Positions 1 to 64,000 of a stretch of 64,000 nt of DNA are shown piece after piece. Position numbers and translations under genes: made by a program. Every line of letters begins with the position of its first letter. Position 1 is the stretch's first letter. Where the stretch lies: assembly GCF_014191875.1 (NCBI RefSeq), contig NZ_JACHXD010000002.1, positions 186,001 through 250,000 of the forward strand. Direction: 5' to 3'. The notes below the pieces were generated by a model. That model was not told the DNA's origin. It saw only the letters and a program-made list of their open reading frames with translations, and searched no databases. The DNA comes from Pseudoduganella violacea (GTDB lineage Bacteria > Pseudomonadota > Gammaproteobacteria > Burkholderiales > Burkholderiaceae_D).

Positions 1-1815
1 GGCCTGTTCCACGGCGCCATCGGACGCATCCATGCTGATCTGCGATTCGCGCGTCTTATTGCCCACATAGTTGACCATCTGCGCGTAGCCGCTCTGGAAG
101 GTGGCCGTGCCGCCCACCACATTCTTCGATTGCAGGCCGGCCAGGGCCACGCCGTTGCGGTTATCGCCCACGCCATTGACGTTCGGGCCGATGACGAACT
201 GGTCGCCATTGGCCGGCTTGCCCGTGATGCTGACGCTGATGCCGCCAAAGCTGATCTTGGCGCCGTCGGTGAACGGCACCGGCGTGCCGGCCGGGTAGGT
301 GGTCGGGGTGCCGCCACCGGGCGGGGTCACGGTCACGTCCTGGCCGGCCGGGAAGCCGCTCAGGGTATTGGCCGTGCTGTCATAGGTCAGCGGCAGCGGC
401 GCCGTCAGCGCATTGCCCGGCAGCAGATAGGCGGCATCGACGCTGCCTGGATCGATCTTGCCCGTGCCGGTATTGGTGGTCGGCATGCTGGTGGCGATCG
501 GGGCGGCGAGCGCGATCTTGCTGGCATCCTTCAGGGCGACCGACAGGGAGCTGGCGGCCTGGGCCACCGGCCGGATTTCCGCGTGGTCGCCATTGGCCGG
601 CACACCCGTAATGGTGTACTCCACGCCATCGATCATCTGCGGCCCGGTCTGCGGGAACGGCGTGATCGTGGTCTGCTTGCCATCCGAGGCGCGCGTCAGC
701 ACCAGATTGGTGCCGTCGAAATTCATATCGTAGTTGCTGGCCGTGACCTGGGTGCCATCCTTGATGACCGCCTGGATATCCAGGGTGCTGCTGATGGAAT
801 TGCGCTTGTCGTAGCCGACCACCGCCTTGATATCGTTGAAGAAATTGCCGCCTGGCGCGCCTTTCAGGTCAATACCGAGCTGGTGCTGGGAATTGAAGGT
901 GGCGGCCAGGCTGGCGGCGATCTGGCCCAGACGGTTTCCGGCCTGGTCCAGGGCCGTGTTGCGGAACTCCATCAGCCCGCCCAGGCTGCCGCCGGTGAAA
1001 GTGCTTTCCGGCAGCGCGGCGATCTGGTTGGCCGTCTTGTAGCCGATGGCCAGGCGGCTGACATCGGTCGGCGAGGTGGTGACGGTCAGTTCGAAGGGCT
1101 TATTGCCCACCACCATGGGCTGGCCGGTGCCGATCGACACATTGAGCATACTGTTATCGCCCGGCATCACCGTGACCTTGACCCGCTTGTTCAGTTCGGA
1201 AATCAGCTGGTCGCGCTGGTCCAGCAAATCATTGGGCAGGCGCAGCTTGTCGATGGAGAGGCCGGCGATCTCGTTGTTCAAGTCGGCAATCCGGCTGGCA
1301 TAGGTATTGATCTCGTTGACGATGGAGGTGGTCTTGCTGTTGAAGCCATCGCGCAGCTCGTTGAGCCGGCCGGCCATGCCCTGGAAGCGCGAGGCCAGCG
1401 ACTCGGCCGAGGACAGCATGGCTTGGCGCGACGCCACCGAGGAGGGGTTCGAGTTGGCGTCCTGCACGCCCTTGAAGAAATCCTGCAAGGCCGGCGACAG
1501 GCCGGTCGTGGTATCGGCCAGCATATTGTCGATCTGGCTGATCTGGGTGTAGTACTCGGTATAGGCCGACTGCGAGGATTCGGCGTTGAGCACGCGTTTG
1601 TTCAGGAAATCGTCGTAATAGCGCTTGATCTGCGCCACTTCAGTGCCGGTGCCGATGAAGCCCACGCCCGTGTTTTCGCCCGGCGTCGTGCTCTGCACGG
1701 CCACCTGGCGGTGATAGCCCGGTACATTGGCATTGGTAATGTTGTGGCTGGTCGTGGCGAGACCCACCTGGGCCGCCAGCAAACCACTTTGACCGATGCT
1801 GAGAAGACTGGACAT
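1..1815 (-). CDS. flgK: Flagellar hook-filament junction protein FlgK (HAP1), C-terminus beyond window
   Basis: FlgK joins the hook to the filament outside the cell. The frame opens at ATG 1815 (minus) and stays open for 605 codons to base 1 without a stop, so the C-terminal end is cut off by the window. The N-terminus (MSSLLSIGQSGLLAAQVGL, then the TTSHNITNANVPGYHRQ stretch) is the typical D0 helix plus rod-family motif of FlgK. The middle holds the long variable domain rich in Thr, Gly and Asp. It is the last visible gene of the minus-strand flg series, about 100 bases downstream of flgJ, and has its own sigma28-like site at 1842-1868. That fits a late (class III) flgKL unit; flgL would lie outside the window. 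Confidence 0.93.
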   Translation of the reverse strand, partial: MSSLLSIGQSGLLAAQVGLATTSHNITNANVPGYHRQVAVQSTTPGENTGVGFIGTGTEVAQIKRYYDDFLNKRVLNAESSQSAYTEYYTQISQIDNMLADTTTGLSPALQDFFKGVQDANSNPSSVASRQAMLSSAESLASRFQGMAGRLNELRDGFNSKTTSIVNEINTYASRIADLNNEIAGLSIDKLRLPNDLLDQRDQLISELNKRVKVTVMPGDNSMLNVSIGTGQPMVVGNKPFELTVTTSPTDVSRLAIGYKTANQIAALPESTFTGGSLGGLMEFRNTALDQAGNRLGQIAASLAATFNSQHQLGIDLKGAPGGNFFNDIKAVVGYDKRNSISSTLDIQAVIKDGTQVTASNYDMNFDGTNLVLTRASDGKQTTITPFPQTGPQMIDGVEYTITGVPANGDHAEIRPVAQAASSLSVALKDASKIALAAPIATSMPTTNTGTGKIDPGSVDAAYLLPGNALTAPLPLTYDSTANTLSGFPAGQDVTVTPPGGGTPTTYPAGTPVPFTDGAKISFGGISVSITGKPANGDQFVIGPNVNGVGDNRNGVALAGLQSKNVVGGTATFQSGYAQMVNYVGNKTRESQISMDASDGAVEQA

Positions 1816-1841
1816 AATCGTAACTTTCGCTTGTTAATCAG

Positions 1842-1868
1842 TTTACGGCAGAACACGCCGAAACTTGA
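1842..1868 (-). promoter_or_regulatory. Sigma28 (FliA)-type promoter candidate for flgK
   Basis: On the minus strand this reads TCAAGTTT, 11 bases, GCCGTAAA. The enterobacterial FliA consensus is TAAAGTTT-N11-GCCGATAA, so one of eight -35 bases and two of eight -10 bases differ, with exact spacing. It lies 26 bases before the flgK start. FliA control of flgKL is the usual arrangement. No transcript data are visible. Confidence 0.6.
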
Positions 1869-1918
1869 AATGCCGGGCGGCTACAGTGTCCGCCCCTGGG
1901 AAGAACTTGCCCACAGGC

Positions 1919-2806
1919 TCAAGCTAATGTGCGTTTGATAATACTGGTCAATTTGGCAGCGTAGTTCGGGTCGGTGGCGTAGCCGGCGCGCTGCAAGCCC
2001 TGGGCGAACTTGCTGGCGTCGCCCGCGCTGGCCAGCACTTTTTCATAGCGCGGGTTGCCGGTGATGAGCTTGGCGTAATCCTTGAAGCTGTCGGCATAGC
2101 TATCGTAGGCGCGGAAGCGCTCGACCCGGGTCTGGGCCTTGCCGTTGACGTATTCGGTGGTGGTGGCCGTCACCACCTTGCCCTTCCAGTCCGGGCCGGC
2201 CTTGATGCCGAACAGATTATGGCTGGTCGAGCCGTCGCGCTGCTTGATTTCGCGCCGGCCCCAGCCGCTTTCCAGCGCGGCCTGGCCCAGCATGAACTTG
2301 GCCGGGATGCCGGTGGCGCGGCTGGCCTCGTCGGCATGGGCGCCCAGCTTGTCCTGGAAGGCGCGCACATGCGGCAGGGCCGCGCCCTTGCCGCTGGCGA
2401 CGGCGCTGCCGCCCACGGCCTCGATCGATTTCTGCAGGCGCGCGCTGCTGTCCACGCCGCTCTGCAGCTCGGCGCCGCCCGGGAAGGCTGGCGTCCCGCC
2501 CTGCGACAATTGGCGGATCAGCATATCGGCCAGGCCCACGCCCTTCTTGGCGATATTCTGGCTGGTCTGCTGGTCGAGCATGGTGGTAAACATCTTCGTT
2601 TGCTGGCTATCCAGCGGGCCGTCCTGCGGCGTCGCCTCGCGCATGCTCTTCAACATCATATTGACGAACATCGCTTCGAATTGGGTAGCGGCGGTTTTCA
2701 GCGCGTCCGGCGAACCGGCGCGGGCCGACTGGCGCAACTCGCCCATGCCCTTGGTATCGAGGGCAAACTGGCTGGACAGGTCGGCAGTGCTACTTTGGCG
2801 GATCAT
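1919..2806 (-). CDS. flgJ: Flagellar rod assembly protein / muramidase FlgJ
   Basis: FlgJ caps the growing rod and cuts peptidoglycan so the rod can cross the periplasm. The 295-residue product has the N-terminal rod-binding domain at about 40-98 (FEAMFVNMMLKSMREATP). The C-terminal glucosaminidase domain covers about 148-290, with the motif AALESGWG and likely catalytic Glu179. Dual-domain FlgJ of about 300 residues is normal for beta- and gammaproteobacteria. It starts 12 bases after the flgI stop, which indicates one operon. Confidence 0.95.
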   Translation of the reverse strand: MIRQSSTADLSSQFALDTKGMGELRQSARAGSPDALKTAATQFEAMFVNMMLKSMREATPQDGPLDSQQTKMFTTMLDQQTSQNIAKKGVGLADMLIRQLSQGGTPAFPGGAELQSGVDSSARLQKSIEAVGGSAVASGKGAALPHVRAFQDKLGAHADEASRATGIPAKFMLGQAALESGWGRREIKQRDGSTSHNLFGIKAGPDWKGKVVTATTTEYVNGKAQTRVERFRAYDSYADSFKDYAKLITGNPRYEKVLASAGDASKFAQGLQRAGYATDPNYAAKLTSIIKRTLA

Positions 2807-2818
2807 GGCAGCCTCTTG

Positions 2819-3922
2819 TTAAATGATTTCCAGTTCGGCGCGCAGCGAACCCGCGGCCTTCATTGCTTGCAGGATGGCCAGCAAGTCCTGCGGCGACGCG
2901 CCGATCGCGTTCAGCGCCTTGACCACCTCGGCCAGCGAGGCGCCGCCTTTCAGCATCAGCACCTTGCCGCCATCTTTCTTCACATCGACCTGGCTGGTCT
3001 GGGTCACCACGGTCTGGCCGCCCGACAGCGGATTGGGCTGGCTCACCTGCGGCTCGGACGACACCGACACCGTCAGATTGCCGTGCGAGATGGCGCAGGT
3101 TTCCAGGGTCACGGCCTGGTTCATCACCACCGAGCCGGTGCGCGCATTCATGATGACCTTGGCCGCGCCCTGGGCCGGTTTCACGTCCAGGCTCTCCAGC
3201 GTGCCGATGAAGGCCACGCGCAGATCGCTGCTGGACGGCGCCTGCACGCGGATCACGCGGCCGTCGAGCGCATACGCGATGCCGCTGCCGTATTTATCGT
3301 TAATCGCTTGCACCACGCGGCTGGCCGTGGCGAAGTCGGTGGTGTTCAACTCCAGGCGGATCATATTGTCCTGGCCCAGCGAAGTTGGCACGGCGCGCTC
3401 GACCGTGGCGCCGCCCGAGATGCGGCCCACCGACAGGTGATTCACCACCACCGAGCTGCCGCCGGCCTGGGCGCCGACGCCACCGACCAGCACATTGCCC
3501 TGGGCCATGCCATACACCTGGCCGTCCGCGCCTTTGAGCGGGGTCATCAGCAGCGTGCCGCCGCGCAGGCTTTTCGCATTGCCCATGGACGAGACCGTCA
3601 CGTCGAGCAGCTGGCCAGGCTGGGCGAAAGCGGGCAGCGAAGTCGTCACCATCACCGCCGCCACATTCTTCAATTGCAGATTGGTGCCGGGCGGCAGGGC
3701 CACGCCCATCTGCTGCAGCATCGAGGCCACGCTCTGCACCGTGAACGGGGTTTGCGTGGTCTGGTCGCCACTGCCGTCCAGCCCCACCACCAGGCCATAG
3801 CCCAGCAACTGGTTCTGGCGCACGCCGGCGATGCTGGCCAAGTCTTTCAGGCGTTCCGCCTGCGCGCCCGGCGCCAGCAGCAGCGCCGCGCACAGGCCGA
3901 GGATTTTGAGCGTGGTCTTCAT
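2819..3922 (-). CDS. flgI: Flagellar P-ring protein FlgI
   Basis: FlgI polymerises into the P ring around the rod in the peptidoglycan layer. The product is 367 residues with a cleavable signal peptide (lysine start, hydrophobic stretch, cut near AQA-E at about residue 22). The mature part has family features such as LKDLASIAGVRQNQLLGYGLVVGL and GTLLMTPLKGADGQVYGMAQG. Length is typical. Only 2 bases separate it from flgH, so the two ring genes are probably translationally coupled. FlgA, encoded divergently in this window, is its periplasmic chaperone. Confidence 0.96.
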   Translation of the reverse strand: MKTTLKILGLCAALLLAPGAQAERLKDLASIAGVRQNQLLGYGLVVGLDGSGDQTTQTPFTVQSVASMLQQMGVALPPGTNLQLKNVAAVMVTTSLPAFAQPGQLLDVTVSSMGNAKSLRGGTLLMTPLKGADGQVYGMAQGNVLVGGVGAQAGGSSVVVNHLSVGRISGGATVERAVPTSLGQDNMIRLELNTTDFATASRVVQAINDKYGSGIAYALDGRVIRVQAPSSSDLRVAFIGTLESLDVKPAQGAAKVIMNARTGSVVMNQAVTLETCAISHGNLTVSVSSEPQVSQPNPLSGGQTVVTQTSQVDVKKDGGKVLMLKGGASLAEVVKALNAIGASPQDLLAILQAMKAAGSLRAELEII

Positions 3923-3924
3923 GG

Positions 3925-4578
3925 TCAGAAGGGAAGCAGGCTGAGGAAGAAGCGCGACATCATCGCCGACACTTCGGCGCGGTCGATCTGGCTATTCGTG
4001 CGGTATTCGACGCGGGCGTCGGCCACGGCGGTCGACTGCACGGTATTGCCGGCGCCGATCGAGTCAGGATTGACCATGCCCGAGAAGCGGATGAATTCCG
4101 TGCCCTTGTTCATGCCGATCTGCTTTTCGCCGGCCACGATCAGATTGCCGTTCGGCAGCACCTCGACCACGGTGGCGCCGATATTACCGGTGAAGGTATT
4201 GTTGGCGGTCTGGTTGTCGCCATCGGCATACTTGGTGGCGCCGCTGGCCGTGGCGGTGGCGCCGAAGCGGTCCTGCAGCGGGCCGGGCACGCCGAAATTG
4301 ACGCTGCCCGATTTATTGCCGGTGCTGCTGCCGTTTTTCACCGCCGAGGTGCGCTCGGTGATGACAATATTGATCAGATCGCCAACCTGGCGCGCGCGCC
4401 GGTCTTCGAAGTGGGGACGGTAGCCGTTGACCTGGAAGATGGCGCCGTTGGCCGGGGCCGGCATCTGGGCCGCCGTCAGCGGCCGCGCCGTGGTCGGCCC
4501 CTGCACGATGGAAGTGGGGGCGACGCTGCAGCCGGCCAGCAGGGCCGCGGCGGCAAGGACGGTGTACGCGGTTTTCAT
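3925..4578 (-). CDS. flgH: Flagellar L-ring lipoprotein FlgH
   Basis: FlgH forms the outer-membrane L ring. The product is 217 residues and begins with a lipoprotein signal; the lipobox LLAGC places the acylated cysteine at residue 17. Family features follow, including a GAIFQ element, DLINIVITERTSA, a Gly/Ser/Asn-rich middle, and EFIRFSGMVNPDSI near the end. It lies between flgG (10 bases) and flgI (2 bases) in the minus-strand flg operon. Confidence 0.96.
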   Translation of the reverse strand: MKTAYTVLAAAALLAGCSVAPTSIVQGPTTARPLTAAQMPAPANGAIFQVNGYRPHFEDRRARQVGDLINIVITERTSAVKNGSSTGNKSGSVNFGVPGPLQDRFGATATASGATKYADGDNQTANNTFTGNIGATVVEVLPNGNLIVAGEKQIGMNKGTEFIRFSGMVNPDSIGAGNTVQSTAVADARVEYRTNSQIDRAEVSAMMSRFFLSLLPF

Positions 4579-4588
4579 GCAAACTCCT

Positions 4589-5371
4589 TTACAGCTGGGA
4601 CAGTTTTTGCAGCATCTGGTCCGAGGTCGTGATGGCCTTGCTGTTGATCTCGTAGGCGCGCTGGGTCTGGATCATATTCACCATCTCCTCCACCACGTTC
4701 ACATTCGACACCTCGACATAGCCCTGCAGGATCAGGCCGGTGCCATTGGTGCCTGGCTGGTTGCTCTGGGCCGCGCCCGAGGCGCCCGTTTCCACGTACA
4801 GGTTCTCGCCGCGCGACTCCAGGCCCGTGGGATTGATGAAGGTGGCCAGCTGGATGCTGCCGATCTGCTGCGCCGCGATCTGGCCCTCGATCTTGGCCGA
4901 CACGGTGCCGTCGCGGCCGACCGTGATTTCCTTGGCATTGATGGGGATGGTGATGGCCGGCTGCAGGGGGAAACCGCTGGACGTGACCATCTGGCCATTA
5001 TTGTCGCGCTGGAAGGAACCGTCGCGGGTGTACGCCGTGGTGCCGTCGGGCAGCAGCACATTGAAAAAGCCCGGGCCGTTCACCATCAAGTCCTTGTCGT
5101 TGCCAGTGGACTGGGGATTGCCCTGGGTGTGGATGCGCTCGATGGCCACCGGACGCACGCCCGTGCCTTGCTGCATGCCCGAAGGCAGTTGGGTCTGCTG
5201 CGACGATTGGCCGCCGGGCTGGCGGATATTCTGGTACAGCAAGTCTTCGAAGACGGCGCGCGATTTCTTGAAGCCGTTGGTGCTGACGTTGGCCAGGTTG
5301 TTGGACACCACGTCCATCTGCGTCTGCATGGCCTCCATGCCGGTCTTGGCAATCCATAAGGAACGGATCAT
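4589..5371 (-). CDS. flgG: Flagellar distal rod protein FlgG
   Basis: FlgG builds the distal rod. The product is 260 residues, the usual length. The N-terminus carries the rod-family signature around [20 protein letters not shown], the middle has [22 protein letters not shown], and the C-terminus ends in the paired helix [20 protein letters not shown]. It lies 70 bases after flgF and 10 bases before flgH in transcription order. Confidence 0.97.
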
Positions 5372-5441
5372 GTGCTTTCTCCTTGAGGCCGGCGGTGCGC
5401 GCCAAGCCAGTTTTCATGGAGACATTATGCCGCTGCCAAGG

Positions 5442-6185
5442 TCAATTCAAAGCGAGGATCTGGGTAGCTTTCGCCGCGTTATTCTCGGCATTCTTCAACA
5501 AGCTCATTTGCGTCTCGAACGAGCGCGCCAGCGCGATCATGCTCACCATGGCGTCGACCGGGTTGACATTGCTGCCCTCGACCGCACCGTCGACCAGGCG
5601 CACATTCTGGTCGACATCGGCCGGCTGGCCCGACTGCAGGCGGAACAGGCCGTCATCGCCGCGCAGCAGCTCGGCCGGCGGCGGATTGACCAGCTTGATG
5701 CGCCCCAGCACATTCGAGGGGCCGGGCTGGGTCTGCACGGTGCTGATGGCCGACACCGTGCCGTCCGAGGCGATGGAAATTTCGCTGTCGGGCGGAATCG
5801 CGATCGGCCCGTTTTCGCCAATCAGATTATGCCCGGCACGTGTCTGCAGCAAGCCATTGGTGCTGACTTTCAGGCTGCCGCTGCGCGTATACGCTTCCGA
5901 ACCATCGGGCGACTGCACCGCCAGCCAGCCTTCGCCGCGCATGGCCACGTCGAGCGGGTTGGCCGTGGTCTGGATCGGGCCGGGGCGGAAATCCGTGCCC
6001 ACTGTGGAATCGACTACGAAGGTGCGCGTCGGCAGGCCTTCCGACACCACGGGCACGGCGCGGAAGGAATCGAGCTGGGCGCGAAAGCCGGTGGTGGTGG
6101 CGTTGGCCAGATTGTTCGAGGTGGTGGCCTGCTGGTCCAGGATGTGCCTGGCGCCGGTCATGGCGGTGTAAATCAGTCGGTCCAT
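5442..6185 (-). CDS. flgF: Flagellar proximal rod protein FlgF
   Basis: FlgF is one of the proximal rod subunits. The product is 247 residues and starts MDRLIYTAMTGARHILDQQ, typical of FlgF. The rod-family motif TSNNLANATTTGFRAQ and the C-terminal GSNVNPVDAMVSMIALARSFE helix are present. The order flgE, flgF, flgG is canonical, and it lies 68 bases after the flgE stop. Confidence 0.96.
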   Translation of the reverse strand: MDRLIYTAMTGARHILDQQATTSNNLANATTTGFRAQLDSFRAVPVVSEGLPTRTFVVDSTVGTDFRPGPIQTTANPLDVAMRGEGWLAVQSPDGSEAYTRSGSLKVSTNGLLQTRAGHNLIGENGPIAIPPDSEISIASDGTVSAISTVQTQPGPSNVLGRIKLVNPPPAELLRGDDGLFRLQSGQPADVDQNVRLVDGAVEGSNVNPVDAMVSMIALARSFETQMSLLKNAENNAAKATQILALN

Positions 6186-6253
6186 AAAAAGCTCCGAAAG
6201 CGGCGCGCGGCCCGGGGAAGGCGCCGCCCTCCCCTACCGCGCCGACGCCGGGT

Positions 6254-7792
6254 TTAACGCAGGTTGACCAGGGTCTGCATGATCGAGTCCTGGGTCTTGA
6301 TGGTCTGCGCATTGGCCTGGTAGACGCGCTGGGCGGTGATCATATTCACCAGCTCCCTGGTCAGATCCACGTTCGACACTTCGACCGAGGACGAGCGCAG
6401 CTTGCCCATCTTGCCGTCGCCCGGCACGCCGACCTGGGGGGCGCCCGAGGCCGAGCTTTCGGCCCAGGCATTGTTACCGAGTGGAACCAGGCCATCCGGG
6501 CTGGCGAAATTAGCCAGCACGATCTGCGCCAGCGGGCGCGACTTGCCGTTGCTGTACTGGCCGATAATGACGCCCTTCTCATCCGCGGCAAAGCGCTCCA
6601 GGCTGCCCGCGGAATACCCGTCCTGGGTACTGGCTTTCTCGCTGGTGGGCGCGCCGTATTGCGTGGTGCCGGCAAAGTCGACCTTGATCGTCATCGGCTG
6701 CACCGAGCCGAGGTCGGGGAAGATGGGCAGGCTCACCGTCAGCGGCAGTTTTTGCGGCGGCGTCAGCGCCGCCATTGCCGTCAAGTCCATGGCGCCAGAG
6801 CGGTCAAACACCAAGGTGCTCTGCTTCACCGCCGGCACCATGAAGGCCGTGGCCATGGTGGCGCCGATTTCATCCGGATTGGTATTGCCACGGTTGCCGA
6901 TATTGGTCGCAGGGTCTTTCCACATCGCATTCAGCTTGGTGACATCGGCCCCGGGATCAATGGCCAGTATGGCGGCTTCCAATGCCTCCCCCAGAGCGTT
7001 AGCATAGCCAATATTTGCCGCCAGAATATCACCTTGGGGCACGGCGACGACGGCGTCATAATATGCCTGACGGGCCAATTTAACCGGGTCAGTAGCGGCA
7101 GCATCGGCCAGCACCTTCTGCGTCTGCAACTCCACCCCATCGTTGGACATATACACGTCCCAGGTATTGGGTGCCGTCTTCACATAATAGACGCCCATCA
7201 CGTGGGCGTTACCCAGACTATCGTACACATTCAGCGAGGTCTGCTTGTTGAAGCTTGTCGGATCGGTCGGACTAAAAGGGGTCTTGACGGGCAGCTCGTC
7301 CCTCGAATTCAGGTTGATGGAGAAGTTGGCGTTATCCGTCGGCTTCGGTTTCAAGTCGGAGCTGTCGATCACCAGCGGCACCGGCGCGCCGGACAGGATC
7401 ACCCCATCCTTATTGGCCAGATAGCCCGTCACCTGGGCGCCCTGGGCATTGATGATGCCGCCGTTTTTGTCGAGCAGGAACTGGCCATTGCGCGAGTACT
7501 GGACGGCGCCGTTGACCACGGTGCGGAAGAAGCCGCCGCCATTGATGGAAATATCGAGCGGATTATTGGTCGTTTCAATACCGCCCTGGGTGAATTGCTG
7601 CGCCAGCCGCGCGACCGACACGCCGATGCCGGGATTGTTGCCGCTCACCCCATTCAGCGAGTTCGCGTACAGGTCGGCGAACTGGGCCACCGACCCTTTG
7701 AAGCCGACGGTGCTGGCATTGGCGATATTGTTGCCGATCGTTTTGAGCGATATATCTGCGGCGTTCAGACCGCTGAGACCTTGTTGAAACAT
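6254..7792 (-). CDS. flgE: Flagellar hook protein FlgE with extra central helical segment
   Basis: FlgE polymerises into the hook. The N-terminal D0 helix and motif (LSGLNAADISLKTIGNNIAN, then STVGFKGS) and the C-terminal SSVEVSNVDLTRELVNMITA are clear. At 512 residues it is about 100 longer than common FlgE proteins of about 400-420. The excess sits at about residues 224-324 (6821-7123), between the DGVELQ strand and the STLVFDRSG strand of the outer domain. This segment is rich in Ala, Asp and Asn and looks helical, and its codons appear less GC-biased than the flanks. The gene lies 28 bases after flgD. Confidence 0.95.
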   Translation of the reverse strand: MFQQGLSGLNAADISLKTIGNNIANASTVGFKGSVAQFADLYANSLNGVSGNNPGIGVSVARLAQQFTQGGIETTNNPLDISINGGGFFRTVVNGAVQYSRNGQFLLDKNGGIINAQGAQVTGYLANKDGVILSGAPVPLVIDSSDLKPKPTDNANFSINLNSRDELPVKTPFSPTDPTSFNKQTSLNVYDSLGNAHVMGVYYVKTAPNTWDVYMSNDGVELQTQKVLADAAATDPVKLARQAYYDAVVAVPQGDILAANIGYANALGEALEAAILAIDPGADVTKLNAMWKDPATNIGNRGNTNPDEIGATMATAFMVPAVKQSTLVFDRSGAMDLTAMAALTPPQKLPLTVSLPIFPDLGSVQPMTIKVDFAGTTQYGAPTSEKASTQDGYSAGSLERFAADEKGVIIGQYSNGKSRPLAQIVLANFASPDGLVPLGNNAWAESSASGAPQVGVPGDGKMGKLRSSSVEVSNVDLTRELVNMITAQRVYQANAQTIKTQDSIMQTLVNLR

Positions 7793-7820
7793 GCTATTCC
7801 CCTCTTCAGTATGGGCTGGC

Positions 7821-8507
7821 TTACAACACTTGCTTGATATCGTCCATCGTCAGCGTGCCGACGTTGGGGATGTTTAATTTGATGCCGGCGGCGCCGGTCG
7901 AGACGCTGGCCACCGTGCCGAAGGTCAGCGCGGCGGCATCCTTGAGCTTGGCGCCGCCGGTGGTGGCGGTGACGGCGATGCGGTAGGCGCCGTCGGGCGC
8001 TTTCTTGCCGTCGGCCAAGGTGCCGTCCCACACCAGAGGCATGGTGCCCGCCTTGACACTCTTCATGTCGATGACGTGGATGGCCTTGCCGCTGCTGTCC
8101 TTGATCTCGATCTGCACCTGATCGGCGGCCGTGCCCATATCGATGCCAAAGACCGCCTTGCCGCCCGCCAGTTGCAGGGCCGAGCCGGGCACCAGCACAC
8201 CGTGGTTGATCATATTCGTGGCCGCCAGCGAGGCCGACGCCTTGTAATCGCCGCGCAGCGAATCGAGGGTGGCGTTGAGCTTGTTCACGCCACTCACCGT
8301 TTGCAGCTGTGCCAGCTGGCTGGTGATCTGGGCATTGTCCATCGGGTTCAGCGGATCCTGGTTTTTCAGCTGGGTCAGCAGCAGGGTCATGAACTTGTCC
8401 TGGTCTGCCTTGGTGCTGTCGGTCGCCGTCGCCTTTTTTGGGTTGACGGCGTTCATCAGCGTGCCCGACGGGCCGCCCTGCATGGTGTTGGAGGTATCGA
8501 CTGCCAT
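7821..8507 (-). CDS. flgD: Flagellar hook cap protein FlgD
   Basis: FlgD is the scaffold that caps the hook while FlgE subunits are added, and is then discarded. The product is 228 residues. The conserved N-terminal segment KFMTLLLTQLKNQDPLNP followed by NAQITSQLAQLQTVSG marks the family. The C-terminal half has the FlgD Ig-like/tudor pattern (LVWDGTLADGKKAPDGAYRI). It lies 13 bases after flgC. Confidence 0.96.
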   Translation of the reverse strand: MAVDTSNTMQGGPSGTLMNAVNPKKATATDSTKADQDKFMTLLLTQLKNQDPLNPMDNAQITSQLAQLQTVSGVNKLNATLDSLRGDYKASASLAATNMINHGVLVPGSALQLAGGKAVFGIDMGTAADQVQIEIKDSSGKAIHVIDMKSVKAGTMPLVWDGTLADGKKAPDGAYRIAVTATTGGAKLKDAAALTFGTVASVSTGAAGIKLNIPNVGTLTMDDIKQVL

Positions 8508-8520
8508 GATGGTCTTCCGG

Positions 8521-8925
8521 TTACTGACCGATGGTCAGGGTTTTCAAGAGCAGCGACTTGGCTGCGTTCATCGTTTCGACATTGGTCTGGTAAGAGCGCG
8601 AGGCCGACAGCATATTCACCATCTCGTCGACCACGTTCACATTCGGCATGGTCACATAGCCCTTCTCGTCGGCCAGCGGGTGCTTGGGGTCGTACACCTG
8701 CTTCATCGGCCCCGGATCTTCCACCACGCGCTGCACCTTGACACCGGTCGAGGCGTTATTCGCCGACGGTGTCGCTTCGAACACCACCTGCTTGGCGCGG
8801 TAGGCTTCGCCCGTGGCGCTGGTGGAACTGTCGGCATTGGCCAGATTGGAGGCGACCACGTTCAGGCGCTGGGCCTGGGCGCTCATGGCCGAACCGGAAA
8901 CATTAAAAATACTGAACAGCGACAT
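8521..8925 (-). CDS. flgC: Flagellar proximal rod protein FlgC
   Basis: FlgC is a proximal rod subunit. The 134-residue product has the rod-family N-terminus ([19 protein letters not shown]) and the C-terminal helix [23 protein letters not shown]. Length is typical. Its ATG lies 2 bases after the flgB stop, so the two are likely translationally coupled. Confidence 0.96.
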
Positions 8926-8927
8926 GA

Positions 8928-9338
8928 TTATTGCCCTCCCTGGATGGCCGCCAGCAAGCCTTTGATCTGGGAATTGATGAAGGTGACGCCGGCCTCGTAG
9001 CGCAGCGCATTGTCGGCGAACTGGTTGCGCTCGACATCCATATCGACGGTATTGCCGTCGACCGCCCCCTGCACCACGCCGCGGTAGAGCAGCGGGGTGC
9101 CGTCCGCCAGCGCCTGGCCCGGCTGCAGCGGATTCGGATAATGTTTTTTTGCCGTCGTGTTCAGCGCGGCCTTGTTGTCCATGGCGCCCTGCAGGGCGCT
9201 GGCAAAGTCGATGTCGCGCGCCTTGTAATTCGGCGTATCGGCATTGGCGATATTCGACGCGAGCACGGTCTGGCGCTGCGAGCGCAAGCTCAGCACGGTC
9301 TCGTTAAAGCGCAAATGTTCGTCAAGTTTCCCTAGCAT
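8928..9338 (-). CDS. flgB: Flagellar proximal rod protein FlgB
   Basis: FlgB is the first gene of the minus-strand rod/hook operon. The 136-residue product has the rod-family motif [21 protein letters not shown] and the C-terminal [23 protein letters not shown] split over the usual helix. A ribosome binding site (GGAG) lies about 8 bases before the ATG. A sigma54-type site 54-69 bases upstream could drive the operon. flgA is divergent. Confidence 0.96.
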
Positions 9339-9392
9339 GGTGGCTCCACTGAAAATCCGGTGATGACAGCATCGATCTTACGTTCACGGCCG

Positions 9393-9407
9393 GCAAATGG
9401 ATCGCCA
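9393..9407 (-). promoter_or_regulatory. Sigma54 (-24/-12) promoter candidate for the flgB operon
   Basis: On the minus strand the site reads TGGCGATCCATTTGC. It has the invariant GG and GC dinucleotides of the RpoN consensus TGGCAC-N5-TTGC at exactly the required spacing, with TTGC intact. The predicted transcript would start near 9381, leaving about 43 bases before flgB. Sigma54 control of rod and hook operons is known for polar flagella with FlhF/FlhG (for example FleQ-controlled systems). The activator is not in the window. Confidence 0.55.
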
Positions 9408-9498
9408 GAGAAAGGCCGGCTTTCCCATCCTATTCCCCGTTTTCGCGGCGCGCGGGCCCACCTATCATGGCAGCATTCTCATCTTGTCCTTGCCCGCC

Positions 9499-10188
9499 AT
9501 GAAACTGCTGACTCTCTCTGCCCTGTTCCTGTCGGCCGGCGCCGCGCTGGCGCAGCCCGCCGCGCGCACCGACGCCGCCGTGCTGCAACAGACGGTCGAG
9601 CAATTCCTGCAAGTGCAGACGGGTGGGCTGCCGGGCAAGGTCAGCCTCAGCGTCGGCCCCATCGAGCCGCGTCTGAGTCTGGGCGCCTGCGCCGCGCCGG
9701 AAGCGTTCATGATGCCGGGCGCGCGCGCCTGGGGCCGCACCACGGTGGGCGTGCGCTGTGCGGCGCCCTCAGTATGGACGGTGTATATTCAAGCCAGGGT
9801 GACGGTGGAAGGCGATTACATCGCCAGCGCCGTGCCCTTGGCCCAGGGCCAGCCCATCGTGGCGGCCCAGCTGACGACGCTGAAAGGCGATCTGACGGCG
9901 CTGCCGCCGGGCGTGGCCACCGATGCCAGCCAGGTGGTCGGCCGCAGCAGCAATCTCTCGCTGCCGGCCGGCGTGCCGCTGCGCCTCGATACCCTGCGCA
10001 GCAGGCAAGTGGTCTTGCAGGGGCAACTGGTGCGCCTGGTCAGCAGCGGCAATGGCTTCAGCATCTCGTCGGAGGGCAAGGCCGCGGCCAATGCCGCCGA
10101 AGGCCAGACTGTCCAGGTCAGGACGGCCAGCGGGCAGTCGGTGTCCGGCGTGGCGCGGGCCGGCGGACTGGTCGAGGTAGCTTTCTGA
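9499..10188 (+). CDS. flgA: Flagellar P-ring assembly chaperone FlgA
   Basis: FlgA helps FlgI subunits assemble into the P ring in the periplasm. The start at ATG 9499 is preferred over one at 9397 because it begins directly with a signal peptide (MKLLTLSALFLSAGAALAQ), giving 229 residues. The C-terminal SAF-type domain is visible (VPLAQGQPIVAAQLT, LRLDTLRSRQVVLQGQLV, AEGQTVQVRTASGQSVSG). It is transcribed divergently from flgB and is followed by the sigma28 promoter of flgM. Confidence 0.93.
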   Translation: MKLLTLSALFLSAGAALAQPAARTDAAVLQQTVEQFLQVQTGGLPGKVSLSVGPIEPRLSLGACAAPEAFMMPGARAWGRTTVGVRCAAPSVWTVYIQARVTVEGDYIASAVPLAQGQPIVAAQLTTLKGDLTALPPGVATDASQVVGRSSNLSLPAGVPLRLDTLRSRQVVLQGQLVRLVSSGNGFSISSEGKAAANAAEGQTVQVRTASGQSVSGVARAGGLVEVAF

Positions 10189-10211
10189 CAAGAAAAGTGG
10201 TCTGGTGGGTC

Positions 10212-10238
10212 TAAAGTTTGGCGAATAGCTGCCGATAT
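10212..10238 (+). promoter_or_regulatory. Sigma28 (FliA) promoter of flgMN
   Basis: TAAAGTTT, 11 bases, GCCGATAT matches the FliA consensus (TAAAGTTT-N11-GCCGATAA) at 15 of 16 fixed positions with exact spacing. It lies between flgA and flgM, 48 bases before the flgM start. FliA-dependent expression of its own antagonist FlgM is a well-known feedback loop. Confidence 0.88.
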
Positions 10239-10286
10239 AAGACTCGTATCCCGGAGTAAAGACTCCAACCAGACGAGGATAAAGCT

Positions 10287-10601
10287 GTGAAGATCAATAA
10301 TTCAGTTAACACCACACCGGGCCTGCAGAACACGCCGGCGCCCGCCAATACCACCGCGCGCGGCGCGGAGAAGGCGGCCGCCCCGGCACCCCAGGCCGGG
10401 GCAGACAATGTACGCCTGTCGGCACAAGGACAGGCCATGGCGGCCGGAGCAGCCAGCAGCAGCAACGCCGTGTTCGACAGCAAAAAAGTCGAACGCATCA
10501 AATTGGCGATTGCCGATGGCCAGTTCCAGGTCAATTCAGAAAAAGTAGCGGACGGCTTGCTGGAAACGGTCAAGGATCTGCTGCACTCGCGTAAACGTTA
10601 G
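10287..10601 (+). CDS. flgM: Anti-sigma28 factor FlgM
   Basis: FlgM binds and inhibits FliA until it is exported through the finished hook. The product is 104 residues. It starts at a GTG (10287) with a GAGGA ribosome binding site about 7 bases upstream; no ATG gives the proper N-terminus. Family features are the disordered Ala/Pro/Thr-rich N-terminal half, the segment DNVRLSAQGQ, and the C-terminal FliA-binding helix (KKVERIKLAIADGQFQVNSE, then VADGLLETVKDLL). flgN follows after 8 bases. Confidence 0.94.
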   Translation: MKINNSVNTTPGLQNTPAPANTTARGAEKAAAPAPQAGADNVRLSAQGQAMAAGAASSSNAVFDSKKVERIKLAIADGQFQVNSEKVADGLLETVKDLLHSRKR

Positions 10602-10609
10602 GATCCAGC

Positions 10610-11074
10610 ATGAACACCGTGTCCCCGATGGCCAGCCTGCATGAAGAGCAGAGCCTGATTTCCGCCCTGCTGGAAATCCTGAAGCTGGAGCAAAAACATC
10701 TGGTGGCCGCGGACATCGACAGCCTGACCGCCCTCACCCCGCAGAAAACCGCGCTGGTGAACCAGATGGCGGTGCTGGCCAGCCAGCGTCACAGCGCCCT
10801 CGGCGCCGCCGGCTACGCCGCCCAGGAAAGCGGCATGGAAGCCTGGCTGGCCGCGAGCGGCGACGCGAATGCCCACAGCCTGTGGCAGCAAGTGCTGGAA
10901 CTGACGCGCGAAGCCAAGGAAATGAACCGCCTGAATGGCGTGCTGATCAACAAACACCTGAACCACACGCAAGGCGCGCTGAACGCGCTGCGCCCCCAGA
11001 CCCAAAGCCAGGTCTACGGCCCCAGCGGCCACGCCACGGCCGGCCGCAGCAGCCGCGGCTTCCTCGCCCGCTAA
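10610..11074 (+). CDS. flgN: FlgK/FlgL export chaperone FlgN
   Basis: FlgN is the cytoplasmic chaperone for the hook-associated proteins FlgK and FlgL. The product is 154 residues, all-helical, with the FlgN pattern (LLEILKLEQKHLVAADIDSL near residues 17-36, and WQQVLELTREAKEMNRLNGVLI later). It follows flgM within 8 bases and ends at a clear intrinsic terminator. Confidence 0.92.
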   Translation: MNTVSPMASLHEEQSLISALLEILKLEQKHLVAADIDSLTALTPQKTALVNQMAVLASQRHSALGAAGYAAQESGMEAWLAASGDANAHSLWQQVLELTREAKEMNRLNGVLINKHLNHTQGALNALRPQTQSQVYGPSGHATAGRSSRGFLAR

Positions 11075-11095
11075 GTTTTTTTCGCGGAAATGAAC

Positions 11096-11117
11096 AAGCC
11101 GGCGCTGCCGGCTTTTT
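11096..11117 (+). terminator. Intrinsic terminator after flgMN
   Basis: A perfect 8-bp stem (AAGCCGGC / GCCGGCTT) with a GCT loop is followed by a T run on the plus strand, 22 bases after the flgN stop. The T run is on the plus strand only, so it would not stop the facing motD transcript efficiently. Confidence 0.88.
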
Positions 11118-11172
11118 GCATTGGGTCATCCGGCTTGTTTTTTTCGTCGTGGACAGCGCTCGGTCGCCATGC

Positions 11173-11955
11173 CTAAGGCTGGGTCGCTGGGGCAGCGGCC
11201 TCGGTGGGGATTTCCGTGCTCGGATCGGGAATGCCGGACAGAATGGTGACGGCGACGCGGCGGTTGCGTGCCCGGCCTTCCGGCGTCTCGTTGGGCGCCA
11301 CCGGGAAGTTCGACGCATGGCCGACCGCCGTCATGCGCTCGGGCGGCACGCCCGCTTCAATGAACAGGCGCACCACGCTGCCGGCGCGCATGGCCGACAA
11401 TTCCCAGTTGGAGGGGAAGATGGCGTTGCGGATCGGCACATTGTCGCTATGCCCCTCCACCTGCACCGCATGGCTGTCGTCCTTGAGCAGGGTGGCCACC
11501 GCCTGCAGCGCCTCGCGCGACTCGGCCGTCAAGCGCGCGTCGCCCGGATCGAACAGCACGCTGGCATTGATTTCGACGCTGACGCCGCGGCTGTTCTGCG
11601 TCACGCGCACCTTGCCCTCCTTCACCAACGGCGCCAGGGTCGACAGCAGATCCTGGGCCAGCTTGGTCATCTGCTCCTTTTCCTTGCGGATCAGTTCGGT
11701 GCGCCGCTTCAGGCCGGGATTGGGAATCGGCAGGTTCTGCACCTGGGTATTGATCGGCTCGGCCGAACCCTGGCCGCCGAAAGCATCGCCGAGGGCGTCG
11801 GAAAACACCTTGTACTTGCCGATATTGACCGAGGAGATCGCATACATCACGACGAAGAAGGCGAACAACAGCGTGATAAAGTCAGCGTAGGAGATCAGCC
11901 AGCGCTCGTGGTTTTCCGGCTCATCGTCGAACTTGCGGCGCGCGCGGCGTTCCAT
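11173..11955 (-). CDS. motD: Flagellar motor stator protein MotD (MotB/OmpA type)
   Basis: This is the peptidoglycan-anchored stator subunit that works with MotC. The 260-residue product has a short N-terminal cytoplasmic part and one membrane segment at about 22-41, with the stator proton-pathway motif SYADFITLLFAFF and likely key Asp25. A C-terminal OmpA-like peptidoglycan-binding domain covers about 140-250 (VEGHSDNVPI and NRRVAVTIL). The operon position fliA-motC-motD and the sequence type match the MotCD stator of Pseudomonas rather than MotAB. Its start overlaps the motC stop by one base. Confidence 0.9.
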   Translation of the reverse strand: MERRARRKFDDEPENHERWLISYADFITLLFAFFVVMYAISSVNIGKYKVFSDALGDAFGGQGSAEPINTQVQNLPIPNPGLKRRTELIRKEKEQMTKLAQDLLSTLAPLVKEGKVRVTQNSRGVSVEINASVLFDPGDARLTAESREALQAVATLLKDDSHAVQVEGHSDNVPIRNAIFPSNWELSAMRAGSVVRLFIEAGVPPERMTAVGHASNFPVAPNETPEGRARNRRVAVTILSGIPDPSTEIPTEAAAPATQP

Positions 11956-12701
11956 CAGTGTTCCCGCAGCAGCGTGGCGACGCGCTCGTCGATGATGCGC
12001 GTGAAGTCGCCGGTGGCGATGTCGTAGAACACGGCGGCGGCGATTTCCTGCTGGTGCACCTGCTGCGTGACGATATTCTTGAGCTTGTTGGCGATCGGGT
12101 AGAAGAATAGATTGGCCAGGCCCACGCCGTAAATGGTGGAGACGAAGGCCACGGCGATGCCTGGTCCCAGTTTGCTCGGGTCGCTCAGGTTTTCCATCAC
12201 GCTGATCAAGCCCAGTACCGCGCCCAGAATACCGATGGTGGGCGAGTAGCCGGCCGCCGACTCCCAGATGCGCACGGCCTGGCGCTCGGCCATTTCAAAG
12301 GCCGTGATCTCGGTGTCGAGCAGCTGGCGCAGCTTGTCCGGGGCGACGCCATCGACGATCATGCGCAAGCCCTTGGCATTGAATTTGTCCTTCGACGAGA
12401 GCATGAAGCGCTCCAGCGACAGCAGGCCGTCGCGGCGCGCCGCCAGGTTCCAGGCATTGATGTCGCGCGCCAGCGCGGCGCGGCTGTCGGCCGGCGGCGC
12501 GAACACCCAGCGCAGCATCCACACGCCGCGGCGCAGGGTGGACGGGCGGGTTTGCAGCAGCACGGCGCCGAAGGTGCCGACCACCACGATGGCAAAAGCG
12601 GCCGGCTGCACCAGGGACGACCATTTGCCGCCCTCCAGGCCCTGGCCGACCAAGACCCCGGCCAGTCCCAGCAAGACACCGATTACGCTGGCCCAGTCCA
12701 T
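11955..12701 (-). CDS. motC: Flagellar motor stator protein MotC (MotA type)
   Basis: The product is 248 residues, the inner-membrane proton channel half of the stator. It has four membrane segments of the MotA/ExbB type. The characteristic stretch AAGYSPTIGILGAVLGLISVMENLSDP, read in two blocks, covers about residues 168-195, followed by GIAVAFVSTIYGVGLANLFFYPI. The start overlaps the fliA stop region by 19 bases, and the stop overlaps the motD start by one base. Confidence 0.92.
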   Translation of the reverse strand: MDWASVIGVLLGLAGVLVGQGLEGGKWSSLVQPAAFAIVVVGTFGAVLLQTRPSTLRRGVWMLRWVFAPPADSRAALARDINAWNLAARRDGLLSLERFMLSSKDKFNAKGLRMIVDGVAPDKLRQLLDTEITAFEMAERQAVRIWESAAGYSPTIGILGAVLGLISVMENLSDPSKLGPGIAVAFVSTIYGVGLANLFFYPIANKLKNIVTQQVHQQEIAAAVFYDIATGDFTRIIDERVATLLREH

Positions 12702-13414
12702 GCCTGCTCCCTCAAAGTCGCCCGCAGCCGTGCCACGGCCTGGGTATGCAGTTGCGATACGCGCGATTCGGAGACCCCCATCACCGCGCCGATTTCCTTC
12801 AGATTCAATTCTTCCTCGTAATACAGGCCCATCAAGATCTTCTCGCGCGGCGGCAAGGCATCGATGGCATCGATCACGGCCTGGCGGAAGTCGGTGTCGA
12901 GCAAGGCGCGCAGCGGATCGGCCTCCTCGTCGTGGGCATAACGGTCGAGGAAGCTGTCATTGCCATCCTCGTCGTGGAAATCCTCGTAGTACACCAGTTG
13001 GTGGCCGCCGCCTTCGGACAGCATTTCCTGGTAATCGGCCAGCGAGAGCTTGAGCATCTTCGCCACTTCCGATTCGCTCGGCGGCCGGCCCAGGCGCTGC
13101 TGCAGCGTGGACATGGCGCTTTCGATCTTGCGCATGTCTTGGCGCATGCTGCGCGGCATCCAGTCGCTGCTGCGCAATTCATCGAGCATGGCGCCGCGGA
13201 TGCGCATCACCGCATAGGTTTCAAACTGGGCACCATGGGTTTCTTCGTAGCGGTTGATTGCATCGAGCAAGCCGATCATTCCCGCTTGTACCAGGTCATC
13301 CACTTCTACGCTGGGCGGCAGTTTTGCCTTCATATGGTGGGCCAGGCGCTTGACCAAGGGCATATGCTCCGTCAGCAGCGAATCCTTGTCCACCTTCCCT
13401 TTGACCGTGTACAT
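12683..13414 (-). CDS. fliA: Flagellar sigma factor FliA (sigma28)
   Basis: FliA directs RNA polymerase to late flagellar and chemotaxis genes. The 243-residue product contains sigma region 2 (LVKRLAHHMKAKLPPSVEVD, then DLVQAGMIGLLDAINRYE), region 3, and region 4 with a helix-turn-helix near the end (ILMGLYYEEELNLKEIGAVM, then GVSESRVSQLHTQA). It lies 24 bases after flhG and overlaps motC. Two sigma28-like promoters in this window (before flgM and flgK) are probable targets. Confidence 0.97.
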   Translation of the reverse strand: MYTVKGKVDKDSLLTEHMPLVKRLAHHMKAKLPPSVEVDDLVQAGMIGLLDAINRYEETHGAQFETYAVMRIRGAMLDELRSSDWMPRSMRQDMRKIESAMSTLQQRLGRPPSESEVAKMLKLSLADYQEMLSEGGGHQLVYYEDFHDEDGNDSFLDRYAHDEEADPLRALLDTDFRQAVIDAIDALPPREKILMGLYYEEELNLKEIGAVMGVSESRVSQLHTQAVARLRATLREQAWTGPA

Positions 13415-13438
13415 AAATTCTAGTTTTGTTCTTGAACA

Positions 13439-14257
13439 CTAAAAATGGCTGTTGCTCCCCGTGGATAAGGACGGCGCAGCAGCCAGCGCAAAGCGGCCAG
13501 CCAGCTGACGAAACGCGACCGAAGCACCGGCCAGCGGGAATGCGTCAACCACCGCGCGCCCCAGGCGCGCTGCGCGGTGCAGATACTCGTCGGCCGGCAC
13601 GGAACCCATGGACACCAGGTTCACGGCCAGGTAACGGCTTGCCGCCTGCGCCATATTATCGTAAACCAACCTCGCTTCGGCCTCTGTCGCACCGGTTACC
13701 AGGATGCCGAAGGGGCGGCGGCCTAGTTCATGGCTCAAACGCTTAATCATTAGATAAGCATTTTTGATGGATTCGGCGCTGTTCGACACCTGCACCACGA
13801 TCTCGGAACTGGCCATGATCGGCACCGGGAAGGCGTCGCCATCGAACTCGCCGTCGACCACCACGATGCCCGTCTGCTTGGCCAGCACATCGAAGGCCTT
13901 GGCCAGGCGGCGGCCTTCGTCCGGACCGCGGCGCGCTTCGCCGCCCGTCATCGACACCACGCCGAAGCCTTGCGGCGCGGGTTGGATCACCTCATTGAGC
14001 GCGCATTGCTGGCGCGCCACGTCGAGCAGGCGCGCGCCGCCGTCCAGGCCGAGGCGCGACGCCACCCCATGCTCGCTGTCGCAGGCGTCGACCAGCACCA
14101 CATCGTTGCCGGCGCGCGCCAGCGAGGCGCCCAGATTGACCAGCATGGAACCCTTGTCGTCGCGTGGCGTGGCCGAGAGGAAGGTGATGATGCGCGGCTG
14201 CGGCCCCGCCAGCATGCGGCGCAGGCCTTCGGCCTGGTCGAAATTGAAGTTAGCCAA
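13439..14257 (-). CDS. flhG: FlhG/FleN-like MinD-family protein with degenerate Walker A
   Basis: FlhG/FleN ATPases limit flagellar number together with FlhF. The 272-residue product starts with the FlhG activation helix (DQAEGLRRML, residues 7-16) and keeps the Walker A-prime Asp57 (DVVLVDA) and a Walker B-like IVVVDGEFD. The deviant Walker A, normally KGGxGKT/S, is replaced by residues 30-38 TPRDDKGSM. The signature lysine and the Ser/Thr after the second lysine are both lost. ATP binding may therefore be weak or absent. The start overlaps the flhF stop by 8 bases, the usual flhF-flhG coupling. Confidence 0.88.
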   Translation of the reverse strand: MANFNFDQAEGLRRMLAGPQPRIITFLSATPRDDKGSMLVNLGASLARAGNDVVLVDACDSEHGVASRLGLDGGARLLDVARQQCALNEVIQPAPQGFGVVSMTGGEARRGPDEGRRLAKAFDVLAKQTGIVVVDGEFDGDAFPVPIMASSEIVVQVSNSAESIKNAYLMIKRLSHELGRRPFGILVTGATEAEARLVYDNMAQAASRYLAVNLVSMGSVPADEYLHRAARLGRAVVDAFPLAGASVAFRQLAGRFALAAAPSLSTGSNSHF

Positions 14258-15734
14258 GGTGCACCTCGCGCGCCAGGGTATCGCCGCCGGCTGCGGCCAT
14301 CAGCAGGGGCAGGTCGGCCTCGGCCACTTGGCGGCTGGCCGCTTCGCGGCGGAAGGCGCGCTCGACCAGTTGGGCCGGGTCGGCCAGGTGCAGGTCTTCC
14401 GGCACGCGCTGGCCGTTGGAGACGTAGAACAGATTGAGCTTCTGGCGGATCAGCACGTCGAGCACATTGCCCAGCGAGGCCGCTTCGTCGAGCTTGGTCA
14501 TGATGCAGCCGGCCAGGCCGCTGCCCTGGTAGGCGCGCACCACTTCGCTCAGGGTTTCCTGGGTCGCCGTCGCGTTCAGGCACAGCAGGCGCTTCACATT
14601 CGCGTCCACGCCCTGCAGCATGGCGACCTGCTCGGTCACCATCTGGTCGCGCTGGCTGACGCCGACGGTGTCGATCAGCACGGTGTGCTTGTTCTTGAGT
14701 TCTTTCAAGGCGATGCGCAGGTCGGCTTCGTCCTTGACCGAGTGCACCATCACGCCGAGGATCTTGCCGTAGATGCGCAACTGCTCGTGGGCGCCGATAC
14801 GGTAGGCGTCGGTGGTGATCAGGGCCAGTTTTTCCGGGCCGTGGCGCATCACGCAGCGCGCCGCCAGCTTGGCGGTGCTGGTGGTCTTGCCGACGCCGGT
14901 GGGGCCGACCAGGGCGAACACGCCGCCCTGCTCGATCAGCGCCTGCTCATTGGCCATGGCGCTGATATTGCGCGCCAGGACCGTCTTGATCCATTGCAGG
15001 CTGGCGGCGCCGTCGCGGCCGGCCGGCAGCTTGTCGATCAGGTAGCGCGCCAGCGTGGCCGAAAAACCGGCGGCCAGCATTTCGCGCAGCACCGCCGTCT
15101 TCTGCGGCTCGCGCTGCTGGGTGGCGCCCCAGGACAGCTCGGCCAACTGGGTTTCCATCATGCCGCGCATGGCGCGGATCTCGTTCATCATGCCGCTCAT
15201 CTCGGCGGCCGCATTGGCCTTGGCCGAGGCCACGGCGTCCGCCACCAGGGCGGAAATGCGGTCCATATCCAGGGTCGGTGCGGCCGGCGCCGGCGGCGCC
15301 GCATTGGCTGGTGCGCGCGGCGCGCTGCGCTGCGGCGCGGCAGGACGGGCCGCCGTGGCGGCAGGCGCTTGCGGACGCGGCTGTGGGCGCGGCGCGGCGG
15401 CGGCTGGCGCGGCAGTGGCAATGGCTGGCGTCGCGGCGCCAAAAGCGGCCGTGGCGGCGGACAGCAGGCTGCTGGCACGCGCCGCGAGGGCAGGTTCCAG
15501 TTCGGCGGCAAAGTCCTGCGCGGCCGGCAACTCCAGACGCGGCGCCGGTGCGGCCATCGGCGAATCGCCCGGCGGCATCGCGAGAGAGGCGGCATCGTCA
15601 TTGGCCAGCGCGAGGATTTCGACCACGCCATCGGCTTGACGGTTGGACAAAATCACCGCGTCGGGGCCGAGGGCCTCACGCACCTTGCGCAAAGCCTCAC
15701 GCGATGTGGGTGCGGTAAATTTTTTGACGTTCAT
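14250..15734 (-). CDS. flhF: Flagellar biosynthesis SRP-type GTPase FlhF
   Basis: FlhF is a signal-recognition-particle-family GTPase that sets the place and number of polar flagella. The start at ATG 15734 has an AGGAG site 8 bases upstream and gives the conserved N-terminus MNVKKFTAPTSREALRKVRE (494 residues). An Ala/Pro-rich linker covers about 95-155. The NG domain follows, with the P-loop GPTGVGKT at about 277-284 and the SRP GTPase elements LALITTDAYRIGAHEQL, DTVGVSQRD and TKLDEAASLG. Confidence 0.95.
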   Translation of the reverse strand: MNVKKFTAPTSREALRKVREALGPDAVILSNRQADGVVEILALANDDAASLAMPPGDSPMAAPAPRLELPAAQDFAAELEPALAARASSLLSAATAAFGAATPAIATAAPAAAAPRPQPRPQAPAATAARPAAPQRSAPRAPANAAPPAPAAPTLDMDRISALVADAVASAKANAAAEMSGMMNEIRAMRGMMETQLAELSWGATQQREPQKTAVLREMLAAGFSATLARYLIDKLPAGRDGAASLQWIKTVLARNISAMANEQALIEQGGVFALVGPTGVGKTTSTAKLAARCVMRHGPEKLALITTDAYRIGAHEQLRIYGKILGVMVHSVKDEADLRIALKELKNKHTVLIDTVGVSQRDQMVTEQVAMLQGVDANVKRLLCLNATATQETLSEVVRAYQGSGLAGCIMTKLDEAASLGNVLDVLIRQKLNLFYVSNGQRVPEDLHLADPAQLVERAFRREAASRQVAEADLPLLMAAAGGDTLAREVHLG

Positions 15735-15848
15735 TGCAGCTCCTGTGTCACGATGCGCCGCCAATTAGCGACTCAATTCTCATGGTGAAATTATTCACGA
15801 TGCACAGGAGAAACCATCACTCGAACAAGTGCCGAAACACCTCGCATT

Positions 15849-16859
15849 TCAGGGGGTCGTTCTGCCCTCTTCCGCCCCCCACACCTCCTCCAGCGTTGCC
15901 GCATCGAGCAAGCGCTCGCCCCAGTGCAGCAATTGCGCGGCGCTGGCTTGTCGCAGACGGTTTTGCACCGCCGCCGGCAAGGCGCCGAAACGCCGCGTTA
16001 ACTGCCGGTCCAGCAACTCGGCCTGCCCTCGCTGCAATCCTTGCTGCAGTCCTTCCCGCAATCCTTCCTGAAGTCCCTCTTGAAGTCCCTCTTGAAGCCC
16101 AATTTGCCGTCCTATTCTTTCAAATGACGATACGTATGGCATGGCACCTTCTCCTTCCATTTCCCGAATATCGCTGCGCAACTCAAGCTCCAGCTCGGTT
16201 GGCAGGCACAAAATCCAGTCGATCACCAGCAGCAGATCCATGATACGCCGCCGGTCCCACTGGCGCCGGAACAACAGGCGAATCAGATAGCGCTTGCCGG
16301 CATAGGCCACCAGCGGCTGCCGGCGGCAGCGCTGCGCCATCAAGTGGGCCGCCGTCACCAGGGCAAAGGGATTATCCTCCCCCAGCAAGTCCGGCAGGCG
16401 CGGCGCGTAATCGAGCAGCTTGGCCAGCGCGAACTGCAGGCGCATCTCACTGCCGAGCAGGCGATAGGAAAACTGGTGCGGCCGCCAGCTCGGGCTATGG
16501 TCGGCCAGCAGCACCAGGCTGGCTACCGGCCGCCGGTAGCGCTCATAGCTGCGGTAATTGCAGGTGAAGACGCGCTCGGCCAGGCTGCAGTCGCGGGCCG
16601 CCTGCACTTCGAGATGCAGCAGCACCCATTGCTCACTCCCGGTGCGCAGATGAACACGCACCAGCTTGTCGGCCAGGCGTCGGCCCTGGGCGCTGTCGTG
16701 GCAGATTTGCGCCAGCTCCTGGTCGAGAAAGACATGGGGCCGCGTCCAGTCGATGGCGGCATGGGCGGCCGGAAAATAGAAGGCGAGAAAATCCAGCAGA
16801 TAGCGCGTCAGCGCATCCTTCCAGGGCGTGTCGTAATCATGGCGGGACGGGGCAGGCAT
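15849..16859 (-). CDS. DUF4351 / Rpn-like PD-(D/E)XK nuclease-family protein
   Basis: The 336-residue product resembles the transposase_31/Rpn and DUF4351 proteins, thought to be nuclease-fold enzymes. Visible features are an N-terminal WKDALTRYLLDFLAFYFP segment, FLDQEL near 44-49, and LLHLEVQ (Glu84, Gln86), which could supply the E-x-Q pair of a PD-(D/E)XK site. Four-residue repeats (GLQE type) lie at 253-276, followed by a DUF4351-like tail (LLDRQLTRRFGALP). It sits between flhA and flhF, on the same strand, and is foreign to flagellar operons. Its own function is unknown; DNA cleavage is an inference. Confidence 0.75.
   Translation of the reverse strand: MPAPSRHDYDTPWKDALTRYLLDFLAFYFPAAHAAIDWTRPHVFLDQELAQICHDSAQGRRLADKLVRVHLRTGSEQWVLLHLEVQAARDCSLAERVFTCNYRSYERYRRPVASLVLLADHSPSWRPHQFSYRLLGSEMRLQFALAKLLDYAPRLPDLLGEDNPFALVTAAHLMAQRCRRQPLVAYAGKRYLIRLLFRRQWDRRRIMDLLLVIDWILCLPTELELELRSDIREMEGEGAMPYVSSFERIGRQIGLQEGLQEGLQEGLREGLQQGLQRGQAELLDRQLTRRFGALPAAVQNRLRQASAAQLLHWGERLLDAATLEEVWGAEEGRTTP
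16029..16112. repeat. Seven tandem 12-base units inside the DUF4351 gene
   Basis: Units start at 16029, 16041, 16053, 16065, 16077, 16089 and 16101. They end in TCC or CCC and share the pattern (T/C)(T/C)-C/T-TGAAGTCC or CTGCAATCC. Each encodes four residues of the GLQE/GLRE/GLQQ repeat on the minus strand. Because the period is a multiple of three, copy number can change without a frameshift. The two units at 16077 and 16089 differ by one base. Confidence 0.85.
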
Positions 16860-16928
16860 GGCCCCAGTCTAGCCCTGCCGCTGTCGCGGCAAGGCCGACT
16901 GGCGCAAACCCGGGGCGCTTGCGCGCCC

Positions 16929-19040
16929 TCAATTGGCGCCGACCAGGGCCGTGACGCGAATGGTCTTGGTCTCCGGAATCTCCGCATGCGACAGTACCTT
17001 CAGCTGCGGCAGCGCGCGGCGCAGGAAGCGCGACAGCAAGGCGCGCAGCGGTCCCGGCACCAGCAGCACCGGCGTCAAGCCCAGCGCTTCCTGCTGCTGG
17101 GCGGCGGCATTGGCTTGCTGGGCGATGGTGTCGGCCAGGCCCGGTTCGATGCCGGCTTCGCCGCCGGTCGACAAGGCTTGCATCAGCAGGCGCTCCAGGC
17201 GGTTATCCAAGGTCATCACCGACAGCTCGCCGCCGTTCGGGAACAGCTGCTGCACGATGGCGCGGCCGAGCGCGATGCGCACCAGGGCGGTCAGCTCGTT
17301 CGGATCCTGGCTCTGCGCCGTATGCTCGGCCAGGGTTTCGATGATGGTGCGCATATCGCGGATGTGCACGCCTTCGGCCAGCAGGTTCTGCAACACCTTC
17401 TGCAAGCCCGACAGCGAGATCATTTTCGGCACCAGGTCTTCCACCAGCTTGGGCGAATCCTTGCCCAGGTGGTCGAGCAGGGATTGCACCTCGGCCCGGC
17501 CCAGCAGCTCGGAAGCGTGGGTGGTGATCAGGTGGTTCAGGTGGGTCGCCACCACGGTGCCGGCGTCGACCACGGTATAGCCCATGCTCTGCGCCTCGTC
17601 GCGCTGGGCGGCGTCGATCCAGACGGCGGGCAGGCCGAACGCCGGGTCGGTGGTTTCCATGCCCTGCAGGGTGCCCGAGGCCATGCCCGGATTGATGGCC
17701 AGGAACTGGCCGTTGAACGCTTCGCCCGCGCCCACTTCCACGCCTTTCAGCGCGATGCGGTAGGCCGAAGGCTTGAGTTCCAGATTGTCGCGGATGTGCA
17801 CTGGCGGCGCCAGGAAGCCCACTTCCTGCGCGAACTTCTTGCGGATGCCCTTGATGCGCTTGAGCAGCTCGCCGCCCTGGGCCTTGTCCACCAGCGGGAT
17901 CAGGCGGTAGCCCACTTCCAGGCCGAGCGTATCGACCGGCAGGATGTCCTGCCAGCTCGCCTCTTCCTGCTCCGGCGCCGCCGTCTGGCCGCCGGCTGCC
18001 GCTGCGGCGGCCGCTTCGGCTTCCGGCGCTTCGGCCTGCTCCTTGGCGCGCTTGGCCATCAGATAGGCGGAACCGCCCAGGGCCGCCGCCAGCAGCAGGA
18101 AGACCAGGTTCGGCATGCCTGGAATCAGGCCCATGCCGCCGATGATGGCGGCCGTGATGTACAGCACCTGGGGCTTGGCGAACAGCTGGCCGATGACCTG
18201 GGTGCCGATATCGCTATCGCTGGCCACGCGCGAGACCACGATACCGGCCGCGATCGAAATGATCAGCGAAGGAATCTGCGCCACCAGGCCGTCGCCGATG
18301 GCCAGCAAGGTGTAGTTCTTGAGCGCGTCGCCGAAGGCCATATCGTGCTGGATCAGGCCGACCAGCAGGCCGCCGACGATATTGATCACCGTGACCATGA
18401 TGCCGGCGATCGCATCGCCGCGCACGTATTTGGAGGCGCCGTCCATGGCGCCATAGAACTCGGCTTCCTGCGACACCTCGTTGCGGCGGCGGCGCGCCTC
18501 GGGCTCGCCGATCAGGCCGGCGTTCAGGTCGGCGTCGATCGCCATCTGCTTGCCCGGCATCGCATCCAGGGCGAAGCGCGCGCCCACTTCGGCGATCCGG
18601 CCGGCGCCCTTGGTCACGACCACGAAGTTGATGATGGTCAGGATCACGAAGACCACGATACCGACCGTGTAATTGCCGCCGATCAGGAAGTGGCCGAAGG
18701 CTTCGATCACCTTGCCGGCCGCGTCGGCGCCGGTATGGCCTTCGGTCAAGACGACGCGGGTCGAGGCCACGTTCAGGGACAGGCGCAGCATGGTCGACAC
18801 CAGCAGCACCGTCGGGAAGGCCATGAAGTCGAGCGGCTTGACCGTGTACAGGCTGGTCAGCAGCACGATGACCGACAGCGCGATATTGAAGCTGAAGAAC
18901 AGGTCGAGCACAAAGGCCGGCAGCGGCAGGATCATCATCGCCAGCAGCATGATGATCAGGATCGGCGCGGCCAGGCTCTTGCCGGCCGCGCCGGACAGGT
19001 TCATGCCGCTCAGCCAGGCGGGTAGTTTCAGGCTGTTCAT
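16929..19040 (-). CDS. flhA: Flagellar type III export gate protein FlhA
   Basis: FlhA is the large export-gate component in the inner membrane. The 703-residue product has about eight membrane segments in residues 20-330, including MMILPLPAFVLDLFFSFNIA and DFMAFPTVLLVSTMLRLSLN. The cytoplasmic loop has GKQMAIDADLNAGLI and ARRRRNEVSQEAEFYGAMDG. A linker rich in Ala and Glu follows at about 335-365, then the cytosolic domain to the end. Its ATG overlaps the flhB stop by 4 bases (ATGA), so flhB-flhA form one unit. Confidence 0.97.
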   Translation of the reverse strand: MNSLKLPAWLSGMNLSGAAGKSLAAPILIIMLLAMMILPLPAFVLDLFFSFNIALSVIVLLTSLYTVKPLDFMAFPTVLLVSTMLRLSLNVASTRVVLTEGHTGADAAGKVIEAFGHFLIGGNYTVGIVVFVILTIINFVVVTKGAGRIAEVGARFALDAMPGKQMAIDADLNAGLIGEPEARRRRNEVSQEAEFYGAMDGASKYVRGDAIAGIMVTVINIVGGLLVGLIQHDMAFGDALKNYTLLAIGDGLVAQIPSLIISIAAGIVVSRVASDSDIGTQVIGQLFAKPQVLYITAAIIGGMGLIPGMPNLVFLLLAAALGGSAYLMAKRAKEQAEAPEAEAAAAAAAGGQTAAPEQEEASWQDILPVDTLGLEVGYRLIPLVDKAQGGELLKRIKGIRKKFAQEVGFLAPPVHIRDNLELKPSAYRIALKGVEVGAGEAFNGQFLAINPGMASGTLQGMETTDPAFGLPAVWIDAAQRDEAQSMGYTVVDAGTVVATHLNHLITTHASELLGRAEVQSLLDHLGKDSPKLVEDLVPKMISLSGLQKVLQNLLAEGVHIRDMRTIIETLAEHTAQSQDPNELTALVRIALGRAIVQQLFPNGGELSVMTLDNRLERLLMQALSTGGEAGIEPGLADTIAQQANAAAQQQEALGLTPVLLVPGPLRALLSRFLRRALPQLKVLSHAEIPETKTIRVTALVGAN

Positions 19041-20221
19041 GGATTAGCTCCCGTATTGTTTTGTGCTTGCGTTGGCGCCTGTTGCGAGGCTGGATGCAGC
19101 GGGTCCATATCGTCCGGCACCTCGAGTTTGCCGGGACGGTCTGGATAATGGCCGCCCGGACGGTAGGCGCGCAGCTGGAAGACATAGGCCAGCACTTCGG
19201 CCACGGCGGCATACAGGCGCGGCGAAATCTCGTCGCCGATCTCGGTATGCTTGTGCAGCGCGCGGGCCAGGGCCGGCGCTTCCAGGATCGCCACCTTGTG
19301 TTCCTTGGCCAGTTCGCGGATCTTGGCCGCCACCGCGTCGGTGCCCTTGGCCACCACCTTCGGCGCGCTGCCGGCGCCATCGACGTATTTCAGCGCGACG
19401 GCAAAATGGGTCGGGTTGGTCACCACCACGTCGGCGGTCGGCACCTCGGCCATCATGCGGCGCTTGGCCATTTCGCGCTGCAGCTGGCGGATCTTGCCCT
19501 TGATCTGGGGATTGCCGTCCGATTCCTTGGATTCCTGGATCAGCTCCTGGCGCGTCATCTTCAGCTTGTTGGCGTAATGCCACATCTGGTAAGGCGCATC
19601 GATGGCGGCGATAAAGCCGAGCGCGCCGACAATGAACAGGAAACTCATGGCCAGCATATCGAGCAGGTGGGCGCTGCCCAGCTTGAGCGGCTCGTTGACC
19701 AGGCCGAACACGGCTTCCTTCTGCTTGAGCACCACGAGCCAGGCGACGGCGGCCACGATCAGGGTTTTCAGGATGGCCTTGACCAGCTCCACCAGCGCAT
19801 TTTTGGACACCAGATTGCTCAAGCCGTTGATCGGGTTGAGCTTCATGAAATTCGGGGTGATGGCCTTGCCGCTGAACAGCCAGCCGCCCACCAGCAAGGG
19901 CGAAGCGAGGGCCACGATCATCACCGCCACCGCCAGCGGCAGGCAGGCGACGATGACCTGCACCACATCGACCAGGATGCGGGTGAGCAAGACATCGGGA
20001 TTGAAGACTTGCTCGCGCGTCAGCGACAGGCCGGACACCAGCGCCGCGCTCAATTGCCGTACCAGGCCGGAACCGGTCATCCACAAGCCAGCACCGGCCG
20101 CCATCAGCACGGTAAAGGTCGCCACTTCGCGCGACCGGGGAACGTCGCCTTCTTCCCGCGCCTGCTCGAGGCGCCTCTGTGACGCCGGTTCGGTCTTTTC
20201 GGCTTCGCTGTCTTCAGCCAT
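19037..20221 (-). CDS. flhB: Flagellar export apparatus switch protein FlhB
   Basis: FlhB controls the change of export specificity from rod/hook to filament substrates. The product is 394 residues. The N-terminus AEDSEAEKTEPASQRRLEQA is typical. Four membrane segments lie between about 32 and 215, and the autocleavage motif NPTH is at 269-272. The C-terminal tail is somewhat longer than usual and rich in Pro, Gln and Asn. It is the first gene of the minus-strand flhB-to-motD series. No clear promoter was recognised in the 138 bases upstream. Confidence 0.97.
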   Translation of the reverse strand: MAEDSEAEKTEPASQRRLEQAREEGDVPRSREVATFTVLMAAGAGLWMTGSGLVRQLSAALVSGLSLTREQVFNPDVLLTRILVDVVQVIVACLPLAVAVMIVALASPLLVGGWLFSGKAITPNFMKLNPINGLSNLVSKNALVELVKAILKTLIVAAVAWLVVLKQKEAVFGLVNEPLKLGSAHLLDMLAMSFLFIVGALGFIAAIDAPYQMWHYANKLKMTRQELIQESKESDGNPQIKGKIRQLQREMAKRRMMAEVPTADVVVTNPTHFAVALKYVDGAGSAPKVVAKGTDAVAAKIRELAKEHKVAILEAPALARALHKHTEIGDEISPRLYAAVAEVLAYVFQLRAYRPGGHYPDRPGKLEVPDDMDPLHPASQQAPTQAQNNTGANP

Positions 20222-20303
20222 CTACTGCTCCTGGTAAGGCCGGCGCGGACACCCGGCGGCCTGGCAGGAGACATTATTGCTTCTAGACCATGACGGCCAT
20301 CGG

Positions 20304-20341
20304 CGGAACAGGCGGACTTTCCCCGGCTTGTTCCGTTTTAT
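20304..20341 (+). other. Hairpin with T-run between the hydrolase gene and flhB
   Basis: CGGAACAGGC (20304-20313) can pair with GCTTGTTCCG (20326-20335) with one mismatch, and TTTTA follows on the plus strand. As a plus-strand terminator it would only stop antisense transcription. In the minus sense it gives a stem without a T run behind the hydrolase gene. Its function is uncertain. Confidence 0.35.
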
Positions 20342-20359
20342 TGCAAATTAGAAAATATC

Positions 20360-21343
20360 TCAGGACGCCGCGCACACGCGCTGCTCGATGGCGCCGAACA
20401 GCGATTTGCCGTCGGCATCGAGCATGTCGATGCGGATGGTGTCGCCGAAGCCCATGAAGGGCATGCTCGGCTTGCCGTCGGCGATCGTTTCCAGGCAGCG
20501 CTTCTCGGCGATGCAGGAATAGCCCTTCTTCGCATCCTGGTTCGACACCGTCCCGGAGCCGACGATGGTGCCGGCGCGCGCATGGCGCGTCTTGCACAGG
20601 TGGGCGATCAACTGGGCGAAGTTGAATACCATGTCGACGCCGGCATTGGGCTGGCCCACGAGCTTGCCGTTCCAGGCCGAGCGCAGCGGCAGGTGCAGCT
20701 TGCTCTCCTGCCAAGCGTCGCCCAGCTCGTCCGGCGTCAGCGCCACGGGCGCGAAGCTGGTGGCGGGCTTGGACTGGAGGAAGCCGAAGCCCTTGGCCAG
20801 TTCGTCGGGCATCAGATTGCGCAGCGAAACATCGTTGACCAGGGTCAGCAGGCGGATTTGCTGCTGGGCCTGGTCGGGCGTGGCGCCCATCGGCACATCG
20901 CCGGTGATGACGGCCACCTCGGCTTCGAAGTCCAGGCCCCATTCCTCATGGCGCAGCACGATATCGTCGCAGGGGCCGAGGAAATCGTCGCTGCCGCCCT
21001 GGTACATCAGCGGATCGTCCCAGAAGGCGGCCGGCATCTCGGCCTTGCGCGCCTTGCGCACCAGTTCCACATGGTTGACATAGGCCGAGCCGTCAACCCA
21101 CTGGTAGGCGCGCGGCAACGGCGCCATGCAGCGCTGCGGGTCGAAATCGAAGCTGCGGCGCGCCCGGCCCTCGTTGAGCTGGCGCGACAGCTCGTCGAGC
21201 TGGGGCGCGAGGAAGGCCCAGTCGTCGAGCGCGCGCTGCAGGGTGGCGGCGATGCCATCGGCCACCACGGCCGTTTTGAGGTCGCGCGCGACGATGGCCA
21301 GCTGGCCGTCGCGCGTGCCGTCTTTCAGGGTTGCCAGTTTCAT
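20360..21343 (-). CDS. Fumarylacetoacetate hydrolase family protein
   Basis: The 327-residue product belongs to the FAH superfamily, metal-dependent enzymes that cleave or decarboxylate C-C bonds in aromatic or sugar acid catabolism. The metal-binding signature is seen in WGLDFEAEVAVITGDVPMG (about residues 134-152). Further family elements are LTLVNDVSLRNLM, GSGTVSNQDAKKGYSCIAEK and MGFGDTIRIDML. The exact substrate cannot be read from the sequence. No other catabolic genes adjoin it, and it is unrelated to the flagellar genes 138 bases away. Confidence 0.85.
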   Translation of the reverse strand: MKLATLKDGTRDGQLAIVARDLKTAVVADGIAATLQRALDDWAFLAPQLDELSRQLNEGRARRSFDFDPQRCMAPLPRAYQWVDGSAYVNHVELVRKARKAEMPAAFWDDPLMYQGGSDDFLGPCDDIVLRHEEWGLDFEAEVAVITGDVPMGATPDQAQQQIRLLTLVNDVSLRNLMPDELAKGFGFLQSKPATSFAPVALTPDELGDAWQESKLHLPLRSAWNGKLVGQPNAGVDMVFNFAQLIAHLCKTRHARAGTIVGSGTVSNQDAKKGYSCIAEKRCLETIADGKPSMPFMGFGDTIRIDMLDADGKSLFGAIEQRVCAAS

Positions 21344-21413
21344 GGGCGAAAGCGGAAAGTTGCGAAGAGCAAAACTGTAGCAGATGCCCGCCCGGTGCGG
21401 CGGACCGAGAGGC

Positions 21414-22130
21414 TCAGACCGGTGCCAGCAGGGCCAGCTGTTCCGGCGTCAGATAGCACCACTCGCCCTCTTGCAGGCCGAGCGACGCCAATTCCAGGCC
21501 GCCGATGGCGGAGCGGTGCAGCGCGCTGCAATGGTTGCCGGCCGCCGCCAGCATGCGCTTGACCTGGTGGTATTTGCCCTGCTCCAGCACGATTTCCAGC
21601 TGGTGCTCGCCGCGCTGTTCGCAGACCAGGGCCGCCAGCGGCGCCGGCTCGTCGTGCAGTTGCACGCCGGCGCGCAGTTGCGCGATCAGTTCCGGCGTCA
21701 CCGGATCGTGGGTGGTGGCCTGGTAGACCTTGGGCACGTGGCGCTTGGGCGAGGACTGGGCATGGATGAAGGGGCCGTCGTCCGACATCAGCAGCATGCC
21801 CGTGGTGTCGTGGTCGAGGCGGCCGACCGGCTGCACTTCGCGCCAGCTGAATTGCTCGGGCAGCAAGGTCAGCACGCCGGGATGGTGGCTGGGCTTGCGC
21901 GAGCATTCATAGTCGGCCGGCTTGTACAGGGCCAGGTACAGGTGTTCGCGGTAGACCCACTCTTCCTCGAAGACTTGCAGCACCAGGCCCTCGGTGTCGA
22001 AGCTGGTCTTGTAATTGTCCTGCACGACGCCACCGATCAGGACATCGCCGTCCTCGATCAGGGCGCGGCAGTATTTGCGGGTGCCGAAACCCTGCGATTG
22101 CAGGATGCGGTCTAGGGATATTTTACTCAT
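21414..22130 (-). CDS. RsuA-family 16S rRNA pseudouridine synthase
   Basis: The product modifies a uridine in rRNA, by family most likely U516 of 16S rRNA. The start at ATG 22130 (MSKISLDRILQSQGFGTRKY) gives 238 residues and is preferred over a frame extension to 22205. An S4 RNA-binding domain fills the first 60 residues. The catalytic motif GRLDHDTTG places the nucleophile at Asp106. The end has LEQGKYHQVKRMLAAAGNHC. RluB/RluE/RluF relatives share the fold; the RsuA assignment rests on length and motif style. Confidence 0.85.
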   Translation of the reverse strand: MSKISLDRILQSQGFGTRKYCRALIEDGDVLIGGVVQDNYKTSFDTEGLVLQVFEEEWVYREHLYLALYKPADYECSRKPSHHPGVLTLLPEQFSWREVQPVGRLDHDTTGMLLMSDDGPFIHAQSSPKRHVPKVYQATTHDPVTPELIAQLRAGVQLHDEPAPLAALVCEQRGEHQLEIVLEQGKYHQVKRMLAAAGNHCSALHRSAIGGLELASLGLQEGEWCYLTPEQLALLAPV

Positions 22131-22173
22131 GGGGCGGAATTTTACCGGATTTGCCCTGGCACCCGCCAAGCGA

Positions 22174-22187
22174 TTGATATAAATCAA
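22174..22187. promoter_or_regulatory. Perfect FNR/Anr box (TTGATATAAATCAA)
   Basis: TTGAT-N4-ATCAA is a full match to the FNR/Anr consensus. Its centre (22180.5) lies about 41 bases before a plausible start site near 22221-22222, if TACACT (22209-22214) is the -10 element. That is the position expected for a class II activated promoter reading into the small gene at 22293. The rsuA-type gene reads the other way from 22130. Confidence 0.7.
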
Positions 22188-22292
22188 ACTGCTGACCGAT
22201 CCCATCGATACACTGGAAACAAATGTAGGAATCTACTTAACGTGCCTTAGGATTCCATCGAGCACGATCAGAATTTACGGGAGAGCCAGATC

Positions 22293-22496
22293 ATGCAAAT
22301 CCACGACAGCGATATCCGTGCCACCGCCGAACAGGCGGCCCAACATGAAACCGAAGCCGCCCTGGCGCGCTGGCGCGGTGGCGCCCCATTCGGCGGCCAT
22401 ACGGTGCAATGGCGCTGGCATGCGCACCTGCAGCAGCATTATCAGGATTGGCTGCAGGCTGGCGGCTTCCATGCCGAAGAAACCGGGCTGAAATGA
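22293..22496 (+). CDS. Small conserved-type hypothetical protein (67 aa) behind an FNR box
   Basis: No family was recognised. The 67-residue product (MQIHDSDIRATAEQAAQHE at the start) is rich in His, Gln, Ala and Trp, with a WRWHAHLQQHYQDWLQAGGF stretch and no membrane segment or signal peptide. The ribosome binding site GGGAGAG lies about 9 bases before the ATG. Codon use matches neighbouring real genes. A perfect FNR box lies about 110 bases upstream in the right place to activate it. A GC-rich stem (22503-22517) without a strong T run follows. It may be a low-oxygen-induced small protein; this is an inference. Confidence 0.65.
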   Translation: MQIHDSDIRATAEQAAQHETEAALARWRGGAPFGGHTVQWRWHAHLQQHYQDWLQAGGFHAEETGLK

Positions 22497-22748
22497 AAAC
22501 AGCGGCCAGAGGCCGCCGTTCTCTTGTTCCATCCCGGAACACATTCGAGGAAGTGAGTTCACTCGGTGGGCGCATGCACGATGCGCCGGGAGTAGTTCCA
22601 TCGCAATGTCAGCTTACGCCAACCTTCAACTTCTTGTATAAGCCCTCCCTTGGAACGAACTACATCACCACTATAGCCCACGACCGGGAATATACAAGGG
22701 GTAACAAGAGCAAACTGCCAATCTTGTCTGTTGCTCTCTTAACGCAAT

Positions 22749-23786
22749 TTAGCGCAGGGCGGGACGGGCGGCCTCGGCGGCCGCCTTGATCGCGCCGGAA
22801 CCCACGGCGGCGCCGAATTTCTTCAGCACGCGCTCCTGCAGTCCCTCGTGCTGGGTGTAGTCGATGATGTCGGGCGCGTCGATCACATCGCGCGCCACGC
22901 TGTCCACGCTGCCCAGGCCATCGGCCAGGCCCATGTCGATGGCGCGCGCGCCGGTCCAGAACAGGCCCGAGAACATCTCCGGCGTTTCCTTCAGACGCTT
23001 GCCGCGGCCCGTGCGCACCACGTCGATGAACTGCTGGTGGATTTCATTGAGCATGCTCTGGGCGTGCTGCTTTTGCTTGTCCGACTGCGGGCTGAACGGG
23101 TCGAGGAAACCTTTGTTGGCGCCGGCCGTCAGCAGGCGGCGCTCGACGCCCAGCTTGTCCATGGTGCCGGTGAAGCCGAAACCGTCCATCAGCACGCCGA
23201 TCGAGCCGATCAGGCTGGCCTTGTCGACATAGATCTTGTCGGCCGAGGCGGCGATGTAATAGCCGCCCGAAGCGCAGATCTCGTCGACCACCACGTACAG
23301 CGGCTTGGCCGGATAGCCCTTGCGCAGGCGGTGCACCTCGTCGACGATCATGCCGGCCTGCACCGCGCTGCCGCCCGGGCTGTTAATGTGCAGCACCACG
23401 GCCACCGAGCCGCTGTCGGAAAACGCCTTGTTGAGGGCCGGGATCACCACCGAGGCGGCGCCGCTACCCTCCGCCTCGATATTGCCTTCGATCTCGATCA
23501 GGGCCGTATGTCGCCCTAAAGACTCGGCATCTCCGCCCATCAGGTCGATATCGAAATAGCTGACCACAGCCAGGAAGACGATCACCAGCATGAAAACCTT
23601 GAAGAAGATGCTCCAGCGGCGGTTGGCGCGCTGTTCCTTCAGGGTGGCGAACACCAGCTTCTCCAGCACCTCCCTCTCCCACTTGATGGGCGGCGCGCCC
23701 TCGTCGGTGGGCGCGGCCGGCGGCGCCGGTGGCGGGGTCGGCGGCAAGCCAGCGGCGTTGCCGGGATGTTCAGTGTTCTCGTTCAT
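22749..23786 (-). CDS. sppA: S49-family signal peptide peptidase SppA
   Basis: SppA degrades cleaved signal peptides in the inner membrane. The product is 345 residues: a Pro-rich cytoplasmic N-terminus (about 14-34), one membrane segment at about 59-77, then the S49 domain. The nucleophile is likely Ser173 in CASGGYYIAA, and the general base Lys225 in AGANKGFLDPFSP. This is the short single-domain form. It is the last gene of the minus-strand rluC - phosphatase - Rieske - sppA series. The 252 bases downstream, to 22497, hold no recognisable gene. Confidence 0.93.
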   Translation of the reverse strand: MNENTEHPGNAAGLPPTPPPAPPAAPTDEGAPPIKWEREVLEKLVFATLKEQRANRRWSIFFKVFMLVIVFLAVVSYFDIDLMGGDAESLGRHTALIEIEGNIEAEGSGAASVVIPALNKAFSDSGSVAVVLHINSPGGSAVQAGMIVDEVHRLRKGYPAKPLYVVVDEICASGGYYIAASADKIYVDKASLIGSIGVLMDGFGFTGTMDKLGVERRLLTAGANKGFLDPFSPQSDKQKQHAQSMLNEIHQQFIDVVRTGRGKRLKETPEMFSGLFWTGARAIDMGLADGLGSVDSVARDVIDAPDIIDYTQHEGLQERVLKKFGAAVGSGAIKAAAEAARPALR

Positions 23787-23813
23787 GCTCTACTTTTCGT
23801 GAAAGACGGCGCC

Positions 23814-24188
23814 TCAGGCGCGCGCCGGACGGACGTAATCGTCCGGTTGCCAGAAAATCTGCTGATCGCGCTCGCTCACCGTGATCGGCCGCAGGCGGCC
23901 GCCCTTGCACGGGCCGCCGGCACAGTGGCCGCTTTCCGGCACATACACGGCGCCATGGGTCGAGCACATGATGTACAGGCCGCTCGACTCGAAAAATTCG
24001 CCGGGCGCCCAGTCCAGTTCGATGGGCACGTGGGCGCAGCGGTTCAGATAGCCATACGCCTGGCCGCCATAGCGCACCACGAAGCCGGTGCCGTCCTCGC
24101 CGCCGGCCGTGACGGGAAAGCGCACGCCCTTGCCGCCCTCGGCCAATTCGTCGGAGGCGCAGATCAGGATCTCAGGGTTCTCGCTCAT
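23814..24188 (-). CDS. Rieske [2Fe-2S] ferredoxin-like protein
   Basis: The 124-residue product is a small soluble Rieske protein. The cluster ligands are visible as CAH (C-x-H) and, 17 residues on, CSTH (C-x2-H), in the order NRCAHVPIELDW and GLYIMCSTHGAVYVP. There is no membrane anchor or signal peptide. It could be a ferredoxin for an unidentified oxygenase, but the partner is not visible. Its start overlaps the phosphatase stop by one base, which shows tight coupling in the operon. Confidence 0.9.
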   Translation of the reverse strand: MSENPEILICASDELAEGGKGVRFPVTAGGEDGTGFVVRYGGQAYGYLNRCAHVPIELDWAPGEFFESSGLYIMCSTHGAVYVPESGHCAGGPCKGGRLRPITVSERDQQIFWQPDDYVRPARA

Positions 24189-24847
24189 CAGGCGTTCTCA
24201 TTCAGCCATTGGTGCAGCTCGGCCACGGAACGCGCGGAGAACAGCGGATTACAGGCTTGCAGCTGGTGGATCGGGTGGGCGCCGTATTCGACGGCGATGC
24301 CGGCCGCGCCCGCGTTCTGCGCCATCAGCAAGTCATGGGTGGTGTCGCCGATCATCACGGTGCGCTTGAGGTCCTGGCCCAGTTCGCGCGTCAGTTCTTG
24401 CAGCATGGCCGGATGGGGCTTGGAGAATGTTTCATCAGCGCAACGCGTGGCGTCGAAGGCCGACAGCAGACCCACATCGTTGAGCGCGCGGTTCAGGCCG
24501 ACCCGGCTCTTGCCGGTGGCCACGGCCAGGAAATAGCCTTCCTGCGCCAATTCCTGCAACATTTCGCGCGCGCCCTGGAACAGGGTCAGCTCATGGTCGC
24601 GGCTCAGGAAGTGGTAGCGGTAGCGCTCCACCATGCGCGCATGGTATTTCGGGTCGGCGTCGGGCAGCACGGCCTGCATGGCCTCATGCAGGCCGAGGCC
24701 GATCACATGGGCGGCGGCAGCCTCGCCCGGCACCGGCAACCCCAAGTCCTTGGCGGCGGCCTGGATGCACTTGACGATGGCCGCCGTGCTATCCATCAAC
24801 GTGCCATCCCAATCGAAGACGATCAGATCAAATTGCTTTCTTGACAT
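24188..24847 (-). CDS. HAD-superfamily phosphatase, phosphoglycolate phosphatase-like
   Basis: The 219-residue product has the HAD motif I FDWDGTLMDST near the N-terminus (nucleophile Asp in the first position of DWDGT), motif II in LAVATGKSRVG, and motif III/IV in FSKPHPAM and VMIGDTTHDLLMAQNAGA. Members of this group are often annotated as Gph. The actual substrate may differ. It lies 39 bases after rluC and overlaps the Rieske gene by one base. Confidence 0.88.
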   Translation of the reverse strand: MSRKQFDLIVFDWDGTLMDSTAAIVKCIQAAAKDLGLPVPGEAAAAHVIGLGLHEAMQAVLPDADPKYHARMVERYRYHFLSRDHELTLFQGAREMLQELAQEGYFLAVATGKSRVGLNRALNDVGLLSAFDATRCADETFSKPHPAMLQELTRELGQDLKRTVMIGDTTHDLLMAQNAGAAGIAVEYGAHPIHQLQACNPLFSARSVAELHQWLNENA

Positions 24848-24886
24848 TTTCCCCAGCCGGCGCGCGGCTGGCTCCTCTATATAATA

Positions 24887-25909
24887 TTAGTGCGGCAACG
24901 CCGGACCCAGGCTTTGCAGGAAGCGATCGCACTCGGCGGCCAGCGGCGCATTCAGCGTCATGCGTTTCCCCGATTCCGGGTGGGTAAACGTGATCTGATG
25001 GGCATGCAGAAACATGCGTTTCAGCGCGCCACGCGTGGCATCGGCTTTTTGCAAAGCTTTGTTCAGGGCGAAATCGCCGTATTTATCGTCACCAGCAATC
25101 GGGAAGCCCGACGATGCCAGATGAACGCGAATCTGGTGCGTGCGGCCGGTTTTCAGCTCGGCTTCCAGCAAGGCAAATTTTTCAAACTTGCGCAGCAGGG
25201 AGAATACCGTATGTGAAGGCTGGCCGTCGGCCGCCACCGTCACCCGGCGTTCGCCATCGGCCGTCGTATATTTGTGCAATGACAATTTTACATGCTGGCG
25301 CTTATTCTTCCAGTCCCCCACCGCCAGCACCAGGTAGCGCTTGTCGGTATGGCCGTCGCGCATCTGCTCATGCAGGCTGGTCAAGGCGGAACGTTTCTTG
25401 GCGAGCAAGAGCAAACCCGAGGTTTCGCGGTCGAGGCGGTGCACCAACTCGAGGAATTTGGCGTCCGGACGCGAGGCGCGCAATTGCTCGATGACGCCGA
25501 ACGAGACGCCCGAGCCGCCGTGCACAGCCACGCCGGCCGGCTTGTCGATGACCAGCAGGTGGCTGTCCTCGAAAATAATGCTGAATTCGGCGGCCGGCAC
25601 GCTGACTTCATTCTTTTCGGCAACACGAATCGGCGGAATGCGCACCAGATCGCCCTGTACCAGACGGTACAATTGGTCGATGCGGCCCTTGTTGACGCGC
25701 ACTTCACCCGAGCGCAGGATGCGGTAGATATGGCTTTTCGGCACGCCTTTGCAAACACGCAACAGATAATTATCGATGCGCTGCCCGGCCTCTTCTTCGG
25801 TGATTGTGACGAATTGTGCTTGCGGCAGGACCGGTGCGGGGGAAGCCGGCTGGGCCTGGGAGGCCTTGTTTTGCCCTGTCTTCCCAGAAAATCTCTCTAA
25901 GTCCTTCAT
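24887..25909 (-). CDS. rluC: 23S rRNA pseudouridine synthase RluC
   Basis: RluC converts uridines 955, 2504 and 2580 of 23S rRNA (E. coli numbering). The start at ATG 25909 (MKDLERFSGKTGQNKASQAQ) gives 340 residues. An S4 domain covers about 43-100. The RluA-family catalytic motif HRLDRETSG places the nucleophile at Asp160. RluC next to, and divergent from, rne is a classical arrangement. It is the first gene of the four-gene minus-strand operon. Confidence 0.92.
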   Translation of the reverse strand: MKDLERFSGKTGQNKASQAQPASPAPVLPQAQFVTITEEEAGQRIDNYLLRVCKGVPKSHIYRILRSGEVRVNKGRIDQLYRLVQGDLVRIPPIRVAEKNEVSVPAAEFSIIFEDSHLLVIDKPAGVAVHGGSGVSFGVIEQLRASRPDAKFLELVHRLDRETSGLLLLAKKRSALTSLHEQMRDGHTDKRYLVLAVGDWKNKRQHVKLSLHKYTTADGERRVTVAADGQPSHTVFSLLRKFEKFALLEAELKTGRTHQIRVHLASSGFPIAGDDKYGDFALNKALQKADATRGALKRMFLHAHQITFTHPESGKRMTLNAPLAAECDRFLQSLGPALPH

Positions 25910-26467
25910 TTTGAATATATAATCGTTTTGCCGCGGTTTAAGCTGCTGCACGTGTAAGAATAAAAGCACATTTTACACAGGGGCGTATCCACTGGCCTCG
26001 CTAAATGCAAATTCGGTGGAAAAAAATGTATACGCACACCCATGCGCGAATCAAGGTGGTCACCACTGTGGCCATCGGATAGCGCGCAAGAGTGCTGGGA
26101 TTAGATTGGCTGGATTGTTAGGATAAGTCCGGCGAGCAAGCCCCCTAGTCGTTGCTCGCTGGTTGATGAAGCTGATAACGCTTGCCGTTTCGCCGGGATC
26201 CTGGAGAGGCCCGGCCCGACGCTTTGCGCACGCCCGCATACTCCCGCCCCCGACCCTGTCGGGCCGCATGGATGAGTTGCCCGCGGTGCGTGCACTCGGC
26301 ATGACGATCAGCCTCATGCGCCCTTTGCGGCGGCAGCGCTTGGCGTTGCTGCGCCGCATGACGAGGCATTTCCCCGCAGCCTCCTTAACTCCCGCGTATA
26401 TCCGTGTACGTTTGCCGCTCTTATGGAGCGGCCTGGAGACGGCCTTCGGGTCGCGGAGTTTATAAAA
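25910..26467. other. 558-base rluC-rne intergenic region; long rne leader with stems
   Basis: No coding gene is supported here. The stretch near 25910-26050 is AT-richer and should hold the divergent promoters, including TGTATAC near 26025, but no convincing -35/-10 pair was found. From about 26130 to 26460 the plus strand can form several stems. One is 8 bp at 26132-26159, one is bulged at 26327-26357, and two are just before the rne start at 26414-26432 and 26440-26453. RNase E in E. coli regulates its own mRNA through stems in its leader; a similar role here is an inference. Confidence 0.6.
26414..26453 (+). promoter_or_regulatory. Tandem hairpins directly upstream of rne
   Basis: The first stem is a perfect 7 bp (GCCGCTC 26414-26420 with GAGCGGC 26426-26432, loop TTATG). 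The second is a 5-bp stem around a TTCG tetraloop (26440-26444 with 26449-26453, one G-T pair). They end 14 bases before the rne ATG and so would lie next to the ribosome binding site. They could be feedback elements read by RNase E itself. Confidence 0.5.
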
Positions 26468-29400
26468 ATGAAACGCATGTTGTTTAATGCTACGCAGCAA
26501 GAGGAGCTGCGCGTAGCAATTGTCGACGGTCAGAAACTGATCGATATCGACATCGAAACTGCTGGACGCGAGCAGCGCAAGTCAAATATCTACAAAGGCG
26601 TCATCACCCGTATCGAACCCTCCCTGGAAGCCTGTTTCGTCAGCTATGGCGAAGACCGTCATGGTTTCCTGCCGTTCAAGGAAGTGGCGCGCAGCTATTT
26701 CCGCGAAGGCGTGGACGTGCGCAATGCCTCCGTCAAGGAAGCGCTGCGCGAGGGCCAGGAAATCGTGGTGCAGGTGGAAAAGGAAGAGCGCGGCAATAAA
26801 GGCGCGGCCCTGACCTCCTTCATCTCGCTGGCCGGGCGCTACCTGGTCTTGATGCCGAACAACCCGCGCGGCGGCGGCGTGTCGCGCCGCGTCGAAGGCG
26901 AGGAACGCCAGGAACTGCGCGAAACCATGGACAAGCTGGACCTGCCGCAAGGCATGTCCGTGATCGCCCGCACCGCCGGCATCGGCCGCACCGTGGAAGA
27001 GCTGCAGTGGGACTTGAACTACCTGATGCAGCTGTGGCGCGCGATTGAAGGCGCGTCCAAGGCCGGCTCCGGCGCCTTCCTGATCTACCAGGAATCGTCT
27101 CTGGTGATCCGCGCCATTCGCGACTACTTCCAGCCTGATATCGGCGAGATCCTGATCGATACCGACGAGATCTACGACCAGGCGCACCAGTTCATGAGCC
27201 ATGTGATGCCCGATATGGTGCATCGCGTGAAGCGCTACAGCGACGACGTGCCGCTGTTCTCGCGCTTCCAGATCGAACACCAGATCGAAACGGCCTACTC
27301 GCGCACCGTGCCCCTGCCTTCGGGCGGCGCCATCGTGATCGACCACACCGAAGCGCTGGTGTCGGTGGACGTCAACTCGGCGCGCGCCACGCGCGGCTCC
27401 GACATCGAAACCACCGCCTTCAACACCAACTTGGAAGCGGCCGAAGAAGTGGCGCGCCAGTTGCGCCTGCGCGACCTGGGCGGCCTGATCGTGATCGACT
27501 TCATCGACATGGAAGTGGCCAAGAACCAACGCGAAGTCGAGCAGCGCCTGAAAGACGCCCTGCACCATGACCGCGCCCGCGTTCAGATGGGCAAGATTTC
27601 GCGCTTCGGCCTGATGGAACTGTCGCGCCAGCGCCTGCGCCCTTCGCTGTCCGAAGGCTCGCACGTGACCTGCCCGCGCTGCTCGGGCACCGGCCATATC
27701 CGCGATACCGAATCGTCCGCCCTGCAGGTGCTGCGCATCATCCAGGAAGAGGCGATGAAGGAAAACTCGGCCGCCATCCACGTGCAGGTGCCGGTCGACG
27801 TGGCCGCCTTCCTGCTCAACGAGAAGCGCGGCGAAGTGCTGAAGATCGAGAACCGCCACCGCATCACCGTGATCCTGATCCCGAACAAGCATCTGGACAC
27901 CCCGCACTACAAGCTCGAACGCATCAAGCACGACGATCCGCGCCTGGAAGACAGCGCCGCCAGCTACACCATGGCGGAGCAGGCCGAAACCGATATGGCT
28001 TTCAGCAAGCGCCAGAAGGAAGAAGCCAAGCCGCGCCAGGAAGCCGTGGTCAAGACCATCACCCCGGCCCAGCCGGCGCCGATGGTGGACCGCAAGCCGG
28101 CCGCCGAAGCCGTCAAACCGGCCGCGCCAGCCGCCGCCGCACCGGCCGAGCAAGGTTTCTTCGCCAAGCTGATTTCCTTCTTCACCGGCAAGAAAGAAGA
28201 AGCGGCAGCGCCGGCCGCTCCGGCCATCGTCAGCAAACCATCGAGCAGCGAGCGCGGCGACCGCAACGCCCGCGGTCCACGCGGCCGCAACCGTAACGCC
28301 AAGGGCCGTGAGCGCGACGAGCGCGAAGGCGGCGCCCGCGCCGCCGGCACGGACGAAGCGCCGAAAGCGGCCGAAGGCCGTCCAGCCCGCCCACCGCGTC
28401 CACCACGCGAGCCACGCGAAGCGCGTGAAGGCCAGCCGGCCGAAGCGCCACGCGCCGAACGCGCGGAGCGCGGCGAACGTGCCGAGCGTCCGGAACGCGC
28501 CGAACGCCCTGAACGTGCCGAGCGCCCACCACGTCCACCGCGCGAGCCGCGCGGCGAGAAAGCTGCCGCCACGGAAGTGAAAGCGGAAGAACTGGCATTG
28601 GCCGCCGCCGGCGTTGGCCCGGCCGGTGCCACGCCTGCCGTGGAAGTGCCAGACCTGGTCAAAGTACCGGCCAATGCCGGTCCGGAAGGCGAGGACGCGG
28701 ACGGCGCCGAAGGTGGCGATGAACCGCGCCGTCGCCGTCGTCGTGGTGGCCGCAACCGCAACCGCCGCGAGCGCGACGGTGAAGGCCAGGATGGTGCATT
28801 CGCCGCCGATGGCGAAGCCGGTGACAGCGGTGAAGCCGCGATCCAGGCCGTGGCGCCCGCCATCGCCGCCGTCGAGGCAGCCGAAGCTGTGGCCCCAACC
28901 GTGGCCGCGACCGCCGCGCCAGTCGTGAGCACCGCCGTGGAAACGGCCGTGCCCGCCGCACCTGTCGCTGCTGAAACCGCTGCCGCGCCAGTGCAGACTG
29001 AAGCTGCCGTTGCCGTTGCGCCAGTCAGCGCCGCCGTGGAAGCTGTCGCCGCGCCAGCCGAAGCTGTTGTCGAGGCCACCGTTGCCCCGGCCGCGGCCGA
29101 AGCGCCGGCCCCGGTAGCGGCGGAAGCAGTGCCAGCAAGCGCTCCCGCGGTTGCCGTGGCCGCGCCGATCGCCGCACCGGTAGTCACTGCGCCGGCCGTC
29201 GCAGCCGAAGCTGTCGCTGCGCCAGCCGCAGAGGAAGCCGTTGCCGCGCCAGCGCCTGCAGAAGCCCCGGCTTCGGAAGCCAGTGCTCCAGCCGTCGCCG
29301 CAGTGGAAACCGTAGCCGCGCCAGTCAGCGCACCGGCAGTTGCCGTGGCCGCACCTGCACCTGTGCCAGTGGCTCCGGCCGCCGCGCCAGTGGCAAGCGC

Positions 29401-29620
29401 AGCAGCGCCAGCCGCTGCCCAGCCTGCTGCTCCGGCAGCCGACCTGAACGCCCTGCTGGGTTCGGTTGGCCTGACCATGGCAGCGACCGACCCGGCCAAG
29501 CTGCGCGCCGCCCAGGAAGCCGCCGCCCAGGTGGTGGCCCCCGTGCGCGTGCCGCGCGAGCGCAAGCCGCAGCCGCCGGTATCGGACGAGCCGCTGGTGC
29601 AGGTTGACACCCGCCGCTGA
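26468..29620 (+). CDS. rne: Ribonuclease E
   Basis: RNase E is the main endonuclease of mRNA decay and rRNA/tRNA processing and the degradosome scaffold. The start at ATG 26468 (MKRMLFNATQQEELRVAIVD) gives 1050 residues. The catalytic half has the S1 domain (about 35-125), the 5-prime sensor, the DNase I-like site with Asp301 (VDVNSAR) and Asp344 (IVIDFIDME), and the Zn-link CPRCSG at 402-407. The second half (about 510-1050) is disordered. It has Arg/Pro/Glu-rich blocks at about 590-780, likely for RNA binding, then a long Ala/Val/Pro-rich tract and a conserved-looking tip ending in VDTRR. Confidence 0.97.
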   Translation: MKRMLFNATQQEELRVAIVDGQKLIDIDIETAGREQRKSNIYKGVITRIEPSLEACFVSYGEDRHGFLPFKEVARSYFREGVDVRNASVKEALREGQEIVVQVEKEERGNKGAALTSFISLAGRYLVLMPNNPRGGGVSRRVEGEERQELRETMDKLDLPQGMSVIARTAGIGRTVEELQWDLNYLMQLWRAIEGASKAGSGAFLIYQESSLVIRAIRDYFQPDIGEILIDTDEIYDQAHQFMSHVMPDMVHRVKRYSDDVPLFSRFQIEHQIETAYSRTVPLPSGGAIVIDHTEALVSVDVNSARATRGSDIETTAFNTNLEAAEEVARQLRLRDLGGLIVIDFIDMEVAKNQREVEQRLKDALHHDRARVQMGKISRFGLMELSRQRLRPSLSEGSHVTCPRCSGTGHIRDTESSALQVLRIIQEEAMKENSAAIHVQVPVDVAAFLLNEKRGEVLKIENRHRITVILIPNKHLDTPHYKLERIKHDDPRLEDSAASYTMAEQAETDMAFSKRQKEEAKPRQEAVVKTITPAQPAPMVDRKPAAEAVKPAAPAAAAPAEQGFFAKLISFFTGKKEEAAAPAAPAIVSKPSSSERGDRNARGPRGRNRNAKGRERDEREGGARAAGTDEAPKAAEGRPARPPRPPREPREAREGQPAEAPRAERAERGERAERPERAERPERAERPPRPPREPRGEKAAATEVKAEELALAAAGVGPAGATPAVEVPDLVKVPANAGPEGEDADGAEGGDEPRRRRRRGGRNRNRRERDGEGQDGAFAADGEAGDSGEAAIQAVAPAIAAVEAAEAVAPTVAATAAPVVSTAVETAVPAAPVAAETAAAPVQTEAAVAVAPVSAAVEAVAAPAEAVVEATVAPAAAEAPAPVAAEAVPASAPAVAVAAPIAAPVVTAPAVAAEAVAAPAAEEAVAAPAPAEAPASEASAPAVAAVETVAAPVSAPAVAVAAPAPVPVAPAAAPVASAAAPAAAQPAAPAADLNALLGSVGLTMAATDPAKLRAAQEAAAQVVAPVRVPRERKPQPPVSDEPLVQVDTRR

Positions 29621-29652
29621 TCGGCATGGGCTTGGCCCTTGCTAATCTGAAC

Positions 29653-29681
29653 AAAGGGAAGCCGCTGGCTTCCCTTTTTTT
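29653..29681 (+). terminator. Intrinsic terminator of rne
   Basis: An 11-bp perfect stem (29653-29663 with 29667-29677, arms AAAGGGAAGCC / GGCTTCCCTTT) has a GCT loop and continues into a T run of seven. It lies 33 bases after the rne stop. Confidence 0.95.
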
Positions 29682-29712
29682 CCGCCCCACCCCTGCCCAC
29701 CAAGGCTAAGCC

Positions 29713-31023
29713 ATGTCCCCAGCTCCCGTCAGCCTGCGCAGCGCTTTTCTTTACTGGCTAAAGCTCGGCTTCATCAGTTTTGGCGGCCCGGCCGGCCAGA
29801 TCGCCATGATGCACAGCGAACTGGTGGAAAAACGGCGCTGGATCTCGGAACAACGTTTCCTGCATGCGCTCAATTACTGCATGCTATTGCCCGGCCCGGA
29901 AGCCACCCAGCTCGCCGTCTATATCGGCTGGCTGATGCACAAAACACGCGGCGGCATCATCGCCGGCACCCTCTTCATCCTGCCATCTTTGCTCATCATG
30001 ATGGCTTTGTCCTGGATTTACCTCGCTTACGGCAGCCTGCCGCTGATCGCCAGCATCCTCTACGGCATCAAGCCGGCCGTGGTCGCCATCGTGCTGGCCG
30101 CCGCTTGGCGCGTGGGCCGCCGCACCCTGCGCAATGGCGCGCTGGCGGGCATCGCCCTCCTTGCTTTTGTCGCGATCACCCTGCTTCAACTGCCTTTCCC
30201 CGCCATCGTCGCGGCGGCCGCCCTGGCCGGCTGGCTCGGCGGCCGCTGGCGCCCCACCTGGTTCCAACTGGCCTCCGCCCGGGCCGCCGGCCCGCAGCAC
30301 TACGGCCCCGCCCTGATCGACGACGCCACGCCAACGCCGCCCCATGCCCGCTTCAGCGCCCGCCGCTTGCTGCGCACCGGCTTGGCCGGCCTGCTGCTGG
30401 CCGGCGCCGTCTGGCTGCTGCTCGCCGCCCTCTTCGGCTGGCGCGCGCCACTGGCCCAGATGGGCTGGTTCTTCGGCAAAGCCGCCCTCCTGACCTTCGG
30501 CGGCGCCTACGCGGTGCTGCCCTATGTCTACCAGGGCGGCGTGGAAACCTTCCACTGGCTGACCCCGGCGCAGATGATGGATGGCCTGGCCCTGGGCGAA
30601 ACCACGCCCGGCCCGCTGATCATGATCGTGGCCTTCGTCGGCTTCGTCGGCGGCTGGACCCATGCCGTCTGCGGCCCCTGGCTGGCGGCGGGCGGGCTGG
30701 CCGGGGCGGCGGTGGCGGCCTGGTTCACCTTCCTGCCCTCCTTCATCTTCATCCTGGCCGGCGGACCGCTGGTGGAAGCCACGCGCGGCAATATCCGCAT
30801 GACGGCGCCGCTGACCGCCATTTCGGCCGCCGTGGTGGGCGTCATCCTCAGCCTGGCCGTATTTTTCGGACAACATGTTTTCCGCCCCGACGGGCGGTGG
30901 GACGGGCCGGCCATCGCCATCAGCGCCCTCGCCTGCCTGGCCCTCGTCCGTTTTAAGATGGACACCATAGTCCTTTTAGCCACCTGTGCAATCGCTGGCG
31001 TCGTGCTATCGTATCCGGGTTGA
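29713..31023 (+). CDS. chrA: Chromate transporter ChrA
   Basis: ChrA proteins of the CHR family export chromate, with sulfate as an analogue. The 436-residue product has the two-domain long form. Domain one begins [22 protein letters not shown], read as two overlapping blocks, with [16 protein letters not shown]. Domain two begins [20 protein letters not shown] and continues to [20 protein letters not shown]. About ten membrane segments are apparent. Its stop overlaps the region just upstream of moaA. No chrB is nearby, so a role in resistance is a family inference. Confidence 0.93.
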
Positions 31024-31046
31024 ACGCTTTTCCCCTTGCAACACCC

Positions 31047-32162
31047 ATGACCGAGAAAATCATCCTTGTGTCGGACGGCCGTAGTACGGTCCCGGCCATT
31101 CCCGCCAGCCTGGCGCCAGCGACAGGAAGCGTGCTGGACAGTCTTGCCCGCCCCCTGCACGATCTGCGCATCTCGGTGACCGACCGCTGCAACTTCCGCT
31201 GCGTGTACTGCATGCCCAAGGAAGTATTCGACAAGAACTACGAGTACCTGCCGCATGGCTCCCTCTTGAGCTTCGAGGAAATCGCGCGTGTGGCCCGCCT
31301 CTTCATCGCGCACGGCGTGGAAAAGATCCGCCTGACCGGCGGCGAGCCGCTGCTGCGGCGCCATCTCGAACGCCTGGTCGAGATGCTGGCCAAGCTGCCC
31401 ACGGCCAGCGGCAAGCCGCTCGACCTGACCCTGACCACCAATGGTTCCCTGCTGGCGCGCAAGGCGCAGTCGCTCAAGGATGCCGGCCTCACCCGCGTCA
31501 GCGTCTCGCTCGACGCCCTGGACGACGCCACCTTCAAGCGCATGAACGATGTCGACTTCGCCGTCGCCGATGTGCTCAAAGGCATCGACGCCGCCCAGCA
31601 AGCCGGACTGGGGCCGATCAAGGTCAATATGGTGGTCAAGGGCGGCCTGAACGAGCAGGAAATCCTGCCCATGGCGCGCCATTTCAAAGACACGCCCACC
31701 ATCCTGCGCTTCATCGAATTCATGGACGTGGGCGCCTCGAACGGCTGGAATATGCGCGATGTGATCCCCTCCGACGAGCTGCGCCGCCGCATCCACGCCG
31801 AAATGCCGCTGCTGCCGGCCGATCCGAACTACAACGGCGAAACGGCACAGCGCTGGCGCTATGCCGATGGCGGCGGCGAAATCGGCTTCATCTCCAGCGT
31901 CACCCACGCCTTCTGCCACGACTGCTCGCGCGCGCGCCTATCCACCGAAGGCCAGCTCTACACCTGCCTGTTCGCCAGCCGCGGCCACGACCTGCGCGCC
32001 CTGCTGCGCGGCGGCCGCAGCGATGCCGAAATCAGCGCCGCCATCGGCGCGCTGTGGCGCGTCCGCGCCGACCGCTACTCCGAGCTGCGCACCATCAACA
32101 CCGACGGCCTGTCGCGCTCCGGCAGCGAACGGCGCGTCGAAATGTCCTATATTGGGGGTTAG
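31047..32162 (+). CDS. moaA: GTP 3',8-cyclase MoaA
   Basis: MoaA is the radical-SAM enzyme that starts molybdenum cofactor synthesis from GTP. The start at ATG 31047 ([13 protein letters not shown]) gives 371 residues; a TTG at 31020 would overlap chrA. The N-terminal Fe-S cluster uses Cys48, Cys52 and Cys55 (CNFRCVYC). The second cluster cysteines are in [18 protein letters not shown], near the C-terminus. The protein ends in the conserved Gly-Gly tail. Next is the mobA-moeA fusion, one base after its stop. Confidence 0.96.
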
Positions 32163-32163
32163 T

Positions 32164-34059
32164 TTGACCGATAAGAACCAGATCAGCGCCCTGATCCTCG
32201 CCGGTGGCCGCGCCACGCGCATGGGCCGCGTCGACAAAGGGCTGCAGCCGTTCCGCGGCGCCACCCTCGTCGCCCATGTGCTGGAAAAGCTCAAGCCGCA
32301 AGCGACCCACATCGCCATCAACGCCAACCGCAACGCCGACGCCTATGCCGCCTATGGCCTGCCCGTGCTGGCCGATTCGCTGGACGGCTTTGCCGGCCCG
32401 CTCGCAGGCCTGCAAGTCGGCCTGCAACAGTGCGCCACCGCGCTGCTGCTCACGGTGCCGTGCGACTCGCCCTTCCTGCCGGACGACCTGGCGGCGCGCC
32501 TGCACACTGCCCTGCTGGCCGAGGACGCCGATCTGGCCGTGGCCGTCACCCTGGAGCCGGACGAGCACGGCGTGCCGCAGCGCCAGCGCCATCCCGTGTT
32601 CAGTCTGGTCAAGCGCAGCGCCCTGCCCCAGTTGCAAGCTTATCTCGACAGCGGCATGCGGCGCATGGGCGGCTGGCATGGCGCGCTGCGCGTGGCCGAA
32701 GTACTGTTCAGCGATGCCGCCGCCTTCCGCAATATCAACACGCTGGAGCAGCTGCAACAAGAGGAGCGCGGCCACGCGCCCAGCCTGCAGCAAGTGATCG
32801 GCTGCCTGTCGGATTACGATCCCGGCGCGCTGCCCGTGCGCCATGCCCAGCACATCATCCAACGTTTCATCCAACCGGTGCGCGCCGTCGAAAAAGTCGC
32901 GCTGCGCAGCGCCCTCGACCGCGTGCTGGCAGCTGACCTGATCTCGCCCATAGATGTGCCGGCCCACGACAATTCCGCCATGGACGGCTACGCCTTCGAC
33001 GGCGCCCAATTGCAAGGCCGGGAACAGCTCACGCTGCGCACCATCGGCATCGCCTACGCCGGCCAGCCATCGGGGCTGCGTCCCGGTCCCGGCGAATGCG
33101 TGCGCATCATGACCGGCGGCGTCATGCCCGAAGGCTGCGACACCGTGCTGCCGCAGGAACTGGCCAGCGCCAGCGACGCCGCCAGCGTCACCTTCGCCGG
33201 CAACAGCGTGCGCAGCGGCGACAACCGGCGCCGCCAGGGCGAAGACTTGCAAGCCGGCCAGCCCGCCCTGCGCACCGGCAAGCTGATCCGCCCGGCCGAC
33301 CTCGGCCTGATCGCCTCGCTCGGCATCGCCGAAGTCCCGGTGCGGCGCCGCCTGCGCGTCGCCTTCTTCTCCACCGGCGACGAGCTGCGCTCCATCGGCG
33401 AGCCGCTCGAGCAAGGCTGCATCTACGACAGCAACCGCTACACCTTGTACGGCATGCTGCGCCGCCTCGGCTGCGACATCATCGACATGGGCGTCACGCG
33501 CGACGACCCGGCCGCGCTCGAAGCGGCCCTGCGCGAAGCCTGCGAAAGCGCCGACGCCATCATCACCTCCGGCGGCGTCTCGGTGGGCGACGCCGACTAC
33601 ACGCGCGCAGTGATGGACAAGCTGGGCGAAGTCAGTTTCTGGAAAATCGGCATGCGCCCGGGCCGGCCGATGGCCTTTGGCCAGATCCGCTCCAACGGCC
33701 ACTCCGCCTTCCTGTTCGGTCTGCCCGGCAACCCGGTCGCCGTCATGGTCACCTTCTACTTCTTCGCCCGCAACGCCCTGCAGCGCATGATGGGCGTCGA
33801 CGGCGGCAACGACATGCCGCTGCTGCGCGCCCGCGCGGCCGACGCCATCCGCAAAAAAGCCGGCCGCACCGAATACCAGCGCGGCATCGTCAGCCTGGGC
33901 GCCGACGGCCAGGCCGAAGTGCGTCTGACGGGCGCGCAAGGCAGCGGCATCCTGCGCTCCATGACCGAAGCCAACTGCATCATCATCCTCCCCGACGAGC
34001 AAGGCAACGTCGCCCCCGGCGAGTCCGTCGCCATCCTCCCCTTCGAAGGTCTGATCTAA
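32164..34059 (+). CDS. Fused MobA-MoeA protein (MoCo guanylyltransferase plus molybdopterin molybdotransferase)
   Basis: One 631-codon frame encodes two enzymes normally made separately. Residues 1-199 are MobA (LILAGGRATRMG at 10-21, DKGLQPF at 24-30, TVPCDSPF at 97-104, ending FRNINTLEQL), which attaches GMP to MoCo. Residues about 208-631 are MoeA (SDYDPGALPVRHA, VPAHDNSAMDGYAF, RIMTGGVMPEGCDTVLPQE, ITSGGVSVGDADYT, FGLPGNPVAVMVTF), which inserts molybdate. The start is TTG 32164, with a GGGGG tract 5 bases before it. A later ATG would remove LAGG. A GAGGAG tract at 32761-32766 lies at the joint but has no start codon at the right distance. Confidence 0.88.
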   Translation: MTDKNQISALILAGGRATRMGRVDKGLQPFRGATLVAHVLEKLKPQATHIAINANRNADAYAAYGLPVLADSLDGFAGPLAGLQVGLQQCATALLLTVPCDSPFLPDDLAARLHTALLAEDADLAVAVTLEPDEHGVPQRQRHPVFSLVKRSALPQLQAYLDSGMRRMGGWHGALRVAEVLFSDAAAFRNINTLEQLQQEERGHAPSLQQVIGCLSDYDPGALPVRHAQHIIQRFIQPVRAVEKVALRSALDRVLAADLISPIDVPAHDNSAMDGYAFDGAQLQGREQLTLRTIGIAYAGQPSGLRPGPGECVRIMTGGVMPEGCDTVLPQELASASDAASVTFAGNSVRSGDNRRRQGEDLQAGQPALRTGKLIRPADLGLIASLGIAEVPVRRRLRVAFFSTGDELRSIGEPLEQGCIYDSNRYTLYGMLRRLGCDIIDMGVTRDDPAALEAALREACESADAIITSGGVSVGDADYTRAVMDKLGEVSFWKIGMRPGRPMAFGQIRSNGHSAFLFGLPGNPVAVMVTFYFFARNALQRMMGVDGGNDMPLLRARAADAIRKKAGRTEYQRGIVSLGADGQAEVRLTGAQGSGILRSMTEANCIIILPDEQGNVAPGESVAILPFEGLI

Positions 34060-34066
34060 ATCAACA

Positions 34067-34161
34067 AATGTCCCACCCGGTGTCAGGCACCAGAGTAGGA
34101 CATTGTTTGCGCTGGATCAAAGAATGTCCGACCTTGGTGCCTGACACCAGGGTGGGACATT
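34067..34161. repeat. Pair of inverted palindromic intergenic repeats between moeA and the CoA-transferase gene
   Basis: Unit A (34067-34104, 38 bases) and unit B (34123-34161, 39 bases) each begin AATGTCC and end GGACATT, with an inner core GGTGTCAGGCACC (A) or GGTGCCTGACACC (B). Each is an imperfect hairpin, and B resembles the reverse complement of A. The 18 bases between them end in GGATCAAAG. A third, related unit is at 60941-60975. They lie between convergent genes, like REP/BIME elements. No transposase is linked. Confidence 0.85.
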
Positions 34162-34173
34162 GTTTGATGCAGA

Positions 34174-35716
34174 TCAAAGGTGGAACAGGTGGGCGGGCAT
34201 GGGCTGCAGCTTGGCGCTGATGGCGGGACGGAAGTCCATGTGGGCGAGGATGTCGCGCTCGAGGTCGATGCCGGGGGCGATTTCGATCAGTTCGGGGCCG
34301 TGCGCGCCCAGACGGAAGACGCAGCGCTCGGTGACGTACAGGGCTTGCTGGCCGCGCGCGAGGGCGTGGGCGGCGCTGTAGCTGCGGTGTTCGACCACGT
34401 CGACGAATTTGCGGGCGCTGCCTTCGCTCACAATGCTGAGACGCCCCGTATCCACAGCAACGCAGGCCGCCGGTGGTGAAGGTGCCGGCGAAGATCACCT
34501 TGCGCGCGTTCTGGCTGATGTTGATGAAGCCGCCCGCGCCGGCCAGCTTGCGGCCGAATTTGCTGACGTTCAGATTGCCTTCGCGATCGGCTTGCGCCAG
34601 TCCCAGTACGGCAACATCGAGGCCGCCGCCATCGTAAAAGTCGAATTGGTAGGGCTGGTCGATGACGGCGTCGGGATTGGCGGCGGCGCCGAAACTCAGG
34701 CCGCCCACCGGCAGGCCGCCGATCACGCCCGCTTCGGTAGTCAGGGTCAGTTGTTCGAGCAGACCGGCTTCGGCGGCGACGTCGGCCACGCCTTCGGGCA
34801 TGCCGATGCCGAGGTTGACCACATCGCCGGCCTGCAATTCCATCAGCGCGCGGCGCGCGATGATCTTGCGTTCGTTGAGGTGCAACGGCGCGCGCTCGCC
34901 CAGTTCGATCCGTTCCAGGCCGGCATAGGCGGCGCTGAAGGCTTCGGCAAAGGTTTGCATATGGTGGGATGGGTCTTCCGCCAGCACCACGCAGTCGACC
35001 AGGATGCCGGGCACCTTGACCTGGCGCGGATTGAGCGTGCCGCGCGGCGCCAGCGCTTCGACCTGGGCGATCACCAGGCCGCCGCTATTGTGCGCGGCCA
35101 TGGCGATGGCCAGCACCTCCAGCGTCAGCGCCTCGCGTTCCATGGTGATATTGCCGGCGCTGTCGGCCGTGCTGCCGCGGATGATGGCCACCTGCACCGG
35201 CAGCGTCTTGTAGAACAGGCTTTCGCGCCCGCCCAGCATGCTCAGCTCGACCAGATCCTCGCTGGCGCGCGCATTGATCTTGCCGCCGCCATGGCGCGGG
35301 TCGACGAAGGTGCCGAGGCCGACGTGGGTCAGCATGCCGGGCTTGCCGGCCGCCGTGTCGCGGAACAGCTGGCTGATCACGCCCTGCGGCAGATTGTAGG
35401 CTTCGATCAGATTGTCGATGGCGAGCTGCTGCAGCTTGGGCACCAGTCCCCAGTGGCCGCCGATCACGCGCCGCAGCAAGCCTTCATGGGCCAGGTGGTT
35501 CAGGCCACGCTCGCCGCCATCGCCCTGGCCCGCCGCGTACAGCAGGGTCAGGCCGCGCGGCCCGCCTTCGCGCAGGAAGCGCTGCTCCAGCGCCACGGCG
35601 ATATTCTCGGCAAAGCCGATGCCGACAAAGCCGCCGGTGGCGACCGTATCGCCATCGCGGATGCGCGCCACGGCGTCGGCGGCGCTGACGATCTTGCTGC
35701 GCGGGCTGCTGGACAT
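34174..35716 (-). pseudogene. Acyl CoA:acetate/3-ketoacid CoA-transferase, frameshifted near its 3' end
   Basis: The enzyme family moves CoA between short acyl acids through a glutamyl-CoA intermediate. Two halves of the family are fused in one frame from ATG 35716. The likely catalytic Glu328 lies in [14 protein letters not shown]. The frame is normal to residue 418 ([10 protein letters not shown], codon at 34465-34463). It then shifts by one base (one extra or two missing) within about 34459-34466. The family C-terminus continues in the next frame ([20 protein letters not shown] to HLFHL) and stops at 34174, for a total of about 514 residues, the normal size. The unshifted frame runs on into the repeats. 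It may be a real pseudogene or a sequencing error. Confidence 0.8.
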
Positions 35717-35766
35717 CTCCCCTCCTCCTGCCCCGCCGCGCCGCCGGCCCCTTGCCGACGCCCCGT

Positions 35767-37038
35767 TCAGAGGCTGTCGAGTTCTTCCGAATCCTGTTCC
35801 TGGCTTGCCCCCAGCAGGAGCTGGGCCGCTTCAGCAGGTAAAGCTTCCACCGACTTCAGCTTGCGCGCCATCTGCCGGCTGCGCACTTCGGCCGATTCGA
35901 TATTGCGGGCGGCGCGTTCCAGCGTGCTCCTGGTGGCGGCCAGCACGTCGCCGAACTTGGCGAACTCCGTCTTCACCGCGCCCAGCACCTGCCACACCTC
36001 CGACGAGCGCTTCTCCAGCGCCAGCGTGCGGAAGCCCATCTGCAGGCTGTTCAGCAGCGCGGTCAAGGTCGAGGGACCGGCAATGCTGATGCGGTGCTGC
36101 CTTTGCAGCTCGTCCGCCAGACCGGGACGGCGCATGACTTCCGCATACAGGCCTTCGGTCGGCAGGAAGAGGATGGCGAAATCGGTGGTGGCCGGCGGTG
36201 CCAGGTATTTCTCGGCGATGGTGCGCGCCTCGTTGCGCACCGCCCGCTCCAGTTCGCGCCCGGCCACGGCCACGCCGTCGGCGTCGGCCCGTTCTGCCGC
36301 TTCCAACAGCCTTTCGTACTGCTCTTTCGGGAATTTGGCGTCGATCGGCATCCACACCGGCGCTCCGCCTTCCTGCTGGCCCGGCAGTTTGAGCGCGAAC
36401 TCCACGCGCGCATTGCTGCCGATGACCGTTTCCACATTCTTGGCATACTGCTCCGGCGTCAGCACCTGTTCCAGCAGCATTTCCAGCTGTACCTCGCCCC
36501 AGGTGCCGCGCGTCTTCACATTGGTCAGCACGCGTTTCAAATCGCCCACGCCGAGCGCCAATTGCTGCATCTCGCCCAGGCCCTGGTGCACGCGCTCCAG
36601 CCGCTCCGACACCTGGCGGAACGATTCGCTCAGACGCGTTTCCAACGTCGCATGCAGCTTCTCGTCCACCGTCTTGCGCATTTCTTCCAGCCGCGCGCCG
36701 TTATCGGTTTGCAGCTCGCGCATCTTGTTCTCCAGCGTCAGCCGCACTTCCAGCAGACGGCGCGCATTCGATTCCGTCAGCGCCTCGATCTGGCGCCGCA
36801 TGCCATCGAGCTGCTGCACCGTGGCGGCATGGGCCTGGGTCAGCGTGCTGCCCATCTCCTGGCGCTGGGCCTGGGCCGTGGCCTGCAATTGCAGGCGCAC
36901 TTCGCGCTCGACGCGGTCCAGGCGCTCGGCCAGGTCGGCGTCCACGCCGCCGCTGCGCCCGCGCAGCAGCAGCACGATCTGCAGGCCGATAATCAGGGCG
37001 CAGGCGGCCAGCAGGAGCCAGAGCAGGGTCGCCTCCAT
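35767..37038 (-). CDS. rmuC: DNA recombination protein RmuC
   Basis: RmuC family proteins have a nuclease-like fold and limit rearrangements at inverted repeats. The start at ATG 37038 ([20 protein letters not shown]) gives 423 residues. The N-terminal membrane segment covers about 4-24, a long coiled coil about 30-170, and the RmuC core about 175-380 ([57 protein letters not shown]). Its ATG overlaps the haemoglobin stop by one base, so the two are cotranscribed. Confidence 0.93.
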
Positions 37039-37439
37039 CAGCCGGCCTTGTTCCGCATCCAGTCGGCGGTCTGGAAGAAGGAATTCATCAGCCGCACGCG
37101 CAAATCGTCCGCGATGCCGACGTCTTCCATGGCCCAGGCCATGCAGCGCAGCCACTGGTCACGCTCATCGCTGGCGATGGCGAACGGCAGGTGGCGCGCG
37201 CGCAGGCGCGGATGGCCGAAGCGTTCCACGAACATATCGGGACCGCCCATCCAGCCACTGAGAAACCAGAACAGCTTGTCGCGCGAACCTTCGGTGGAAG
37301 GCGGGTGCATGGTGCGGATGCCGGCAAATTCCGGTTCCAGCTCCATCAAATCGTAAAAACGGTCGACCATCTCGCGCAGCTTGCTTTCGCCGCCGATCAC
37401 GTCGTACAAAGTAGGGGATGCGGTTTCATTCTGATTCAT
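37038..37439 (-). CDS. Group II truncated haemoglobin
   Basis: The 133-residue product matches the group II trHb family, which binds O2 or NO. It starts with TLYDVIGGESKLREMVDRFYDLM and has GWMGGPDMFVERFGHPRLRARHLPF, which contains the likely proximal His, and WAMEDVGIADDLRVRLMNSFF. A perfect FNR box lies 33-46 bases before its ATG. That suggests oxygen control, although the spacing leaves little room for a leader. It overlaps rmuC by one base. Confidence 0.92.
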   Translation of the reverse strand: MNQNETASPTLYDVIGGESKLREMVDRFYDLMELEPEFAGIRTMHPPSTEGSRDKLFWFLSGWMGGPDMFVERFGHPRLRARHLPFAIASDERDQWLRCMAWAMEDVGIADDLRVRLMNSFFQTADWMRNKAG

Positions 37440-37471
37440 AGTGCAATGATAGCGCAGGCAGTGAAAGCATA

Positions 37472-37485
37472 TTGATCTGGATCAA
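37472..37485. promoter_or_regulatory. Perfect FNR/Anr box (TTGATCTGGATCAA)
   Basis: This is a full TTGAT-N4-ATCAA match between the divergent haemoglobin gene (start 37439) and response-regulator gene (start 37572). For haemoglobin, a TATCAT element (37451-37446 on the minus strand) could be a -10. The class II position (-41.5) would then put the transcript start at about 37437, that is, almost leaderless. For the plus strand, TTTAAT (37499-37504) gives a centre near -32. Which gene it controls is open. Confidence 0.68.
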
Positions 37486-37571
37486 TCATCGATTGGATTT
37501 TAATCAAATCCGCCGCATTCCCCGGCATCATGCAGATTCAACCATTTTTCGAGGCGTATGCCGGGTAAGCC

Positions 37572-38579
37572 ATGAAACTGTCCGTCTACTCTCACCCGTC
37601 GACCATCGTGCTGGTCGACGACAGCCCGACCTTCCTGCGCAGCTTGGGCTACCACCTTGGGTCGCAGCCCTGCCGCAGCTTCAGCGACACCACCGAAGCC
37701 CTGGTCTGGCTGCATGCCAGCCCGCGCCGTACCGGCCTGCCGCTGCGCGTCAGCTTCGACATGCATGGCCAGCAAGCGGACCAGCGCAATATCGCGATCG
37801 ACGTGGAGCGCATCCACCGCATCGCCAGCCAGCAGCAGCGCTTCGCCATTCCGTCCGTGCTGGTGGTCGATTATTCCATGCCGCAGATGAGCGGCATCGA
37901 TTTCTTCAAGGCCGTGCAGCATCTGCCCTGCAAGAAGATCCTGTTTACCGGCACCGGCGACGAGAAGATCGCCGTCGACGCCTTCAACCGCGGCCTGATC
38001 GACCGCTACATCCGCAAGAATGACCGCAGCGCGCTGGACCTGCTGGAACGCGAAATCCACGTCCTGCAGCAAGCCTTCTTCCTGGACCGCTCGGAAACCC
38101 TGCGCGATATGCTGGCCTTGCACGACTACGGCTTCCTGCGCTGCCCGCAGCTGGCGGCCGTGGTGCGCGAACTGTACGAGATGCGCGGCTTTGTCGAACA
38201 CTATGTCTTCCCCAAGCCGGCCGGCATCATGTTCTGCGAGCGCAACGGCAAGGCCACGCTGATGATTATCGAAACGGCCGACAGCCTGCAAGCCCAGTAC
38301 GAAATGGCGCGCGACAGCGGCGCCCCGGTCTCGCTGCTACAAGCCCTGCAGGACAAGCGCATCGTGCCCTTTTTCAGCCAGATCCCGGGCAACGACGGCA
38401 TGTACTCGGCCGAGGTGGGCGAGCGCTGGCACCGTTACTGCAACGCGCCGCAGATTTGCCGCGGCGCCGAAACCTATTACTGGGCGTTGTTCGACGTGCC
38501 GCCCCACCTGCTGGACAGTCCCGTCTTCGCTTTCGAGCGGCATGGCAAGGATGCCGCGCCGCAGCCCAGCATGGCGTGA
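37572..38579 (+). CDS. Response regulator with split receiver domain and unknown C-terminal part
   Basis: The 335-residue product has receiver-domain residues Asp16/Asp17 (VLVDDS), phosphoacceptor Asp100 (VVDYSMPQMSG), Thr126 (LFTGTGDE) and Lys149. Asp17 to Asp100 is 83 residues, about 40 more than normal, so a segment at about 46-90 is inserted before the phosphorylation site. Residues 160-335 show no DNA-binding, GGDEF, HD-GYP or kinase motif. They include a Cys/Tyr/His-containing region (FRCPQLAAVV-like and WHRYCNAPQICRGAETYYW). Similar LqsR/JqsR-type quorum-sensing regulators of the same size exist in Legionella and Janthinobacterium; this match is tentative. No kinase gene is adjacent. 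Confidence 0.75.
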   Translation: MKLSVYSHPSTIVLVDDSPTFLRSLGYHLGSQPCRSFSDTTEALVWLHASPRRTGLPLRVSFDMHGQQADQRNIAIDVERIHRIASQQQRFAIPSVLVVDYSMPQMSGIDFFKAVQHLPCKKILFTGTGDEKIAVDAFNRGLIDRYIRKNDRSALDLLEREIHVLQQAFFLDRSETLRDMLALHDYGFLRCPQLAAVVRELYEMRGFVEHYVFPKPAGIMFCERNGKATLMIIETADSLQAQYEMARDSGAPVSLLQALQDKRIVPFFSQIPGNDGMYSAEVGERWHRYCNAPQICRGAETYYWALFDVPPHLLDSPVFAFERHGKDAAPQPSMA

Positions 38580-38597
38580 AGCGTTCCGCCGCCGCGC

Positions 38598-41132
38598 TTA
38601 CGCTTCGCGCAGGGTTTGCAGCGGCGGCTTGCTCAGCACCGAACGCAGCCCCAGCCAGCCGCCGATGATGGCGCACAGCGCGCCCGCCGCGAGACCGGCC
38701 GCCCACACCGTCGGCGAGAAGGACCAGGCGAATTTGAACTGGTAGGTCGCCAGCGCCCAGCCCAGGGCCGCCGCGCCGCTGGCCGCCAACAGGCCGGACA
38801 AGCCGCCCACCAGAGTGAATTCGATCAGCTGCGCCTGCGCCAGCTGCTTGCGCGTGGCGCCCAGGGCGCGCAGCAGGCCCGCTTCGCGCGTGCGCTCGTC
38901 CTGCGATCCCATCAGCGCCGCGTACAGCACCAGCACGCCCGAGGCCAGCGTGAAGACGAACAGGAATTCCACCGCCACGATGACCTGGTCCAGCACCGTC
39001 TGGATTTCGCGCAGCACGCCGCCGATATCGATGATGGTCAGGTTGGGGAATTCGCGCGCCAGCGTATTGCCCAGGGCAAGCGCCTGCTTCGGCAGGTGGA
39101 AGGAAGTGATCCAGGTCTGCGGCGTCTCGGCCATCGCGGCAGGATTGATGATGACGAAGAAGTTCACGCGCATCGAACCCCATTCCAGCTTGCGCAAGCT
39201 GGTGATCTTTGCATCGACGAAGGAACCGGCGATGTCGAAGCGCATGGTGTCGCCCAGCTTGAGCTTGAGCGTCTTGGCCAGCTCCTTTTCCACCGAAGCT
39301 TCGGCCGGCGCGCCGGCGCGGTCGGCGTACCACTGGCCGGAGGATATCTCATTGCCCTGCGGGATATCGGCCATCGTCGACAGATTGAATTCGCGGTCGG
39401 CCAGATTGCGCGCGCGCTCCTCCTCGTAGGTCTCCTGGGTGATGGCCTTGTCGTTCACCGCCACCAGGCGGCCCCGTACCATCGGATACATGGGTGCGCG
39501 CTGCACGCCGGCCTGGGCCAGCTTGGCGGCAATCGCGTCCTTCTGGTCCGGCTGGATATTGATGATGAAGCGGTTCGGCGCATCCGGCGGCAAGGTATTG
39601 CGCCAGGCCGTCATCAGGTCGCCGCGCACCACAGTCAGCAGCAGCAAGGCCATCAGGCCGAGCGACAGTGCGACGATCTGCACCACGGTGGCACCGGGAC
39701 GGCGCTGCAGCGAGGTGATGGCGAAGCGCCAGCTCTGGGTATCGACCACGCCGCGCAAGGGCTTGAGCGCCTTCAGTCCCAGCCAGCCGACCAGGGCAAA
39801 GACGGCGAAGGCGCCGAGGAAGCCCAGGCCCGTGTAGGCAGCCAATTGCAGATCGCCCGCCTGCCACAACAGCAGCACAAAGAAACTGGCCAGACCCAGG
39901 CCATACGTCGCCAGCGCCATGGGACGCGGCGGCGCCTGTTCGCGCCGGATCACGCGGTTATGCGGCACATTGCGCAGTTGCAGGATGGGCGGTAGGGCGA
40001 AGCCGGCCAGCAGCAGCATGCCGGTCGCCACGCCATGCAGCAGCGGCGTGACGGTCGGCGGCGGCAGGTCGGCCGTCACCAGCTTGCCCAGCATCTCCAG
40101 CAGCAGGAAGTGGCTGGCGAAACCGAGCAAGGCGCCGAGCAGGCTGCCCGCCAGGCCGACCATCAGGAATTCGGTCAGGTAAATGCCCGTCACCTGGTTT
40201 TGCGTCAGGCCCAGGCAGCGCAGCATGGCGCAGGAATCCAGGTGGCGCGTCATGAAGCGGCGCGCCGCCATCGCCACGGCCACCGCCGCCAGCATGGCCG
40301 ACAACAGCCCCACCAGCGACAGGAAGCGGTCGGCCCGCTCCAGCGTGGCGCGCATCTCGCCACGTCCTTCGGCCAGCGTTTCGATCGACACGCCCTTCAG
40401 CTTTTCATCCTTGATCTTGGCCTTGAGCCAGTCGCCATAGCCATCCACCGCAGCCATCTGGCGCGTGGACGGCGCCGCCAGCAGCAGGCGGTAGCCGATG
40501 CGCGCGCCCGGCTGCTCCAGACCGGTGGCGGCCAGGTCGGCCAGCGGCAGCATCACGCGCGGCGCGAAGTTGATGAAGCCGCCGCCGCGGTCCGGTTCGG
40601 AGGCGATCAGCCGGGCCACGGTAAAGCTCTTGTCGCCCAGGCGCAGCGTGCCGCCCACCTCTACCTGCAAGCCGGCCAGGATATTCGGATCGATCCACAC
40701 CGTGCCCGGCGCCGGGATGCCTTCCGCAAAGGCGCCGATGCTTTCATGCGCCTGCGCCGCCTGCGCCGTCACCTTCAGCCGGCCGCGCAGCGGATAGCCG
40801 GGACTGACCGCCTTCAGCGCCACCAGCAGCGACTGGGTGGCGTCGCCCTCGCCCGCCTGGGCCATGCTGGGGAAAGCCACCGTTTCGGCCAGCAGCAGGC
40901 CGCGCTGGCGCGCTTCGGCGCGCCAGGCCTCGGGAATGGGCTTATCGGAAAACACCAGCAGGTCCGCGCCCAGCAACTGGTGCGCGTCGCGGTTCAACGC
41001 CGTGCGCAGACGGTCGATGAAGAAGCCGGTGGCCGACAGCGCGGCCACCGCAACGATCAACGCCAGCAGCAGAAAGCGCAACTGGCCGGCGCGCCAGTCG
41101 CGCGCCGTCATTCTCAGGGCTTGCAGGAACAT
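38598..41132 (-). CDS. FtsX/MacB-type ABC transporter permease, YbbP-like (844 aa)
   Basis: The product has about ten membrane segments arranged as two FtsX-type domains around large periplasmic parts. It begins LRMTARDWRAGQLRFLLLAL, resembles the E. coli YbbP type, and ends with the second FtsX domain (EFLFVFTLASGVLVLYAALM, then LIEFTLVGGLSGLLAASGAA). In E. coli ybbP is paired with the ATPase gene ybbA, which is absent here. The substrate is unknown. It lies 19 bases from the response-regulator stop (convergent) and 50 bases after the adenine deaminase gene. Confidence 0.88.
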   Translation of the reverse strand: MFLQALRMTARDWRAGQLRFLLLALIVAVAALSATGFFIDRLRTALNRDAHQLLGADLLVFSDKPIPEAWRAEARQRGLLLAETVAFPSMAQAGEGDATQSLLVALKAVSPGYPLRGRLKVTAQAAQAHESIGAFAEGIPAPGTVWIDPNILAGLQVEVGGTLRLGDKSFTVARLIASEPDRGGGFINFAPRVMLPLADLAATGLEQPGARIGYRLLLAAPSTRQMAAVDGYGDWLKAKIKDEKLKGVSIETLAEGRGEMRATLERADRFLSLVGLLSAMLAAVAVAMAARRFMTRHLDSCAMLRCLGLTQNQVTGIYLTEFLMVGLAGSLLGALLGFASHFLLLEMLGKLVTADLPPPTVTPLLHGVATGMLLLAGFALPPILQLRNVPHNRVIRREQAPPRPMALATYGLGLASFFVLLLWQAGDLQLAAYTGLGFLGAFAVFALVGWLGLKALKPLRGVVDTQSWRFAITSLQRRPGATVVQIVALSLGLMALLLLTVVRGDLMTAWRNTLPPDAPNRFIINIQPDQKDAIAAKLAQAGVQRAPMYPMVRGRLVAVNDKAITQETYEEERARNLADREFNLSTMADIPQGNEISSGQWYADRAGAPAEASVEKELAKTLKLKLGDTMRFDIAGSFVDAKITSLRKLEWGSMRVNFFVIINPAAMAETPQTWITSFHLPKQALALGNTLAREFPNLTIIDIGGVLREIQTVLDQVIVAVEFLFVFTLASGVLVLYAALMGSQDERTREAGLLRALGATRKQLAQAQLIEFTLVGGLSGLLAASGAAALGWALATYQFKFAWSFSPTVWAAGLAAGALCAIIGGWLGLRSVLSKPPLQTLREA

Positions 41133-41181
41133 GTATCTCCTTGCAGGACAGGCGGCGCGGGCCGTCCGCCGTCGACTTCGA

Positions 41182-42318
<1,137 letters not shown>

Positions 42319-42443
42319 TTACTGTGGCAGAAATGCGTGCAAAACCACACACAAAAGCCATGAAATATTTCAAAAAATATTTAATATTCCCTTTTTAAAT
42401 CAATTATTTAGAATGCGCTATTAACGATATTGCGACATATGTT

Positions 42444-42472
42444 TTGACTTCCTGGGGCAACGGAGCAATAAT
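42444..42472 (+). promoter_or_regulatory. Sigma70-type promoter candidate for the prkA operon
   Basis: TTGACT, 17 bases, AATAAT matches TTGACA-N17-TATAAT in ten of twelve positions with ideal spacing, inside the AT-rich stretch. The transcript would start near 42479 and give a leader of about 235 bases before prkA. Confidence 0.5.
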
Positions 42473-42546
42473 AAATTTCATAGACGTAAGATGCGTTACG
42501 GCGAACACACAAACATCCGGCACCACGCTGCCGCACCAACAAGAAG

Positions 42547-42592
42547 GCCAGCTCCAAGGTATGGGCAATCCATACTGGCACAGGAAGCTGGC
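42547..42592 (+). other. Two-stage hairpin in the prkA leader
   Basis: The outer stem pairs GCCAGCT (42547-42553) with AGCTGGC (42586-42592). The inner stem pairs GTATGG (42559-42564) with CCATAC (42570-42575) around the loop GCAAT. It lies downstream of the promoter candidate and 121 bases before prkA, so it would be part of the 5' untranslated RNA. Confidence 0.5.
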
Positions 42593-42713
42593 AGCATATA
42601 AAACAAGAAGAATCAGGAGAACCAGCACATACCAGAATCAGGCCAGCAGCTCCCTTTTTTCATGACTGCCGACCGCGTGACAAGCTAGCAGGTTTACATT
42701 AAAGGACATTCAA

Positions 42714-44636
42714 ATGACCATTTTTGACAACTACGCAGCACGGTACGAGCGCACCAGGGAAGAGGAAATGTCGCTTTCCGAATATCTGGCCCTATGCAAG
42801 AAAGACCGGCTGACCTACGCTTCGGCGGCCGAACGCATGCTGGCCGCCATCGGCGAGCCGACCCTGGTCGATACGCGCAACGACACCCGCCTGTCGCGCA
42901 TCTTCGCCAACAAGGTCATCAAGATTTATCCCGCCTTCCGCGAGTTCTACGGCATGGAGGAAGTGATCGAACAGGTCGTTTCCTATTTCCGCCACGCCGC
43001 GCAAGGCCTGGAAGAACGCAAGCAAATCCTCTATCTGCTGGGCCCGGTCGGCGGCGGCAAGTCCTCGATCGCGGAAAAGCTCAAGTCCCTGATGGAGCAA
43101 GTGCCTTTCTACTGCCTGAAAGGTTCGCCGGTCAACGAATCGCCGCTGGGCCTGTTCAGCGAGCAGGAAGACGGCACCATCCTGGAAGAGGACTACGGCA
43201 TCCCGCGCCGCTATCTGCGCAATATCCCCAGCCCCTGGGCCGTCAAGCGCCTGCATGAATTCAACGGCGACATCAACCAGTTCCGCGTGGTCAAGCGCTA
43301 TCCCTCGGTGCTGAAGCAGGTCGCCATTTCGAAAACCGAGCCGGGCGACGAGAACAACCAGGACATTTCCTCGCTGGTGGGCAAGGTCGACATCCGCAAG
43401 CTGGAAGACTATGCCCAGGACGATCCCGACGCCTACAGCTATTCCGGCGGCCTGTGCCTGGCCAACCAGGGCTTGATGGAATTCGTCGAGATGTTCAAGG
43501 CGCCGATCAAGGTGCTGCACCCGCTGCTGACGGCCACCCAGGAAGGCAATTACAAGGGCACGGAAGGCTTCGGCGCCATCCCCTTCGACGGCATCATCCT
43601 GGCCCACTCGAATGAATCGGAATGGAAGAGCTTCAAGAACAACCGCAATAACGAAGCCTTCCTCGACCGGATTTACATCGTCAAGGTGCCGTACTGCCTG
43701 CGCGTGACGGACGAGATCAAGATTTACGACAAGCTCATGGCCAACTCCTCGCTGGACAAGGCGCCCTGCGCGCCCGGCACCCTGCGCATGATGGCCCAGT
43801 TCGCCATCTTGTCGCGCCTGAAGGAGCCGGAAAATTCGAGCGTGTTCAGCAAGATGCTGGTCTACGATGGCGAGAACCTCAAGGACACCGACCCGAAAGC
43901 CAAGTCGCTGCACGAGTATGTCGACTACGCCGGCGTGGACGAGGGCATGAACGGCCTGTCGACCCGCTTCGCCTTCAAGATCCTGTCCAAGGTCTTCAAC
44001 TTCGATTCGACCGAGGTGGCGGCCAATCCGGTGCACCTGCTGTATGTGCTGGAGCAGCAGGTCGAACGCGAGCAGTTCCCGCCCGAGACCGAGCAGAAAT
44101 ACTTCTCCTATATAAAAGAGCACCTGGCGCAGCGCTATGTCGAATTCATCGGCAAGGAAATCCAGACCGCCTATCTGGAAAGCTATTCCGAATACGGCCA
44201 GAACATCTTCGACCGCTATGTGACCTTTGCCGACTTCTGGATCCAGGACCAGGAATACCGCGATCCCGACACCGGCGAAAGCTTCGACCGCGAAGCGCTC
44301 AACAACGAGCTGGAAAAAATCGAGAAGCCGGCCGGGATTTCCAATCCCAAGGACTTCCGCAACGAGATCGTCAACTTCGGCCTGCGCGCACGGGCCAATA
44401 ACGGCGGCAAGAATCCGGCCTGGACCAGCTACGAAAAATTCCGCACCGTGATCGAGAAGAAAATGTTCTCGAACACCGAGGAATTGCTGCCGGTGATTTC
44501 CTTCAACGCCAAGGCCAGCGCCGAGGACGCCAACAAGCACGCCGATTTCGTCGCGCGCATGGTGGAAAAGGGCTATACGGCCAAGCAGGTCCGCCTGCTG
44601 TGCGAATGGTATCTGCGCGTGAGGAAGTCATCCTAA
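42714..44636 (+). CDS. prkA: PrkA-type serine protein kinase (AAA domain)
   Basis: The 640-residue product has the AAA-type domain with the P-loop GPVGGGKSS (about 110-118, Lys116) and the PrkA C-terminal kinase-like domain (YVEFIGKEIQTAYLESYSEY region and the FNAKASAEDANKHADFVARM stretch). In E. coli the homologue YeaG acts in stress adaptation. It is followed by yeaH and spoVR, the conserved three-gene stress module. Confidence 0.96.
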   Translation: MTIFDNYAARYERTREEEMSLSEYLALCKKDRLTYASAAERMLAAIGEPTLVDTRNDTRLSRIFANKVIKIYPAFREFYGMEEVIEQVVSYFRHAAQGLEERKQILYLLGPVGGGKSSIAEKLKSLMEQVPFYCLKGSPVNESPLGLFSEQEDGTILEEDYGIPRRYLRNIPSPWAVKRLHEFNGDINQFRVVKRYPSVLKQVAISKTEPGDENNQDISSLVGKVDIRKLEDYAQDDPDAYSYSGGLCLANQGLMEFVEMFKAPIKVLHPLLTATQEGNYKGTEGFGAIPFDGIILAHSNESEWKSFKNNRNNEAFLDRIYIVKVPYCLRVTDEIKIYDKLMANSSLDKAPCAPGTLRMMAQFAILSRLKEPENSSVFSKMLVYDGENLKDTDPKAKSLHEYVDYAGVDEGMNGLSTRFAFKILSKVFNFDSTEVAANPVHLLYVLEQQVEREQFPPETEQKYFSYIKEHLAQRYVEFIGKEIQTAYLESYSEYGQNIFDRYVTFADFWIQDQEYRDPDTGESFDREALNNELEKIEKPAGISNPKDFRNEIVNFGLRARANNGGKNPAWTSYEKFRTVIEKKMFSNTEELLPVISFNAKASAEDANKHADFVARMVEKGYTAKQVRLLCEWYLRVRKSS

Positions 44637-44717
44637 GCCGACGGTGCGATAATACGTGGCGGGAGCTGCCTGGCTCCCGCCGCCCGCCGGTCCCAATGCA
44701 GCAGCAGGAGGCATGTT

Positions 44718-45986
44718 TTGACCTACCTCATCGATCGTCGCTTGCAAGGCAAGAACAAGTCCGCCGTCAACCGCGAACGCTTCTTGCGCCGTTACAAAGG
44801 CCAGATCAAGGATGCCGTGGGCCGCGCCATCAAGGGCCGCTCGATCACGGATATTGAGAATGGCGAGAAAGTCTCGATTCCCGTCAAGGACGTGAACGAG
44901 CCCACCTTCGGCCATGCCCATGGCGGCGTGTGGGAAGTGATCAACCCCGGCAACCAGGAATACCAGAAAGGCGACCAGATCACCCGCCCCAAAGGCGGCG
45001 GCGGTGCCGGGCGCGGCCGCGCCGGCAATAGCGACCAGCTCACCGAAGACGATTTCATCTTCGAACTGTCGCGCGAAGAATTCATGAATTATTTCTTCGA
45101 GGACTTGGAGCTGCCGCATATGGTGAAGACCCAGCTCACCGCGACCACCGAGTTCAAGCAGCAGCGCGCCGGGTACACGGTGTCGGGCACGCCGTCCAAT
45201 ATCCATGTGCTGCGTTCCCTGCGCGGCGCCCTCGGGCGGCGCATCGCCGTCGGCGGCAATTCGCGCAAGCGCCTGATCGAGGCCGAACGCGAGCTCGAGG
45301 AATTGCTGCTGGCCGGCGCGCCGCTGGAAGATCCCGACGTGGTCGAGCTGAAAAAGCTGATCCACCACCTGCACACGCGGCTGCTGGCCATCCCCTTCAT
45401 CGACCCGTTCGACCTGCGCTACAGCAACCGGATCAAGGTGCCCAAGCCCATGACCCAGGCCGTGATGTTCTGCATCATGGACGTCTCCGGTTCGATGGAC
45501 GAGCAGCGCAAGGATACGGCCAAGCGCTTCTTCATCCTGCTTTACCTCTTCCTCAAGCGCGTCTACGACAAGATCGAGGTGGTCTTCATCCGCCACCATA
45601 CGGCCGCTTCCGAAGTCAGCGAAGATGAATTCTTCCACTCGCGCGAGTCGGGCGGCACCGTGGTCTCCTCGGCCCTGCACCTGCTCAACAAGATCATCGA
45701 CGAGCGTTTCGCGCCGGGCCAGTGGAACAGCTATGTGGCCCAGGCCTCGGACGGCGACAACTGGGACAACGATTCCGTGCTGTGCCGCCAGCTGCTCATC
45801 AATACCATCATGCCCAAGGTGCAGTACTACACCTATGTCGAGATCACCGACGGGCCGCCGCAGAATCTGTGGGAACAGTACGCCCAGGTGCCGGACCACC
45901 ATCCGAACTTTGCCATGCAAAAAATCGTCACGCCGGCCGATATCTATCCGGTGTTCCGCGAACTGTTCAAGAAGCAGCCGAAATAA
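44718..45986 (+). CDS. yeaH: YeaH/YhbH family protein (DUF444)
   Basis: The 422-residue product starts at TTG 44718, with a strong AGGAGG site 6 bases before it. An ATG at 44713 is out of frame. The N-terminus TYLIDRRLQGKNKSAVNRERFLRR lines up with E. coli YeaH. A Gly/Arg-rich spot (about 92-105) precedes a von Willebrand A-like domain with VMFCIMDVSGSMDEQRKD (a MIDAS-type DxSxS). It lies between prkA and spoVR and probably works with them; its biochemical function is unknown. Confidence 0.95.
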   Translation: MTYLIDRRLQGKNKSAVNRERFLRRYKGQIKDAVGRAIKGRSITDIENGEKVSIPVKDVNEPTFGHAHGGVWEVINPGNQEYQKGDQITRPKGGGGAGRGRAGNSDQLTEDDFIFELSREEFMNYFFEDLELPHMVKTQLTATTEFKQQRAGYTVSGTPSNIHVLRSLRGALGRRIAVGGNSRKRLIEAERELEELLLAGAPLEDPDVVELKKLIHHLHTRLLAIPFIDPFDLRYSNRIKVPKPMTQAVMFCIMDVSGSMDEQRKDTAKRFFILLYLFLKRVYDKIEVVFIRHHTAASEVSEDEFFHSRESGGTVVSSALHLLNKIIDERFAPGQWNSYVAQASDGDNWDNDSVLCRQLLINTIMPKVQYYTYVEITDGPPQNLWEQYAQVPDHHPNFAMQKIVTPADIYPVFRELFKKQPK

Positions 45987-45988
45987 TC

Positions 45989-47527
45989 ATGAACCAGATG
46001 ATCAAACGCCAGCCGCATCCGCGCGCCCTGCCCGAACAATCGGAGTGGACCTTCGAACTGATCGAGCAGGCCCATGAGGAAATCCGCCGCGTGGCGGAAA
46101 ACTTCGGCCTCGATACCTATCCGAACCAGCTGGAAATCATCACGGCCGAGCAGATGATGGACGCGTATACCTCGGTCGGCATGCCGGTCTCGTATAACCA
46201 CTGGTCTTTCGGCAAGCATTTCCTGTCCACGGAAAAAGGCTATAAGCGCGGCCAGATGGGACTGGCGTATGAGATCGTCATCAACTCCAATCCCTGCATC
46301 GCCTATTTAATGGAAGAGAACAGCCTGACCATGCAGGCGCTGGTGATCGCCCACGCCGCCTATGGGCACAACTCTTTCTTTAAAGGCAACTACCTGTTCC
46401 GCACCTGGACCGACGCCGACGCCATCGTCGACTATATGGTGTTTGCCAAGAACTATATCGCCGAGTGCGAGCAGCGCCACGGCATCGACGCGGTCGAGCT
46501 GCTGCTCGATTCCTGCCACGCCATCCAGAATTACGGAGTGGACCGCTACAAGCGCCCGGCCAAGCTGTCGCTAGCCCAAGAGCAGGCGCGCCAGAAAGAG
46601 CGCGAAGCCTATCTGCAATCCCAGATCAACGAGCTGTGGCGCACCGTGCCGCGCCGTGAAGAAGCCGAAGTCGACAAGCCGGCGCCGCGCTTCCCGCAGG
46701 AGCCCGAAGAAAACCTGCTCTACTTTATAGAGAAGTACGCGCCGCTGCTCGAACCGTGGCAGCGCGAGATGGTGCGCATCGTGCGCAAGATTTCCCAGTA
46801 TTTCTATCCGCAGCGCCAGACCCAGGTCATGAACGAGGGCTGGGCCACCTTCTGGCATTACACCATCCTCAACCAGCTGTATGCCGAAGGCGTGATCGGC
46901 GACGGCTTCATGATGGAATTCCTGAAAAGCCATACCAATGTGGTGTACCAGCCGCCGGTGCACAGCCCTTACTATAATGGCATCAACCCCTACGCCCTGG
47001 GCTTTGCCATGATGAGCGATATCCGCCGCATCTGCGAGAACCCGACCAGCGAAGACCGCGAATGGTTCCCCGATATTGCCGGCAGCGATTGGCGCAAGAC
47101 CCTGGACTTCGCCATGCGCAACTTCAAGGATGAGAGCTTCATCGCCCAATTCCTGTCGCCGCGCCTGATCCGCGAGTTCCACTTCTTCGCCGTGCTCGAC
47201 GACGACAAGAACGAGAAGCTGTCGGTGTCGGCCATCCATGACGAGCTGGGCTACCGCTATGTGCGCCAGCAACTGGCCGAGCAATACAATCTGGGCAACC
47301 GCGAGCCTAATATACAAGTGTGGTCGGTGAATACGCGCGACGACCGCGCACTGACGCTACGCCATACCCAGTTCCAGCGCCGCCCCTTGAATCAGCAAGC
47401 CGCCGAAGTGCTCAAGCATGTGGCCCGGCTGTGGGGCTTCGATGTGCACCTCGATACCGTCGCCCCGGACGGCCAGGTGGTCAGCACGCTGGAAGTCAAA
47501 CGTGAAAAGCGCGCCCGCAATAGTTAA
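45989..47527 (+). CDS. SpoVR family protein
   Basis: The 512-residue product starts at ATG 45989, 2 bases after the yeaH stop. Family features are DTYPNQLEIITAEQMMDAYT, MPVSYNHWSFGKHF, EEN-SLTMQALVIAHAAYGHN, and a C-terminal LRHTQFQRRPLNQQ segment. In Bacillus SpoVR takes part in spore cortex formation. In non-sporulating bacteria it accompanies prkA-yeaH, here as the third gene of the module. Confidence 0.95.
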   Translation: MNQMIKRQPHPRALPEQSEWTFELIEQAHEEIRRVAENFGLDTYPNQLEIITAEQMMDAYTSVGMPVSYNHWSFGKHFLSTEKGYKRGQMGLAYEIVINSNPCIAYLMEENSLTMQALVIAHAAYGHNSFFKGNYLFRTWTDADAIVDYMVFAKNYIAECEQRHGIDAVELLLDSCHAIQNYGVDRYKRPAKLSLAQEQARQKEREAYLQSQINELWRTVPRREEAEVDKPAPRFPQEPEENLLYFIEKYAPLLEPWQREMVRIVRKISQYFYPQRQTQVMNEGWATFWHYTILNQLYAEGVIGDGFMMEFLKSHTNVVYQPPVHSPYYNGINPYALGFAMMSDIRRICENPTSEDREWFPDIAGSDWRKTLDFAMRNFKDESFIAQFLSPRLIREFHFFAVLDDDKNEKLSVSAIHDELGYRYVRQQLAEQYNLGNREPNIQVWSVNTRDDRALTLRHTQFQRRPLNQQAAEVLKHVARLWGFDVHLDTVAPDGQVVSTLEVKREKRARNS

Positions 47528-48079
47528 ATCTGCACCCGGGGGCCGCCCGCCCCCTTCTCATCTGCTGTGCTAAACCGGCCGCCACCCCTGGTCCGGCCGG
47601 CCTAGTCCATTCATACCCCCACTCCCGTATGTAGTATTTTTTCATGTTAGCTAATTTACCATTCGTTTGAGCGCCGTTTGCCCTGGAAATTGCATATACT
47701 GAGGCAGAGGAGACATCGAGCAATGGTTGCAACAAAGCAACATCGAATACCAAATAAATCATTGCCGATCCACGGTTATCTGCGCAGAATATTCCGTTTT
47801 TTCCCGGATCGGAAAACTTCCCCATAGTGGCCGGCACCCCTCCCCAAAGTTGGGCCGATTTGTCTTGCGTTTTGTATCAGAACGGTGCAGTGCACCATGT
47901 TTCACGGGCCTTCCAGGGCCCGCTAAGAGCATGAAATTTAACCGGTTTTAGGGATCAAAATTCTATGTAAAATCAAGAATTCGTATGTATAATTCGCCGA
48001 CGTCCCGGATGCGGCTGGAGCTTTTTGTCGCCTTAGGGGTTTAAGTTGCAGCAAAGAGTAGGTATTGGAGAAAGCAGGC
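47528..48079. other. 552-base intergenic region between spoVR and tonB
   Basis: A GC stem without a T run (47538-47554) follows spoVR. The middle is AT-richer and contains two -10-like hexamers, TATACT (47695-47700) and TATAAT (47988-47993). A 34-codon open frame from ATG 47723 with an AGAGGAG-like site is possible but unsupported. No Fur box was recognised. The tonB ribosome binding site (GGAG) lies near 48067. Confidence 0.5.
47986..47993 (+). promoter_or_regulatory. -10 element (TGTATAAT) of a tonB operon promoter candidate
   Basis: A perfect TATAAT at 47988-47993 directly follows TG. No good -35 lies at 17 bases (ATGTAA at 47965-47970). It is 87 bases before the tonB start. A very similar TGTATAAT lies before ribF at 52101-52108. 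Confidence 0.5.
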
Positions 48080-48739
48080 ATGAATTTCACGCATAACGGT
48101 AAGAGCCAGAAGAACTACACCGGCATTACCATCGTAATCTTGTTGCACATCCTGATTGGCTACGGTGTCGTGTCTGGCTTGGGCAAGCGCCTGGTCAGCA
48201 AGATGACCGAGCCAGTGGAGACCAAGATCATCGAGGAGGTTGCCCCTCCTCCGCCAAAGGAGCTGCCACCGCCACCGCCGCCGCCTGAAATGAAAGCGCC
48301 ACCACCGCCCTTCATTCCACCGGTTGAAGTGAACGTGCAGCAAACCCCGCCGCCACAGAACGTGATCGCCAACGCGACCAACGTGAAGCCGGCGACTAAC
48401 GAACTGCAGAAGCCGGCCCCGGCTGCACCGCCAGCACCGCCTGCACCGCCAGCCCAATCGGTTCGCGTCGAAGCAGTGGCTGATTTCAGCACCTGCGCGA
48501 AACCGGAATGGCCGAAGTCGTCTCTGCGTAACGAGGAAACGGGCACGGTAACCTTATCGTTCCTGATTGGAGCCGACGGCCGCGTCGTCGAATCCAAATT
48601 AGTGAAATCCAGTGGCTTTAGGGACTTGGACAAGGCCGCTCAAGTGGGCATCAGCAAGTGTAAATTCAAGCCTGCGATGATCGACGGCAAGCCGGAACAA
48701 GCGTGGAAGCAAATGCAATACGTCTGGACGCTGGAGTAA
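48080..48739 (+). CDS. tonB: Energy transducer TonB
   Basis: TonB carries inner-membrane energy to outer-membrane receptors. The start at ATG 48080 has GGAG 9 bases upstream; a TTG at 48065 is less likely. The 219-residue product has an N-terminal membrane anchor (about 14-34), a Pro/Lys/Glu-rich spacer (about 55-140), and the C-terminal TonB fold (WPKSSLRNEETGTVTLSFLI, VVESKLVKSSGFRDLDKAAQ). It is followed by exbB and two exbD genes. Confidence 0.94.
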   Translation: MNFTHNGKSQKNYTGITIVILLHILIGYGVVSGLGKRLVSKMTEPVETKIIEEVAPPPPKELPPPPPPPEMKAPPPPFIPPVEVNVQQTPPPQNVIANATNVKPATNELQKPAPAAPPAPPAPPAQSVRVEAVADFSTCAKPEWPKSSLRNEETGTVTLSFLIGADGRVVESKLVKSSGFRDLDKAAQVGISKCKFKPAMIDGKPEQAWKQMQYVWTLE

Positions 48740-48826
48740 ACCGGGACAGCAGCACCGTCTCACAACTTAGTAATTTCGTTGTCATTTAAGCCAGCGAACT
48801 GATTATTTTATCAATTTGGAGGAAGC

Positions 48827-49756
48827 ATGTTTAAGAATACCCGTTTGTCCGCTGTACTGGCCGCTGTGCTGTTCTCGGTGACCGCAGCATCCGCCCTGGT
48901 GAGCGCCCCAGCTTTCGCTGACGCGCCGGCCTCGGCCGCCGCTGCCGCCCCTGCAGCCGCCCCAGCGGATACGGCCGCTGCACCAGCTGCTGACGCTGCT
49001 GCCGCTCCTGCAGCCAGCGCTCCAGCTGCCGGCAAACATGGCAATATGGAAGAAGTGGAAAACCCATTCGGTCTGCAAGCCGTGTGGAATGGCGGTTTCG
49101 TGCCACGCGCAACCCTGATCATCATGATCATCATGTCCATGGGTTCCTGGTACATCATCATCACCAAACTGATCGACCAGATGAAGATCATGCGTCAAGC
49201 CAAGGAAACTTCGGCTAAATTCTGGAAAGCTTCCTCGATCGCCGCTGGCTCCGCCACCCTGACCGAAGGCTCCCCATTCCGCTTCATCGCTGAATCGGGC
49301 ACCAAGGCGACCGCCCACCACGACGGCGCCCTGCTGGAACAGATCGACCTGTCGACCTGGGTGACCATGTCCATCCAACGCGCTGTGGACAAAGTACAGT
49401 CCCGCCTGCAAGACGGCCTGTCCTTCCTGGCAACCGTGGGTTCGACCGCACCGTTCATCGGTCTGTTCGGTACCGTGTGGGGTATTTACGGCGCGCTGAC
49501 CAACATCGGCATGACCGGTAACGCCTCGATCGACAAAGTCGCCGGCCCTGTGGGTGAAGCGCTGATCATGACCGCTTTCGGTCTGCTGGTCGCCGTTCCT
49601 GCCGTTCTGGGTTACAACTGGCTGGTACGTCGTAACAAGTCCGCGATGGAAGAAGTGCGTTCCTTCTCCGCTGACGTGCACTCCGTGCTGATTTCCGGCG
49701 CCATGTCCACCAGCGAAGCTGCTGGCCGCGCTGCCGGCGCTAAAAAGATTGGGTAA
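48827..49756 (+). CDS. exbB: MotA/TolQ/ExbB proton channel family protein ExbB
   Basis: ExbB forms the proton channel with ExbD that powers TonB. The 309-residue product has an N-terminal cleavable signal (MFKNTRLSAVLAAVLFSVTA), then an Ala/Pro-rich periplasmic stretch to about residue 65. Membrane segments include LIIMIIMSMGSWYIIITKLI, AFGLLVAVPAVLGYNWLV, and the ExbB motif TAPFIGLFGTVWGIYGALT. The extra Ala-rich N-terminus is common in ExbB of this type. It lies 87 bases after tonB and 6 bases before exbD. Confidence 0.94.
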   Translation: MFKNTRLSAVLAAVLFSVTAASALVSAPAFADAPASAAAAAPAAAPADTAAAPAADAAAAPAASAPAAGKHGNMEEVENPFGLQAVWNGGFVPRATLIIMIIMSMGSWYIIITKLIDQMKIMRQAKETSAKFWKASSIAAGSATLTEGSPFRFIAESGTKATAHHDGALLEQIDLSTWVTMSIQRAVDKVQSRLQDGLSFLATVGSTAPFIGLFGTVWGIYGALTNIGMTGNASIDKVAGPVGEALIMTAFGLLVAVPAVLGYNWLVRRNKSAMEEVRSFSADVHSVLISGAMSTSEAAGRAAGAKKIG

Positions 49757-49762
49757 TTAACC

Positions 49763-50188
49763 ATGTCGATGTCCGTTGGCTCCGAGAGCGGAGAAGATAC
49801 CGTAATGTCAGAGATCAACACGACGCCCCTCGTGGACATCATGTTGGTTCTTCTGATCATCTTCCTGATCACCAGCCCGGTCGTGCTCAAACTGCAGAAA
49901 ATCACTCTGCCGGAAGAGACCAACCAGGCTATCCAGACTAAGCCAGAGAACGTCAACATCGTTATCAATAAAGATGGTGACATTTACTGGAACCAGAAGA
50001 AAATGGCGGACACCAATGAGTTGTTCGATTTTCTGAAGGTAGAGGCGGTAAAGCTGCCCCAGCCGGAAGTGCATGTGCGCGGCGACCAAGACGCGCGCTA
50101 TGAATTCGTCGGCAAGGTCATCTACACTGCCCAGCGTGCTGGCATCCAGAAGGTCGGTTTCATCACCGAACCACCTGACAAGATGTAA
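49763..50188 (+). CDS. exbD: ExbD/TolR biopolymer transport protein (first copy)
   Basis: The 141-residue product has one N-terminal membrane segment (VDIMLVLLIIFLITSPVVL) with the ExbD Asp in INTTPLVDIMLV, then a periplasmic domain (LPEETNQAIQTKPENVNIVI, KVIYTAQRAGIQKVGFIT). It starts 6 bases after exbB. Confidence 0.93.
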   Translation: MSMSVGSESGEDTVMSEINTTPLVDIMLVLLIIFLITSPVVLKLQKITLPEETNQAIQTKPENVNIVINKDGDIYWNQKKMADTNELFDFLKVEAVKLPQPEVHVRGDQDARYEFVGKVIYTAQRAGIQKVGFITEPPDKM

Positions 50189-50247
50189 AGCCCTGGACGT
50201 CCCGTCCGCCCCGCTGGCGGGACGTCTATCTTAAAAGGAACACACCC

Positions 50248-50679
50248 ATGAGTATGAATGTCGGTTCGGGTAGCGCTGCTGGCGCGGATCCGGAACCAAT
50301 GATGGAAGTGAACATGACGCCGCTGATCGACGTCATGCTGGTGCTGATCATCATGCTGATTATCACGATTCCGAAAGCGAATCACTCGGTGAACTTGAAT
50401 ATGCCGGTCGGCACCCCGCCGCCGCCCACCAAGGAACCCGTGGTTGTGACGATCGACGTGGACTTTGACGGCACCATTCTGTGGGACAACGCGGTTATTC
50501 CTGACCGCTCGACCCTGGAAGCGAAGTTGATGACCGTGGCAGCGCAAGCTGACCAGCCTGAGGTGCATCTGCGCCCCAACAAGCTGGTGTCGTATAAAGT
50601 GGTAGCAGGCGTGATGGCTTCGGCCCAGCGTCTGGGCGTAACCAAGATTGGCCTGGTCGGTAACGAACAGTTCCAATAA
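50248..50679 (+). CDS. exbD: ExbD/TolR biopolymer transport protein (second copy)
   Basis: The 143-residue product is related to its neighbour but distinct. The motif NMTPLIDVMLVLIIMLIITIP carries the conserved Asp, and the periplasmic part differs (VNLNMPVGTPPPPTKEPVVV). Two exbD copies after exbB also occur in Xanthomonas TonB loci. It lies 59 bases after the first exbD. Confidence 0.93.
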   Translation: MSMNVGSGSAAGADPEPMMEVNMTPLIDVMLVLIIMLIITIPKANHSVNLNMPVGTPPPPTKEPVVVTIDVDFDGTILWDNAVIPDRSTLEAKLMTVAAQADQPEVHLRPNKLVSYKVVAGVMASAQRLGVTKIGLVGNEQFQ

Positions 50680-50698
50680 AGCTACGTTTGATCCCCGG

Positions 50699-50721
50699 AT
50701 AGGCAGGCCTCCCCTGCCTAT
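50699..50721 (+). other. Hairpin between exbD and the TPR gene
   Basis: ATAGGCAG (50699-50706) pairs perfectly with CTGCCTAT (50714-50721), followed by TTCGCTTTTTG. The T run is interrupted, so it may be a weak terminator or attenuator that lowers expression of the TPR gene relative to tonB-exbB-exbD. Confidence 0.5.
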
Positions 50722-50750
50722 TTCGCTTTTTGATGAAAGAACTTTTTCCC

Positions 50751-51977
50751 ATGCCTAAGTTTCGTCTCGCTCATCTCGGCCTGGTGATGGCCGCTATTGG
50801 TTTTAACGCAGCTGCCCCCCTGGTCGGCCTGAGCTCGGTAGCCCACGCCGCCGACGCCATCCGCGCCGAAGTCGGCAAGCCCCTGCAAGAAGCACAGAAA
50901 CTGGCACAGGCCGGCAAGAACAAGGAAGCCCTGGCCAAGCTGAAGGAAGCCGATGCGGTCGGCGGCAAATCCGACAACGAAAAATACATGATCGAGCGTA
51001 CCCGCGTGTCGGCCGCCATGGCTGCCGGCGACAACGATACCGCCGTCAAAGCGCTCGAAACGGTGCTCAATTCCGGCCGCCTGTCCGCCGCCGAAACGCC
51101 GAAATTCACCCAGGCCCTGGCCAGCATCTATTACCGCGCCAAGGACTATCCGAAAGCCATCACCTGGATTCAGCGTTCGCTGAAGGACAGCAACGACGGC
51201 CAGATGCGCCAGCTGCTGATCCAGTCCTACTACCAGAGCGGCAAGTACGCCGAAGCGGCCAAGGAACTGCAAGCCCAGGGCGGCCGCGCCAGCGAAGAAA
51301 GCCTGCAAATGCTGGCCAATATCCAGCTCAAGCAGAACGACAAGGCTGGTTATGTGAACACCCTGGAAAAACTGGCCGCCAGTTATCCGAAAACCAGCTA
51401 CTGGGCTGACCTGCTGAACCGCGTGGTCGGCAAGCCGGGCTTCTCGACCAGCACCCTGAACCTCGACGTGCTGCGCCTGAAACTGGCGCTGGGCCTGCTG
51501 GCCAAGCCGGGCGAGTACATGGAAATGTCGCAGCTGTCCCTGCAGTCGGGCAATCCGGCCGAAGCGCTCAAGGTCGTCGAGCAAGGCTACAAGAAAGGCG
51601 CGCTGGGCACCGGCGCCGATGCCGGCCGTCACCAGCGTCTGAAAGACCTGGCGCTGAAAACCCAGGCCGACAACGCCAAGGGCCAAGCCGCCCAGGAAGC
51701 TGAGCTGATCAAGAACAAGGATGCCGACGGCCTGGCCAATATGGGCTTCGCGCTGGTCTCAGAAGGCAAGGGCGACCAGGGTCTGAAACTGATCGAGCAA
51801 GCCATCAAGTTCGGCAGCGCCAAGCGTCCTGAAGAAATGAAGCTGCACTTCGGCCTGGCCCAGTTCAACGCCGGCAAGAAAGCGGCCGCCCTGAGCACCC
51901 TGAAAAGTGTGAAAGGCGAGCATGGCGAAGCCGAGCTGGCACGCTACTGGACCATGTACATCAACCATCCGATGTAA
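50751..51977 (+). CDS. Exported TPR-repeat protein
   Basis: The 408-residue product starts at ATG 50751 with a signal peptide (MPKFRLAHLGLVMAAIGFNA, cut near AHA-A). An ATG at 50733 would add six residues. The mature part is helical, with TPR-type repeats (EAQKLAQAGKNKEALAKLKE, FTQALASIYYRAKDYPKAIT, LLIQSYYQSGKYAEAAKELQ). It follows the tonB-exbBD genes. A link to the TonB machinery is plausible from position; nothing else is known. Confidence 0.88.
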   Translation: MPKFRLAHLGLVMAAIGFNAAAPLVGLSSVAHAADAIRAEVGKPLQEAQKLAQAGKNKEALAKLKEADAVGGKSDNEKYMIERTRVSAAMAAGDNDTAVKALETVLNSGRLSAAETPKFTQALASIYYRAKDYPKAITWIQRSLKDSNDGQMRQLLIQSYYQSGKYAEAAKELQAQGGRASEESLQMLANIQLKQNDKAGYVNTLEKLAASYPKTSYWADLLNRVVGKPGFSTSTLNLDVLRLKLALGLLAKPGEYMEMSQLSLQSGNPAEALKVVEQGYKKGALGTGADAGRHQRLKDLALKTQADNAKGQAAQEAELIKNKDADGLANMGFALVSEGKGDQGLKLIEQAIKFGSAKRPEEMKLHFGLAQFNAGKKAAALSTLKSVKGEHGEAELARYWTMYINHPM

Positions 51978-52013
51978 TAGCGCGGACCCGGTAACGGGCC
52001 GGGCGCGTCCCGC

Positions 52014-52050
52014 AAAGCGCTGTCTGCCCCGCAGGCAGCGCTTTTTCTTT
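52014..52050 (+). terminator. Intrinsic terminator after the TPR gene
   Basis: Outer stem AAAGCGCTG with CAGCGCTTT and inner stem CTGC with GCAG around CCC form a strong hairpin, then TTTTTCTTT. It lies 36 bases after the TPR stop and ends the tonB unit. Confidence 0.9.
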
Positions 52051-52100
52051 GCCTGGCCGCCGGTCCGGGAATGTTGCACTGCGAGGTTCTTAGTTGAATC

Positions 52101-52108
52101 TGTATAAT
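52101..52108 (+). promoter_or_regulatory. -10 element (TGTATAAT) upstream of ribF
   Basis: A perfect TATAAT (52103-52108) with TG just before it lies 38 bases before the ribF start. No -35 at the ideal distance is seen; TTGCAC (52074-52079) is too far away (23 bases). It comes directly after the terminator, as expected for a new transcript. Confidence 0.55.
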
Positions 52109-52146
52109 CCACCATTCCGGACCCGTTTTTTAAGTACAGAATCCCC

Positions 52147-53118
52147 ATGAAGGTATTTCGCGGACTTCCCAATGCTGCGGCGCGCGCGCCCTGCGCCCTG
52201 ACCATAGGCAATTTCGATGGCGTCCATCTGGGCCACCAGGCCTTGCTGGCACAGGTGCGTTCAGCCGCCGACCGTCTTGGCCTGGAAGCGGCCGTGATGA
52301 CCTTCGAGCCGCATCCGCGCGAATTCTTTGCGCGCAAGGCGCGCGATATGTCGAAAGCGCCGCCGCGCATCGCCAATCTGCGCGACAAGCTCAAATCGCT
52401 GGACGACCACGGCATCGACCGCGTCATCGTCGAGCATTTCTCCGAACCTTTCGCCGCCCTGACGCCGGAACAATTCACGCGCGACGTGCTGGTGGAAGGC
52501 TTGCACGTCAAATGGCTGATGGTGGGCGACGACTTCTGCTACGGCGCGCGCCGCGCCGGCAATGTGCAGATGCTGATGGAAGCGGGCCGCGAGTACGGCT
52601 TCCACGTCGAAGCCCTGCCCACGGTGATGAACGGCGCCAGCCGCATCTCGTCCTCCGCCGTGCGCGCCGCGCTGGCCGATGGCGATTTCGCCCACGCCGA
52701 ACAGCTGCTGGGCCACCCCTATTCGATTTCCGGCCATGTGATCCATGGCCAGAAGCTGGGCCGCACGCTCGGCTTCCCCACGCTGAACCTGCGCGTGCCG
52801 CACCGCCCCGCGCTGTCCGGCATCTTCATCGTGCAGGTGCACGGCCTGGCCGGGACGCCCTTGCCCGCCGTGGCCAGCCTCGGCGTGCGCCCCACCGTGG
52901 AAGACAGCGGCCGCGTGCTGCTGGAAGTGCATATCTTCGACTTCGCCCGCCAGTGCTACGGCGAGGCGGTGCGCGTGGAATTCCTGCACAAAATCCGCGA
53001 CGAAGAAAAATTCATCGATCTGCCCACCCTGACGGCCGCCATCCAGCGCGATTCCGACCAGGCGCGCGCCTTCTTCATGGAGCGCAGCGGCGCCGTCAAC
53101 GCAACCGACCGAATTTGA
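52147..53118 (+). CDS. ribF: Bifunctional riboflavin kinase / FAD synthetase RibF
   Basis: RibF makes FMN and FAD. The 323-residue product has the nucleotidyltransferase domain (LTIGNFDGVHLGHQALLAQV, ISSSAVRAALADGD) and the kinase domain (GRTLGFPTLNLRVPHRPALS, VASLGVRPTV, LLEVHIFDF). ribF-ileS-lspA is a classical gene order and holds here, with ileS 62 bases on. Confidence 0.96.
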   Translation: MKVFRGLPNAAARAPCALTIGNFDGVHLGHQALLAQVRSAADRLGLEAAVMTFEPHPREFFARKARDMSKAPPRIANLRDKLKSLDDHGIDRVIVEHFSEPFAALTPEQFTRDVLVEGLHVKWLMVGDDFCYGARRAGNVQMLMEAGREYGFHVEALPTVMNGASRISSSAVRAALADGDFAHAEQLLGHPYSISGHVIHGQKLGRTLGFPTLNLRVPHRPALSGIFIVQVHGLAGTPLPAVASLGVRPTVEDSGRVLLEVHIFDFARQCYGEAVRVEFLHKIRDEEKFIDLPTLTAAIQRDSDQARAFFMERSGAVNATDRI

Positions 53119-53180
53119 CCCTGGCCCGCCTTCATCGAGCGCCCAGCGCATCCCTTATACGAACACCATAAAGATCCGAT

Positions 53181-56045
53181 ATGTCCGACAACAAAGCAAA
53201 GAAGGCCGAGAGCAAATACCCGGTCAATATGACCGAAACCCCATTCCCGATGCGCGGCGACCTGTCCAAGCGCGAACCGAACTGGGTCAAGCAGTGGCAG
53301 GACAAGAAAATCTACCAGCGCATCCGCAAGGCTGCCGCCGGCCGTCCGAAATTCATCCTGCACGACGGTCCTCCTTACGCCAACGGCGACATCCACCTGG
53401 GCCACGCCGTCAACAAGATCCTGAAGGACATCGTGGTCAAGTCGCGCACCCTGGCCGGCTTCGACGCACCTTACGTGCCGGGCTGGGACTGCCACGGCAT
53501 GCCGATCGAGATCCAGATCGAAAAACTGTATGGCAAGAACCTGCCGACCGCCGAGGTGCTGAGCAAGGCGCGCGCCTATGCTTCGGAGCAGGTGGAACGC
53601 CAGAAGCAGGGCTTCGTGCGCCTGGGCGTGCTGGGCGAATGGGACAACCCTTACCTGACCATGGCCCACGGCAATGAAGCGGACGAACTGCGCTCGCTCG
53701 GCAAGCTGCTGGAAAAAGGCTATGTCTACCGCGGCCTGAAACCGGTCAACTGGTGCTTCGACTGCGGCTCGGCCCTGGCCGAGGCGGAAGTGGAATACCA
53801 GGACAAGAAAGATCCGGCCATCGACGTCGGCTTCGCCTTCGCCGAGCACGACAAGCTGGCCAAGGCCTTCGACCTGCCTGCCCTGCCTGCCGCCGATGGC
53901 TTCATCGTCATCTGGACCACCACGCCATGGACCATTCCGTCCAACCAGGCGCTGAACGTGCACCCCGAGCTGAAATACGCCCTGGTGCAGACCGAGCGCG
54001 ATGGCAAGCCCCTGCTGCTGATCCTGGGACAGGATCTGGTGGAAAACTGCCTGACGCGCTACAAGCTCGAAGGCGTCACCCTCGGCACCTGCGACGGCGC
54101 AGCGCTGGCCGGCATCCGCTTCAAGCACCCGCTGCACGCGCGCGACGCCTTCTACGACCGCACTTCGCCGGTCTACCTGGCCGATTACGTGACCACCGAC
54201 AGCGGCACCGGCGTGGTGCACTCGGCCCCGGCCTACGGCTTGGACGACTTCGTGTCCTGCAAATCGCACGGCATGAAGGACGACGAGATCCTGAAACCGG
54301 TGATGGGCGACGGCAAATACGTCGACAGCCTGCCGCTGTTCGGCGGCATGACCATTTGGGAAGCCTCCAAGCCGATCTGCGGCGCGCTGCGCGAAGCGGG
54401 CGCCCTGTTCGAACTGAAGATGTTCGACCACAGCTATATGCACTGCTGGCGCCACAAGACCCCGATCGTCTACCGCGCCACCTCGCAGTGGTTCGCCGGC
54501 ATGGACGCCCATCCGAAAGACGGCGGCCCGACCCTGCGCCAGACCGCGCTCAAAGGCATCGAGCAGACCCGCTTCTTCCCCGACTGGGGCCAGGCGCGCC
54601 TGCACGGCATGATCGCCAACCGTCCGGACTGGACCCTGTCGCGCCAGCGCCAGTGGGGCGTGCCGATGGCCTTCTTCCTACACAAGGAAACGGGCGATCT
54701 GCATCCGCGCACCCCTGAACTGCTGGAGCAAGTGGCGCAGCTGATCGAGAAGAGCGGCATCGAAGCCTGGCTCACGCTCGACCCGGCCACCCTGCTGGGC
54801 GAGGAAGCGGCCATGTACGTCAAGAACAAGGACACGCTGGACGTGTGGTTCGATTCCGGCACCACCCACCAGACCGTGTTGCGCGGCTCACACGCCGAGC
54901 AGAGCGCCTTCCCGGCCGACCTGTATCTGGAAGGTTCGGACCAGCACCGCGGCTGGTTCCACTCCTCGCTGCTGACCTCCTCCATGCTGAACGGCCAGCC
55001 GCCCTACAAGGCGCTGCTGACGCACGGCTTCACCGTGGACGGCGAAGGCAAGAAGATGTCCAAGTCGCTGGGCAACACGCTGGCGCCGCAGAAGATCTCC
55101 GACACCCTGGGCGCCGACATCCTGCGCCTGTGGATCGCCGCCACCGACTACACCGGCGAGCTGTCGATCTCGGACGAGATCCTCAAGCGCGTCACCGAGT
55201 CCTACCGCCGCATCCGCAACACCCTGCGCTTCCTGCTGGCCAACACCTCGGACTTCGACCCGGCCAAGAACGCCGTGCCGCTGGCCGAACTGGCTGAAAT
55301 CGACCGCTATGCGATCGCCAATATGGCCGCCCTGCAGGCCACGCTGGAGAAGCATTACGAGAACTACGAGTTCCACCCGGTGGTGTCGAAGCTGCAGAAC
55401 TTCTGCTCGGAAGACCTGGGCGGCTTCTACCTGGACATCCTGAAGGACCGTCTGTACACCACGGCCGTCGATTCCAAGGCGCGCCGCTCGGCCCAGACCG
55501 CGCTGTGGCACATCACGCAAAGCCTGCTGCGCCTGATGGCGCCGGTGCTGTCCTTCACGGCCGAGGAAGCCTGGGCCATCTTCGCCGGTTCGGAAGCCTT
55601 CCAGGCCAGCGACGAAACCATCTACACCCAGACCTGGTGGCAGCTGCCGCAACTGGCCGATGGCGCCGCCCTGCTGGAGAAGTACGCCGCCATCCGCGCC
55701 GTGCGCAACGACGTGACCAAGCAGCTGGAAGACCTGCGCGCTTCGGGCGCCATCGGCTCCTCGCTGCAGGCGGAACTGGAGATCAAGGCATCCGGCGACA
55801 AGTACAAAGTGCTGGCCAGCCTGGACGACGAGCTGAAATTCGTCTTCATCACTTCGCTGGCCAAGGCCGTCGAAGTGGCGGCCGAAGCGGATGAAGCGGT
55901 GAACGTGGCCGCCTCCAGCGCCGAGAAGTGCGAGCGCTGCTGGCACTACCGCGCCGACGTGGGCAGCCATGCGGAGCACCCAAGCCTGTGCGGCCGCTGC
56001 CACAGCAATCTGTTCGGCGCCGGCGAACAGCGCCAGTACGCATAA
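53181..56045 (+). CDS. ileS: Isoleucyl-tRNA synthetase
   Basis: This enzyme charges tRNA(Ile). The 954-residue product has the HIGH-type motif HLGH at 72-75 ([15 protein letters not shown]) and KMSKS at about 624-628 ([14 protein letters not shown]). It has the CP1 editing domain, with [12 protein letters not shown], and a C-terminal zinc site with CERCWH and CGRC (about 917-941). It is the usual bacterial type. Confidence 0.98.
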
Positions 56046-56111
56046 GTCATCACCACCGTCCCGTCAGCGCGTCGCGGCGCGCTGACGGCCACGCAATCCT
56101 GGCACATATCC

Positions 56112-56615
56112 ATGGCAACCAACAAGAAAACCTTCTCGACTTCTTCCCCCAGCATGAATCCCTGGCTGGGCATCGCTGCCATCGTCATCCTGTTCGACCA
56201 GCTCAGCAAGATCACCATCACCAAGATGTTCCGCTTGGGCGATGAACTGGTCGTCACCAAATTCTTCAACCTGGTGCTGGCCTACAACCGCGGCGCCGCG
56301 TTCAGCTTCCTCTCCAATGAGAGCGGCTGGCAGCGCTACTTCTTCACCGCCATCGGCATCGCCGCCGCCCTGTTCATCGTCTACCTGCTGCGCAAGCACG
56401 CCGGCCAACGTCTGTTCTGCTGGGCGCTGGCCCTGATTCTGGGCGGCGCGGTGGGCAATGTGATCGACCGCATGGTGTACGGCCATGTGATCGATTTCCT
56501 CGACTTCCACTGGCGCGGCCTGGGCCACTTCCCGGCCTTCAATATCGCCGATTCGGCCATCTGCGTCGGCGTCGGCCTGTTCATACTCGACGAACTGCGC
56601 CGGGTGAATAAGTAA
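56112..56615 (+). CDS. lspA: Lipoprotein signal peptidase LspA
   Basis: LspA cuts the signal peptide of acylated prolipoproteins. The 167-residue product has four membrane segments and the catalytic pair Asp128 (HVIDFLDF) and Asp147 ([11 protein letters not shown]), 19 apart as expected. It is preceded by ileS (66 bases). Substrates in this window would include FlgH and the M48-like lipoprotein. Confidence 0.97.
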
Positions 56616-56629
56616 TCCGAGGGAGAAGC

Positions 56630-57853
56630 ATGATGGAACTCGCTGGCAAAAAAATCGTTCTCGGCCTGTCGGGCGGCGTAGCGTGCTACAAGGCCGCTGA
56701 GCTGTGCCGCGCCCTGAGCAAGGAAGGCGCTTCGGTGCAGGTGGTGATGACCGATGCGGCCACCCACTTCATCACCGCCGTCACCATGCAGGCGCTGTCG
56801 GGCAAGCCGGTGTTCAGCAGCCAGTGGGATCCGCGCGTGAACAATAATATGGCCCATATCGACGTCACGCGCGACGCCGACGCCATCATCATCGCGCCCT
56901 GCTCGGCCGACTTCATGGTCAAGCTGGCGCACGGCGTGTGCGACGACCTGCTCTCGACCATGTGCCTGGCGCGTCCACGCCATGTGCCGCTGCTGGTGGC
57001 GCCGGCCATGAATGTGGAAATGTGGACCAATCCGGCCACCCAGCGCAACGCCGCCCAGCTGCGCGAGGACGGCATCGCCATCCTCGGCCCGGCCGCCGGC
57101 GACCAGGCTTGCGGCGAAACCGGCATGGGCCGCATGCTCGAACCAGAACAGCTGCTGGCCGAAATCATCGCCGCCTTCCAGCCCAAATCCCTGGCCGGCC
57201 GCCGCATCCTGATCACGGCCGGCCCCACCTTCGAGCCGATCGATCCGGTGCGCGGCATCACCAATCTTTCCTCCGGCAAGATGGGGTATGCCGTGGCGCG
57301 CGCCGCGCGCGAAGCCGGCGCCGAAGTGCTGCTGGTGTCCGGCCCCACGGCCTTGGAAACGCCTTTCGGCGTGCAGCGCGTGAACGTGCAAAGCGCCCAG
57401 CAGATGCACGACGCCGTGATGGATGCGCTGGGCGGCCAGCACGTCTTCGTCTCGGTGGCCGCCGTGGCCGACTGGCGCGTGGCCAATCCCAGCACGCAGA
57501 AGGTCAAGAAAAGCGCCGACGGCAGCGTGCCGCAGCTGCAGTTCGAGCAAAACCCCGACATCCTCGCCGCCGTTGCCGCGCGCACCAGCCTGGCCGGTTA
57601 TCCCTACTGCGTCGGCTTTGCCGCCGAATCGGAAAACCTGCTGGAATACGGCGCCGCCAAGCGCGAACGCAAGGGCATCCCTCTGCTGGTGGGCAATATC
57701 GGCCACCAGACTTTCGGCCAGGACGACAACACCATCATCCTGTTCGATGAAAACGGCCATACCATCCTGCCGCGCGCCGACAAACTGACCTTGGCGCGCC
57801 AGCTGGTATCGGAAATCTCCAAACGCATTGAAAAGAACTCGCTGTTCCAGTAA
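56630..57853 (+). CDS. coaBC: Bifunctional phosphopantothenoylcysteine decarboxylase / phosphopantothenate-cysteine ligase
   Basis: CoaBC performs two steps of coenzyme A synthesis. The 407-residue product has the flavin decarboxylase half ([24 protein letters not shown] with catalytic His76, [10 protein letters not shown]) and the ligase half ([38 protein letters not shown]). The start is ATG 56630 or 56633; the second fits the GGAG site (56622-56625) better. dut follows after 4 bases. Confidence 0.97.
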
Positions 57854-57857
57854 TCCC

Positions 57858-58307
57858 ATGAAATCCATCGACGTCAAAATCCTCGACCCGCGCATGAAAG
57901 AACAGATGCCGGCCTACGCGACGCCTGGCAGCGCCGGTCTCGATCTGCGCGCCTGCATCGACGCGCCCCTGGTCATCGAACCCGGCCAGACGGTGCTGGT
58001 GCCGACCGGCCTGGCCATCCATATCGGCGATCCCGGCTACGCTGCCATGATCCTGCCGCGCAGCGGCATGGGCCATAAGAACGGCATCGTTCTGGGGAAT
58101 CTGGTAGGCTTGATCGACTCCGACTACCAGGGCCAGCTCATGGTCTCCACCTGGAACCGCGGCCATAGCACGTTCACCTTGAACCCCATGGAACGCCTGG
58201 CGCAGCTGATTATTGTGCCGGTCCTGCAAGTCGGCTTTAATATCGTGGACGACTTCGACGCCAGCGAACGCGGTGTCGGAGGTTTCGGCAGCACCGGCAA
58301 ACACTAA
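57858..58307 (+). CDS. dut: Deoxyuridine 5'-triphosphate nucleotidohydrolase (dUTPase)
   Basis: dUTPase removes dUTP and supplies dUMP. The start at ATG 57858 ([13 protein letters not shown]) gives 149 residues and avoids overlap with coaBC. All five motifs are seen: [41 protein letters not shown], and [12 protein letters not shown] at the C-terminus. The coaBC-dut pairing is common in proteobacteria. Confidence 0.97.
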
Positions 58308-58317
58308 GGACAGGTTT

Positions 58318-59430
58318 ATGGCAGCAGGGATGATCAAGCTTGAAGGGATGGCACGAGCCGCAAGGCCGTTTATTTCACTCGCAGCGGCCTCCCTGCTCTT
58401 ATCGGCCTGCTCCACCTTCCAGCCCCAGGCTCCTGTCAGCCAGGCGCCCACGCCCGCTACGCCGCCGGCCGAAACCGCGCCAGTGCTTACGCCACGCATG
58501 CTGGCCGCCCAGGACACCCTGAAAACCATGGTGGCGCTGCAGGACCGCCTGTACCGCGTCGCCGCCCCCCTGCTGATTAACAACGCCGACCTGTGCAAGA
58601 CCCAGGCGCGCAATCTGCTCGGCTTCACGGCCAAGAACAAATACTCCTATCCTGGCGAATACGCCGACGCCGCGCGCGCGGTGCTGGGCTATAACGACCG
58701 CCTGCAAGTTTCCGGCGTACTGGCCGGCAGTGGCGCCGCCAGCGCCGGCCTGCGCAAGGGCGACGGCCTGGTCGCCGCCAACGGCAAGACCCTGCCCACC
58801 GGACGCGACGCCGAAACCGAAGCGGCCGGCGTGCTTGGCCCGCTGGTCTCCAGCCGCGCCTCGCTCAGCATGACCATCTCGCGCAACGGCCGCGAACAGG
58901 TGCTGAACATGCCCGTCACCCGCGCCTGCGCCTACCGCGTCGACCTGGGCAACGCCGACAATATCAACTCTTACGCCGACGGCTCGCGCGTGCTGCTCAC
59001 GCGCGGCATGATCAACTTCGCCCAAAGCGACGAAGCCATCGCCTTCGTGCTGGCCAAGGACATCGCCCACAATGTGCTGGGCCACGCCGGCACCTTGCGC
59101 CAGAACGCCGCGCTGGCCAGCATGATCGACAACCTCGCCAGCGTGCGGCCCGACCTCTCGCTGCTGATCGGCAGCGGCGGCATCAAGCCGATGCCGCAAG
59201 AAATGGACGTGGCGGCCGACCAGCTCGCGCTGTACATGCTGGCGCGCGCCGGCTACAACATCGACCGCGCCAAAGCTTTCTGGCAGCGCCTCGCGGCCCA
59301 GTATCCGTCCTCGGTGCTGAACGGCTATATGGCGGTCCATCCCGCCACCACGGCGCGCTACGCCGCCATCGACCGGACCGTGGGCGAGATCAAGGCCAGG
59401 CAGGCCGGCAAGCGCCCGCTCGTTCCATAA
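58318..59430 (+). CDS. M48-like lipoprotein with PDZ-like domain and degenerate HExxH
   Basis: The start at ATG 58318 has AGGACAGG upstream and gives 370 residues. It has a lipoprotein signal with lipobox LLSAC (Cys31). A PDZ-like segment at about 115-200 (VSGVLAGSGAASAGLRKGDG, LVAANGKTLP) precedes a region resembling the M48 peptidase core, SDEAIAFVLAKDIAHNVLGH (about 237-256). The zinc motif HExxH is changed to KDIAH (247-251), and the third-ligand motif (usually ExEAD) is EMDVAAD (295-301). It may be an inactive M48-type protein. It is coupled to the following gene (4 bases). Confidence 0.72.
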   Translation: MAAGMIKLEGMARAARPFISLAAASLLLSACSTFQPQAPVSQAPTPATPPAETAPVLTPRMLAAQDTLKTMVALQDRLYRVAAPLLINNADLCKTQARNLLGFTAKNKYSYPGEYADAARAVLGYNDRLQVSGVLAGSGAASAGLRKGDGLVAANGKTLPTGRDAETEAAGVLGPLVSSRASLSMTISRNGREQVLNMPVTRACAYRVDLGNADNINSYADGSRVLLTRGMINFAQSDEAIAFVLAKDIAHNVLGHAGTLRQNAALASMIDNLASVRPDLSLLIGSGGIKPMPQEMDVAADQLALYMLARAGYNIDRAKAFWQRLAAQYPSSVLNGYMAVHPATTARYAAIDRTVGEIKARQAGKRPLVP

Positions 59431-59434
59431 GACC

Positions 59435-59848
59435 ATGAAGACCTCCGGCCAGCTCGCGTGTTCCATCCTGCTGCTGGCCGCCTTGCTGCCCGCCGCCGTC
59501 CAAGCCGCGCCGCTGCGCAAGCTGCGCAGCGACAAGGACAGCACGCTCTATCTGGAGCGCGGCAGCATCCAGCGTGGCAAGGATGGACGCAAAGCCTGGC
59601 TGCTGCAATCGTTCCGCCAGCCCCAGACCGCGCCCGACGGCAAAATCTACCGTTCGCTCAAGCAGCAGCACCTGTATTCCTGCGAAGAGCGCAGCATCAC
59701 CCTGGTGTCGCAGCTTTACTACGCCGAGCCGATGGCACGCGGCGAAGCCCTCGCCACCTACAAATACGAATCCTACGACGCCGAGCCGGTGGAAAAAGGC
59801 AGCCAATACGAGCGCGCCCTGAAAGCAGTCTGCGCCCGCAAACGCTAA
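59435..59848 (+). CDS. Secreted small protein, surface-adhesin E-like
   Basis: The 137-residue product has a signal peptide (MKTSGQLACSILLLAALLPA, cut near AQA-A). The mature part is about 115 residues of beta-strand-rich sequence with one Cys pair candidate (YSCEERSITL and KAVCARKR). The pattern of alternating charged and aromatic residues resembles Surface-adhesin protein E / DUF families of short secreted proteins; this match is tentative. It lies 4 bases after the M48-like lipoprotein gene, so the two are cotranscribed. Confidence 0.7.
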   Translation: MKTSGQLACSILLLAALLPAAVQAAPLRKLRSDKDSTLYLERGSIQRGKDGRKAWLLQSFRQPQTAPDGKIYRSLKQQHLYSCEERSITLVSQLYYAEPMARGEALATYKYESYDAEPVEKGSQYERALKAVCARKR

Positions 59849-59900
59849 GTTGATACAAGCCCGATCGGCATCCCGCCCGGCCGCGTAGTATAGTGCGGTG

Positions 59901-60893
59901 ATGGACAGCATCGACCTCGAAGTGCTCAAAACCAGCGCCGCCTGGCTCGCCCAAGGCCTGCGCTGCGAACTGATAACCGTGGTGCGGACCTGGGGTTCCA
60001 GCCCCCGCCCCATCGGCGCCATGCTGGCCATCTGCGAGGACGGCCGCGTGGTCGGTTCCGTTTCCGGCGGCTGCATCGAGGACGACCTGATCGAACGCGT
60101 TCGGCGCGAAGGCATCGCCCGCAGCACGCCGGAGCTGGTCAGCTACGGCATCAGCGCCGACGAAGCGCACCGCTTCGGCCTGCCCTGCGGCGGCACCATC
60201 GAACTGGCGCTCGAACCGCTGGGCGCCCATAGCCGCATCGACGAACTGCTGGACCAACTGGCCCAGCACCGCCTGGTGCAGCGCCGCCTGCATCTGCCGA
60301 CCGGCGCCGTGACGCTGGCCCCCGCCACCGCCGGCCCCGTGCTGGAACGGCACGGCGACGAACTGTGGACCCAGCACGGCCCGCGCTGGCGCCTGCTCAT
60401 CATCGGCGCCGGCCAGCTCTCGCGCTTCCTGGCGCAGATCGCCAGCGCCATGGACTACCACGTCACCGTCTGCGACCCGCGCGAAGACTACCGCGCCGGC
60501 TGGCAATTGCCCGGCGTGCCCCTGGTCCACGCCATGCCCGACGACCTCGTGCTCGACATGCAGCCCGACTCGCGCAGCGCCATTGTCGCCCTGACGCACG
60601 ATCCCAAGCTCGACGACCTGGCCTTGATGGAAGCGCTGAAATCGCCCGCCTTCTACGTCGGCGCCATCGGCTCGCGCGCCAACAACGCCAAGCGGCGCGA
60701 ACGCCTGCGCCAATTCGACCTCACGCCCGAACAACTGGACCGCCTGCACGGCCCCGTAGGACTCTACATCGGCAGCAAAACCCCGGCCGAAATCGCCATC
60801 TCGATCCTGGCCGAAATCACCGCCGTCAAAAATGGCGTCCCCGCCGTCCTGCAAGTTCCCCCACGCCGCGATATCGGCGCAAGAAACAGCTAG
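59901..60893 (+). CDS. XdhC/CoxI-family MoCo insertion protein
   Basis: XdhC-type chaperones bind sulfurated molybdenum cofactor and pass it to xanthine dehydrogenase. The 330-residue product starts at ATG 59901. It has the XdhC N-terminal signature GSSPRPIGAMLAICEDGRVV, then GSVSGGCIEDDL, and a Rossmann-type segment LLIIGAGQLSRFLAQI. No xdhA or xdhB is in the window. MoCo genes (moaA, mobA-moeA) are 26 kb away. Confidence 0.9.
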   Translation: MDSIDLEVLKTSAAWLAQGLRCELITVVRTWGSSPRPIGAMLAICEDGRVVGSVSGGCIEDDLIERVRREGIARSTPELVSYGISADEAHRFGLPCGGTIELALEPLGAHSRIDELLDQLAQHRLVQRRLHLPTGAVTLAPATAGPVLERHGDELWTQHGPRWRLLIIGAGQLSRFLAQIASAMDYHVTVCDPREDYRAGWQLPGVPLVHAMPDDLVLDMQPDSRSAIVALTHDPKLDDLALMEALKSPAFYVGAIGSRANNAKRRERLRQFDLTPEQLDRLHGPVGLYIGSKTPAEIAISILAEITAVKNGVPAVLQVPPRRDIGARNS

Positions 60894-60940
60894 CGCGTCC
60901 CCGCCCCCTGCGCCACAATACCAGCCCAATGGCTGAGTCT

Positions 60941-60975
60941 GTGTCCACCTTGGGGTCTGACCCCAGGGTGGACAC
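60941..60975. repeat. Palindromic intergenic repeat, third member of the AATGTCC family
   Basis: The 35 bases have outer arms GTGTCCACC / GGTGGACAC (9 bp, perfect) and inner arms GGGGTC / GACCCC around a single T. Compared with unit B at 34123-34161, each arm is one base shorter (TGTCCGACC versus TGTCCACC on the left, GGTGGGACA versus GGTGGACA on the right). The core also changes on both sides, so pairing is kept. It lies between xdhC and the glycosylase gene. Confidence 0.8.
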
Positions 60976-61008
60976 GGGCTCGGCGGTTCGTATTTGTTGG
61001 AGATGAGA

Positions 61009-61911
61009 ATGCGCTTTACGATTTCACTGCCCGCGAATTACCGTTTGCAGGATGTGCAGGCCTTTCATAGCCGCGATGCCGAGAGCGTGGCGGAAGAAGT
61101 GCGGCCGGAGCGCATCCGCAAGGGCATGCTGCTCGACGACGTGGCCGTGGCGCTGACGCTGCACCTGTCGCCTGCCGCCGCCGAATGCGAGGCCGATGCG
61201 GATTGTCCGCAGCCTTTGCCGGCGTCGCTGCAGCAGCGCATCCGCGATGCGGCGCTGAATATGCTGGGGCTGCGCATCGATCCGCAAGCCTTCCTCGACT
61301 TCGCGCGCGACGATGCTATGCTTGGCCCGCTGGTGCTGGCCAATCCCGGCCTGCGCATCGTGCAGTCGGCCACCGTGTTCGAAGCCCTGACCTGGGCCAT
61401 CATCGGCCAGCAAATCAACCTGCCCTTCGCCATCGCCCTGCGCCGCACCTTCATCCTGCAGGCGGGGCGCCAGCATTCCAGCGGCTTGTGGTGCTATCCC
61501 GAAGCCGCCGGCGCGGCCCGCCTCAGCGCCGAGGATCTGACCAGCCGCAAATTCTCGCGCGCCAAGGCGGAGACGCTGCTGCGCTTCGCCGCCCTCGTCG
61601 CCAGCGGCGAGCTGCGCCTGGAGCAAGCGGCGGACAACAGCATCGACGAGATCAGCAAAGCCCTGCTGGCCGTGAAAGGCATCGGCCCCTGGACCGTCAA
61701 CTACGGCCTGCTGCGCGGCTACGGCTACGCCGACTGCTCGCTGCATGGCGATGTCGCCATCCGCGCCGCCCTGCAACGCCTGCTGGGCGAGGACAGCAAG
61801 CCGGATATGGCGCGCACCGAACGCATTCTGCAGCAATACCAGCCGCACCGCACCATGGCCGCCGCCCACCTGTGGGCCAGCCTGCACGGCCGCCCCAACG
61901 AGAGCGCCTGA
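61009..61911 (+). CDS. DNA-3-methyladenine glycosylase, AlkA type
   Basis: The enzyme removes alkylated bases. The start at ATG 61009 has GGAG 6 bases upstream and gives 300 residues. It has an N-terminal AlkA-type domain and the helix-hairpin-helix GPD core with LLAVKGIGPWTVNYGLLRGYG and catalytic Asp248 (LHGDVAIRAA). The segment TWAIIGQQINLPFAIAL is also typical. Ada is not in the window. Confidence 0.9.
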   Translation: MRFTISLPANYRLQDVQAFHSRDAESVAEEVRPERIRKGMLLDDVAVALTLHLSPAAAECEADADCPQPLPASLQQRIRDAALNMLGLRIDPQAFLDFARDDAMLGPLVLANPGLRIVQSATVFEALTWAIIGQQINLPFAIALRRTFILQAGRQHSSGLWCYPEAAGAARLSAEDLTSRKFSRAKAETLLRFAALVASGELRLEQAADNSIDEISKALLAVKGIGPWTVNYGLLRGYGYADCSLHGDVAIRAALQRLLGEDSKPDMARTERILQQYQPHRTMAAAHLWASLHGRPNESA

Positions 61912-61940
61912 TCCACACGCTACCCGGGGGCTAAAAACGC

Positions 61941-62744
61941 CTAGCGCTTGCCGCGCAATTCGCGGATCTTCCAGCCCTCGTCGCGCTTGCGCAGGAAGGC
62001 GGTGATGGAATCGACCGTCGCCGCGTTGATGCGGTCGGAAAAGCGCAGCGCGCTTGGATGGTCGTCAAACGCGATATTGGCCTTGACGATGCGCCCGCCC
62101 AAACGCGTCAGCGGCCCGATATTCAACTCGGTCGGCTGGTAGCCCGCCAGTTTCAGCCAGCTCTGCGCCTGCTCGCGGTTCTGTACCTTCACATCGCTCG
62201 CCATCGCCGCCGCCACCACTTCCAGCACCCATTGGTTCGAGTTCTGGTATTTGGTGGAGAAGGGGTAGGCCACCATATTGTATTTAGGCTCGTGCAAGCC
62301 ATGCAGCAGCGCCGGCGAGCGCAGATATTCGGCCAGGCGGGCCGCCACGCGCGGCGGCGGCACCAGCATGATGGAGTCGAGGGTGAACGGATCGTCGAGG
62401 AAGAAGTTGGCCAGGCCGTCCATCCACAGCTCGGAACGGGCCGTGCCGCATTCGTTCAGCAGCTCGTAGACACGCCAAGGCTGATTCGGCGCGGCGCGAA
62501 AGGCGATGCCCAGGTGCGTGTACTTCACGCGGTACTTGGACAAGTCCTGTCCTTGCCGTCCGATCAGCACCACATCGCTGCCGGAATCGTTCAACTCGCC
62601 CATCAGCATGCGGCCCGTTCCCATCGCCTCGTTCAGCGCGGCGGGCGTCATGGGCCGGTCTTCGCAGGACTGTCCCGCCTGGGCCGGCGCGGCAAACGCC
62701 GCGGCGATCAGCGCGCAGGCGGCGACACGGGTAGCGAATTTCAT
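61941..62744 (-). CDS. DUF2145 family secreted protein
   Basis: The 267-residue product has a signal peptide (MKFATRVAACALIAAAFAAP, cut near AQA-G). It matches the DUF2145 pattern: DVVLIGRQGQDLSKYRVKYT, HLGIAFR, VYELLNECGT, and MLVPPPRVAARLAEYL. There is a Cys pair candidate (SCED and NECG). The function is unknown. It follows the 159-residue secreted gene within 9 bases, so the two form an operon. Confidence 0.85.
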   Translation of the reverse strand: MKFATRVAACALIAAAFAAPAQAGQSCEDRPMTPAALNEAMGTGRMLMGELNDSGSDVVLIGRQGQDLSKYRVKYTHLGIAFRAAPNQPWRVYELLNECGTARSELWMDGLANFFLDDPFTLDSIMLVPPPRVAARLAEYLRSPALLHGLHEPKYNMVAYPFSTKYQNSNQWVLEVVAAAMASDVKVQNREQAQSWLKLAGYQPTELNIGPLTRLGGRIVKANIAFDDHPSALRFSDRINAATVDSITAFLRKRDEGWKIRELRGKR

Positions 62745-62753
62745 GGCTCAGCC

Positions 62754-63233
62754 TCAGTTGGCCGGCAGGCGGCTCTGATTCAGCAGCGCCTGGCCGATCT
62801 CGTTAGGAATAAAAGCCAGCACCTTGCCCGACGCCACCAGCACCGTGCCCGTCGTCTCCGACAGCACCTGCACCGAAGTGCCGACCGACACACCGATCGC
62901 GCCCAGCGTCTTGCCCGTGACCTTCACCGACAGCTTGCCGGCCGAACCCACGGCCGACAGAATAATCTCCACCGTATCGCCCACGCCCTGCGCGATGCCC
63001 GAGACCACATAAGCGCTGCCCACGCCCACCGCCGCCACGCCGACCGAGGCGCCCTCGCTGCCCTGCGCGCTGCCCGCCACGCTGGCCACCGGCGCCGCGA
63101 TGATCGACATGGTCCCGATCGAAATCTTTTCCGATGCCGTCACATTGCGCGACATTTGCGCCATCGCGGAGCCGGCGCCCAGCACCAACACAGCACCGAG
63201 GGTCGCACGAATCACGTTTGCAGCAATACTCAT
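62754..63233 (-). CDS. Secreted hypothetical protein rich in Gly, Val and Ser
   Basis: The start at ATG 63233 has GGGAG 6 bases upstream and gives 159 residues. It has a signal peptide (MSIAANVIRATLGAVLVLGA, cut near AMA-Q). The mature part is rich in Gly/Val/Ser/Ala with glycine-zipper-like character (VASVAGSAQGSEGASVGVAA) and no recognised catalytic motif. It is directly upstream of the DUF2145 gene and probably functions with it. Confidence 0.75.
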   Translation of the reverse strand: MSIAANVIRATLGAVLVLGAGSAMAQMSRNVTASEKISIGTMSIIAAPVASVAGSAQGSEGASVGVAAVGVGSAYVVSGIAQGVGDTVEIILSAVGSAGKLSVKVTGKTLGAIGVSVGTSVQVLSETTGTVLVASGKVLAFIPNEIGQALLNQSRLPAN

Positions 63234-63372
63234 TACATCTCCCACTATGAAAGGTTTGCCTGTTATAAATGATTTTCTGGAAACCTGCTACATGTTTCCT
63301 TGTAACAATTTGTCAGAAAAACCAGGCAAACAAGGAAGCGCAGCGCCGCTCAAGGCTCTCAAGACCGGCGCT

Positions 63373-63999
63373 TCAAGCGCTCCCTTCTGAGTCGGATTCG
63401 TAGACGAGCCGCATAACCTCGTCCTTTGCGCCAAAGATTGAGTTGGCATACACAATGCGAATCTTTTCGCTGGCGCTTTCGCCAATGGTATCTCCGTCCT
63501 GGATGACCGGGCCATTTTCCAGGAGGTATTCAGCGATCGCGTCGAATCGTTTCTTTAGCTCGGCCGGAGACTCTGTCGCTCCGTGCGCCTCCAATTCCAT
63601 TAGCCCAAGTTCTGCCAAGCCGGTGGTAAAGCCGGCACTGAGGGATGTTCCCTCAAGCCACCCCACACGGCAGTCGATCCAAATGGCCAATGGCAGGGCC
63701 AATGGCATGACTTCGACCGCGAAGTCGGCAAAGAGGCTTGGCGGCACAAGCAGGGCGGCATTGGTCCAGAAGACCCCAATCGATGCTGGCGTCGAGGCCA
63801 TCAGCGCTGCCGTGACTTGCGTGAGCAGCGTGGAAAGCGGCACCGGGAGCAGTTCCCCGCTGACAGTGACGATCGCGTGACTCTTGTGCTCCCGTATGGC
63901 AGATGCGGCATCAGGCCAAAGCCGACTGCTTGCACATGGCCCCTCCAAGTCCGACCAGGGAATGGGCGCTGGCATCACTCCAATCACGATATCTGCCAT
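63373..63999 (-). CDS. DUF4261-type hypothetical protein, start at window edge
   Basis: The frame is 208 residues from ATG 63999 to TGA 63373. The N-terminus (MADIVIGVMPAPIPWSDLEG) could be complete, but the ribosome binding site is outside the window, so an upstream extension is possible. The central WTNAALLVPPSLFADF and PLALPLAIWIDCRVGW segments resemble DUF4261 proteins of unknown function. Base composition seems lower in GC than most neighbours. It reads toward the secreted-protein genes, with about 127 bases between. Confidence 0.6.
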   Translation of the reverse strand: MADIVIGVMPAPIPWSDLEGPCASSRLWPDAASAIREHKSHAIVTVSGELLPVPLSTLLTQVTAALMASTPASIGVFWTNAALLVPPSLFADFAVEVMPLALPLAIWIDCRVGWLEGTSLSAGFTTGLAELGLMELEAHGATESPAELKKRFDAIAEYLLENGPVIQDGDTIGESASEKIRIVYANSIFGAKDEVMRLVYESDSEGSA

Positions 64000-64000
64000 A

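Follow-up and report, generated by a model that had tools for sequence, protein, structure and literature searches.

The window analysed here is a stretch of 64,000 nucleotides from genome G000 (C2:186001–250000). Within it, a 618-bp intergenic space lies between a gene for an RsuA-like pseudouridine synthase and a gene for an SppA-like S49 peptidase, and this space contains a 67-codon open reading frame (ORF) preceded by an FNR box, together with a structured RNA that is read towards the ORF from the opposite strand. Its features are:

21414–22130, minus strand: RsuA-like pseudouridine synthase gene, divergent (TIGR00093, 125 bits against a cut-off of 109; the RsuA model at 132 bits, below its cut-off of 275)
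22174–22187, plus strand: FNR box TTGATATAAATCAA, an exact match to the consensus TTGATNNNNATCAA
22209–22214, plus strand: −10 hexamer TACACT, 21 nt 3′ of the FNR box
22222, plus strand: transcription start, predicted purely from the geometry, which places the box centre at −41.5
22225–22236, plus strand: leader element GTAGGAATCTAC, containing TAGGAAT (22226–22232) at about +5
22279–22283, plus strand: GGGAG, a ribosome binding site read from the sequence
22293–22496, plus strand: gene for a 67-aa small protein, with an ATG start, homologues and purifying selection
22491–22665, minus strand (running from 22665 to 22491): structured small RNA of about 175 nt, matched by our RNA model R1 (G000:C2:208491–208665, minus, 145 bits)
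22495–22523, both directions: terminator hairpin with arms 22495–22507 and 22511–22523; terminator-like matches on both strands
22670–22697, minus strand: small-RNA promoter, with −35 TTGTAT (22697–22692), 16 nt and −10 TATAGT (22675–22670)
22749–23786, minus strand: SppA-like S49 peptidase gene, convergent (SppA domain as the top match, 129 bits, under the cut-off of 155)

The neighbourhood of the small-protein gene is nearly constant. When duplicates are left unmerged, the RsuA-like gene is divergent in 123 of 124 loci and the SppA-like gene convergent in 121 of 124, the exceptions being loci in which the neighbour is absent within the fetched stretch or contig. The nearest named record for the 67-aa protein, at 96% identity, belongs to Massilia sp. 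BJB1822, and the next records (21 loci) are titled Duganella, Oxalobacteraceae, Rugamonas, Massilia and Telluria. Literature searches, which for the most part covered papers outside subscription, returned no paper on the small-protein gene or on the convergent RNA; the words 'sppA', 'pseudouridine' and 'peptidase' do not occur in the main texts of PMC6337395 and PMC3521395.

The FNR-type promoter and its leader

The first-pass annotation had described a perfect FNR box in the class II layout before a small gene with a good ribosome binding site, and had proposed that both the box and the protein frame be sought in related genomes. The box is indeed exact at 22174–22187, and GGGAG at 22279–22283 precedes the ATG at 22293. 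Since the box stands 21 nt from the −10 hexamer, its centre would lie about 41 nt upstream of the predicted start at about 22222. FNR-activated promoters typically have their site near −41.5, according to passages of PMC3688515 and PMC7713065, and a passage of the former places it at −41.5 ± 4 in 19 of 23 FNR-activated promoters of E. coli.

The same arrangement recurs in relatives of the gene. A box of the form TTG[AC]N6TCAA with its −10 was found by script in 80 of 81 distinct loci and by eye in the remaining one (L121, an exact box with −10 TATGAT), where distinct means that duplicates were merged by identical 250-nt sequence; these loci are related and thus not independent. Four profile matches (L038, L041, L098 and L101) were dropped from this count when the motif regex failed, although the box can be recognized by eye in L038 and L098, and L041 belongs to the list of 70 leaders considered next. 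These 70 distinct leaders were chosen by a script that demanded the leader motif together with a box and a −10-like hexamer and allowed a spacer of 19–25 nt. The spacer between box and −10 measures 21 nt in 67 of them and 22 nt in the other 3; the −10 reads TA[ACG]A[CG]T in 70 of 70, a −10-like hexamer having been one of the selection conditions. In this leader count the regex failed for L038, L098 and L121, and in all three the box, the spacer and TAGGAAT are visible by eye. When 30 loci of the genus are aligned with no filter applied, TAGGAAT, the −10 and the box line up, and the bases between box and −10 vary. Furthermore, the genome encodes an FNR protein (L137:973–1752; NF008365, 268.5 bits against a curated cut-off of 228), in the sequence of which three close cysteines can be read near the N-terminus and others further in. 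The conserved geometry and the presence of this protein support the proposed class II FNR layout upstream of the 67-codon ORF, and the gene would be expected to be induced at low oxygen.

Alternatively, the main regulator might be some other protein of the Crp/Fnr family, for example one of the nitric-oxide-sensing Dnr/Nnr type, and the signal would then not be oxygen perceived via FNR. The genome has seven matches above cut-off to the Crp-type HTH family, and the half-sites of the box vary across genera (TTGAC/ATCAA in 26, TTGAT/ATCAA in 24, TTGAG/ATCAA in 19 and others in 11; n = 80), so that in some of them control might rest mainly with a different Crp/Fnr protein. However, the seven include a clear FNR, the box in the window is the exact FNR consensus, and in this genome the ccoN-like COX1 gene and the aerotaxis-like PAS-chemoreceptor gene are both preceded by a box of this form, followed after 22 nt by a −10-like hexamer. 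On this evidence we regard control by a different family member as unlikely.

Exact FNR boxes number 52 in the 6.25-Mb genome, against 0 for a reversed-pattern control, and three of them fall within the window. The figure of 52 overstates the FNR regulon, because 7 of the 15 exact-box places that were fetched sit at the termini of a dispersed palindromic repeat (three recognized by script, four by eye); the box at 22174 is outside this repeat. The repeat itself has the core GGTGTCAGGCACC and ATGTCC/GGACAT arms, with the FNR-box-like TTGATNNNNATCAA at its ends, and occurs at 34052–34177 of the window as well as in L154, L157, L160, L161, L162, L164 and L166. Elsewhere in the window, an exact and a one-mismatch box (37472–37507) lie between a bacterial-globin gene (minus strand, 37038–37439) and a divergent ORF (plus strand, 37572–38579); the box of the globin gene, at 37472–37485, has a −10-like hexamer 20 nt on.

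The beginning of the leader is conserved as well. TAGGAAT occupies the same place, at about +5, in 30 of 30 unfiltered genus loci, and all 81 distinct loci have it no more than 450 nt upstream. The motif mostly lies inside an inverted repeat, but a hairpin at this position was rejected as a proven RNA structure. Its covariation does not rise above that of shuffles: the share of paired cells was equalled by 107 of 500 shuffles, the number of cells changed on both sides by 34 and the covariation score by 65. A role of the motif as the operator of a wider regulon was likewise rejected, as six genomes yielded three other matches with two mismatches against eight for the control. In the same six genomes the full motif sits at the small-protein gene (exactly in five, with two mismatches in one). 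We therefore read it as a putative gene-specific cis element; it is constrained, and it may act as DNA or as RNA.

The 67-residue protein

The single sequence alone retrieved homologues from 44 of the 74 genus genomes, and a core profile (A4) built from 54 cores, cut just after the conserved GGF and thereby free of the tails that are antisense of the RNA, matched 70 of 74, the genomes without a match being G034, G035, G063 and G065. Beyond the genus, a profile that includes these antisense tails (A1) matched 97 of 294 genomes of the family, representing 5 of the 44 genera sampled. Across 300 sampled genomes of the order, the core profile gave four matches, all within this family: the source genome and three more. 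The reading frame is under purifying selection: a crude counting method applied to related pairs gives the core a pooled dN/dS of 0.09 in the clade of the window (17 nonsynonymous changes over 875 sites, 46 synonymous over 241 sites) and 0.21–0.42 in eight other groups. Judged by this pattern of substitution, the 67-codon ORF is a gene under protein-level selection, and the small gene postulated in the first-pass annotation is thus borne out, as is the conservation of its frame. Searches of plasmid and phage sequences gave no match to the 67-aa protein, and an origin from such elements was accordingly rejected.

The protein had been described as rich in His, Trp and Gln, and its 67 residues do include 7 His, 4 Trp and 8 Gln. 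His-richness is not a feature of the family, however: H18 and H43 are invariant in 30 members from the genus and replaced in other genera, so His-based binding of a metal or haem was rejected as a family trait. The residues that the core profile holds invariant are W53, G57 and G58, followed by the near-invariant A16, R26, W42, Q47, L54 and F59. An AlphaFold2 model based on 22 sequences has helices at 5–28 and 38–55, with modest confidence (pLDDT 73, pTM 0.34). The protein is hydrophilic (pI 6.1) and has no membrane segment, its top 19-residue hydrophobic window scoring −0.17. The earlier statement that it matches no known family agrees with our searches of Pfam, NCBIfam, PHROGs, PADLOC and PDB sequences, none of which gave a family match. 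Scattered matches of single members at E 0.003 or worse, such as NF005927 (4 of 54 members, best E 0.012), were not taken as homology. The product is most likely a soluble two-helix protein made as oxygen falls, and a candidate for docking on a partner, probably through its conserved residues R26, W42, Q47, W53 and F59.

The convergent structured RNA

The RNA is more widespread than the ORF. Of the 294 family genomes, 140 have a match to the R1 model, and these represent 21 of 44 genera. The weakest matches cover only part of the RNA or are short, and chance may account for some of them; two weak-match loci checked in other genera (L131 and L132) also lie beside an SppA-like gene. Its promoter, TTGNNN-N16-TATA[GTA]T, is of the sigma-70 type and recurs in 64 of the 71 distinct copies. 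Folding of the consensus is more stable for the minus strand (−23.3 versus −8.2 kcal/mol), and the most conserved helix of the model is the terminator hairpin. As to the sequences behind these results, set A3 used 27 of 30 RNA copies, and set A8 consists of 44 chosen loci fitted to the model structure. Across the 44 sequences, 97.2% of cells are paired, and both sides have changed in 24 of 38 pairs against 8.5 in shuffles, none of the 500 reaching as high a value; as the alignment was fitted to the model, these figures lean towards the model structure. By its covariation and predicted promoter, the locus RNA is a structured RNA with a promoter of its own, which the first-pass annotation had overlooked.

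At the gathering score, Rfam 15 has no match anywhere in the window. With E values up to 1, the region 21800–23200 gave two sub-threshold matches (23.6 bits against a required 229, and 18.9 against 123), and nine loci together gave one such match. Outside the family, a 250-genome sample of the order produced seven weak matches to the RNA (E 3e-5 to 1e-3); as none has an RsuA-like or SppA-like neighbour in the fetched stretch, they were taken as terminator-like chance matches.

In 78 of 81 distinct loci the RNA is present in the fetched stretch and convergent on the ORF, seven of the 81 (L099, L100, L105, L106, L107, L110 and L111) having been fetched via the RNA model, so that their RNA is not independent evidence. 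The ORF stop falls inside the RNA gene in 41 of the 78 loci, by 42–106 nt in 32 of them and by 2–6 nt in 9, and the ORF stops short of the RNA in the other 37; the overlap in the window amounts to 6 nt. In L115, L122 and G076:C12 the RNA lies beyond the ORF by about 1.2, 1.8 and 7.7 kb, respectively, and other DNA has thus come between the two in these lineages, breaking up the head-on arrangement.

Conservation is striking in the DNA that follows the ORF. Many homologues have a C-terminal tail (ENSG...DAVE) that is simply this DNA in translation; the convergent conserved RNA accounts for these tails. This raises the question of whether the ORF might be spurious, its apparent conservation belonging to the overlapping RNA. 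In favour of this idea, the tails are translated RNA antisense, and some species read the same DNA in another frame. The core, however, stops just after GGF, near the border of the RNA gene, with an overlap of a few nucleotides in some species, and its dN/dS is 0.09–0.42. Moreover, the core profile matches 70 of 74 genus genomes and none of its matches is in G035, which has retained the RNA (L130) and lost the small-protein gene. A spurious ORF is thus highly improbable, and the RNA, kept in G035 without the ORF, does not depend on it.

A different possibility is that the FNR-driven transcript acts mainly as a regulatory RNA, either with a dual function or as an antisense of the convergent RNA, and that the peptide is secondary. 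The invariant leader motif, which occurs once per genome and at the small-protein gene, would fit such a role, as would the ORF stops lying within the RNA gene in 41 of 78 loci. Nevertheless, protein-level selection is clear, and the ORF ends before the RNA in 37 of the 78 loci. Base pairing of the RNA with the leader of the mRNA (AGGAAUC/GAUUCCU) was also considered and rejected, since cognate duplexes beat shuffled leaders in only 1 of 80 pairs and were no better in the other 79 (criterion: no more than 5 of 100 mononucleotide shuffles as good). A mainly regulatory transcript is therefore, in our view, rather improbable. The convergent RNA is most likely a separate regulator transcribed from its own promoter, and its expression would be constitutive.

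A model of the locus and its relation to known systems

These observations can be combined into a single scheme. As oxygen falls, FNR would bind at 22174–22187 and, from the class II position, activate RNA polymerase at the −10 hexamer 22209–22214. The resulting transcript would start near 22222, carry the conserved UAGGAAU element in its leader and, with translation beginning at 22293, give a soluble 67-residue protein of two helices, which may dock on its partner via R26, W42, Q47, W53 and F59. Transcription would stop at the terminator that the mRNA has in common with the structured RNA. The latter would be read towards the gene from its sigma-70-type promoter, so that the two would meet head-on, and some cross-talk between them may result. 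As a whole, the explanation of an FNR-activated small-protein gene sharing a terminator with a convergent RNA appears to us quite likely.

A bolder extension would turn the locus into a two-way oxygen switch, in which a constitutive RNA and an FNR-driven mRNA run head-on and overlap in many species; low oxygen would both make the protein and shut down or sequester the RNA, and the protein would act on the target of the RNA. The means might be transcription collision or antisense pairing, and the protein could possibly be the binding partner of the RNA. We consider such a switch improbable.

FNR regulons include small genes of unknown function, and a small-protein gene under a class II FNR promoter is as such a known kind; it is the protein family and the convergent RNA that are absent from the family libraries searched. 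This small-protein family has a fixed promoter geometry, a fixed address and a leader element conserved in several genera, next to a structured RNA that is itself unclassified. Protein and RNA could each enter annotation databases as new families. YdfZ of E. coli is likewise a small protein. According to a passage of PMC3688515, its gene ydfZ resembles the one described here in having an FNR site at −41.5 and an unknown function. Judged by the Pfam searches, the protein here differs in matching no family. The same source, again in a passage, places an FNR site at −42.5 for FnrS of E. coli, likewise a small FNR-activated transcript. In contrast to FnrS, the FNR-driven transcript of our locus encodes a protein under selection, and the locus RNA lies on the other strand with its own promoter. 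Finally, the locus RNA resembles 6S RNA (RF00013) in being structured and about 180 nt long, with a 5′ part that pairs with a distant stretch. However, the locus RNA has no Rfam match at threshold, and identity with 6S RNA was rejected, as the 6S RNA of this genome is located elsewhere, at G000:C2:338317–338496.
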